Source: Candidatus Thermoplasmatota archaeon
GTDB lineage: Archaea > Thermoplasmatota > SW-10-69-26 > JACQPN01 > JAIVGT01
NCBI GenBank assembly: GCA_035541015.1
Contig: DATLFM010000012.1
Coordinates: forward strand, 1 to 33,616
Length of the DNA: 33,616 nt
Reading direction: 5' to 3'
The notes under the pieces: generated by a model
Databases searched by the model: none
Told to the model about the DNA's origin: nothing
The model's input: the letters and a program-made list of their open reading frames with translations, nothing else
In this document: piece by piece, positions 1 to 33,616 of the stretch
Position numbering within the stretch: the first letter of the stretch is position 1
Layout of the letters: each line of letters starts with the position of its first letter
Position numbers and translations under genes: made by a program

Positions 1-1
1 G

Positions 2-820
2 ATGACCTTCTCCGACAAGGAGCGGGCGGACATCGAGCGCCTCTTTGCCGACATGGCCGACGCCGTGACGCGGCGCACGCTCTCGCTTGCGCCCGAGCGG
101 TGGGGGGAGACGACGGGCATGGGCGCCGACGGGACGCCCACGAAGCTCGTCGACCAGGTGGCCGAGGACGAGGCGCGCGCGGTCCTCGACCAAAGCGGCT
201 TCGACTTCAGCCTCGTCTCCGAGGAGTGCGGCGCGATCGAGCGCGGCGGCGACTGGTGGATCGTCCTCGACCCCGTCGACGGCACGACAAACGCCGCGCG
301 CGGCATCCCGTACTACTGCACCACGCTTGCGCTTGGCCGCCGATCCACCGACGACGTCGTCTACGGCCTCACGCGAAACATCCCGACGGGCGAGACCTTC
401 TCCGCCTGGAGGGGAGCGGGCGTCCGGCGGAACGGCCACCCGGTCCGCGCGGCGCCATTTCCCCGCGAGGAGCGGCCCACCTTTGCGCTCGTGCTTGGCA
501 AGCGCGCCAACGCCACGGCCTTGAAGCTCGCCGGCATGCGGGCAAACGTGCGAGCGTTGGGCGCCGCGGCGCTCGACCTTGCGCTTGTCGCAAGCGGGGC
601 GCTCGAGCTCTACTACCACGGCTACGGAAGCCTGCGCGTGACCGACATCGCAGCTGGCGTGCTCTTTGTGCGCGAGGCAGGCGGCGTCGTGCTCGACGGC
701 GAGGGCAAGCCTCTGGCGATGCCGCTCACGCTTGCGCCGCGGTCGACCGTCCTTGCGGTCGGCGATCCCTCCGCGCTTGCGCCCGAGGGTCCGCTTGCCT
801 CGTTGGGGGTGCCCGGGTGA
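2..820 (+). CDS. suhB: Inositol-monophosphatase-family (IMPase/FBPase-like) phosphatase
   Basis: A 272-residue Mg-dependent sugar-phosphate phosphatase of the archaeal IMPase/FBPase fold. Visible metal-site motifs are Glu74-Glu75 (SEECG), D90-P-V-D93-G-T, and Asp215 in the C-terminal VTDIAAG stretch, in the order and spacing of the family. Archaeal members hydrolyse inositol-1-phosphate, fructose-1,6-bisphosphate or NADP; the substrate here cannot be read from sequence. The ATG is the second base of the window. The protein looks full length, but a start or promoter further upstream cannot be excluded. Its TGA overlaps the GTG of the NAD kinase gene by four bases, so the two are probably translationally coupled. 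In Methanocaldococcus the same two domains are fused in one NAD kinase/NADP phosphatase, so NADP phosphatase activity is a reasonable guess. Confidence 0.9.
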   Translation: MTFSDKERADIERLFADMADAVTRRTLSLAPERWGETTGMGADGTPTKLVDQVAEDEARAVLDQSGFDFSLVSEECGAIERGGDWWIVLDPVDGTTNAARGIPYYCTTLALGRRSTDDVVYGLTRNIPTGETFSAWRGAGVRRNGHPVRAAPFPREERPTFALVLGKRANATALKLAGMRANVRALGAAALDLALVASGALELYYHGYGSLRVTDIAAGVLFVREAGGVVLDGEGKPLAMPLTLAPRSTVLAVGDPSALAPEGPLASLGVPG

Positions 821-1638
821 AGCCTCCCACGCGCGTGGGCATCGTGGCGCGCGCGGACATGCCCGAGCGAGTGAAGGTGGCCGCCGAGGTCGCCTCGCTC
901 CTGCGCGGCCGCGTGGAGCTTGTGGCCAAGGACGAGCTCGCCTCCCCGCTGTCGCTCCCCGGCGAGCCGCTTGCGCAGATGCGCGCCGACGTCATCGTCA
1001 CCATCGGCGGCGACGGCACCATCCTCTACACGCTCCAGCAGAACCCCGCGCCCGTCTTTGGCGTCAACACGGGCGAGCTCGGGTTCCTCACGGAGATCCT
1101 GCCCGCCGACTTGCGCGCGGGCCTCGACCGGCTGCTCTCGGGCGACTTTGCCCTCGAGGAGCGGACGAAGGTGGCCACGCGCCTCAACGGCGAGCGGCTG
1201 CCCGACGCAACGAACGAGGCGGTGCTCAAGGCATCGCGCGCAAGCAAGATGCTGCGCCTTCGCATCGCGCACGACCGCGACCTCATCGACGACGCGCTTC
1301 GCGCCGACGGCGTGATCGTCGCCACGCCCACCGGATCGACGAGCTACGCCATGAGCGCCGGCGGCCCCATCGTCGACCCGCCGCTTCCGGCCCTCATCCT
1401 CGTGCCGATCGCGCCCTTCAAGCTCTCGTCGCGGCCGCACGTGTTCCCCGCCTCCGACACGCTCGAGATCGAGATGCTCGCGCCCGGGAAGGACGCCGTC
1501 GTCGTCCTCGACGGGCAGTTCGAGCGTCCCATCGGCGAAGGCGACCGCCTCGCGTTCACCGGCTCCGAGCAGAAGGCGCGCTTCGTACGCTTCCGCAAGC
1601 ACGGCTTCGAGCGCGTGCGAAAGCACCTCGTTCGGTAG
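817..1638 (+). CDS. nadK: NAD kinase
   Basis: A 273-residue ATP (or polyphosphate)-dependent NAD kinase that makes NADP. The diagnostic GGDGT loop is at residues 64-68, NEAV at about 133-136, and the glycine/serine-rich TPTGSTSYAMSAGGPI block at 170-185. The C-terminal beta region (VVLDGQ) is also as expected. The start is the GTG at 817, in the GTGA overlap with the preceding phosphatase stop. It gives a normal family N-terminus (VGIVAR); the reading frame is open further upstream, but that would add unrelated residues inside the phosphatase gene. Context suggests a two-gene unit balancing NAD and NADP. Confidence 0.95.
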   Translation: MKPPTRVGIVARADMPERVKVAAEVASLLRGRVELVAKDELASPLSLPGEPLAQMRADVIVTIGGDGTILYTLQQNPAPVFGVNTGELGFLTEILPADLRAGLDRLLSGDFALEERTKVATRLNGERLPDATNEAVLKASRASKMLRLRIAHDRDLIDDALRADGVIVATPTGSTSYAMSAGGPIVDPPLPALILVPIAPFKLSSRPHVFPASDTLEIEMLAPGKDAVVVLDGQFERPIGEGDRLAFTGSEQKARFVRFRKHGFERVRKHLVR

Positions 1639-1670
1639 GTTCAAGTCTCCCCACGCACGTCCGCGGGGTC

Positions 1671-2081
1671 ATGGCGCAAGTGCAGAAGACGATCGAGGTT
1701 GCCGCGACCCCGGAGGAGGTCTGGGACGCCCTTGTGAACCCGAAGAAGCTCTCCGCGTGGCTCGAATGCGAAGCGGGCTTCCGCCGCCACGGCACCGCCG
1801 TGCACGCGGGCGACTCGTTCCGTCTCGACTGGGGCGAGGAATGGGTCGCCACCGGCGAGGTCGTCGACGCAAAGCCTGGCGCGCGGCTTGTCACGACGTG
1901 GGAATGGGAAGGCGACGACGAGGAGACCGAGGTCGTCTACGAGCTCGCGAAGACGCCCAAGGGCACGCGGCTCTCCCTCACGCACCGCGGCTTCGAGGAC
2001 GAGGAGACGGCAGAGGAGCACGGCGACAACTGGGAAGCCTACCTCGCCAACCTCGCGACCGTCGCGGGCGCCCGCCGATGA
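1671..2081 (+). CDS. SRPBCC/START-like (AHSA1-type) domain protein
   Basis: A 136-residue single-domain protein of the SRPBCC superfamily, AHSA1-like branch. It opens with the typical KTIEVAATPEEVWDALVNP helix-strand start, contains W-E-x-G-type strands, and ends in a long helix with the conserved GDNWEAYLANL pattern. Such proteins bind hydrophobic ligands or act as Hsp90-cochaperone-like folds; the ligand is unknown. The ATG at 1671 lies 32 bp after the NAD kinase stop. An AT-richer stretch (GGTTCAAGTC, near 1639-1648) sits about 27 bp upstream, compatible with a leaderless transcript. Its TGA overlaps the next ATG (ATGA), coupling it to the JAMM peptidase. Confidence 0.85.
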   Translation: MAQVQKTIEVAATPEEVWDALVNPKKLSAWLECEAGFRRHGTAVHAGDSFRLDWGEEWVATGEVVDAKPGARLVTTWEWEGDDEETEVVYELAKTPKGTRLSLTHRGFEDEETAEEHGDNWEAYLANLATVAGARR

Positions 2082-2518
2082 GCCTCTTCGACTGGTTCCG
2101 CGGCGCGCGCGAGCAGCCGGAGACATGGCCGCGCCGCCCGCCCCCCCGGCGCGTGACGAAGATCACCAAGCAATGCCTGCGCTTCATCTGCGAGAGCGCG
2201 AAGTCGACGCACCCGCACGAGTTCGGCGCCGCGCTTCGCGCCGAGGACGACACGGTCGTCGAGCTCATCGTCGTTCCCACGGAATCCGGCCCCGTCTCCG
2301 CGCACATGCAACTCTGGAGCCTGCCGCTCGACAGCTCCGTCGTGGGCACCGTGCACAGCCATCCCGTAAGCGGCGTGCCGCAGCCAAGCGACGAGGACAA
2401 GTTCCTCTTCTCCAAGTTCGGCCACACCCACATCATCGTGGGCCGCCCCTACGGCGTGCACGACTGGCGCGCCTTCGACCACCGCGGCGACCCCATCCCG
2501 CTGGAAGTCGTGGCTTGA
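2078..2518 (+). CDS. JAMM/MPN+ metallopeptidase (archaeal COG1310-like)
   Basis: A 146-residue JAB1/MPN/Mov34 metalloenzyme. The zinc site is complete: Glu48 (HEFG), His93 and His95 (HSHP), Ser104 and Asp107 (PSDED). The spacing from the second His to the Ser is eight residues, one more than the usual seven. The C-terminal FGHTHIIVGRPYG and DWRAFD blocks match the stand-alone archaeal family. Relatives remove ubiquitin-like SAMP modifiers or cleave at ubiquitin-fold C-termini. No ubiquitin-like or E1-like gene lies nearby, so the substrate is open. The start is the ATG of the ATGA overlap with the START-like gene. A basic, Arg/Pro-rich N-terminal 25 residues precede the domain. Confidence 0.88.
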   Translation: MSLFDWFRGAREQPETWPRRPPPRRVTKITKQCLRFICESAKSTHPHEFGAALRAEDDTVVELIVVPTESGPVSAHMQLWSLPLDSSVVGTVHSHPVSGVPQPSDEDKFLFSKFGHTHIIVGRPYGVHDWRAFDHRGDPIPLEVVA

Positions 2519-2581
2519 CGAACATTCGACGCTTGCGCCCGAAACGACAAGGTGAAGCCCCGCCCACCGCATGATCGTCGC

Positions 2582-3298
2582 ATGCAGCTTGTCGAGGGCG
2601 AGGCGGTCGTCCGCGTCCTTCGCCCCCACCCCTTGGCCGTCCTCCCACGCTACGCCCCCGCCGCGTACCTTGCCGCCCTCTCCGCCGGCGCGTACGTCCT
2701 CTTCGCAAGCGACGCGTGGCGGGCCTTCCTTGGACGCGACGGCCCCGCGACCGCGTGGGCGCTTGCCGCCGCCGTCGTCGCGCTTCCCATCCTCGCCGCC
2801 GGCTGGATCGCCTTCTGGCGCCTGCGGTCGCGGCTCGCGCTTGCGCTGTGGTTTGCCACGGCCGCCGCCGTCGCGCTTGCGGCCCCCCTCACCGGCCCGG
2901 CCCACGCGCTCGCCTTCCCGATCGCGCTATCCGGCGCCGCGCTTGCGGCGCTTGCGCACGGCGAGCTTGCGCGGCGCGCGGAGCGGTGCGTCGTCACGAA
3001 CTACCGCCTCGTGCTGCAGCGGGGATGGCCCGCCCGGGAGGAGCGCTCGATCCGCTTCCCGCGGCTGCTTGACCTCGAGGTCCGCCCGCTTCCGCTTGTG
3101 CCCGTCGGCGCGCTCGTCGTGCGCCTGGACTCGGTGCGGGAGGAGATCGCCGGAGGGCCCGCGCAGATCCGCGGCGTCGTGCGCCCGCAGCGCGAGCGAG
3201 ACCGCATCCTCGCGCTTGCCCGAAAGTCCGCGCCGCCTGCGTACCTTGGCGACAAGGGCGAGCAGGTGCGGCGCGTCGAGGAGATCCTTCGACACTAG
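2582..3298 (+). CDS. Membrane protein with C-terminal bacterial PH-like domain
   Basis: A 238-residue polytopic protein. The N-terminus (MQLVEGEAVVRVLRPHP) resembles the short amphipathic lead of bPH2/YdbS-type proteins. Four hydrophobic segments follow at about residues 17-40, 55-78, 84-103 and 107-127. A soluble domain then opens with R-C-V-V-T-N-Y-R-L-V-L, the signature strand pair of bacterial PH domains that bind or scaffold at membranes. I chose the ATG at 2582; a GTG at 2552 is in frame, but its extra ten residues do not look like the family. It ends 10 bp before a 3'-end palindrome. The function is unknown beyond membrane association. Confidence 0.7.
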   Translation: MQLVEGEAVVRVLRPHPLAVLPRYAPAAYLAALSAGAYVLFASDAWRAFLGRDGPATAWALAAAVVALPILAAGWIAFWRLRSRLALALWFATAAAVALAAPLTGPAHALAFPIALSGAALAALAHGELARRAERCVVTNYRLVLQRGWPAREERSIRFPRLLDLEVRPLPLVPVGALVVRLDSVREEIAGGPAQIRGVVRPQRERDRILALARKSAPPAYLGDKGEQVRRVEEILRH

Positions 3299-3307
3299 CC
3301 CGACGCT

Positions 3308-3327
3308 TGCGATGAATGATCATCGCA
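3308..3327. repeat. 3'-end palindrome copy 1 (TGCGATGA/TCATCGCA)
   Basis: Perfect 8-bp arms TGCGATGA and TCATCGCA flank the 4-nt loop ATGA. It lies 10 bp after the stop of the PH-like gene and about 80 bp before the first small secreted protein. The same arms recur at 3882, 7772 and 10455. It could be a terminator or RNA-processing stem, or a protein-binding site. Confidence 0.75.
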
Positions 3328-3408
3328 GCCGGCGGGGCCGCGAAACTTCAACCCTTTTCGGAAGGTCTTCATGATCCCGGGCGGCCAACGGGCGACCGGT
3401 GAGACCGG

Positions 3409-3621
3409 ATGTCCGGCAAGGAACCGAACGGAACGTTGCGCAGGCTGTTGATCGTGGGGCTGCTCGTCGCCGCAAGCTTTGCCGTGCCGGCCGCCTCAGC
3501 CGGGGATTGCGACGACAATCAAACCAACCAGTTCCCCGTCTGCACGCCCAAGGTGCAAGTGCTCGACCGAACCGTGCTTCACAAGACGGAAGTCGTCTGC
3601 GTCGGCGACAACTGTGACTAG
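3409..3621 (+). CDS. Small secreted Cys-motif protein, tandem copy 1
   Basis: A 70-residue precursor. The n-region is MSGKEPNGTLRR, then a hydrophobic core (LLIVGLLVAASFAVPAASA) and probable cleavage before G-D-C-D-D. The mature peptide is only about 38 residues, with four cysteines: one near the N-terminus, one mid-chain, and the terminal C-V-G-D-N-C-D. A Shine-Dalgarno-like GGTGA lies 6-10 bases upstream of the ATG. It is a close paralogue of the next gene; the two share the signal peptide, VQVLDR, VCVGDNCD and even long DNA identities. The family is not recognised; two disulfides or a metal site are possible. An exported peptide signal or cell-surface plug is speculation. Confidence 0.75.
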   Translation: MSGKEPNGTLRRLLIVGLLVAASFAVPAASAGDCDDNQTNQFPVCTPKVQVLDRTVLHKTEVVCVGDNCD

Positions 3622-3657
3622 GCACCCCGACAACAAACAAACGCTGAGGTGACGACC

Positions 3658-3867
3658 GTGTCCGGCAAGGAAACGAACCGAACGCTCCGCAGGCTGTTGA
3701 TCGTGGGACTGCTGGTCGCCGCAAGTGTTGGCGTTCCGGCGGCCTCGGCGGGGGATTGCGACGACGGACAGCGCTACGACGCCCTCCTCTGCTTGCCGTG
3801 GAAGGTGCAGGTGCTCGACCGGGTCGTGGTGCGCGAGATCGTCTGCGTCGGCGACAATTGCGACTAG
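3658..3867 (+). CDS. Small secreted Cys-motif protein, tandem copy 2
   Basis: A 69-residue paralogue of the gene at 3409. It has the same basic n-region, signal core and start of the mature part (GDCDD), and the same C-terminal V-C-V-G-D-N-C-D, with a divergent centre (RYDALLCLPWK) that keeps the mid-chain Cys. The start is GTG 3658, preceded by a strong GAGGTGA at 3647-3653, and it aligns exactly with the start of copy 1. A GTG at 3649 is in frame but overlaps that ribosome-binding site. It is followed 14 bp later by a 24-bp palindrome. No known family is recognised. Confidence 0.75.
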   Translation: MSGKETNRTLRRLLIVGLLVAASVGVPAASAGDCDDGQRYDALLCLPWKVQVLDRVVVREIVCVGDNCD

Positions 3868-3881
3868 GCCTTGCGCCGCAA

Positions 3882-3905
3882 GCTGCGATGAACGATCATC
3901 GCAGC
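3882..3905. repeat. 3'-end palindrome copy 2, longest stem
   Basis: Perfect 10-bp arms GCTGCGATGA and TCATCGCAGC flank the loop ACGA. It sits in the 48-bp gap between two convergent genes (stops at 3867 on + and 3916 on -), the expected place for a bidirectional terminator. There is no T-run on either side. Confidence 0.8.
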
Positions 3906-3915
3906 GTCATCCGCG

Positions 3916-4116
3916 TCATCCGCCGCCCAGGCGGTCCTCGTCCAGCCGGTTGATCCATTCCTGGTGCGCCACGCGGCAGCTCGACGCCTCCGCGATGTGG
4001 TCCATGAAGGCGGGGCCCTCGTCCTCGAGGGACGTCCCGCAAAACAGGCAACGGGGTCCTCCGGCGGGCTGCGCGCCAAGCGTTCGCGCGGCGGCACCGT
4101 GCGTGGGCGGCGTCAT
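3916..4116 (-). CDS. Small zinc-finger-like protein
   Basis: A 66-residue protein with one putative zinc site, C23-x2-C26-x13-H40-x6-C47, in a context (PAFMDHI, SSCRVAHQEW) that looks conserved rather than random. An Ala/Pro-rich N-terminus precedes it. The ATG at 4116 was preferred over a TTG at 4143, which only lengthens the low-complexity lead. It lies 61 bp downstream of the ferredoxin on the same strand and may be co-transcribed. No function can be assigned; small C2HC modules of this size often bind nucleic acid or protein. Confidence 0.6.
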   Translation of the reverse strand: MTPPTHGAAARTLGAQPAGGPRCLFCGTSLEDEGPAFMDHIAEASSCRVAHQEWINRLDEDRLGGG

Positions 4117-4177
4117 GGCCGCCTGTGCGACCGCCCCGGGCAAAGGGTTTGTGGGGCAAGGGTCGTTGGCAGGCCGC

Positions 4178-4693
4178 CTAGGAGAACAGGCGGCCCTTGT
4201 CCAGCAGCACCGGCGCCTTCTTCTGGAACTCGCGCTCGCGCGTGGAGGCCTCGCGCGGGCCCTCCTCGGGCGGCGAGGGCTCGCGCGTCTGCACGAGCTC
4301 GATCTTGCGGACGAGGGGGCCCCCGGCGCCGGCCTTGGCCGCCGTTGCCGATGGCGCGGCGCCGGGCGTCACGAGCTGCGCGGCGGCGCTTGCCGGCGCG
4401 GCTGCGGCGGCCGCGGCGGCGGGCACGGGCGCGCCCTTGCGGAAGAAGGCGTTGTTGATCGCGGAGAAGTGCTTCTGGTCGGCCGGGACGTCGGCCTCGG
4501 GGAAGATGGCCGACACGGGGCAGACGGACGCGCACGCGCCGCAGTCGATGCACACCTCGCGGTCGATGTACAGCTGCGTGGCGCCCGCAAAGCCGGGCGC
4601 GTCGAGGCGCGGATGGATGCAGTCCACGGGACAGACGTCGACGCATTCCCCGGACTTCACGCCGATGCACGCTTGCGCGATGACGTGCGTCAT
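4178..4693 (-). CDS. fdxA: Seven-iron ferredoxin with long Ala/Pro-rich C-terminal extension
   Basis: A 171-residue electron carrier. Residues 1-85 match FdxA-type ferredoxins. C9-x7-C17 plus C58 would hold a [3Fe-4S] cluster, because the second Cys of the first motif is missing. C21 plus C48-x2-C51-x2-C54 would hold a [4Fe-4S] cluster, and C25 is the usual extra Cys. The FdxA-like ADQKHFSAINNAFF segment follows. Residues from about 88 to 171 are an Ala-rich linker and a charged tail, about 85 residues beyond normal FdxA length. The ATG at 4693 has a TATA-like element about 30 bp upstream on this strand, suggesting a near-leaderless mRNA. The redox partner is unknown. Confidence 0.9.
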   Translation of the reverse strand: MTHVIAQACIGVKSGECVDVCPVDCIHPRLDAPGFAGATQLYIDREVCIDCGACASVCPVSAIFPEADVPADQKHFSAINNAFFRKGAPVPAAAAAAAAPASAAAQLVTPGAAPSATAAKAGAGGPLVRKIELVQTREPSPPEEGPREASTREREFQKKAPVLLDKGRLFS

Positions 4694-4720
4694 GCCGAAG
4701 CGGCGATGGGGCCGGCGGTC

Positions 4721-4730
4721 AAATAGCTTT
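4721..4730 (-). promoter_or_regulatory. TATA-like box for the ferredoxin gene
   Basis: On the minus strand this reads AAAGCTATTT, an AT island in GC-rich DNA centred about 30 bp upstream of the ATG at 4693, the distance expected for a leaderless archaeal transcript. Confidence 0.5.
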
Positions 4731-4785
4731 CTGGCCGAGGGCCCGGTTTCCCAAGTGCCCTTCTTGATCCGAGGCGTGTCCGCGC

Positions 4786-4795
4786 AAGCTTACGG
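4786..4795 (+). promoter_or_regulatory. TATA-like box for the membrane protein gene at 4819
   Basis: AAGCTTACGG is centred about 28 bp before the GTG at 4819. It is the only AT-richer stretch at the right distance. Confidence 0.4.
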
Positions 4796-4818
4796 CGGAG
4801 AAGCGGCCACCCAGGCGC

Positions 4819-5571
4819 GTGCCCACCGAATGCGCGCCCCGGCCCTCTCGTCTTGCGCTTGCCCTTGCGCTGCTTGGCGTGGTCGGCGTCCTCTGGATTT
4901 CCCTCCGCGGCCGGGTCGTGTACACGACGGACGGCCCCTCGGGCGCGCTTGCGGGCGAGGGCTGGTTCCTGCACCCGGCGGCGCCGGCGCTTGCGCTGGC
5001 GGCCGTCGTCTGCGCCATGGCGGTGTGGAAGGGCCGCCGGGACGTCGCGCGGGCCGTCGGCGGCGCCGTGACGGCGGCCGGGCTCGCCTTTGCGCTGGCC
5101 GCTTGGTTCCAGCCCGGCTACGCGGGCTCGGCGGCGATGGCGCTTGCGGCCGGCGTGCCCGCGCTGCTTGCGGGCTGGATTTCGCGTCCGGACGATGCAC
5201 CGCCGCCGGCGGGAACGTGGCTTCGCTCGGACGCCGCGCTTGCCGCCGTCGCCGTGGCGCTTGCGTTGGGCCCTCTCGCCTCGGCGGCCGCGCTTCCTGC
5301 GTTCCTTGCGCCCGACCTTGGCGAGGTCGCGGCGTTTGCCGCGCCGCCGGCGCTGCTTGCGCTCGCCGCGTTTGCCGCCGTGCTGCTCCTTTCGCCGTGG
5401 GCGCTTGCGCCGGCGATGGGCGCGCTCGCGTGGGCGTTCACGTTCGACCCGCCGCCGCATCCGGGATGGCTCCTGTGCGGGCTCTTTGCGCTCGCGGGCG
5501 CCGCGTGGACCGCGCGCGCGAGCTTCGAACTTGCGCGCGCGCCGCAGCGGCGGCCCACGACGCCCGCGTGA
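4819..5571 (+). CDS. Polytopic membrane protein, unknown function
   Basis: A 250-residue, very Ala/Leu-rich protein with seven to eight hydrophobic segments, roughly at residues 12-31, 52-70, 79-98, 104-120, 136-163, 170-192 and 195-230. An extracytoplasmic-looking loop (RGRVVYTTDGPSG) lies after the first, and a short basic tail ends the protein. It has no recognisable catalytic motif. The GTG start at 4819 fits a TATA-like element 28 bp upstream. It is divergent from the ferredoxin gene and precedes deoxyhypusine synthase, which has its own promoter, so it is probably monocistronic. Confidence 0.65.
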   Translation: MPTECAPRPSRLALALALLGVVGVLWISLRGRVVYTTDGPSGALAGEGWFLHPAAPALALAAVVCAMAVWKGRRDVARAVGGAVTAAGLAFALAAWFQPGYAGSAAMALAAGVPALLAGWISRPDDAPPPAGTWLRSDAALAAVAVALALGPLASAAALPAFLAPDLGEVAAFAAPPALLALAAFAAVLLLSPWALAPAMGALAWAFTFDPPPHPGWLLCGLFALAGAAWTARASFELARAPQRRPTTPA

Positions 5572-5598
5572 GGCCGCAATCGCGGGTGCACGCCAACG

Positions 5599-5604
5599 TT
5601 TAAG
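5599..5604 (+). promoter_or_regulatory. TTTAAG TATA box for deoxyhypusine synthase
   Basis: TTTAAG is centred 27 bp upstream of the ATG at 5629, giving a predicted leaderless transcript. Similar TTTAAG/CTTAAG boxes recur in this window. Confidence 0.65.
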
Positions 5605-5628
5605 GCCGGAACCCGCGCTTCCGCCGCG

Positions 5629-6696
5629 ATGCCCACGGGAAAGAAGCCCACGCGCAAGGAGCTCCTGTCCACGCCCGTACGACAGTTCGACGTCCGTTCC
5701 GTGAAGACGGTGGCAGACGCGATCGACGCGTTCAAGGACACGAGCTTCCAGGCGCGCAACCTCGGCACCGCGCTTGCCGTGTGGGAGAACATGCTCACGG
5801 ACAAGGATCGGCCCACGATCGTGCTCGGGCTTGCGGGCTCGCTCATGGCAGGAGGCCTTCGCAAGGTGCTCCGCGATCTTGTCGAGCTTCGGCTCGTGGA
5901 CGTCATCGTCACGGTCGGAAGCCAGCCCTACCAGGACCTCTACGCCGCGCGCGGCAACGACTTCTGGAAGCACACGCCGAACACGGACGACCTCATGCTG
6001 CGCGAGCACTTCCTCGACCGGCTGTACGACACGCTCGTGGACGAGGAGCAGTTCCGCGAGACCGACGATTACCTCGGCCGCCTGTTTGGCAAGCTCGAGC
6101 CGCGCGCGTACACGAGCCGCGAGCTCTACGACTTCCTCGGCTCGCAGTTCGACGACCCCGACTCGTGGGTCGCGGCCGCGCACAAGCGCAAGGTGCCCAT
6201 CTTCTGCCCGGCCGTGAACGACTCCTCGCTTGGCATCGGCATGGTGCAGAACTACGTGAAGGCCAAGGAGGAGGGCCGCGAGTTCCCCACGATCGACCCC
6301 ATCCGCGACGCGTGGGAGCTCGCGCAGATCAAGATGAAGAGCAAGAAGACGGGCGTGATCTACATCGCCGGCGGCGTCTCCAAGAACTACATCCAGCAGA
6401 CCGAGGTCATCAGCGAGGTGCTGGGCGTCGACGCCGGGGGCCACCAGTACGCCGTCCAGCTCACGACGGACTTCCCCGACTGGGGCGCGCTCTCCGGCTG
6501 CACGTTCCAGGAGGCGCAAAGCTGGGGCAAGATCGCCAAGGACGCGCGCTTCGTGCAATGCCGCATCGACGTCACGATCGGCCTGCCGCTCCTTGCCGCC
6601 GCGCTTCACCAGAAGAAGGAGCTCTGGAGCAAGCGCAAGCGGCTGCGGTTCGAGTACGAAGGGGATACGCTGAAGGGCATCCGGCAGTCGGCGTGA
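5629..6696 (+). CDS. dys: Deoxyhypusine synthase family protein
   Basis: A 355-residue enzyme of the DHS family, which transfers the aminobutyl group of spermidine to a lysine of aIF5A, the first step of hypusine formation. The NAD-binding fold motifs and the active-site lysine Lys252 (IAGGVSKNYIQQ) are clear, as is the acidic RLYDTLVDEEQFRETD block. The usual TTGAGG-type NAD loop is replaced by VTVGSQPYQDLYAARGN, seen in the DHS-like subfamily. A related role on another polyamine or protein substrate therefore cannot be fully excluded. The start is the ATG at 5629, about 27 bp after a TTTAAG box. No aIF5A gene is present in the window. Confidence 0.88.
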   Translation: MPTGKKPTRKELLSTPVRQFDVRSVKTVADAIDAFKDTSFQARNLGTALAVWENMLTDKDRPTIVLGLAGSLMAGGLRKVLRDLVELRLVDVIVTVGSQPYQDLYAARGNDFWKHTPNTDDLMLREHFLDRLYDTLVDEEQFRETDDYLGRLFGKLEPRAYTSRELYDFLGSQFDDPDSWVAAAHKRKVPIFCPAVNDSSLGIGMVQNYVKAKEEGREFPTIDPIRDAWELAQIKMKSKKTGVIYIAGGVSKNYIQQTEVISEVLGVDAGGHQYAVQLTTDFPDWGALSGCTFQEAQSWGKIAKDARFVQCRIDVTIGLPLLAAALHQKKELWSKRKRLRFEYEGDTLKGIRQSA

Positions 6697-6717
6697 GGCG
6701 GCCGACGGCCACGGCGA

Positions 6718-7053
6718 TCAGGATTGGTTCCGAAGCGCCAGCAGGTCCGCTAAGAGCGCCGGCCCCCCGACTTCGCCGCAGGACGGGCAGCGGTAGATGC
6801 CGCCCCTCGGATTCCGGACGCAGTCAACGCACGCGTGGAAGCCGCAATCCTGGCATCGGAGGGCCAAGCCCCGGAATGTCTCCGGGCCGCTTGCGAATAC
6901 GACGCGCTTGGTTTCGCCCAATCCCCGGATGCGCAGCGTCTTTCCGCACGAGCCGCACGCGACCTCGTCCTCCAGCGCCAGGGGGCGTCCGTCCTTGTGC
7001 GTCCAGGCTGCCGGCGGCAAGCGGCTTCGGAAGAGGCGCCGGAAGATTCCCAT
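6718..7053 (-). CDS. Zinc-ribbon protein, unknown function
   Basis: A 111-residue soluble protein rich in Cys pairs: CGSCGK at about 33-38, CQDCGFHACVDC at about 67-78 and CPSCG at about 90-94, enough for two treble-clef or ribbon zinc sites. The basic N-terminus (MGIFRRLFRSR) could be a membrane- or RNA-contacting helix. It starts 4 bp after the stop of the upstream gene (7058-7717), with a GGAGTGAGGA-like ribosome-binding stretch formed by the end of that gene, so the two form an operon. No named family is recognised. Confidence 0.65.
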   Translation of the reverse strand: MGIFRRLFRSRLPPAAWTHKDGRPLALEDEVACGSCGKTLRIRGLGETKRVVFASGPETFRGLALRCQDCGFHACVDCVRNPRGGIYRCPSCGEVGGPALLADLLALRNQS

Positions 7054-7057
7054 GTCC

Positions 7058-7717
7058 TCACTCCTTGTACATGCCTTGGACGTCGCGGCAGTAGTTACCC
7101 TCGGGTGTCTCCACGACGAGGTAGACGAGGGGCTGCGTGACGGGATTCTGCTGCAAGAACGCCTGCGCCGTCGCGGCGTCGGGCGCTTCGTGGATGCGGT
7201 AGATCATCTCGATGCCCCCCCGGTCCTGCCGCTCCTCGCGCACGAAGCGAACGGAGCCGCGGGACTTTGCCGCGCGGGGACGCGGGGAGACGCGCTTCGT
7301 GGGCGCCTGCTCGCCGGTCCGGAAGGGCCTTCCGCCGTGCTTTGCAAACGCGGCCTTGGCCGCCTCGAAGGTCTCGACGGTCAGATCCTCGCCCGCCAGG
7401 ATCGCGTGGAAGGTCCCGTCCTGCGAGAACCGGTAGACGCCAAAGGTGAGCGTCTCCGTGCACACGAGGGCCCCCGTGTCCTTTGCCTCGTGGATGCACG
7501 GCACCTCGAGCAGAGCCTCGCGCGCCGCGCCCTCCGTCGGAAACGCGTGCAGGATGTACGGCTCGAACTTCTGGCTCGCGTTGCGGTTGATCCAGTACGC
7601 GCTCGATTTCTCGTCCGTGTCCTGGCGTGTCCCGACGTTGTCGCGCTCGAGGAATTCGCCGGGCGTTCGCTGCTCCGCGCTCTCGGACTTGCCCACAAGA
7701 CGGCTCCAAAGGCCCAC
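7058..7717 (-). CDS. Uncharacterised soluble protein
   Basis: A 219-residue protein without signal peptide or membrane segment. Its central region (about residues 35-140: SAYWINRNASQKFEPYILH, GVYRFSQDGTF, ETFEAAKAAFAKHGG) looks like an alpha/beta domain. A basic linker (KRVSPRPRAAKSRG) then leads to a second small domain near the C-terminus (IYRIHEAPDAATAQAFLQQN, LVYLVVETPEGNY). I recognise neither. I chose the GTG at 7717: GGGGAGG lies 7 bp upstream and an AAAACTTATG TATA-like box lies further up. The in-frame ATG at 7783 falls inside a palindrome upstream of that box. It is the first gene of an operon with the zinc-ribbon gene. Confidence 0.65.
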   Translation of the reverse strand: MGLWSRLVGKSESAEQRTPGEFLERDNVGTRQDTDEKSSAYWINRNASQKFEPYILHAFPTEGAAREALLEVPCIHEAKDTGALVCTETLTFGVYRFSQDGTFHAILAGEDLTVETFEAAKAAFAKHGGRPFRTGEQAPTKRVSPRPRAAKSRGSVRFVREERQDRGGIEMIYRIHEAPDAATAQAFLQQNPVTQPLVYLVVETPEGNYCRDVQGMYKE

Positions 7718-7771
7718 GTTCTCTGCCTCCCCGAGAGCGAGGCGCGGGGGCTCCCATAAGTTTTCGCGCCG

Positions 7772-7791
7772 CGCGATGAACATTCATCGCG
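7772..7791. repeat. 3'-end palindrome copy 3 (CGCGATGA/TCATCGCG)
   Basis: Perfect 8-bp arms CGCGATGA and TCATCGCG flank the loop ACAT. The TGA stop of the minus-strand secreted-protein gene (7784-7786) is part of the stem. It keeps the GCGATGA/TCATCGC core of the other copies, with the outermost pair changed from T-A to C-G, a compensatory change that favours a paired structure. Confidence 0.75.
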
Positions 7792-8383
7792 GCTTTCGCC
7801 GCGCGAGGAGAAGCGCCGCCAGCGCAAGAAGCCACAGCGGCGCCGCTGCAAACGGCGTCGAACGCTCGCGCGTCGTCGGCGGCGGATCGTCGTCCCACGC
7901 GGCGGAGGCCTGCCCGCAATGTCCAGGCAGGACCGATTTCTCCACGCGCACGCTTTTCGAATCCTGCGACACGGCGTAGGGCGGGTTGTCGTGCGCGACG
8001 GCGGCAACGGCCGCGCCGCCCTCGCGGCTGCAGTCGCGCGGCCACGTGAACGAGAGCACGAACGCGTGCTCGTACGCGCGGCGCTCCGGTGGCGTGCAAT
8101 CGCGGCCCGCGAGGACCTCGATCGTCGCGGGCGAGACGGAGAGCGAGGTCATGGGAAGCCCCGTCGCTTCGAGCTCGATTCGCGTGGCGCGGGAAGCGGG
8201 CCCGCTGCAGGCGATGGTGTACGTGACCGTTCCGTCCACGCTTGCGAAGTACGCGTCGCCGAGGTCGATCCGCTCCCACGCGAACCGCACGGTCGTCGTG
8301 GTCTCGACGCCCACGCTTGGCTGCGCGAGGGCGGGCGCTGCGGCCAGCAGGAGCGACGAAAGGGCGAGCCATCGCGCGCGCAC
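7784..8383 (-). CDS. Secreted, C-terminally membrane-anchored protein (family copy 1)
   Basis: A 199-residue precursor. The signal peptide is VRARWLALSSLLLAAAPALA, followed by about 145 residues of predicted beta-rich, Ig-like sequence with paired cysteines. A C-terminal hydrophobic anchor (LWLLALAALLLA) is followed by RRKPR. The same layout and weakly similar core (GTVTYTIAC, then Cys-containing strands, then VAAVAHDN) recur in the genes at 10467 and 11108. The GTG start at 8383 lies 27 bp from the shared box at 8408. Its TGA lies in a palindrome. It is probably displayed on the outer face of the membrane; the role is unknown. Confidence 0.7.
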   Translation of the reverse strand: MRARWLALSSLLLAAAPALAQPSVGVETTTTVRFAWERIDLGDAYFASVDGTVTYTIACSGPASRATRIELEATGLPMTSLSVSPATIEVLAGRDCTPPERRAYEHAFVLSFTWPRDCSREGGAAVAAVAHDNPPYAVSQDSKSVRVEKSVLPGHCGQASAAWDDDPPPTTRERSTPFAAAPLWLLALAALLLARRKPR

Positions 8384-8407
8384 GACGTGCCCACGGGTCG
8401 GGCGCGC

Positions 8408-8413
8408 CTTAAG
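8408..8413. promoter_or_regulatory. Shared divergent CTTAAG box
   Basis: This near-symmetric CTTAAG element is centred 27 bp from the GTG at 8383 on the minus strand and about 33 bp from the TTG at 8443 on the plus strand. One TATA-like island could serve both divergent genes. Confidence 0.5.
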
Positions 8414-8442
8414 CGTTGGGGGCGCGTCGCGCCGGCCGTGGA

Positions 8443-9204
8443 TTGTCCGTTTCCGTCGCGCGCGTCGTCGCCAGGAACAAGTACCACCTCGACGGTCGGG
8501 ACGTCGTGCGGAACGAGCCGATCTTCGTCCAGCTTCCCCGGCGCGAGACGGGGTGCCTTTCGTACGTCGTGGCCGATCCGCAGACGCGTCGCGCCGCCGT
8601 CGTCGATCCGCCGCAGGATCTCGCGCCGATCCTCTCGGCCGTCGCGGCGCAGCGGCTGCACGTCGACGCCGTGGTCGAGACCCACACGCACGCCGACCAC
8701 CTCTCCGGCGCGCGGCGGCTGGCCTCGCACGCGCAGGCGCGCCTCGTGCTGCCCGAGCGAAGCCCGGCCGCGTTCCCGTACGAGAAGCTCGCCGACGGAG
8801 GCGACTTTCGCGTGGGCGATCTGCGACTTCGCGCGCTTGCGACGCCCGGCCACACGCCGGACGCCATGACGCTCGTGCTTGCCGACCGTGCGCTCGTGGG
8901 CGACACGCTTCTTCCCGGCACGGCCGGGCGCGCGGACTTCTACGAGGGGGGAATCGAGGAGATGTACCACTCGCTGTTCGACCGGCTGCTGCGCCTCTCG
9001 GACGACCTTCTCGTGTACCCGGCGCACTACGGAGCGAAGCACGGCCTTCCCGAGAAGCTCTTCACGACGATCGGCGACGAGCGGCGCTCCAACGAGGCGC
9101 TCACGCAGGCGACGAAGGAGGACTTCGTCCGCTACATGACCGAAGGGTGGCCTGAGAAGCCGCACGGGTGGCGCGAGATCGTGGCCGCCAACACACGGGA
9201 GTAG
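8443..9204 (+). CDS. MBL-fold hydrolase, ETHE1-like persulfide dioxygenase/glyoxalase II type
   Basis: A 253-residue metallo-beta-lactamase-fold enzyme. Metal ligands are H81-x-H83-x-D85-H86 (THTHADHLSGA), H137 (TPGHTPD), D154 (GDTLLPGTAGRAD) and H195 (YPAHYG). The G-x-GRAD loop and short C-terminus favour the ETHE1 persulfide dioxygenase branch over classical glyoxalase II. In that branch a mononuclear iron oxidises glutathione or CoA persulfide to sulfite. The start is uncertain. TTG 8443 fits the CTTAAG box; TTG 8416 is too close to the box. GTG 8506 gives the shortest family-like N-terminus (VRNEPIFVQLPRRETG). The MFS gene starts 4 bp after its stop, so sulfite or sulfur-compound export is a testable link. 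Confidence 0.82.
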   Translation: MSVSVARVVARNKYHLDGRDVVRNEPIFVQLPRRETGCLSYVVADPQTRRAAVVDPPQDLAPILSAVAAQRLHVDAVVETHTHADHLSGARRLASHAQARLVLPERSPAAFPYEKLADGGDFRVGDLRLRALATPGHTPDAMTLVLADRALVGDTLLPGTAGRADFYEGGIEEMYHSLFDRLLRLSDDLLVYPAHYGAKHGLPEKLFTTIGDERRSNEALTQATKEDFVRYMTEGWPEKPHGWREIVAANTRE

Positions 9205-9208
9205 CCGC

Positions 9209-10462
9209 GTGGTCGTCCCGCTCCTTCCCGCGCCCGTCAAGGCGGGCCTGCGCGAGAACGCGCTGCTGTTTGCATTGCTCGTGCTCGTCAACGCTTTCGT
9301 GGGCACGATGGTGGGGATCGAGCGCACGCTCGTTCCGCTTCTGGGCGAGGAGGTCTTCGGGCTTGCCTCGAAGTCGGCCGTGCTGTCGTTCATCGCGACC
9401 TTCGGCCTCGTGAAGGCCTTCTCGAACCTGGCCGCCGGCGCGTGGAGCGAGCGAGTAGGCCGCCGCCGCGTGCTCCTCGTCGGCTGGGCGATCGGGCTTC
9501 CCGTGCCGCTCCTCCTCATGTTCGCGCCGGCCCCGCACTGGTGGATCGTGATTCTCGCCAACGTGCTCCTTGGCGTGAACCAGGGCCTCTGCTGGTCCAT
9601 GGCCGTCGTCATGAAGGTGGACGTGGCCGGCGAGAAGCGGCGCGGGCTTGCGATGGGCTTGAACGAGTTTGCGGGCTACGGCGCCGTCGGCCTGGCGGCC
9701 TTTGCTACGGGATTCCTCGCATCCGAGTTTGGCATCCGGCCGGTCCCGTTTGCGCTTGGCGCAGCCGCCGCCCTCGCCGGCCTTGCCGTGAGCTATTTCC
9801 TCGTCCCGGACACGGGCGGACTCGTGCGCCACCACGGTCCGCCGCCCGTCCCGGGCCGCGAGGCCTTCGTGCGGCTCACGGCCGGCGACCGACGCATCCT
9901 CGCGTTGAACCAAGCGGGGCTTGCCAACAACCTCAATGACGGCGTCGCGTGGGGCCTTTTTCCCATCCTCTTTGCCGCCGCCGTCGCGGACACGGCGGCC
10001 GTGGGCGCCCTCGTCGCGCTCTATCCGCTCACGTGGGGCGTCGCGCAGCTGGGCACGGGCGCGCTCTCCGACCGCATCGGCCGCTTTGGTCTCATCGCCG
10101 CGGGCATGCTCGTGCAGGCCGTGGCCATCGCGGCGCTCCTTTGGCCCGGAAGCGCCCACTGGGCCGCGGCCATGATCGCCTTGGGACTCGGGACGGCCAT
10201 GGTGTACCCGACGCTCCTCTCGGCCGTCGCCGACGTCGCGGGTCCGCGCGAGCGCGCGACGGCGCTTGGCGTCTACCGCTTCTGGCGCGACATGGGCTTT
10301 GCCGTGGGCGCGCTTGGCGCAGGCTTGGCGGCCGACCTCTTTGGCATGCCGGTCGCAATCGGGCTCGTGGCCCTTGTCACGGGCGCCTCGGGGCTTGTCG
10401 TGGCCGTGGCCTACGGGTCGGCGGCGTGGCCCGCTGCCAACGCCGCGCGCGCGCTGCGATGA
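9209..10462 (+). CDS. MFS transporter
   Basis: A 417-residue major facilitator with about twelve hydrophobic segments in two six-helix halves. The loop-2/3 signature GAWSERVGRRRVLLVG is present, with a degenerate repeat (GALSDRIGRFGL) in the second half, and a cytoplasmic mid-loop lies around residues 200-230. The GTG start at 9209 is 4 bp after the MBL-fold gene stop, so the two are likely one operon. The substrate is not readable; drug/sugar-phosphate-type exporters are the nearest impression. The final codons CTG-CGA-TGA form the left arm of a palindrome shared with the convergent secreted-protein gene. Confidence 0.85.
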   Translation: MVVPLLPAPVKAGLRENALLFALLVLVNAFVGTMVGIERTLVPLLGEEVFGLASKSAVLSFIATFGLVKAFSNLAAGAWSERVGRRRVLLVGWAIGLPVPLLLMFAPAPHWWIVILANVLLGVNQGLCWSMAVVMKVDVAGEKRRGLAMGLNEFAGYGAVGLAAFATGFLASEFGIRPVPFALGAAAALAGLAVSYFLVPDTGGLVRHHGPPPVPGREAFVRLTAGDRRILALNQAGLANNLNDGVAWGLFPILFAAAVADTAAVGALVALYPLTWGVAQLGTGALSDRIGRFGLIAAGMLVQAVAIAALLWPGSAHWAAAMIALGLGTAMVYPTLLSAVADVAGPRERATALGVYRFWRDMGFAVGALGAGLAADLFGMPVAIGLVALVTGASGLVVAVAYGSAAWPAANAARALR

Positions 10463-10474
10463 TTGTTCATCGCA
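10455..10474. repeat. 3'-end palindrome copy 4, containing both convergent stop codons
   Basis: Perfect 8-bp arms TGCGATGA and TCATCGCA flank the loop TTGT. The TGA of the plus-strand MFS gene (10460-10462) and the TGA of the minus-strand gene (10467-10469) occupy equivalent positions in the two arms. With one bulged A, three further pairs extend the stem outward. It looks like a bidirectional 3'-end element. Confidence 0.8.
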
Positions 10475-11075
10475 AGCGTCGCCCGTTGCGGAGACGCGCC
10501 GCGCCGGCGGCCGCGACGGCGCCAATCGCCGCAAGCGCAAGCGCGCCTTCGATCCCCGGAACCGCGTTGGGCGCGGCCTCGTCGTCCTGCGCGGAGCTCA
10601 TCTCGACGCGCTCGCCGGCCGGCCGGTCCTGCGTCACGACGGCCCACTGGGCCTCGCCTTGGCTTCCGTGGTAGGGCATGTTGTGAGCGGCCTCCGCCAC
10701 GAGGCGGCCCATGGCCGTCTGTCCCGGCGGCGCCTTCGACAGCATTAGGCGGAGGGCAAAGGGCGCCGAGACGGACTGCGTCCCCAGGCACGGGGAATGG
10801 ATCGGCAGGAAAACCTCGCTGGGCTCCGGGATCGCGGTCAGCCACGGCGCGTCCCATTCCACGAAGAGGGAGACGCGCGTCGACGGGCGCTCGGGCGGAA
10901 GCGAGCACGCGTAGGCGTAAACCACCTCGCCGGCCACGACGGTGACGCCGTCGGCGGGGACCGGCTCGGACGGGACGGAGAGCGAGATGGCGGTCGTCGT
11001 TGCGGTCAACGGAAACTGCGCGGAAGCAAGCGGCGCGAGCGCGACAAAGATGCACAACCCCAGGAAGAATCTCAT
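10467..11075 (-). CDS. Secreted, C-terminally anchored protein (family copy 2)
   Basis: A 202-residue precursor. The signal peptide is MRFFLGLCIFVALAPLASA, then a beta-rich core with GEVVYAYACSLPPERPSTRV, VEWDAPWL and LPIHSPC. The C-terminus is AVPGIEGALALAAIGAVAAA followed by basic residues. The tail resembles a PGF-CTERM-like sorting signal (a V-P-G-x-E lead, hydrophobic stretch, Arg cluster), but that is inference. The ATG at 11075 was chosen because it begins the signal peptide; an ATG at 11111 would put twelve hydrophilic residues in front of it. It is closely related to the gene just upstream at 11108 (shared DAPWL and LPIHxPC). Confidence 0.72.
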   Translation of the reverse strand: MRFFLGLCIFVALAPLASAQFPLTATTTAISLSVPSEPVPADGVTVVAGEVVYAYACSLPPERPSTRVSLFVEWDAPWLTAIPEPSEVFLPIHSPCLGTQSVSAPFALRLMLSKAPPGQTAMGRLVAEAAHNMPYHGSQGEAQWAVVTQDRPAGERVEMSSAQDDEAAPNAVPGIEGALALAAIGAVAAAGAARLRNGRRLR

Positions 11076-11107
11076 GCGGACCCCGGTCGGAGATCGCCCG
11101 CGCCGGG

Positions 11108-11710
11108 TCATGCGGTTTTTGGATAGGTCGTTTGACGCGGGCGCAGCGCGCGGGCCGCTAACAAGGCCAAGCCCCCGAGCGTCGGAACCGCCTCGTACGC
11201 AGGAACGGCATGGATTGGTTCTTCATCAAGCGTGTTCTTCGAAAGGGCGATCTCGCGCTCGATGTGGAGGTCCCAATCCACGTGCGCCGAGGTGCCCTCG
11301 TGCGGATCGTTGCGCTCGGCGACGGCACCCACCGTAACCGTCGCGGAACTTGTCGAGGGCGCGTTCTTCGCGATGGCGCGGATCTCGAAGGACCCCGTCG
11401 CGGTCACCGGGGACGCCAACGCGCAAGGGAAATGGATCGGCATCTGCAGCTCGCGAGGCTCGACGGCAAGTTCGAGCCACGGCGCGTCCGACTCCGCGAA
11501 GAGGGAGACCGTCGTTGCGGAGCGTTGCCCCGGCAGCAGGCAAACGTGCGAGTAGCGGATCTCGGCTGGCACAACGACCACGCCGTCGATTGGAAGGGGC
11601 TCGCCCGGGGGCATGATGCGCACCGAGAGCGTCGTCGGCGTCACCGACGCCTGCGCGCTGGCGATGGACGCAAGCGCAAGCAATACGAGCAATCCAACGA
11701 GGAGCCTCAC
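11108..11710 (-). CDS. Secreted, C-terminally anchored protein (family copy 3)
   Basis: A 200-residue precursor. It has signal peptide VRLLVGLLVLLALASIASA, then a core parallel to copy 2 (AEIRYSHVCLLPGQRSATTV, ESDAPWLEL, MPIHFPC) and a C-terminal AVPAYEAVPTLGGLALLAARAL anchor with a basic tail. The GTG at 11710 has GGGGGGTG five bases upstream and a CGAAAACTTC promoter-like stretch further up (about 11750-11759). Copy 2 starts 32 bp after its stop, so the two are likely one operon produced by tandem duplication. A surface structural or adhesive role is possible but not shown. Confidence 0.72.
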   Translation of the reverse strand: MRLLVGLLVLLALASIASAQASVTPTTLSVRIMPPGEPLPIDGVVVVPAEIRYSHVCLLPGQRSATTVSLFAESDAPWLELAVEPRELQMPIHFPCALASPVTATGSFEIRAIAKNAPSTSSATVTVGAVAERNDPHEGTSAHVDWDLHIEREIALSKNTLDEEPIHAVPAYEAVPTLGGLALLAARALRPRQTTYPKTA

Positions 11711-11805
11711 GCAAACACCCCCCGGCCGGGGCTTCGGCCGGCGCGGCCATGAAGTTTTCGGTGGATATCCGGTCGCGGTAGCTTTGCCCCGGCCGTCGGC
11801 AACCC

Positions 11806-11810
11806 TTAAG
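11806..11810 (+). promoter_or_regulatory. TTAAG TATA box for the gene at 11834
   Basis: The CTTAAG element is centred 27 bp upstream of the GTG at 11834, giving a predicted leaderless start. Confidence 0.6.
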
Positions 11811-11833
11811 CGCGCCCCGCCCCTCGCGCACCC

Positions 11834-12286
11834 GTGCGCGCGCGGTACCCTCTTCCCTTCGTCCCGCTGCTCTTGAGCATCGTCGTACCGGGCGTGCTCC
11901 TGCCGGCGGTGTTTGCGAACTTCGCCGCGCTTGTGGCAGGCGGCGAGGCCGCGCGCGCGGCCGTCGCGCCGCTTGCGGTGGCGGGGTTCCTGGCGGTCGT
12001 GATCGCATTTGCGGTGTACGCGAGTGCGCGAACGTTCTACGCGCCCATGCACGCGATCGCCGCGCACCTCGAGTCGCGGGGCGCTCGGTACGCGCGGGCG
12101 GTCGCAAGCTTGGCCGGTCCGATCGTCGCCTTCGAGTTTGCCCACCCGAGCGGGACGCTGCGCCTTCAGCAGGTGGGCTTTGGCCACTACGCGCTGGCGC
12201 GCGAAGGGCAGACGGCGTATGTGCTCGCGGGCCCCGGATCCCGCGCCGCCGTGGACGCGGCCCTGGAGGCCTGGGGCCTTGCCTGA
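11834..12286 (+). CDS. Small membrane protein with soluble C-terminal domain
   Basis: A 150-residue protein. It has two hydrophobic helices (about 8-33 and 43-66), then about 85 residues of soluble alpha/beta sequence (AHPSGTLRLQQVGFGHYALA, AVDAALEAWGLA). The GTG start is fixed by the TTAAG box 27 bp upstream. The following gene has the same plan (two helices, then a soluble domain of similar length), and its likely TTG start overlaps this stop by eight bases. The two may form a heteromeric membrane complex. No family is recognised. Confidence 0.6.
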   Translation: MRARYPLPFVPLLLSIVVPGVLLPAVFANFAALVAGGEAARAAVAPLAVAGFLAVVIAFAVYASARTFYAPMHAIAAHLESRGARYARAVASLAGPIVAFEFAHPSGTLRLQQVGFGHYALAREGQTAYVLAGPGSRAAVDAALEAWGLA

Positions 12287-12794
12287 GGGGGATGTCGATT
12301 ACCGGGCGAAGGTGAAGCCGCTTGCGGCGCTTGCCGCCGCGTGTGTGACCGTCGCGTTCGCGCTCGTGGGGCTTGTCGTCTACGCGCTCGCGTACGTGGC
12401 GCCCCCCTTCGACCGGCCGCCGGCGCCCGACGGTGGCGCGTTTGCGGTGGCCGGCCTCGCGCTCCTCGTGCTCGTGTTCTTCGCGGCCAAGGGCGCGGTC
12501 ATGGTTTGGATGCGGCCGGTCTGGCAGCTTGCGCGCGAGCTTTCCCCCCGCGTGCGACCGACGGAGGTCCGCGTGCGCGGGCGCCTCTTCCCCTTCCGCG
12601 TGGCGATCGAGATGCGCGGCGAGCGGGGCGTCGTCGCCGTCGAGGGGCGATCCGGCGCGCAATCGGCGCTTTCGATCGTCGCGATCCGCGGCGACCGCGC
12701 GCACGAGGTCGGAGCCGTGAAGCGGCTGCCCGCCGGGGCGGCCGACGCGGCCGCCCGCGCGCTGGAGCTCCCCGACGCGGGCGCTCACTCGTAG
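12279..12794 (+). CDS. Membrane protein with soluble C-terminal domain, partner of the preceding gene
   Basis: A 171-residue protein with two helices (about 13-37 and 53-77) and a basic linker. A C-terminal soluble domain follows (EVRVRGRLFPFRVAIEMRG, GVVAVEGRSGA). The start is uncertain: TTG 12279 has GGAGG nine bases upstream and overlaps the preceding stop, while GTG 12312 would still keep both helices. Its last ten bases overlap the convergent HD-hydrolase gene. The function is unknown. Confidence 0.58.
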   Translation: MPEGDVDYRAKVKPLAALAAACVTVAFALVGLVVYALAYVAPPFDRPPAPDGGAFAVAGLALLVLVFFAAKGAVMVWMRPVWQLARELSPRVRPTEVRVRGRLFPFRVAIEMRGERGVVAVEGRSGAQSALSIVAIRGDRAHEVGAVKRLPAGAADAAARALELPDAGAHS

Positions 12795-13309
12795 CGCAAG
12801 AGGAGCGCCTGAAGGCGCGGATCGGCCACGGCGCGCCGCGCGCTTTCGCGGAAGCGCGCGAGCTTGTCGCGCGGGAATCCCTCGTCCTCGTACATGCGCG
12901 CGGTGGCGGCCATCTCGACCTTGTCGAGCTCGCGGACGAGGCGCGCCTCGGGCGAGCCGAGCGATTCGTACTCGGCCCACAGCGCAAGCAGATGCTTGCG
13001 CGAGGCGTCGGGCAACCGGGCCGCAAGCTCCGCCATGGCCGCGTTCTCCCGAAGGCGCTTCTCGGCCGCGTCGACGTCGCCGGGGCGAAGGTCGCCCGTG
13101 ATCGCCTCCGCGAGGTCGTGCACGATCGCAAGCTGCGCCGCCTTGCCCGCGTCGAGCCCCGTCTCGCGGGCGGCCACGAGCGCAAGGAGCGAAAGGCCCC
13201 ACGCGTGGTCGGCCACGCTCTCGGGCGCGGGGACCCCCACGTCCTTCCATCCGGTGCGCGGCGTCCGCTTGAGCCGCATCGCTTGCGCGAGGAAGGAGGC
13301 GACGTCCAT
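12785..13309 (-). CDS. HD-domain hydrolase (HDDC2/YfbR-like)
   Basis: A 174-residue HD-superfamily phosphohydrolase. Metal-binding residues are H35 (SVADHAWG), H64-D65 (IVHDLAEAITGD) and D129 (RELDKVEMA), in the pattern of HDDC2/5'-deoxynucleotidase proteins. A role in removing 5'-phosphate from deoxynucleotides is plausible but the substrate is not proven. The ATG at 13309 lies 27 bp from the AT island at 13335-13343 shared with the divergent dtdA. The 3' end overlaps the plus-strand gene by ten bases, with GCGCT...AGCGC around the two stops. Confidence 0.82.
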   Translation of the reverse strand: MDVASFLAQAMRLKRTPRTGWKDVGVPAPESVADHAWGLSLLALVAARETGLDAGKAAQLAIVHDLAEAITGDLRPGDVDAAEKRLRENAAMAELAARLPDASRKHLLALWAEYESLGSPEARLVRELDKVEMAATARMYEDEGFPRDKLARFRESARRAVADPRLQALLLRYE

Positions 13310-13334
13310 GCCTCCGGCAGGGCGCGGGGTTCCG

Positions 13335-13343
13335 AAAAAGCTA
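13335..13343. promoter_or_regulatory. Shared divergent AT island (TATA-like)
   Basis: AAAAAGCTA lies 26-30 bp from both the ATG at 13309 (minus) and the TTG at 13370 (plus). It is the only AT-rich stretch in the 60-bp gap, so both leaderless promoters must overlap here. Confidence 0.5.
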
Positions 13344-13369
13344 TCCTGCCGGCCGGGGGCTTCCGCGCG

Positions 13370-14194
13370 TTGCTCACGATCGTGGAGTCGGACGCGGACG
13401 TCGCTTCGGTGGGCATCTGCGCTGCGCTTCGGGCCCTGCGGCCCTTCCGCGCCGCGGGGCGGTTCCAGGGCTCGCCGGTCGAGGCGTGGGGATCGCTTCG
13501 CATCGTTCGCATCGCGGGCTTGCACATCTTCGCCGAGCGGCTCGACGAGGAGCTTTCCGACGCCGGCCTTGCCCCGTCGGTCCTCGCGTTTGCCTCGCGC
13601 CACGCCTCCGAGAGCGGCCGGCGAAGCCTCACGGTCCACCCGATCGGCAATTTCGGCAAGGCCCCCTACGGCGGCGAGCCTGGCGCCCTGCCGCCCGCGG
13701 CGCCCTCCGTGCAGAGCTTCGCCCTCCGTCGGCTTTCCGCGCACGCCCGCGGCCTCCCCTACGACGTGACCTTCGAGGCGACGCACCACGGCCCGCTCGT
13801 CGCGGTGCCCGCGTTCTTTCTGGAGGTCGGAAGCCACGAATCCGAGTGGAACGACGCGCGCGCGCACGAGGCCCTCGCCCGCACGCTCCTTGACCTCCCC
13901 GACGCTCCCGAGGAGCCCGCCGTCGTGGGCGTGGGCGGCGGGCACTACGCGCCGCGGCACGGGGATCTCACGCGAAAGCGCCGCGCGGCCGTGGGCCACG
14001 TGCTCTCGGATCACGCGCTTGCCGCCGAGCCCCCCGACGCGTCGCTTCGCGCCGCCTTCGCGGGCTCGGGCACCCGCTCTTTTCACGTCGACGCGCGCTC
14101 CGCGCACGCCGAGCGCGCCGCGCGACGTCTCCTTGCGCTCGGCTTCTCGCCCGTCGCGCCCGACGCGTTTCCGGAGCGCGGGTCGCAACGTTGA
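13370..14194 (+). CDS. dtdA: D-aminoacyl-tRNA deacylase (archaeal DtdA/DTD2)
   Basis: A 274-residue zinc-dependent D-aminoacyl-tRNA deacylase of the archaeal/plant GEK1 family, which hydrolyses D-amino acids mischarged on tRNA. Family blocks in order are: N-terminal TIVESDADVAS, the TVHPIGNFGKAPYGG region, THHGPLVAVP, LEVGSHESEW, and the near-C-terminal GVGGGHYAPRHGDL and GHVLSDHA. The TTG at 13370 gives the normal family N-terminus (LLTIVESDAD) and sits about 28 bp from the AT island, so I prefer it over GTG 13382. An 8-bp palindrome CAACGTTG runs into the stop. It is divergent from the HD-hydrolase gene. Confidence 0.88.
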   Translation: MLTIVESDADVASVGICAALRALRPFRAAGRFQGSPVEAWGSLRIVRIAGLHIFAERLDEELSDAGLAPSVLAFASRHASESGRRSLTVHPIGNFGKAPYGGEPGALPPAAPSVQSFALRRLSAHARGLPYDVTFEATHHGPLVAVPAFFLEVGSHESEWNDARAHEALARTLLDLPDAPEEPAVVGVGGGHYAPRHGDLTRKRRAAVGHVLSDHALAAEPPDASLRAAFAGSGTRSFHVDARSAHAERAARRLLALGFSPVAPDAFPERGSQR

Positions 14195-14220
14195 AACGGG
14201 GTCGCGGCCCTCCCCCTGCC

Positions 14221-15267
14221 ATGCGAGTCCGCGCGCTCCTTCTCGCGGCGGCCGCGCTTGCGGCGGCCGGATGCGCGGCCCCCCCGTCCGCCTCCGGCGT
14301 CTTCCGCGCCTCCGGCACCGACCCGGTCGTGTTCCTCGGCTACGATTACGAAGGTGCGACGGCCACGGCCTCCTTCGGAAACGTCACCCTCGAAGTCGAC
14401 GCCGAGCGCGACGTCGGCGCGTTTGTCGCGGAGTTCGCGCTTGCCCTGCCCGGCGAGCTGGATTTCCGGGTCGACGTGGGCGCGCCCGGCTCGCCTTCGG
14501 AGAGCGTCGGCCGCGCCGCGGCCGCGGGCCTTGCCCGCGTCGCCTTCCTCGAATTCGTCGAGGACAAGCCTTTCCAGAACGGCGGCATCCGACACGGCTT
14601 CCCGGAGCACGGCGCGACCGGCAACGGGGACACGCTGCTTCCGCAGATCCACGCCCTCTCCGCCGGATGGGGCCGCGGCACGCTCACCCTCGACGGCGCG
14701 CCGTTTCCCGATCCGGCGACGGGCGGGAACGTCTTCCTGCTCCACTACATGGTCACCGACACCGGGCCCCGCGATCCGGTCACGAACAAGGTCACGAAGT
14801 CCGACGGCCGGACCCCGTACGATCCGGCCACGCCCTCCGACGGGCGCGCCTCGCACGGCAACCAGATCCTCCTCAACGTCGAGGGCGCGCCCATGCCCGA
14901 CGACCGGCTGCTCGAGTATCGTTGGGGCGGCGGCGCCGCGTCCCAGTTCGACCACAACGAATCCGTCGTCCTCGACGCGCCCGCGCGCTTGGCGCTGCAG
15001 GTCGCCTCGCGGCCCGCCGGCCCGGCGGGGGTCGCGTCGGGAACGTTCGAGATCCTCGACGCGGAGGGCCGCCTGCTCGCGCGCGTGAGCTTCGGCCCGA
15101 CGGAGACCGGCGTGCGGCAAACGTTCGTTTCCGTGCCGCCCGGAGCGTACGCGGTGCGCGCGCACGGCCAGACGGCAAACGCGCATTTCGAGGGGCGGCT
15201 GCTCGTGGACCATCCGGAGCGGTTCTTCCTCCACGTGGTCTACCGCCGTGCGACGTGGGAATCGTAG
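14221..15267 (+). CDS. Secreted lipoprotein, unknown function
   Basis: A 348-residue precursor. It has a short signal (MRVRALLLAAAALAAAG), then Cys18 in a lipobox-like L-A-A-A-G-C, suggesting lipid anchoring outside the membrane. The mature part is beta-rich with no membrane helix. It has two halves: a region rich in charged loops up to about residue 235 (including GNGDTLLPQIHALSAGWGRG and GNVFLLHYMVTDTG), and a C-terminal jelly-roll-like stretch (LALQVASRPAG, GTFEILDAEGR). ATG 14221 was preferred over TTG 14191, which would bury the signal peptide. Its TAG lies in the left arm of a 22-bp palindrome shared with the convergent gene. Confidence 0.72.
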   Translation: MRVRALLLAAAALAAAGCAAPPSASGVFRASGTDPVVFLGYDYEGATATASFGNVTLEVDAERDVGAFVAEFALALPGELDFRVDVGAPGSPSESVGRAAAAGLARVAFLEFVEDKPFQNGGIRHGFPEHGATGNGDTLLPQIHALSAGWGRGTLTLDGAPFPDPATGGNVFLLHYMVTDTGPRDPVTNKVTKSDGRTPYDPATPSDGRASHGNQILLNVEGAPMPDDRLLEYRWGGGAASQFDHNESVVLDAPARLALQVASRPAGPAGVASGTFEILDAEGRLLARVSFGPTETGVRQTFVSVPPGAYAVRAHGQTANAHFEGRLLVDHPERFFLHVVYRRATWES

Positions 15268-15283
15268 TTTCACGAAACTACGA
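15262..15283. repeat. Bidirectional 3'-end palindrome with both TAG stops in the arms
   Basis: Perfect 9-bp arms TCGTAGTTT and AAACTACGA flank the loop CACG. The TAG of the lipoprotein gene (15265-15267) and the TAG of the convergent uracil-DNA-glycosylase-like gene (15278-15280 on minus) lie symmetrically in the arms. The sequence is unrelated to the GCGATGA copies, but the geometry (4-nt loop, stops inside the stem) is the same. Confidence 0.8.
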
Positions 15284-16033
15284 AACCTTGTCCTCCCGCA
15301 GGAGCCCCCGACGCGTCAGCTCGCGCGTGAGCCCCGCCGCCCACGCCTTGGGCGCAGCGCGCGCGGGATGAGACCACCGGACGACGTTCTCCTCGCCGAC
15401 GACCGCGCCCGCCGCGTCCCCCACGCACGCGGCCACGTCGGCCCCCAGGCAGACGACGCCGCGCGGGGAGAGCGCCCGGGCGAACGCCTCGACGGCCTGC
15501 ACGCGCAGCGCGGCGACCTCCGGGATGCGGCGAAGGCGCGGGTCGGCGGGCGTGACGTTCCAGCCGGGCGCGGGATCGAGGAACAGCAGGGGGCAGGGGT
15601 TGCCGACGAACCAGTTCGCGTACGCCGTGGAGAGGTCGCCGTACGCGCGGCGAAGGAACGTGTAGACCACAAGCGACGAGCGCTCGTAGGTCCCCCTCCA
15701 TTTGCCGTTCTCCTTCGTGAGGCGCCGCGCGAGGTCCGCGGGCGCGCGGCCCGGGATGTCGATCGGAAGGCCAAGCGCGTCGCGGGCGGTTCGGCAGTCC
15801 GTGAACGGGATGCCCGTCTGCGCCATGCCGTAGGGCCCGGGGTTGAGGCCAAGCGCGAGAAGCGCGCCGCGTCGCGGGGGAAATCGGGAGAGAAACTCCG
15901 TGTGGAGATCGGCCGCGTACAGGCCCGGGTTCCAGACCTCGAGTCCCGCATCGCGCGCCCGCTTGGCGACGGCTTCCCACCGCTGCGCGTTGGCGTGCCA
16001 TTGGCGGCAAAGCGCCTCGACGAGAGGGTCCAC
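15278..16033 (-). CDS. SMUG1-like uracil-DNA glycosylase family protein
   Basis: A 251-residue protein of the uracil-DNA glycosylase superfamily, closest to SMUG1 (family 3). Motif 1 is GLNPGPYGMAQTGIPFTD at residues 62-79 with the catalytic-type Asn64. The base-recognition Asn is probably in NWFVGNPCPL near 140-149. Motif 2 is WSHPARA with His222, where SMUG1 has HPSPRN. It would excise uracil or oxidised pyrimidines from DNA, initiating base-excision repair. The GTG at 16033 starts 39 bp after the aminotransferase stop on the same strand. It may be expressed with that gene. Confidence 0.83.
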   Translation of the reverse strand: MDPLVEALCRQWHANAQRWEAVAKRARDAGLEVWNPGLYAADLHTEFLSRFPPRRGALLALGLNPGPYGMAQTGIPFTDCRTARDALGLPIDIPGRAPADLARRLTKENGKWRGTYERSSLVVYTFLRRAYGDLSTAYANWFVGNPCPLLFLDPAPGWNVTPADPRLRRIPEVAALRVQAVEAFARALSPRGVVCLGADVAACVGDAAGAVVGEENVVRWSHPARAAPKAWAAGLTRELTRRGLLREDKVS

Positions 16034-16072
16034 GGGGCGGGAATCGCTTCTTGCCCAAAGCTCCTTTGCCCA

Positions 16073-17143
16073 TCAGGCAAGGAGGCGGTCGATCGCCGCA
16101 AGCCCGCGCTCGACCTCGTCGCGCGGGCGGGCAAACCCGATCCGCAGGTGGCCGGGGATGCCAAGGAAGCTGCCGGGCGCGACGAGCGTGTCGTGCTCCA
16201 AAAGGAGCCGCTCGGCGAACTTCACGTCGTCGACTCCGTCGGGCAGCCGCGGCGCGCACGTGTTCCCGCCGGAGGGGCGGACGCACGCCAAGCGCGGTTG
16301 CCGCGCAAGCCAGGCCTCCACCGCGCGCCAACCGTCGTCACGCAGCCGGCGGTTGCGCGCGAGGATGGCGTCCCGCCGGGCAAGCGCCGACAGCGCGACG
16401 GCCTGGTCGAGCGGCGGGTTTGCGATCGTGAGGTAGGCCTTGATGCGGCGGCACCGGGCGACAAGCTCGGCGGGGCCGAGGATCCAGCCGACGCGGAGGC
16501 CCGGGAGGCCCCAGCTCTTCGTGAGCGTGTTCGTGACGACGAAGCGCTCGCCGAGGGGCCGCGCGCATGGAAGGTCGGAAAATGCAAGCTCGCGGAAGGC
16601 CTCGTCCACGAGCACGTAGGCGCCGGCTTCCTGCGCCATCGCGTGGACGGCCGCGAGCGCTCGGGCGTCGCAGGCCGCCCCCGTCGGGTTGTTCGCGTTC
16701 GTGAGGACGACGTAGCGGGCGCCCTGCCGCAGCTTCGCTTCGAGCGTGTCGAGGTCCAGCCGCCAGCCGTCCCCGTGCCGCCGCGGGAGCGCTTCCACCC
16801 GCGCGCCCAACGCCTGCGGCACGGCGGCAAGGGGCGGGTAGGTCGGGGTCTCGACGATCACGCGGTCGCCCGGTTCCACGAGCGCCAGGGCGACGAGAGC
16901 GTCGGCCTCGCTGCCTCCGATCGTCACGAGAACCTCGCTTGCGGTCACGCCGTAGGCGCGCGCGATCGCCTCGGTGAGGTCCGACCGGGCGGGCACCTCC
17001 CCGTAGCCGAACGACCCCGCCGGACCCGCGCCGGGAAGCTCGGAGACCGGTAGCGGAGCCACGCCGCTTGCGGCAAGAACCGTGCGCGCGCGCTCCTCGT
17101 GGCGGGAGAGCCACTCCTCCAGCGGGAACGGCGGAAACTGCAT
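16073..17143 (-). CDS. PLP-dependent aminotransferase, class I/II
   Basis: A 356-residue fold-type I aminotransferase. Cofactor and substrate residues are visible: N151-N-P-T-G, D180 in VDEAF, the Schiff-base lysine K209 in NTLTKSWGLPG, and R217 in GLRVGW. The C-terminal substrate-carboxylate Arg is likely in LRIGFARP. It is slightly shorter than typical aspartate aminotransferases. Its relatives include aspartate/alanine-type and histidinol-phosphate-like enzymes; no biosynthetic neighbours identify the substrate. The ATG at 17143 lies about 26 bp from the shared AT island at 17166-17178. Confidence 0.88.
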   Translation of the reverse strand: MQFPPFPLEEWLSRHEERARTVLAASGVAPLPVSELPGAGPAGSFGYGEVPARSDLTEAIARAYGVTASEVLVTIGGSEADALVALALVEPGDRVIVETPTYPPLAAVPQALGARVEALPRRHGDGWRLDLDTLEAKLRQGARYVVLTNANNPTGAACDARALAAVHAMAQEAGAYVLVDEAFRELAFSDLPCARPLGERFVVTNTLTKSWGLPGLRVGWILGPAELVARCRRIKAYLTIANPPLDQAVALSALARRDAILARNRRLRDDGWRAVEAWLARQPRLACVRPSGGNTCAPRLPDGVDDVKFAERLLLEHDTLVAPGSFLGIPGHLRIGFARPRDEVERGLAAIDRLLA

Positions 17144-17165
17144 GCCGGTTGATCGGAACCGGACC

Positions 17166-17178
17166 GATAAACCTTATG
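17166..17178. promoter_or_regulatory. Shared divergent AT island (TATA-like)
   Basis: ATAAACCTTATG is nearly midway between the ATG at 17143 (minus) and the GTG at 17195 (plus). Read on minus it gives GGTTTAT, read on plus GATAAACC, each about 26 bp from its start codon. Confidence 0.55.
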
Positions 17179-17194
17179 CGCCCCTCGCGCGTGC

Positions 17195-18082
17195 GTGACG
17201 CCCGTGGAGACGATCGTCATCCTCCTGGCCGGGCACGCGGTCCTCATCGCCTTTGGCGTGCGGTTCCTTTCCGGGGCGCCGTTCCGGACGCGCATCGGCT
17301 ACGAGATTCCCGATCCGGCCTTCCTGCGCGCGTGCCTTCCATGGATCGCGCTCTTTTGCCTCGTCCTCCTGGCCCACGTGGTCGAGATCCATTTCGACGT
17401 CTGGCTTGCCGAGGTCCTCGCGCTCGACTTCACGCGGGACATCCACGGGTTCGAGCGCGACCTTCCGGCCGCGTTCCAGTCGATCGTGCATCCCGTGCTC
17501 GACCTCCTGTTCGTCGGGATCTACATCTTCACGTACGTGTTCCTGATCTACTTCACGCCGGCGTTCTTCGTGCTGCACCGCGAGCGGCACAACCTGGCCC
17601 TGTACGTGTGCGCGTTTGCCATCGGCTGGCTTCTCGCGCTTCCCTTCTTCCTGTTCCTGCCCATGCACGATCCTTGGAGCGCGTCGCTGGAGCCCTGGTA
17701 CGTCGGCACGCCCGTCGACTTCGGGCTTGGCCGCATCTGGCCCGACGTCCTCGAGGGATACTACCGCTTCACGTCGCCCAACAACGAGCTTCCGAGCTTC
17801 CACAGCCAGCTCTCCGCCATGTGCGCCGGCGTGGCCTGGTTGTCCGGCCACCGGCGGCTTGCGTACTTTGCCACCTTCTGCGCGCTCACGATCCCCATCA
17901 CGAGCCTGTATCTTGGTCTCCATTGGCTCACGGACATCGGCGTGGGCCAGCTTTTCGCCGCCGTCTCTGTCGCGGCGGCCTGGCGCCTCACGCGGCCGCT
18001 GCGCGCGCAGGCGGTCGCCCTCGAGCCGCGGCCCGTTGCGGGGCCCCGCGAGCACGCGCCGGTCGAGGCTTCGACTCCCTAG
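17195..18082 (+). CDS. PAP2-superfamily integral membrane phosphatase/transferase (AUR1-like)
   Basis: A 295-residue polytopic protein with about seven hydrophobic segments. PAP2 active-site elements are PSFHS at 200-204 (motif 2, with His203) and SLYLGLHWLTD at 237-247 (motif 3, with His243 and Asp247). This form, with F-H-S and L-G-x-H-W-x-x-D, resembles inositol-phosphoryl-transferase/AUR1-type members, so the protein may act on polar lipid head groups rather than as a simple phosphatase. The C-terminal 30 residues are a Pro/Arg-rich cytoplasmic-looking tail. The GTG start lies about 26 bp from the shared AT island. Confidence 0.8.
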   Translation: MTPVETIVILLAGHAVLIAFGVRFLSGAPFRTRIGYEIPDPAFLRACLPWIALFCLVLLAHVVEIHFDVWLAEVLALDFTRDIHGFERDLPAAFQSIVHPVLDLLFVGIYIFTYVFLIYFTPAFFVLHRERHNLALYVCAFAIGWLLALPFFLFLPMHDPWSASLEPWYVGTPVDFGLGRIWPDVLEGYYRFTSPNNELPSFHSQLSAMCAGVAWLSGHRRLAYFATFCALTIPITSLYLGLHWLTDIGVGQLFAAVSVAAAWRLTRPLRAQAVALEPRPVAGPREHAPVEASTP

Positions 18083-18255
18083 CGATGGGGCGAAGGCCGG
18101 TCGGCCGCTTGCCCGGCGACGGGACGGCCTTTATGCGCGGCCGCCGGCCCGCTTGTAGCTGGCCGGTCGCGGGCCCACCGGCTGTCCCAATGCCTTCATT
18201 CATGCAGCCAGCCGGAGCCTAACTCCGATATCGGACGGAAGGGGAGCGATCAACC
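18083..18255 (+). other. Leader/intergenic region upstream of the KGG-repeat gene
   Basis: 173 bp without a gene. It contains CTTTATG near 18128-18134 (possible TATA), a 7-bp stem CCGGCTG (18178-18184) with CAGCCGG (18209-18215), the 12-bp palindrome at 18224-18235, and GGGGAG at 18241-18246 as ribosome-binding site. If transcription starts near 18160, the KGG gene has a structured leader of about 95 nt, unlike the leaderless genes around it. Confidence 0.4.
18224..18235. promoter_or_regulatory. Palindrome TCCGATATCGGA, possible operator
   Basis: A perfect, uninterrupted 12-bp palindrome 20 bp upstream of the KGG-repeat gene start. It is too short and loop-less to be a hairpin, so a dimeric repressor or activator site is the natural reading. 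No second copy was seen. Confidence 0.4.
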
Positions 18256-18633
18256 ATGGAGACCCGAAGGGAAGCTGGGCGCGACGCGGAGGAGCGGGAA
18301 ACGCAGACGCCGGGCGGGCGGACCGAGGGACGAGGCTTCGGCGGTTCGTCCCTCGACCGGTCGGAGATCGGCCGCCGGGGCGGTGAAGCGGTGAGCCGCA
18401 ACCGCGACCACATGGCCGAGATCGGGAAGCGGGGAGGCCAGACCGTGAGCCGCAACCGCGACCACATGGCCGAGATCGGCCGCAAGGGCGGCCAGACGGT
18501 GAGCCGCAACCGCTCGCACATGGCGGAGATCGGACGCCGCGGCGGCGTGGCGCGCGGACGCCAGCTCTCGACGCGGCGCCCGGAGGGCGAACCCACGACC
18601 GGCGCGCAGGAGCCGGGCGAGGCCGAGGCCTAG
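18256..18633 (+). CDS. KGG-repeat stress-type protein
   Basis: A 125-residue, highly charged, Gly-rich protein with no hydrophobic core. Three tandem 18-residue repeats (V-S-R-N-R-[DS]-H-M-A-E-I-G-[KR]-[KR]-G-G) follow a partial first unit (SEIGRRGGEA). This is the KGG/Con-10-like motif of stress-induced small proteins known from bacteria and fungi. It is probably intrinsically disordered and binds nucleic acid or protects under stress, but this is not proven in archaea. The ATG has a strong GGGGAG ribosome-binding site 9 bp upstream. The acidic tail (EPGEAEA) contrasts with the basic repeats. Confidence 0.82.
   Translation: METRREAGRDAEERETQTPGGRTEGRGFGGSSLDRSEIGRRGGEAVSRNRDHMAEIGKRGGQTVSRNRDHMAEIGRKGGQTVSRNRSHMAEIGRRGGVARGRQLSTRRPEGEPTTGAQEPGEAEA
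18391..18552 (+). repeat. Three tandem 54-bp units inside the KGG gene
   Basis: Units begin at 18391, 18445 and 18499, each opening with GTGAGCCGCAACCGC. Units 1 and 2 are almost identical over their first 36 bp. They encode the 18-residue repeats and have no spacers. Confidence 0.85.
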
Positions 18634-18648
18634 GATCCCGCGGTCAGG

Positions 18649-19059
18649 CTACCGTCGGGCGGGCTGGACGAGCTCCACGAGCGCGCCTCCGGTGGATTTG
18701 GGGTGCAGGAACCCCACGAGGGAGCCTGCGGCCCCCGCGCGCGGAACGGCGTCGACCAAGCGCGCGCCGGCGGCCGCGGCCTCCGCGAGGGCGGCAGCGC
18801 AATCGTCCACCTCGAAGGCCACGTGATGCAGGCCGGGTCCGCGGGAGGCGAGAAACTTCCCCACGGGGCCCTGCGGGTCGAGCGTCTCCAGGCATTCGAT
18901 CTTGGATTCGCCCACCGGGTAGAAGCGGACGGCCACGCGTTGGCTTGCGACGGTCTCGTCCTTCGTGGCCACGAGGCCAAGGAGGCCTTCCCAGACGGGC
19001 GAGGCGGCAGAAAGGCTCTCGACGGCAACGCCCACGTGATGGATCCGTAGGAGGCGCAC
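18649..19059 (-). CDS. mce: Methylmalonyl-CoA epimerase (VOC family)
   Basis: A 136-residue glyoxalase/VOC-fold enzyme that interconverts (2R)- and (2S)-methylmalonyl-CoA. Recognisable blocks are the N-terminal IHHVGVAVESLSAA, the central GPGLHHVAFEVDD, and the C-terminal FLHPKSTGGALVELVQ with the metal/catalytic Glu. The length equals that of the family. The GTG at 19059 lies 27 bp from a TATA-like GGCATTTGG on the minus strand (near 19083-19091), so the gene is probably leaderless and separate from the kinase cassette upstream. Functionally it belongs with the mutase large chain at 24966. Confidence 0.9.
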   Translation of the reverse strand: MRLLRIHHVGVAVESLSAASPVWEGLLGLVATKDETVASQRVAVRFYPVGESKIECLETLDPQGPVGKFLASRGPGLHHVAFEVDDCAAALAEAAAAGARLVDAVPRAGAAGSLVGFLHPKSTGGALVELVQPARR

Positions 19060-19102
19060 GGGCGGCAAGCGGCGCTCCCGCCCAAATGCCTTGCGACGCC
19101 CG

Positions 19103-19483
19103 TCAGCCGTTTGCGAGGATGGCGTCGCAGTTGGGCCAGCAGGAAACGATCGTGCTCGCCTGCTGGTTGGACCCTTCGGGGAGGTCGTAGACGGCGCGGA
19201 ACGTTCCAAGGAGCATGTCCCCGATGTGCGCGCGCAGAGGCTGGTCCGGGGCCGCGATGCCTTCGAAGACGAGCCGGCCGTCGGGCGCGTAGACCGAGAG
19301 CTTCGTGTTGCCGCGGTTCACCGTGAGCTCAAGCGACAGGCTTGCGGGCACGCTGAACGTCACGTCGACCGTGGTGTCTTTCTCGAACCGGAATTGGTAC
19401 GTTTGGGTCGCGCTTGCGCTGCCCGGGACGACGAGCAGCGCAATCACAAGCAGGCACGTCGGGACGGTCGTTTGGGGTCTCAT
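19103..19483 (-). CDS. Small secreted C-W-P-N-C protein coupled to kinase 1
   Basis: A 126-residue precursor. The signal peptide (about residues 1-25) ends VVPGSASA. A beta-rich mature part of about 100 residues (TTVDVTFSVPASLSLELTVN, KLSVYAPDGRLVFEG) ends in S-C-W-P-N-C followed by eight residues. Its ATG overlaps the kinase 1 TGA (ATGA), so the two are translationally coupled. The only similar protein in the window is the one at 21668, which is coupled in the same way to kinase 2. No named family is recognised. An exported ligand, sensor subunit or kinase inhibitor are all possible. Confidence 0.75.
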   Translation of the reverse strand: MRPQTTVPTCLLVIALLVVPGSASATQTYQFRFEKDTTVDVTFSVPASLSLELTVNRGNTKLSVYAPDGRLVFEGIAAPDQPLRAHIGDMLLGTFRAVYDLPEGSNQQASTIVSCWPNCDAILANG

Positions 19484-21600
19484 GGGGTCGCCTCCGTCGT
19501 TGGAACCGTGGGAACGTGGGGGCCGCGACCGGTGGGAACGGTCAGGGGCAGCGCGTGGGCCATCTCCCCTGCGCTTTGGAAGCGGAGGCGCGGATCCTTG
19601 CGCAGGCCCTTCTCGAGCCACGCGTTCATCTCCGGCGGAACGCCGGGCAGCGGAAGCCGGGGCGGCTCCTCCATGACGCGCCGCCGCATCTCGCCCGGAT
19701 CCAGGCCGCGAAGCTCAAGGTAGGGGCGTGCTGCCAGCAGGAAGTACGCGATCGCGGCCACGCCGTACAGGTCGCTGCGGACGTCCGTGGCGCCGCCGGC
19801 GGCCTGCTCCGGGCTCATGTAGGCGGGCGTGCCGGGAAGCAGGCCCATCGCCGCAAGGCTCGTGCGGGCGCCCGGGACGAACGCGATTCCAAAGTCGACG
19901 ATGCGCGGCATGCCGCGCGCGTCCAATACGACGTTGGCGGGCTTGAGATCGCGGTGGAGCACGCCCGCCGCGTGCACGGCGGCGAGAGCGTCGAGGATGC
20001 CGCCGCAGATCTCCGCAACGCGCTCGGGTGGCAGGGGACCGCGCGAGCCCACGAGGCGCTCGAGGTTGTCTCCCTCGACGTACTCGGTGACAAGGAACAG
20101 GGAATGCGGCGTCTCGAGGACGTCGTGCACCTGCACGACACCGGGATGGTCCACGGCGGCCGGCGCCTGGCCCTCCTGCAGGAACGATTCCCGCATGACC
20201 TCGCTTGCCGACCATGCCGGATGGAGCTGCTTGAGCACCACGTCGCGCCCGGCCTTCTCGTCCCGCGCGAGGAACACGCGGCCGAAGGCGCCTCGTCCCA
20301 GCATTCGCACGACGCGGTAGCGGGGCGGAAGATCCTCGAGGCCGCCCGACGCCGAAGGGTCGGCCTGCGAGCGGGCGAGGCTCTCCAGGACCTCGCAGTC
20401 GCGTCGCGTGAGCCCCATCGAGTCTTGAAGCGAGGAGAGCCACGCGCGCGTTTCGGGCGTCTGCAGGCTCGATTCCCGGACGGCCTGGATCGCGGAGGCT
20501 TGGTAGACCTCGAACTTCCGCCGCTCGATGGACGTGGGCTCCTCCGCGCGCAGCCACCGGCGCGCCGCGCCGTGGGCGGCGCCGCCGGCGATGAGGCCCG
20601 CCCCGACGCTTGCGGTGGCGGCGACGGTGGGGCCTGCCGCGACGCTTGCAGCCCCGACGAGTCCCGCGGCGGCCAGGCCCGCGGCCGGACCCACCGCGCG
20701 ACGGAGGCGAAGCTCCAGGTCGAACAGCTGGTACTTGACGATCGCGTAGGCGACGATCGCAAGCCCCGCAAGCCGCCACAGGCCGGCCGAGTCCACGAGC
20801 GGAAGGCCGGCTAGGATCGGCGCGACGCTTCCCAACCCCACGATCGCGGGAACGCCAAGCCACGCCGCAAGCCACGGCGAGCCCACGGGGTCGCGCAGGA
20901 GCCGAACGGTGACGACTCCGACGACAAGCGCCCCCACCGCAAACAGGCCGACGTAGGCGGCAAGCGTGATCGGCCCAAGCGCCTGCTCCAGCACCGAATA
21001 GCGCGCAAGCGCCTCGGCCAGGTTGCGCGCGGTGGCGTACGCCACGTAGGCGCCAAGGCCGGCGAGGACGAGCCGCGCTTGGTCCCTTTCGATGGGGACG
21101 AGGTCGCCGCCGCGCAGGCTCCGCTCGAGCAGGAAGAGGGCGGCCACGAGCGCGCCGAACTGCGGAACGTGCAAAAGCCAGGGAGCAAGCGGGCCCCATT
21201 GCGCCGAGTAGCCGGTGGGACCGCCAAAGGCGCCCGCGAGCAGGAGCGGGTACGCGAAGATCACGAGGAGAACGGCCGCGACGGCGGGCGCAAGGAAGGG
21301 CGCAAGCGCGGCGCGCCGCATGGCCAGGGGACCCGTGGCGCGGGGGAAGACGGAGGCGAAGTAGAGGATGAACACGTACTGGGGGACGATGAAGGCGATC
21401 GAGAGGCCGTAGAGAATCGAGGCCGTGCGCTCGTCGGCGGCCGAGGCGGCCAAGTTCGACAGGACGACCTGCACGCCAAGGACGGCCGCGAAGGCCCCGA
21501 AGAACCGGCCGGGGGTGCGACGCTGCGTTCCGAGGAGGGCCGCCCCCAAGGCCGCCAGCATCACACCGGAAACGACGTTGAGCAGGGTGGCAGGCTCCAC
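19480..21600 (-). CDS. Membrane Ser/Thr protein kinase with N-terminal polytopic sensor (kinase 1)
   Basis: A 706-residue protein. Residues 1-330 carry about ten hydrophobic segments; the stretch ending AIVKYQLFDLELRLRRAV resembles the seven-helix input module of some histidine kinases. A helical linker (about 350-410) contains RRKFEVYQASAIQAVRESS and GLTRRDCEVLESLAR. The kinase domain starts at 428: G-R-G-A-F-G loop, Lys457 (VVLKQ), His549-R-D-L-K-P-A-N, Asp569-F-G, and S-P-E-Q. All catalytic residues are intact, so it should phosphorylate Ser/Thr in the cytoplasm. The GTG start has CTCTTAACC about 38 bp upstream. The C-terminal 25 residues are Thr/Pro-rich, a possible autophosphorylation tail that an FHA protein could read. 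Confidence 0.88.
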   Translation of the reverse strand: MEPATLLNVVSGVMLAALGAALLGTQRRTPGRFFGAFAAVLGVQVVLSNLAASAADERTASILYGLSIAFIVPQYVFILYFASVFPRATGPLAMRRAALAPFLAPAVAAVLLVIFAYPLLLAGAFGGPTGYSAQWGPLAPWLLHVPQFGALVAALFLLERSLRGGDLVPIERDQARLVLAGLGAYVAYATARNLAEALARYSVLEQALGPITLAAYVGLFAVGALVVGVVTVRLLRDPVGSPWLAAWLGVPAIVGLGSVAPILAGLPLVDSAGLWRLAGLAIVAYAIVKYQLFDLELRLRRAVGPAAGLAAAGLVGAASVAAGPTVAATASVGAGLIAGGAAHGAARRWLRAEEPTSIERRKFEVYQASAIQAVRESSLQTPETRAWLSSLQDSMGLTRRDCEVLESLARSQADPSASGGLEDLPPRYRVVRMLGRGAFGRVFLARDEKAGRDVVLKQLHPAWSASEVMRESFLQEGQAPAAVDHPGVVQVHDVLETPHSLFLVTEYVEGDNLERLVGSRGPLPPERVAEICGGILDALAAVHAAGVLHRDLKPANVVLDARGMPRIVDFGIAFVPGARTSLAAMGLLPGTPAYMSPEQAAGGATDVRSDLYGVAAIAYFLLAARPYLELRGLDPGEMRRRVMEEPPRLPLPGVPPEMNAWLEKGLRKDPRLRFQSAGEMAHALPLTVPTGRGPHVPTVPTTEATP

Positions 21601-21667
21601 GGGATCGCCGCCACCGTACCCACTCCCGCTTTGGTTAAGAGGATGTATCGCAGGATCGGACGGACAG

Positions 21668-22054
21668 CTACCCGACGAAGAAGCAATCCGGCCAGCATTC
21701 GAACGTGCCTTGCGTCAGGGCGTCGCCGGAGGAGGTCGAGACCACAAGCGTCCACACCCCGGCGACGGCGTCGGACACGCCAATCGTCGCTGGTTGGCCG
21801 GGGGTTCCCGACGCCTGCGAATGCTCGACGCCCGAGGGCGTCAGCACCGAAATCGTCACGCCGCCCGTCGCGACCGACACGGACACGGCGATGGAGCCGA
21901 TCGAGGCCAACTGGTATCCGACGGAATACGAGCCGGTGCCCGAGACGTCGTACGAAACGGCGCTTGCGCTCGCGCCTCCGGCGAGCACCACCTGCGCTGC
22001 GACGAGCAATCCGGCCAGCATGCAGCCGCGTCCGCGAGTTGTCCTGGGCGTCAA
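21668..22054 (-). CDS. Small secreted C-W-P-D-C protein coupled to kinase 2
   Basis: A 128-residue precursor. I chose the TTG at 22054, whose last two bases are part of the kinase 2 TGA (TTGA overlap). It supplies a basic n-region (TPRTTRGRGC) to an otherwise uncharged signal core (MLAGLLVAAQVVLAGGASASA). The in-frame ATG at 22021 would begin directly in the core. The mature part is Ser/Thr/Gly/Val-rich and beta-like (SIAVSVSVATGG, AGVWTLVVSTSSGD), ending F-E-C-W-P-D-C-F-F-V-G. It is paralogous in layout and C-terminal motif to the gene at 19103. Its function is unknown. Confidence 0.72.
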   Translation of the reverse strand: MTPRTTRGRGCMLAGLLVAAQVVLAGGASASAVSYDVSGTGSYSVGYQLASIGSIAVSVSVATGGVTISVLTPSGVEHSQASGTPGQPATIGVSDAVAGVWTLVVSTSSGDALTQGTFECWPDCFFVG

Positions 22055-24222
22055 TTGAGCACCGTCCTTAGCTCCACCGCGCGCGAGCGCGCGTGGTCGG
22101 AAAGGAAGGCCGCCATCTCGGCGGCGGATTGGAATCGCCGCGCCGGGTCCTTGGAGAGGCCCTTGGCAAGGAACCGCTCGACCCAGGCAGGCTGGCCCGC
22201 AGGGATGTCCGGCTCGGTGACCGCGATCGCGTTCCGGACTTCGGCGACCGAGCGCCCCTCGAGCTTCAGGTACGGGCGGCCGGTGATGGCGTAGTGGAAC
22301 ATGGCGGCGACGGCGTAGAGGTCGGAGCGGGCGTCCACGGGCCCGCCGATGGCCTGCTCGGGCGCCATGAAATGCGGCGTGCCGGGGGTCAATCCAAGCG
22401 AGGTGAGCGAGGGGTCCGCCTCGTCCGTGTGGGCGATGCCAAAGTCGGCGAGCTTGGCCCGGCCGCGCGCGTCGAGGAGCACGTTTGCCGGCTTGATGTC
22501 GCGGTGGCAGATGCGCTCGACGTGGATGGCCGCAAGGGCTCCCAGCACGTCGCGGATCACGGCCGACGCCTTGGCCGGAGGCAGCGGGCCCTCGCGGGCG
22601 ACGAGCTCGTCGAGCGTGCCGCCCTCGACGTATTCGGTGACGAGGAAAAGGTCGTCGTCGTGGGCCACCACGTCGTGGATGCTCACGACGTTGGGATGCC
22701 GCACGCGGGCGAGGATGCGGGCCTCCCGCAGGAAGGCGGCGCGCACGGCTTCGGTCGTCGTCCAGGGCGGCAGGAGCTGCTTCACGACGACGCGCCGCTG
22801 CAGCGTGGAGTCCGTGGCGAGGTACACGCGACCGAAGGTCCCGTGGCCAAGCACGCGGTGGACGACGTACTTGTCCGGCAATCCCTGCGGATGGAGCCCG
22901 CGCTCGACGGCCGGGGGTCCGCGCTTCACGGCGGCGCGGGCCAGCGCCTCGATCACCCGGCATTCGCGGTCGGAGAGCCCAAGCGAGCGCTGCAGGTGCG
23001 AAAGCCACGTCCGCTCGTGCGACGAAACCTCGTTGCCCTCGCGCAGAAGCTGGATCATCGTCGCCTGGTAGACCTCGAGCTTGCGGCGGTAGAGCGCCTC
23101 GCGGGCGGCCGACTCGTCGGGCCAGAGGTGAGCGGCGAGCCGGTCGGCGGCAAGCCCCGCGCCAAGGCCGATCCCGGCGACGGCCAACGCCACGAGCGGA
23201 AGCTGGGCGAGCGCCACGTCGGGGGGGGCGCGCAGCGGCGCCAGCAGCGGCAAGGACAGGAGCGCGGCGCAGGCGCCCGCGCCCACGGGCACGGCGCGGC
23301 GCAGGCGCACGTCGAGGTCGAACAGCTGCCAGCGCAGGATCGCGTACATGACGATCGCGACGGCGGCAAGACGCCAGAGCCCGGCCGACTCGAGCAGGAA
23401 CGGCGTGCGGAGCAGGATCCCGACGGCGGCCACCGAGGCCGGAAGCGCGATCGTCGCGAGCGCAAGTCCCGGCTCGCCGCGCGCCACCATGCCCGCTCCG
23501 GCCGCGGCCAGGATCACCGCGCTTGCGCCAAAGATGAGGAAGTAGGCCGACACGGTCTCGGGTCCCATGGCGGCGACGAAGGCGGGGAGGCCCGAGAGCG
23601 CCTGGCCCAGCGCGTGGACCACGGCAAACGAGAGGTAGAGGCAAAGGGCGACCGCCACCAAGCGCGCCTGCTCGCGCTCGTGGTGGGCAAGCGGTTGGCG
23701 CGAAGCGCGGTCCATGGCCCAGAGGGCAAGGAAGAACGCCGCCATGCGCGGCAGATGGACAAGCCACGGAGCGAGGCCCCCCCAGGTCGCGTTCCAGGCG
23801 CCCGGCGCGCCCCGCACGCCGGAGAGCAGCGTGTCGGGCGCAACTGCGATGGCCACGGCCGCCGCGGCGGCGGGCGACAGCGCGAGCACGAGAGCGCGGT
23901 TGTCCGCTCCAAGGAGCCCCCCGCGGTGCGGGAAGATCGACACGAAGTAGGCCAGGAAGACATACTGCGGCACGAGGAACGCGATCGACAGCAGGTACAG
24001 GCGGTGCGCAAGCTCGGGCGTGGGCGCCATGGCCGCGCCGTTGGTGACAAGCACCTGCGCGCCCCACGCCACGGCGAAAGCGCCAAAGAACGCGTTGAAG
24101 GGCCGGCTGGGGCGGACGAGGAGGTAGGCACCCAGCACCGCAAGCGGAATGCCCGAAACTGCGTTGAGAAGCAACGTCTGGTCGATCGTTCTCCCCCCGG
24201 GGCCGCGTTGGCGGCCGTCCAC
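22051..24222 (-). CDS. Membrane Ser/Thr protein kinase with N-terminal polytopic sensor (kinase 2)
   Basis: A 723-residue paralogue of kinase 1 with the same order: about ten hydrophobic segments (NAVSGIPLAVLGAYLL onward, closing with ILRWQLFDLDVRLRRAV), the helical linker (RRKLEVYQATMIQLLREGN, GLSDRECRVIEALAR), then the kinase domain from residue 452. Catalytic elements are G-H-G-T-F-G, Lys481 (VVVKQ), His573-R-D-I-K-P-A-N, Asp593-F-G and A-P-E-Q. The GTG at 24222 lies about 20 bp from a CGTTATTGA box, consistent with a leaderless start. Paralogue alignment suggests the functional N-terminus could begin nearer residue 17. The stop overlaps the secreted partner gene. Confidence 0.88.
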   Translation of the reverse strand: MDGRQRGPGGRTIDQTLLLNAVSGIPLAVLGAYLLVRPSRPFNAFFGAFAVAWGAQVLVTNGAAMAPTPELAHRLYLLSIAFLVPQYVFLAYFVSIFPHRGGLLGADNRALVLALSPAAAAAVAIAVAPDTLLSGVRGAPGAWNATWGGLAPWLVHLPRMAAFFLALWAMDRASRQPLAHHEREQARLVAVALCLYLSFAVVHALGQALSGLPAFVAAMGPETVSAYFLIFGASAVILAAAGAGMVARGEPGLALATIALPASVAAVGILLRTPFLLESAGLWRLAAVAIVMYAILRWQLFDLDVRLRRAVPVGAGACAALLSLPLLAPLRAPPDVALAQLPLVALAVAGIGLGAGLAADRLAAHLWPDESAAREALYRRKLEVYQATMIQLLREGNEVSSHERTWLSHLQRSLGLSDRECRVIEALARAAVKRGPPAVERGLHPQGLPDKYVVHRVLGHGTFGRVYLATDSTLQRRVVVKQLLPPWTTTEAVRAAFLREARILARVRHPNVVSIHDVVAHDDDLFLVTEYVEGGTLDELVAREGPLPPAKASAVIRDVLGALAAIHVERICHRDIKPANVLLDARGRAKLADFGIAHTDEADPSLTSLGLTPGTPHFMAPEQAIGGPVDARSDLYAVAAMFHYAITGRPYLKLEGRSVAEVRNAIAVTEPDIPAGQPAWVERFLAKGLSKDPARRFQSAAEMAAFLSDHARSRAVELRTVLN

Positions 24223-24299
24223 GAAGAGCCTGGCGGGTCAATAACGTGCTGTCACAACCCGAGGGACAAACAGACGACGCCGCCAGGGCCGAGTAGCCT

Positions 24300-24965
24300 T
24301 CAACCCGAGGGCGGGGGAATCACCGACTGAAAGACGAGGAGGTTGCGACCAACCCCGACCACGTCGCCGGGCAAAAGCGCGCGAAAGCCGCCCGGCGGCA
24401 GCCGGCGCCAGTTGACGTACGTTCCGTTTCGGCTGAACAGATCGACCACGCCGATCTCGCCGCGCACGCGCGTCACCTCCGCGTGCTCGCCCGAGGTGTA
24501 CGTGTCGAATTCGAGCGAAAGGTCGCACGCGCGGTCGCGGCCGATCCGGACGCGCTCTTGGTTCTCCAGACGCGCCTCCTGCCCGATGTGGGGCCCGTGC
24601 ACGACGATAAGCCGCGGCGAAACGCCGACGGGCGCCACGTCGGTCGGCGGCTTGGGCAGAAGAGCCGTGCGACCGACGAGCGGATCGACGGCCGGCTCGG
24701 GCGAGACGACCCGCCAGAGCATCTCCTGCAGGTTGAACATGCGCTCGGCGACGACGTAGCCTTCGAGCGTGAGGAATCCGGCTTCGACGAGGGCGTCCAC
24801 GCGCCGCCGATCCTCCGGCGGGATCGGGGACGGCGGCGCGCCCGACCGGCGCGCGGCGATGGCGCCCAGCACGCGCAGCGTCTCCGGGTCGGCCAGCACG
24901 GCAAGCGACTCCGACAGACGCTCAAGGAAGCGCGGGTCGGTCACGACGGGATCGGTCGGCGACAT
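24300..24965 (-). CDS. FHA-domain protein with N-terminal winged-helix-like region
   Basis: A 221-residue soluble protein. Residues 12-75 look like a winged helix (ADPETLRVLGAIAARR, RVDALVEAGFLTLEGYVV). Residues 117-215 are an FHA domain with the phosphothreonine-contact pattern G142-R143, S158-x-x-H161 and R179-N180-G181-T182. It should bind phosphothreonine peptides. Its ATG directly abuts the mutase stop (no gap), so it is likely co-transcribed with the methylmalonyl-CoA mutase chain. Downstream, 77 bp separate it from kinase 2. The obvious hypothesis is that it reads phosphorylation by the two kinases and, through the winged helix, may touch DNA. Confidence 0.88.
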   Translation of the reverse strand: MSPTDPVVTDPRFLERLSESLAVLADPETLRVLGAIAARRSGAPPSPIPPEDRRRVDALVEAGFLTLEGYVVAERMFNLQEMLWRVVSPEPAVDPLVGRTALLPKPPTDVAPVGVSPRLIVVHGPHIGQEARLENQERVRIGRDRACDLSLEFDTYTSGEHAEVTRVRGEIGVVDLFSRNGTYVNWRRLPPGGFRALLPGDVVGVGRNLLVFQSVIPPPSG

Positions 24966-26675
24966 TCAGGCGCCCCCCGGGGGTTCGTACTCGCCGAACA
25001 CCTCGCGGAGCGCGCCGCAGATCTCGCCCGTGGTCGCGCGGATCCGCGCGCAGGCGACGATCGCGGGAAGGAGGTTGTCCTCGCGGCGTGCGGCCGCGGC
25101 AAGCTCCGACAGGGCGCTTTGCACGGACCCGGCGTCCCGGCGCGCACGCAGCGCGGCGACAGCCTCCCGCGCGCGCTCCTCCACGGCGGCGCCGATCCGC
25201 AGGAGCGCCGGCGGCTCCTCGTCCGTCGCCGCGTGCGCGTTCACGCCCACGACCGCGCGCGTGCCCTCCTCGACGGCCCGCTGGTGAAGGTACGCGGACT
25301 CGTGGATGCGCCGTTGCATCCAGCCCCGCTCGATCGCGGAGAGGACGCCGCCCTGCGCATCGATGTCGGCGATCAGGCTCGTGGCCTCCTCCTCCAGGTC
25401 GTCCGTGAGCCGCTCCAGGAAAAAGGAGCCGCCGCAAGGGTCGACCGTCGAGGCCACCCCCGATTCGTGCGCGATCACCTGCTGGCTGCGAAGGGCGATG
25501 CGCGCGGCCTTCTCGGCGGGAAGGGCAAGCGCCTCGTCGAAGCTGTTCGTGTGAAGCGACTGGCAACCTCCCAGCACGGCCGCCAGGGCCTGGATCGTCA
25601 CGCGCACGATGTTGTTCTCCGGCTGCTGGGCGGTGAGCATCGAGCCGGCCGTCTGCGCGTGGAAGCGCAGCATGCGCGAGCGCGGGTCCTTTGCGCCAAA
25701 CTCCTTGGCCATGATGCGGTCCCACATGCGCCGCGCCGCGCGGAACTTCGCGATCTCCTCGAAAAGGTCGTTGTGCGCATTGAAGAAGAAGGAGATGCGC
25801 GGCGCAAAGGCGTCCACGGGAAGCCCGCGGGCCACGGCGGCGCGGACGTACTCGCGGCCGTGCGCAAGCGTGAAGCCGAGCTCCTGCGCGGCCGTGGCGC
25901 CCGCCTCGCGGATGTGGTAGCCGGAGACGGAGATCGTGTTCCAGCGCGGGACGTTGCGCGCGCAGTACTCCATCACGTCGACCGTGAGGCGCAGGCTTGG
26001 CGCCGGCGGGAAGATGTAGGTGCCGCGCGCGACGTACTCCTTGAGGATGTCGTTCTGGACCGTGCCGCCACAATCGGCCTGCGCAAAGCCCTGCTCCATG
26101 GCCGTGACGAGGTAGTAGGAGAGAAGCACGGAGGCGGGCGCGTTGATCGTCATGGACGTCGTGACGTCGCGAAGCGGGATCCCGTCGAAGAGACGCCTTG
26201 CGTCTTCGACGCTTGCGACCGAGACCCCGACGCGGCCCACCTCCCCAAGCGACCGCGGATCGTCCGGGTCGAGGCCGATCTGCGTCGGAAGGTCGAAGGC
26301 GACCGACAGGCCCGTCGTGCCGTGCGACAGGAGGTACCGGTAGCGCGCGTTGCTCTCCTCGGCCGTCGCGTAGCCCGCGTACTGCCGCATCGTCCAGAGC
26401 CGACCGCGGTACATGGTGGGCTGCACGCCGCGCGTGAAGGGCGCCGCGCCCGGAAAGCCGAGCTTGCGCGCGGGATCGAAGCCCCGAAGGTCGTCGGGGC
26501 CGTAGACCCGCTCGACCGCGCGGCCCGAGAACGTCGCGAAAGGCCCCGGCCGCTCCGGCGAGCGACGGAGGTGCGTCTCCAGGGTCTCCTTGGCCCAACG
26601 GGCGCGCGGCCGCGGCGCCGTCCCCTTGGCCGCGCGCGCAGGCTTCTTGGCCGGCGTTCGCCTCCCCCGGGTCAC
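24966..26675 (-). CDS. mcmA1: Methylmalonyl-CoA mutase large subunit (catalytic chain, no B12 domain)
   Basis: A 569-residue TIM-barrel chain of methylmalonyl-CoA mutase, converting (2R)-methylmalonyl-CoA to succinyl-CoA. Family blocks are: [53 protein letters not shown], the [13 protein letters not shown] segment, [39 protein letters not shown], and [13 protein letters not shown]. The cobalamin-binding domain is absent, as is normal where it is a separate archaeal subunit; that subunit is not in the window. A 30-residue basic, Lys/Arg/Pro-rich extension precedes the domain. The GTG start is about 27 bp from a TATATG box. It shares its transcript with the FHA gene. Confidence 0.93.
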
Positions 26676-26699
26676 GTCCGCCTCAAATTATCCCTTCTT

Positions 26700-26705
26700 C
26701 ATATA
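26700..26705 (-). promoter_or_regulatory. TATATG box for the mutase gene
   Basis: On the minus strand TATATG is centred 27 bp upstream of the GTG at 26675. A second AT-rich stretch (ATAATTT, minus) lies closer, but too near the start to be the TATA box. Confidence 0.6.
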
Positions 26706-26764
26706 CCTTCGGAGGTACCCGCTTCGCACGAAACCTTTAGGAAACGAAGGCGCGTGCACGCGGC

Positions 26765-27163
26765 GTGGACCCCTTGCCCGCAAGCGCGACGGCGAGTGCG
26801 CCGCCGGCGCGCCATGACATTCGCTTCCGCTGGAAACCCATCGCCATGGGCTTCGGTTGGATCGCGCTGGGCCTCCTCGCCTTCGTCACGATCCCGTCGC
26901 TCTTCGCGCCGTCGTCCGGGCCCGTCCCCTCGGGCGGGCAGGCGCTGGGACTTGGCGTAAGCGTGATCCTCGTCCTGCTCGGGACGCTTGAGATCGTCAT
27001 CAGCAACTCGGGCCCGTTCCTGTACGCGCTCTACGGCGAGCAGGGATTCGAGCGCCTGGGCGCCGATTCCTGCCCCATCATCGTCCGCTGCAAGTCCTGC
27101 CAGTACGTCAACATGCGAGGCCGCGCGGCGTGCGCGCAGTGCAAGACCTCGCTCGCAGGGTGA
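26765..27163 (+). CDS. Membrane protein with C-terminal zinc ribbon
   Basis: A 132-residue protein. The N-terminus is Ala/Pro-rich. Two hydrophobic helices follow at about 27-48 and 60-82, then a cytoplasmic-looking zinc ribbon C109-x2-C112-x10-C123-x2-C126 (CKSCQYVNMRGRAACAQC). The GTG at 26765 is 27 bp from the CCTTTAGG element at 26734-26741, giving a predicted leaderless start. It is divergent from the mutase gene, and its 3' end is 57 bp before the AAA+ gene, which has its own box. No function is assigned; such ribbons commonly mediate protein contacts at the membrane. Confidence 0.68.
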   Translation: MDPLPASATASAPPARHDIRFRWKPIAMGFGWIALGLLAFVTIPSLFAPSSGPVPSGGQALGLGVSVILVLLGTLEIVISNSGPFLYALYGEQGFERLGADSCPIIVRCKSCQYVNMRGRAACAQCKTSLAG

Positions 27164-27180
27164 GGCCGCAAGCGCCAGAG

Positions 27181-27186
27181 TTTAAG
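27181..27186 (+). promoter_or_regulatory. TTTAAG TATA box for the AAA+/VWA operon
   Basis: TTTAAG is centred about 37 bp before the ATG at 27221, predicting a leader of about 10 nt. Confidence 0.55.
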
Positions 27187-27220
27187 TGCAAAAAGCCCCT
27201 CGCCAAGGCGGTCGAACCCG

Positions 27221-28729
27221 ATGGCCGCCGTGACCGCAAAGACGCTTTTGGAACAGCAGCAGCGCCCGCGACTTCCTCGCGACGTCCTGCGCGACACGAT
27301 CCGCGAGCGCCTGTCCGAGCTTCGGGGCAAAGGCCACGCGGAGGCCGAGGCCTACCAGACGCTCTTCCCGCGCACGATCCTCGACGACGACGTCCTCGAG
27401 GTGCTCACCGCCTCGCTCCTCTCGGGCGCAAACCTCCTCGTGCTTGGCCCGCCCGGCTCCGGCAAGACGAGCCTTGCCAAGGACGTCTGGGAGCTCTTTC
27501 CCAAGGAGGTCCTCGCCGTGGAGGGCTGCCCCGTCCAGGACGATCCCTTCTCGCTCATCGACCGCGACTTCGCGCGTCTCGTGCCGCCGTGCCCGTACTG
27601 CCGCGTGCGGCACGGCGGCGTCTCGCTGAAGACGCTTGGGCACTTCGACCCCGCCGCCGTCGACCCCGCCTCGGTGCCCGTCGCCAAGATCCGGCTTCGC
27701 GAAGGCTACGGCCTCGCGCGCATCCAGGGCTCGCCCGAGGTCTTCCCGGACAACCTCACGGGCACGATCAACCTCGCCAAGCTCGAGGAGATCGGCGACC
27801 CGACAAGCCCGCTTGTGTTCGAGCCGGGGAAGCTCCTGCAGGCCAACCGCGGCCTCCTCCTCATCGACGAGATCGGGAAGCTCCCCCGCGGCACCCAGAA
27901 CGTGCTCCTGCAGGCGCTCCAGGAGAACATCGTCTCGCCCGCGAAGACGCGCGAGACCTTCCCCGCGAGCTTTGTCGCCATCACGACGAGCAACCTTGGC
28001 GACCTCGACAACGTGAACGAGCCCCTCTCCGATCGCTTGGCCAACCTCCACGTGCCCTTCAACCGGAGCCCCGCCAAGAACCGCCGCATCGTCGACATGG
28101 CGCTTGCCGGCCAGGACGAGGTGTGGGTTTCAGGCGTGCTCCGCGACGCCGCCGTCGTCCTCGTCCAGGACTGGCGCCGCGCGGCCGAGGGCGTGCGCGA
28201 GCTCGACGAGGTCGGAAGCAACCGCGCGATGGTCGAGATCCTCCGCCGAAGCGCGAGCTACGCGCTGCTTGACGCGCGCGCCGAGGCCTCCTCGACCGAC
28301 TTCCGGCGCGGGGCCGCCGACGCCATGCGCGGCCGCATCCGCGCCCGCGGCGGCGAGTCGTGGGACGAGAACCGCGCCACCGTGGACGCCTTCCTCGAGC
28401 GCCACTGGAAGGAGGCCGGCCGCCGCGCCGCCGTCGCATGGTGGTGCGGCTTCTTCGAGAACGAGCTCAAAGGCGACAAGGCCGAGGCCGAGCGCGTCAT
28501 CCGCGAAGCGCGCGAGACGCTGCGGACGCCCGAGTCGGCGCAGAAGGCGCTGGCGGGCGACGGCGCGAAGACCAAGCGCCTGGCCGGCTGGGTGAGGTCC
28601 GTGGAGACGAGCGTGGCGAAAGCCGACCTTGCGGCCCGCACCCGGCACGTCTTCCGGCTGCTCGAGGACTTCGGCACGTTCGAGCGGACGGACTGGACCG
28701 AGCAGCTCGCCGCCGCGCAGAAGGCGTGA
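27221..28729 (+). CDS. MoxR/magnesium-chelatase-like AAA+ ATPase
   Basis: A 502-residue AAA+ protein. Walker A GPPGSGKT is at 76-83 and Walker B LLLIDE at 212-217, followed by LPRGTQNVLLQALQE (the MoxR/ChlI helix) and sensor 1 ITTSNLGD near 264. An insert between Walker A and B (about 100-130) carries Cys103 and C124-P-Y-C127, a possible metal site reminiscent of the PrkA-type AAA insert. The C-terminal 200 residues are helical and unassigned. The VWA gene starts one base after its stop. MoxR-VWA pairs act as chaperones that insert metals or remodel protein complexes; the client here is unknown. Confidence 0.85.
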   Translation: MAAVTAKTLLEQQQRPRLPRDVLRDTIRERLSELRGKGHAEAEAYQTLFPRTILDDDVLEVLTASLLSGANLLVLGPPGSGKTSLAKDVWELFPKEVLAVEGCPVQDDPFSLIDRDFARLVPPCPYCRVRHGGVSLKTLGHFDPAAVDPASVPVAKIRLREGYGLARIQGSPEVFPDNLTGTINLAKLEEIGDPTSPLVFEPGKLLQANRGLLLIDEIGKLPRGTQNVLLQALQENIVSPAKTRETFPASFVAITTSNLGDLDNVNEPLSDRLANLHVPFNRSPAKNRRIVDMALAGQDEVWVSGVLRDAAVVLVQDWRRAAEGVRELDEVGSNRAMVEILRRSASYALLDARAEASSTDFRRGAADAMRGRIRARGGESWDENRATVDAFLERHWKEAGRRAAVAWWCGFFENELKGDKAEAERVIREARETLRTPESAQKALAGDGAKTKRLAGWVRSVETSVAKADLAARTRHVFRLLEDFGTFERTDWTEQLAAAQKA

Positions 28730-28730
28730 G

Positions 28731-30569
28731 ATGACGCGCGTCGAGCTTCCCTCGTGCGACGCGGTCGACACCGCCTTCGAGCTCACGCCCGAGCAGAAGC
28801 GAGAGCTCGTGGCGCGCCTGGCCCGCGAGGGCCCAGGCGCGCTCGACGCGTGGCTTGCCGAGCGGTCCGGGAAGGACTCCTACCTCGCCGCCAAGCTCGC
28901 AAAGGCCCGCGCCGAGATCGAGCGCCGCGCCAAGGAGCTCACCGAGCGCCTCGCCGCCGAGTTCGAGGAGCGGCGCACGCGCGTCCGCAGCGCCCACGAG
29001 CAGGAGGCCGCGCGCTACGAGCAGGCGCGCGAGGGCGTGCGGCAGGAGATTCGGCTCCTCCAGGCCACGCACGACGAGCGCCTGGCCGAGGTCCTGCGTC
29101 AGTGGGAGGACGACGTGACGGCCGCGGAGGCAAAGATTCGTGGATTCACGAAATTACGAATCATGGTCGTGGCGTTCCTGCGCTGGCTCTGGCGCCTTCT
29201 CACCTGGCCCTTCCGCGCGCTCGCCCGCGGCGCCCGCGAGGAGGTCCGGGGGCGGCGCGAGCGCGTGCTTGCGCTTCTCCCAGGCCGCGGCGCCGGCGTC
29301 GCGCTTTCCTCCGACGCGCTCGCGCGCGCAGCGCTTGCGAACCCCTCGCTCCGCTCGCGCCTGGCCTCGCGCCTCGACGCGATGACCGCGCGGGAGCGCA
29401 TGCGCTTCCTGTGGCGCCGCATGCTGGGCCTCGAGAACTACGGCACGCTTGCCATGGCGCTCATGGAGGAGAGCCTGCGGCAGCGCGAGCGCGAGATCGG
29501 CGAGGCCGAGGCCGCCATGTCGCGCCGCCTCGAGGAGCTCTCCGAGGAGGAATCGGCCGCGCGCGGGAAGCGCGAGCAGGAGCTCGAGGCGCTCTGGAAG
29601 CGGCGCGAGGAGGAGATGCAAAAGCTCGCGGAGCGCCTGCGCGACGCGCCGCGCGAGAAGGTCAGGAACGACCTCGTGGCCGCGCTTGAGGACTCGGGCC
29701 TCGTCCGGCAGCGAGGCGGGGAGATCGCGATCACAAGCCGCCTCGTGGACCGCTTCAGCGAGATCGTGTACGCGGAGGAGCTCGCGGCGATGCCCGCCTC
29801 GCGCCACGCCACGCTGGGCGGGCAGGAGGAGGGCGAGGGCATCTACGAGAAGGAGCGCATGCTCTCCGTCTACGAGCTCTCCCGCATGGACCTCGTCGAA
29901 AGCAAGATCCAGGCGCGCGTGCGCCACCCCCACGTGCGGCACATCTTCGACGACGACATCCTCGTGTACCGCGAGTGGCGCTCGTCGTCCACGCACGTCG
30001 TGATCGTCTTCGACCGGTCGGGTTCGATGGAGGAGAACGAGCGCCTCGACGCGGCCAAGCGCGCCGTGCTCGTGCTGCACCGCGCGGCCAAGCGCGCCTC
30101 GCCGGACAACCGCGTGGACGTGATCGAGATGGAGACCTCCGTCCGCAAGGTGGATCTCCTCGACACGTGGCTTGCCAAGCCCAGGGGATTCACGAACACA
30201 GGCGGCGCCTTGCGGCTTGCCGCCGAGATGCTGGAGTCCTCGCGCGCCGACCGGCGCATCGTGTACCTCATCACCGACGGGCTTCCGGAGGCTCGGACGG
30301 AGAAGGGGCAGGACTTCGCCGACCGTCCCGAGCGCTGCCTCGACTACGCGCTGCGGCAGGCCCGGCGGCTTCGCGACCTCCGCGGCGTGCAGCTCATGGT
30401 CGTGCTGCTCGAGCCCCAGGACGCGATGTTCGTGGAGGCCGCCCAAGCCATCGCCGCCGAGGTGGACGGAACCGTCGTCGAGACCGATCCGGCGGCGCTT
30501 GTTCGCGAGGTGTTCGTGGACTTCGACGCCCGATTGGCCGTCGGGGCCTCCGCAAGCGCAGCGCCCTAG
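28731..30569 (+). CDS. VWA-domain protein with coiled coils, partner of the AAA+ ATPase
   Basis: A 612-residue protein. Residues 15-130 are a charged coiled coil (KARAEIERRAKELTERLAAE). Residues 142-165 are a hydrophobic/Trp-rich segment (LRIMVVAFLRWLWRLLTWPF) that may insert in or lie on the membrane. A second coiled coil spans about 245-320. The VWA domain starts near 420, with a complete MIDAS: D428-R-S-G-S-M, T488 in TNTGG, and D at about 517 in ITDG. It is coupled to the AAA+ gene (one base between stop and ATG). The usual model is that the ATPase drives metal-dependent client binding through the VWA. A short AT-rich inverted repeat lies inside the gene at 29135-29162. Confidence 0.85.
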   Translation: MTRVELPSCDAVDTAFELTPEQKRELVARLAREGPGALDAWLAERSGKDSYLAAKLAKARAEIERRAKELTERLAAEFEERRTRVRSAHEQEAARYEQAREGVRQEIRLLQATHDERLAEVLRQWEDDVTAAEAKIRGFTKLRIMVVAFLRWLWRLLTWPFRALARGAREEVRGRRERVLALLPGRGAGVALSSDALARAALANPSLRSRLASRLDAMTARERMRFLWRRMLGLENYGTLAMALMEESLRQREREIGEAEAAMSRRLEELSEEESAARGKREQELEALWKRREEEMQKLAERLRDAPREKVRNDLVAALEDSGLVRQRGGEIAITSRLVDRFSEIVYAEELAAMPASRHATLGGQEEGEGIYEKERMLSVYELSRMDLVESKIQARVRHPHVRHIFDDDILVYREWRSSSTHVVIVFDRSGSMEENERLDAAKRAVLVLHRAAKRASPDNRVDVIEMETSVRKVDLLDTWLAKPRGFTNTGGALRLAAEMLESSRADRRIVYLITDGLPEARTEKGQDFADRPERCLDYALRQARRLRDLRGVQLMVVLLEPQDAMFVEAAQAIAAEVDGTVVETDPAALVREVFVDFDARLAVGASASAAP

Positions 30570-30593
30570 GGCCCTCCGCCGCCATTCGAAAAC

Positions 30594-30600
30594 GTTTTAC
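30594..30600 (+). promoter_or_regulatory. TTTTAC box for the EF-hand surface protein
   Basis: GTTTTAC is centred about 26 bp before the ATG at 30623, giving a predicted leaderless transcript. It overlaps the palindrome AAAACGTTTT (30589-30598). Confidence 0.55.
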
Positions 30601-30622
30601 TCGGGTCCCCGGATGCCCGCCC

Positions 30623-31534
30623 ATGCGCAAAGTCGCCGTCGCGCTCGCCGGAATGCTTGCTTTCTCGGGTCTTGCCGTCGCCCAGGACGCCTCGCAGATG
30701 TCGGCGACCGGGATTCTCCGTTTCTCCTCCATCGAGGAGGCTCGGTTTGTGGTCCACGTCTCCTTCGCGGGCGAGATGGCTTCGTTCTTCCGCGGCCTCA
30801 TCGACACGGACCAGGACGGGAACGTCTCGCAGGCCGAGGCGGACGCGTTTGCCGACGAAGCGGGCGATCCGTCGACGCAGGACGCCGACGCGGACTTGGA
30901 CGGCATTGCCTTCGAGCTGGGCGAGCCCACGTCAAACTGGACGGGCCTTGTGGGACCGGTCGATTCGGGAGAGCCCCTCGTCTTCACGAGCGAGCGCACC
31001 GGCACGCTTGCACAGGCGCCGGGCGCCGGACCCATGCACACGCTTGTCCTTCGGTCCGACGACCCGGAGGAAACGGATCTAACCGTCGTCTTCCAGGCGT
31101 CTTCCGGCGCGTGCGCAAACGTGGACGCCGGCCCCAACGCCCAGCCGGGACAGGCGAAGCTCACGGTCGTCCTGCCGCCCGGCTACGCCATCCTCAATGT
31201 AAGTGGCGGGGAGCAGCTTGACGCGTGCCGCGCCGTCAAGGTCACGGACCTGCCCCAGGACGACGGCACGGGCGACGGCGGGGACGATGGGACGGGCGGC
31301 GACGGCGACGACGGTACGGGCGATGAGGACGACTCCGGCAACGAGGACGACTCCGGAAACCAGAACGACCAGGGCAATCAGAATCAGAACAACCAGAACG
31401 ACAACCAGAACAACACGCAGAACAACGACAGCGGGCGCCAACAGCAGCAGACCCGCACGCCCGGCTTTGCGCCTTTGGCGGTGCTTGGCGCCGCTGGCGC
31501 CGTTGCGTTGCTGGCGCGCCGGCGCCAAGCGTAG
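30623..31534 (+). CDS. Secreted EF-hand protein with PGF-CTERM-like anchor
   Basis: A 303-residue precursor. The signal peptide is MRKVAVALAGMLAFSGLAVA. One canonical EF-hand loop (DTDQDGNVSQAE, about residues 61-72) and further Asp-rich stretches suggest calcium binding. A beta-rich region follows to about 205. An Asp/Gly/Thr then Asn/Gln-rich low-complexity spacer spans about 210-275. The tail is T-P-G-F then A-P-L-A-V-L-G-A-A-G-A-V-A-L-L-A and RRRQA. This is the PGF-CTERM layout: a spacer crossing the cell wall, the tripartite signal, and processing by an archaeosortase (not in this window). A glycosylated spacer is plausible. The convergent subtilisin stop lies 7 bp away. Confidence 0.82.
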   Translation: MRKVAVALAGMLAFSGLAVAQDASQMSATGILRFSSIEEARFVVHVSFAGEMASFFRGLIDTDQDGNVSQAEADAFADEAGDPSTQDADADLDGIAFELGEPTSNWTGLVGPVDSGEPLVFTSERTGTLAQAPGAGPMHTLVLRSDDPEETDLTVVFQASSGACANVDAGPNAQPGQAKLTVVLPPGYAILNVSGGEQLDACRAVKVTDLPQDDGTGDGGDDGTGGDGDDGTGDEDDSGNEDDSGNQNDQGNQNQNNQNDNQNNTQNNDSGRQQQQTRTPGFAPLAVLGAAGAVALLARRRQA

Positions 31535-31541
31535 TCCGTCG

Positions 31542-33044
31542 TCAGCGGATGGCGCCGGTCCACGGATGGGCGCCCGCGCAGCGCCAGGCGGCCCCGACGA
31601 GGTGGCCCCGCGAAAGGTCGAGCGCGGCCACGACGGCCGCATGCGCATCGAGCAGGCCGTGCCCGCGCGCATGGTGCGAGCCGTCGAAGCGGCTGTCGTT
31701 GTGGCCAGTCGCGTAGGGGCCTCCCGATCCGGCGGCGTCGAACTTGTGGGCGGTCTGCTCGAGGAGGCACTCGACCTCTGCGGGCCCGAGCGCGGGATGC
31801 GCCTGCAGGACGAGAGCGACGGCTCCGGCCACGTGCGGCGCGGCCATGCTCGTGCCGCTTGCCTCGAAGTAGAGTTGGCCCGCGCGCGCTTGCCCCATGC
31901 CTCCGGCGGAGACGATGGCCGTGCCGGGCGCCGACAGGTCGGGCCAGGTCCGGTTGTCGGAGGCGTTGCCGCGCGAGGAGCTCGCGGAAAGGCGGCCGGA
32001 GCGCGTGCCGGAGTCGAGGTCGTCGTAGTCCGCGACGCCAAGCACGCCTTCCGGGCCGCATTGCGGCTGGGTTCGGACGTTGTTCGCCGTCCCATCGCCG
32101 CCGAGGTTGCCCGCGCTGAAGACCATGACGATGCCGCGCTCGAGGACGAGCTTCTGCTGCAGGCGGGACAGCGTGATCGTTGGATCGCATGGGCCGTGCG
32201 CGTATCCCCAGGAGTTCGTCACGACCCGTATCGGCGGGGTCACCGCGTGGCCGTGTTCGTAGACCCATTCCCAGGCCTTCGCGTAGTACCATGAGCCAGC
32301 ACCGAACGGAAAACCCAAGGACGCAGACGGCCGGCCGTGATCGCCGAAACCCACGAGGGACGCGCCGGGCGCCGCGCCGCGGTGCTTGCCAAGCGAAGCC
32401 GCTCCCGTCCCCGCGACGATTCCGGCCACATGGTTTCCATGCGTCGTGAAGAGCCCCGTCGCTGGCGCGTCGATCCACGCGTCGACGCGGCCGGCGAAGG
32501 GGTCCGCGGACGGATAGGAGTTTGGCGCGAGCGAGAGGGGATACAGGTTGCGAACGACCTTCGTCCGATAGGGGAGGTCGGGATGATGGGCATTGAGCCC
32601 GACGTCCACGACGGCGACCGTGATTCCGTTCCCGTCGATCACGTTGCCCGCGTCGTCGCGCAACGGCGCGAGCCCCAGCGACGCGGCCGCGGCGTCGTCC
32701 CACACGGCTTTCGCGCGGCTTGCAAGCGTTGCGCTCGCGAGATCGTAGGTCACGGGCGAAAGCGTCTCGACGCGCAGCACGCCCGGTGCGCCCGCGAGGG
32801 CCGCAAGCGCATCGGGCGAGCCGGCGACGAGAGCAGCGGGGACCACGCGGAGGGTGTCGAGGACGTTGAGTCCCAGAGCCTGGGCGGCGGCAACCCCTGC
32901 CCGTTGCGACTCGGGCGAAAGCTGGACAATCGCAAGCCGCGCCCCGTCGTTTGCGTGGCCCCACGCAGGATTCAAGATGCCGCCAAGCATCATCGCGAGC
33001 ACGGCAAGCATGGGGACGGCAAGCGGGGCGCGGCAGGAAGGCAT
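31542..33044 (-). CDS. Secreted subtilisin-like serine protease (S8)
   Basis: A 500-residue precursor. The signal peptide is about residues 1-31 (ends NPAWGHA), and an inhibitor-type prodomain spans about 35-100. The S8 catalytic domain has Asp147 (VAVVDVGLNAHHPDL), His202 (THGNHVAGIVAG), the oxyanion Asn313 (FSAGN) and Ser399 (SGTSMAAPHVAG), so it should be active and exported. The usual D-S/T-G is D-V-G here. The C-terminal 40 residues (ARGHGLLDAHAAV onward) have no membrane anchor, so the enzyme is probably released. The ATG at 33044 is 20 bp after the stop of the Cys-rich gene; the two are likely one operon. Confidence 0.92.
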   Translation of the reverse strand: MPSCRAPLAVPMLAVLAMMLGGILNPAWGHANDGARLAIVQLSPESQRAGVAAAQALGLNVLDTLRVVPAALVAGSPDALAALAGAPGVLRVETLSPVTYDLASATLASRAKAVWDDAAAASLGLAPLRDDAGNVIDGNGITVAVVDVGLNAHHPDLPYRTKVVRNLYPLSLAPNSYPSADPFAGRVDAWIDAPATGLFTTHGNHVAGIVAGTGAASLGKHRGAAPGASLVGFGDHGRPSASLGFPFGAGSWYYAKAWEWVYEHGHAVTPPIRVVTNSWGYAHGPCDPTITLSRLQQKLVLERGIVMVFSAGNLGGDGTANNVRTQPQCGPEGVLGVADYDDLDSGTRSGRLSASSSRGNASDNRTWPDLSAPGTAIVSAGGMGQARAGQLYFEASGTSMAAPHVAGAVALVLQAHPALGPAEVECLLEQTAHKFDAAGSGGPYATGHNDSRFDGSHHARGHGLLDAHAAVVAALDLSRGHLVGAAWRCAGAHPWTGAIR

Positions 33045-33064
33045 CGTCTTCGCCCCCGTTGCCC

Positions 33065-33427
33065 CTAGCTGCAGTGGTACGTCTCGTAGTACTTGTACTT
33101 CGTAGCTGTCTTCTTCTTCTCGCCGTCGTCCCACTCGTAGCTGCTTTCGGCGGCGTAGTAGTGACGCTTCGTGTAGCAGTGCTTCTCGCGCGTGCAGCTC
33201 CCGCAAGAATACGGTCCGCTGTGGCTGTCCGTGTCTTCGTCCTGCTCGCCGTAGAGCGTCGTTTCGAGGACATCCTCGGCAACGACCCATGCCTCGTCCC
33301 CAGCAAGAATGGCGTCGTCGACCACGAGGAACGGATCTGCGACCTCGAATTGCGCCTGCGCGGGCGCCGTTGAAAGGACGAGGCTCGCGAGCAACGAAGC
33401 CATGGCAATTCGCGAAACGCGGCCCAT
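33065..33427 (-). CDS. Small secreted Cys/Tyr-rich protein
   Basis: A 120-residue precursor. The signal peptide is MGRVSRIAMASLLASLVLSTAPAQA. An acidic segment (FEVADPFLVVDDAILAGDEA) follows. The C-terminal half is rich in Cys, Tyr, His and Lys, with C-G-S-C, a Cys in KHCYTK, and a final Cys-Ser (YETYHCS). The four cysteines suggest a disulfide-stabilised exported peptide or metal-binding domain. It is upstream of the subtilisin gene with a 20-bp gap, so it could be a substrate, activator or inhibitor of that protease. An ATG at 33448 and a GTG at 33547 are in frame, but only 33427 starts cleanly at a signal peptide. Confidence 0.68.
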   Translation of the reverse strand: MGRVSRIAMASLLASLVLSTAPAQAQFEVADPFLVVDDAILAGDEAWVVAEDVLETTLYGEQDEDTDSHSGPYSCGSCTREKHCYTKRHYYAAESSYEWDDGEKKKTATKYKYYETYHCS

Positions 33428-33616
33428 CGGATTCCAGATTCCTTGCATGCGTTCAGGCACTCCGCGCACTTGCGCGTCGTCGAGATGCGCGCTGACGGAT
33501 GATGCGGTTTTTCCGAACCCGCATTTCCATGCCGCTTGGCCTAGCACGCCTCTTTCCCGTTTCTTCCGAACCTGCGTTAACGCGCGCCCCCGCCGGACCG
33601 CAACGCTTAAGTGACC
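33428..33616. other. Upstream region with hairpin and promoter-like boxes
   Basis: 189 bp without a supported gene. It contains a stem ATGCGGTT (33502-33509) with AACCCGCAT (33516-33524, one bulged C) and loop TTTCCG, the palindrome GCGTTAACGC at 33574-33583, and CTTAAG at 33606-33611. That box would be correctly placed for a rightward gene starting just beyond the window. The hairpin may sit in the leader of the Cys-rich gene. Confidence 0.35.

Follow-up and report, generated by a model that had tools for sequence, protein, structure and literature searches.

To our knowledge, signalling by eukaryotic-type protein kinases in archaea offers few worked examples in which the input is known. The nearest functional analogue of the locus analysed here is found in Mycobacterium tuberculosis, where the transmembrane Ser/Thr kinase PknH is paired with EmbR, a DNA-binding regulator whose FHA domain is needed for their interaction (PMC4601284). 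The nearest archaeal analogue is the Arn network of Sulfolobus acidocaldarius, which comprises the FHA protein ArnA, ArnB and the kinases ArnC and ArnD (PMC5300886, PMC6509490). In logic, and by analogy, the nearest system is agr of Gram-positive bacteria, summarised in PMC10482373 as the chain AgrD/AIP, AgrC and AgrA. A quorum sensing system of Haloferax volcanii that uses a small secreted molecule is called the first characterised archaeal one in a 2026 paper, as cited in PMC13286277. Searches of the open-access literature for archaeal ArsR-FHA kinase systems or for a CXPXC motif returned nothing, which is weak evidence of novelty.

The DNA stretch of 33,616 nt that was analysed (the window) belongs to SW-10-69-26, a lineage of Thermoplasmatota named in PMC9287336. 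The collection holds seven genomes of this class, and the sample of the phylum comprised 390 genomes. The genomes are metagenome assemblies, some of them fragmentary; genes of the relatives were called with a simple codon-usage caller, and the sample amounts to about eight independent loci. The features of the window and the kinase-linked exported proteins (S) of the relatives are listed in Table 1.

Table 1. Kinases (K), exported proteins (S) and regulator of the window, and tailed exported proteins at seven-transmembrane (7TM) kinases of relatives.
Locus	Feature	Position	Strand	Basis
Window	K1, multi-TM (7TM-type) Ser/Thr kinase, 723 aa	24222-22051	-	Pfam Pkinase 5.4e-47; catalytic Lys, HRD, DFG, APE
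Window	S1, exported protein, TTG start, 128 aa, tail ECWPDCFFVG	22054-21668	-	ORF and alignment with S2
Window	S1 C-x-P-x-C tail (CWPDC)	21683-21697	-	sequence
Window	K2, multi-TM (7TM-type) Ser/Thr kinase, 706 aa	21600-19480	-	Pfam Pkinase 1e-40; AF2 model; PknB-like fold
Window	S2, exported protein, ATG start, 126 aa, tail SCWPNCDAILANG	19483-19103	-	ORF; beta-sandwich model
Window	S2 C-x-P-x-C tail (CWPNC)	19127-19141	-	sequence
Window	FHA-domain protein, ArsR-like (shortened) winged-helix N-terminus	24300-24965	-	Pfam FHA 5.5e-12; orthologues beside 7TM kinases
G001:C24	exported protein ending CNPLC, upstream of kinase			
G004:C17	large S ending CKPAC beside 7TM kinase			
G005:C13	S ending CSPNC beside 7TM kinase			
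G006:C101	S ending CRPHC, downstream of kinase			
G006:C134	S ending CEPNC, overlapping kinase start			
G076:C59	outside the class; three tandem S, all CRPLC, precede one kinase			

The initial annotation had described two tandem cassettes of a kinase and a small exported protein at 19103-24222 of the minus strand, and all four ORFs were found as given. The overlap of stop and start codons was recovered in both cassettes and amounts to 4 nt each (TTGA in K1/S1 and ATGA in K2/S2), and the common C-W-P-[ND]-C end of the small proteins was seen in both as well. An in-frame ATG lies 33 nt downstream of the TTG of S1 (22021), and a start there would remove the K1/S1 overlap; the TTG start aligns with the start of S2 (TPRTT/RPQTT) and yields a signal peptide with a basic n-region. 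Judged by eye, the N-termini of S1 and S2 are signal-peptide-like, with ASA cleavage sites and without a lipobox. Pairwise alignment gave 44% identity for K1 and K2 along their full length, and 27% for S1 and S2 over 110 aa (E=1e-11). S1 and S2 are thus related beyond the signal peptide, which removes the case, considered in the initial annotation, of mature proteins that have nothing else in common. A protein search of the 2.2-Mb window genome found S1 as the only other relative of S2.

In the kinase tree, K1 and K2 group as a fully supported sister pair, so a joint duplication took in both the kinase and the exported protein, behind a single FHA gene; S1 and S2 are likewise each other's closest relatives. 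On one strand, the gene order is methylmalonyl-CoA mutase (26675-24966), FHA protein, K1, S1, K2, S2 and methylmalonyl-CoA epimerase (about 19062-18649), so that genes of the same metabolic pathway flank the cassettes on both sides. This flanking (18649-26675, -) was not seen in the relatives examined.

Elsewhere in the window, 3409-3867 (+) encodes two tandem, similar small exported proteins of 70 and 72 aa that bear cysteines, the mature part of both beginning with GDCDD and ending with CVGDNCD. Three similar exported proteins, each about 200 aa long and anchored in the membrane at the C-terminus, form a local paralogous family on the minus strand (7784-8383, 10467-11075 and 11108-11683). 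Positions 18256-18633 (+) encode a small protein with four near-identical repeats (NRDHMAEIGKRGGQTVS), which by eye is like a KGG-repeat stress protein and had no Pfam match at E<=0.01.

At a threshold of E<=1e-15, 8 of the 390 phylum genomes contained the 7TM domain of the kinases. An exported neighbour with a C-x-P-x-C tail was found at 8 of 12 seven-TM Ser/Thr kinases (7 genomes, two classes), leaving four related 7TM kinases without an S neighbour. A search of the 390 genomes with a profile of the larger S proteins gave seven full-length matches, and all seven adjoin a 7TM Ser/Thr kinase; the profile otherwise matched short PPC-like segments of different proteins, most of them large. No full-length homologue was thus found away from such a kinase in the 390 genomes, and the pairing of kinase and exported protein proposed earlier is supported by this linkage. 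An exported ligand or sensor subunit of the transmembrane kinase remains the best reading of it. The fixed stoichiometry that had been deduced from the overlap did not hold up, because S lies upstream or downstream of the kinase in relatives, at distances between -19 and about +410 nt, and the overlap is thus not conserved. Overlaps of 4 nt are common in prokaryotic operons.

The kinase of G001:C24 very probably runs on into contig C223, as the contig ends share 61 nt with one mismatch. In the tree, the five S-bearing kinases of G004, G005, G006 and G076:C59 form one solid clade and the kinases lacking S form two solid pairs. The distribution of the S partnership needs at least two changes on this tree, with which a single origin of the S-bearing kinases is one of the compatible histories.

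The catalytic Lys, HRD, DFG and APE motifs are intact in K1 as well as in K2, which identifies both as Hanks-type Ser/Thr protein kinases, and fold comparison showed the catalytic domain of K2 to be PknB-like. In the AF2 model of K2 (pLDDT 79), 7 to 11 membrane helices are followed by a helical linker and then by the kinase, and the positive-inside rule predicts an extracellular N-terminus and an intracellular kinase. In this modelled topology, the longest outer loop, of about 23 aa, is a hairpin with a largely conserved WGPL, so that the kinase appears to have no extracellular sensor domain; no conserved cysteine was found in the membrane part. The membrane part of K2 weakly matched HisKA_7TM (PF16927; E=8e-4, 19.7 bits, below the cut-off of 28.6), and this profile did not match six other members. 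HisKA_7TM describes 7TM histidine kinases, whereas the output domain here is a Ser/Thr kinase. No relatives of the 7TM domain were found in the plasmid collection. Matches to the PADLOC models PD-T4-6 and MAD6 concern the generic kinase domain alone, without system context, and an anti-phage kinase was therefore rejected. The S-linked 7TM kinase of G006:C101 (5366-3255, -) carries HGN where HRD is expected and DLG at the DFG position and is, on these motifs, probably a pseudokinase.

In the alignment of ten exported proteins, Cys-Pro-Cys of the tail and the start Met are the only invariant positions. From residue frequencies, a C-x-P-x-C tail is expected in about 5e-5 per protein, as compared to 10 observed among 529 called proteins; one of the ten is a spurious ORF, and all others adjoin a 7TM kinase. 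In addition, two mini proteins were found that consist of signal peptide, linker and tail alone, without a body. In G004, the gene of the mini protein (64 aa) stands between those of the large S and of the kinase; in G006, the mini protein (72 aa) is encoded on a different, short contig without a kinase (C181). Each mini tail equals the large-S tail of its own genome over 8 residues, SPGCKPAC in G004 and GRPCEPNC in G006. At the DNA level, these 8 residues differ by synonymous changes only, and no convincing alignment was obtained beyond the tails. DNA encoding CKPAC occurs at exactly two sites of the 3.8-Mb G004 genome, in the large S and in the mini gene, and DNA for C-x-P-N-C with a near stop occurs at three sites in G005 and G006 together, all in the tailed genes described here, in a scan that limited x to purine-purine codons. 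A generic scan for CxPxC and stop misses tails with A/T-ending variable codons, S1 included, and the specific patterns are the decisive ones. Synonymous-only differences between proteins that otherwise do not align, together with the confinement of tail DNA to these genes, show that a peptide of about 8 residues, borne by otherwise unrelated exported proteins, is under purifying selection. By sequence, the conserved element of the exported protein is the tail and not the body.

Two further genes with similar motifs were noted. In the window genome, G000:C75 1098-1271 (+; L199) encodes a 57-aa exported peptide ending in PPESCLPYC, a possible further mini member of the tail family. Its gene ends 2 nt before a gene whose product combines an exported domain, a TM helix and a pair of winged helices; it is also divergent from another membrane winged helix-turn-helix (wHTH) gene. 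In G001:C399 (L030), an Ala/Gly/Ser-rich exported protein with CNPFC just past the signal peptide (43-921, +) lies upstream of a histidine kinase with the same 7TM domain (973-3072, +). With its N-terminal motif and its histidine kinase, this locus was rejected as a case of the C-terminal tail and kept as supporting context only.

S2 is modelled as a beta-sandwich (pLDDT 71), which among solved structures comes closest to GOLD domains and to the jelly roll of Tk-SP, an archaeal subtilase (3afg). The larger S bodies weakly match PPC (PF04151; best 9.6e-4, 20.4 bits, below the cut-off of 25.9). The likeness to PPC/jelly-roll domains of secreted archaeal proteins such as Tk-SP is one of fold only, as S has no attached peptidase and carries the C-x-P-x-C tail. 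The body would fit a carrier or display domain.

The plan of two genes stood as far as kinase and exported protein are concerned; it had overlooked the wHTH-FHA gene next to K1, the conservation of the tail and the tail-only mini proteins. An FHA-wHTH gene lies beside the kinase or its S in six genomes (that of the window, G001, G002, G005, G006 and G076) and overlaps the kinase by 1-4 nt in three genomes; the kinase of G004 has no adjacent FHA gene. The binding residues of the FHA domain are mostly kept overall, and GR/SxxH/NG are kept in the window protein. In the latter, the region of recognition helix and wing is shortened, so that its DNA binding is doubtful and may be lost. Across the class, a motif search identified a Ser/Thr kinase as direct neighbour of at least 20 of the 37 ArsR-FHA genes examined, a lower bound because the motif missed further kinase-like neighbours. 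ArsR-FHA proteins are numerous in the class. The pairing spans the class and includes kinases with various sensor parts (L087, L088, L090, L094, L109 and the window gene), and it resembles a two-component system built of eukaryotic-type parts. Unlike this wider pairing, the C-x-P-x-C partner is restricted to 7TM kinases.

Taken together, these results suggest a membrane signalling module that runs from the tail as input via the 7TM Ser/Thr kinase to, usually, the FHA-wHTH regulator, a reading to which we assign a probability of about 0.55. Its support lies at the level of sequence, in the linkage, the conservation of the tail, the predicted topology and the intact catalytic and FHA residues. 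The exported protein would be the extracytoplasmic input of the 7TM kinase, with its tail probably closed outside the cell as a small disulfide ring. The tail may engage the outer face of the kinase membrane domain and thereby alter kinase activity inside the cell, in either direction. The kinase, or a pThr on its own loop, would then recruit and/or phosphorylate the FHA-wHTH protein, which in turn might change transcription by binding DNA. In its mode of action, the tail may be a diffusible pheromone, a tethered self-ligand or a thiol/metal sensor. The residues flanking the Pro are near-identical within a genome and differ between genomes, which favours recognition over bare chemistry, in small numbers and with tandem duplicates that are not independent. 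A more specific version, which we regard as speculative, is an archaeal peptide-pheromone system in which large and mini precursors carry a species-specific C-x-P-x-C signal, read by a cognate 7TM Ser/Thr kinase and an FHA-winged-helix transcription readout without histidine kinase or response regulator.

Less probable than the main reading is a thiol or metal sensor, in which the Cys pair of the tail senses redox or binds metal and the exported protein reports this state to the kinase, the tail being a chemical sensor rather than a signal that is recognised. It would explain why two Cys and Pro alone are invariant in the tail, and the C-x3-C spacing suits metal binding, being known from metal sites such as some copper sites; the G006 mini protein is also encoded near a ZIP-like metal transporter gene, which is a weak hint. 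However, a bare dithiol needs no particular neighbours, and the variable tail residues are the same within a genome across unrelated bodies, with synonymous-only divergence; in addition, aerobic or saline surfaces would presumably hold the Cys pair oxidised. Less likely again is an accessory subunit driven by its body, whose jelly roll would bind either the kinase or a polymer of the envelope, with a tail that only stabilises or anchors it. The retention of a PPC/jelly-roll-like body in most S proteins, also through duplication in S1/S2 and in the three G076 copies, fits such a subunit, but the mini proteins have no body at all and the body sequence is poorly conserved compared to the invariant tail. 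The position of the tail at the extreme C-terminus, behind an acidic or Ser/Thr-rich linker, is like that of sorting signals; a C-x-P-x-C signal that attaches exported proteins to the surface, unrelated to the kinase, would however be expected on many exported proteins, and with one to three carriers per genome, nearly all by a 7TM kinase, we disfavour it as very unlikely. That the motif merely reflects chance or a recent tandem duplication in the window genome is scarcely credible: one duplication, in line with K1/K2 being sisters and S1/S2 closest relatives, accounts for the window pair alone, and as a general claim it is refuted by linkage and tail that recur, in varying gene orders, in further genera and families and in another class, and by mini proteins whose tails differ synonymously only.

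In the module of tail, 7TM kinase and FHA-wHTH regulator, the likely input, receptor and output adjoin within a single operon, and a synthesisable peptide of about 8 residues is the likely ligand, which makes the reading directly testable. If it is true, archaea own a self-made extracellular signal that is read by a Ser/Thr kinase.

None of PknH-EmbR, the Arn network and agr has the full set of parts found here. As in PknH-EmbR, the gene of an HTH and FHA regulator adjoins that of a transmembrane Hanks-type kinase, in the relatives with a complete HTH and in the window with a shortened one. Unlike PknH, which has an extracellular sensor domain, the multi-TM kinase described here lacks one and is accompanied by a separate exported CxPxC partner. 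EmbR is composed of an OmpR-type HTH, a BTA and an FHA domain, whereas the regulator here combines an ArsR-like HTH with FHA and has no BTA. With the Arn network it shares the use of archaeal Ser/Thr kinases with an FHA protein in regulation, but ArnC and ArnD are cytosolic or partly membrane-associated (PMC5300886) and not 7TM receptors, and the network has no exported partner. No gene for an AgrB-like maturation protease or exporter was found among the called neighbours. As in agr, a self-encoded exported product that bears a peptide, a multi-TM receptor kinase and a regulator are encoded together, and the putative signal is short, contains Cys and has type-specific residues. In agr, AgrC is a histidine kinase and the thiolactone ring is made by AgrB, whereas the locus described here combines a Ser/Thr kinase and an FHA regulator with a carrier that is exported by a signal peptide.
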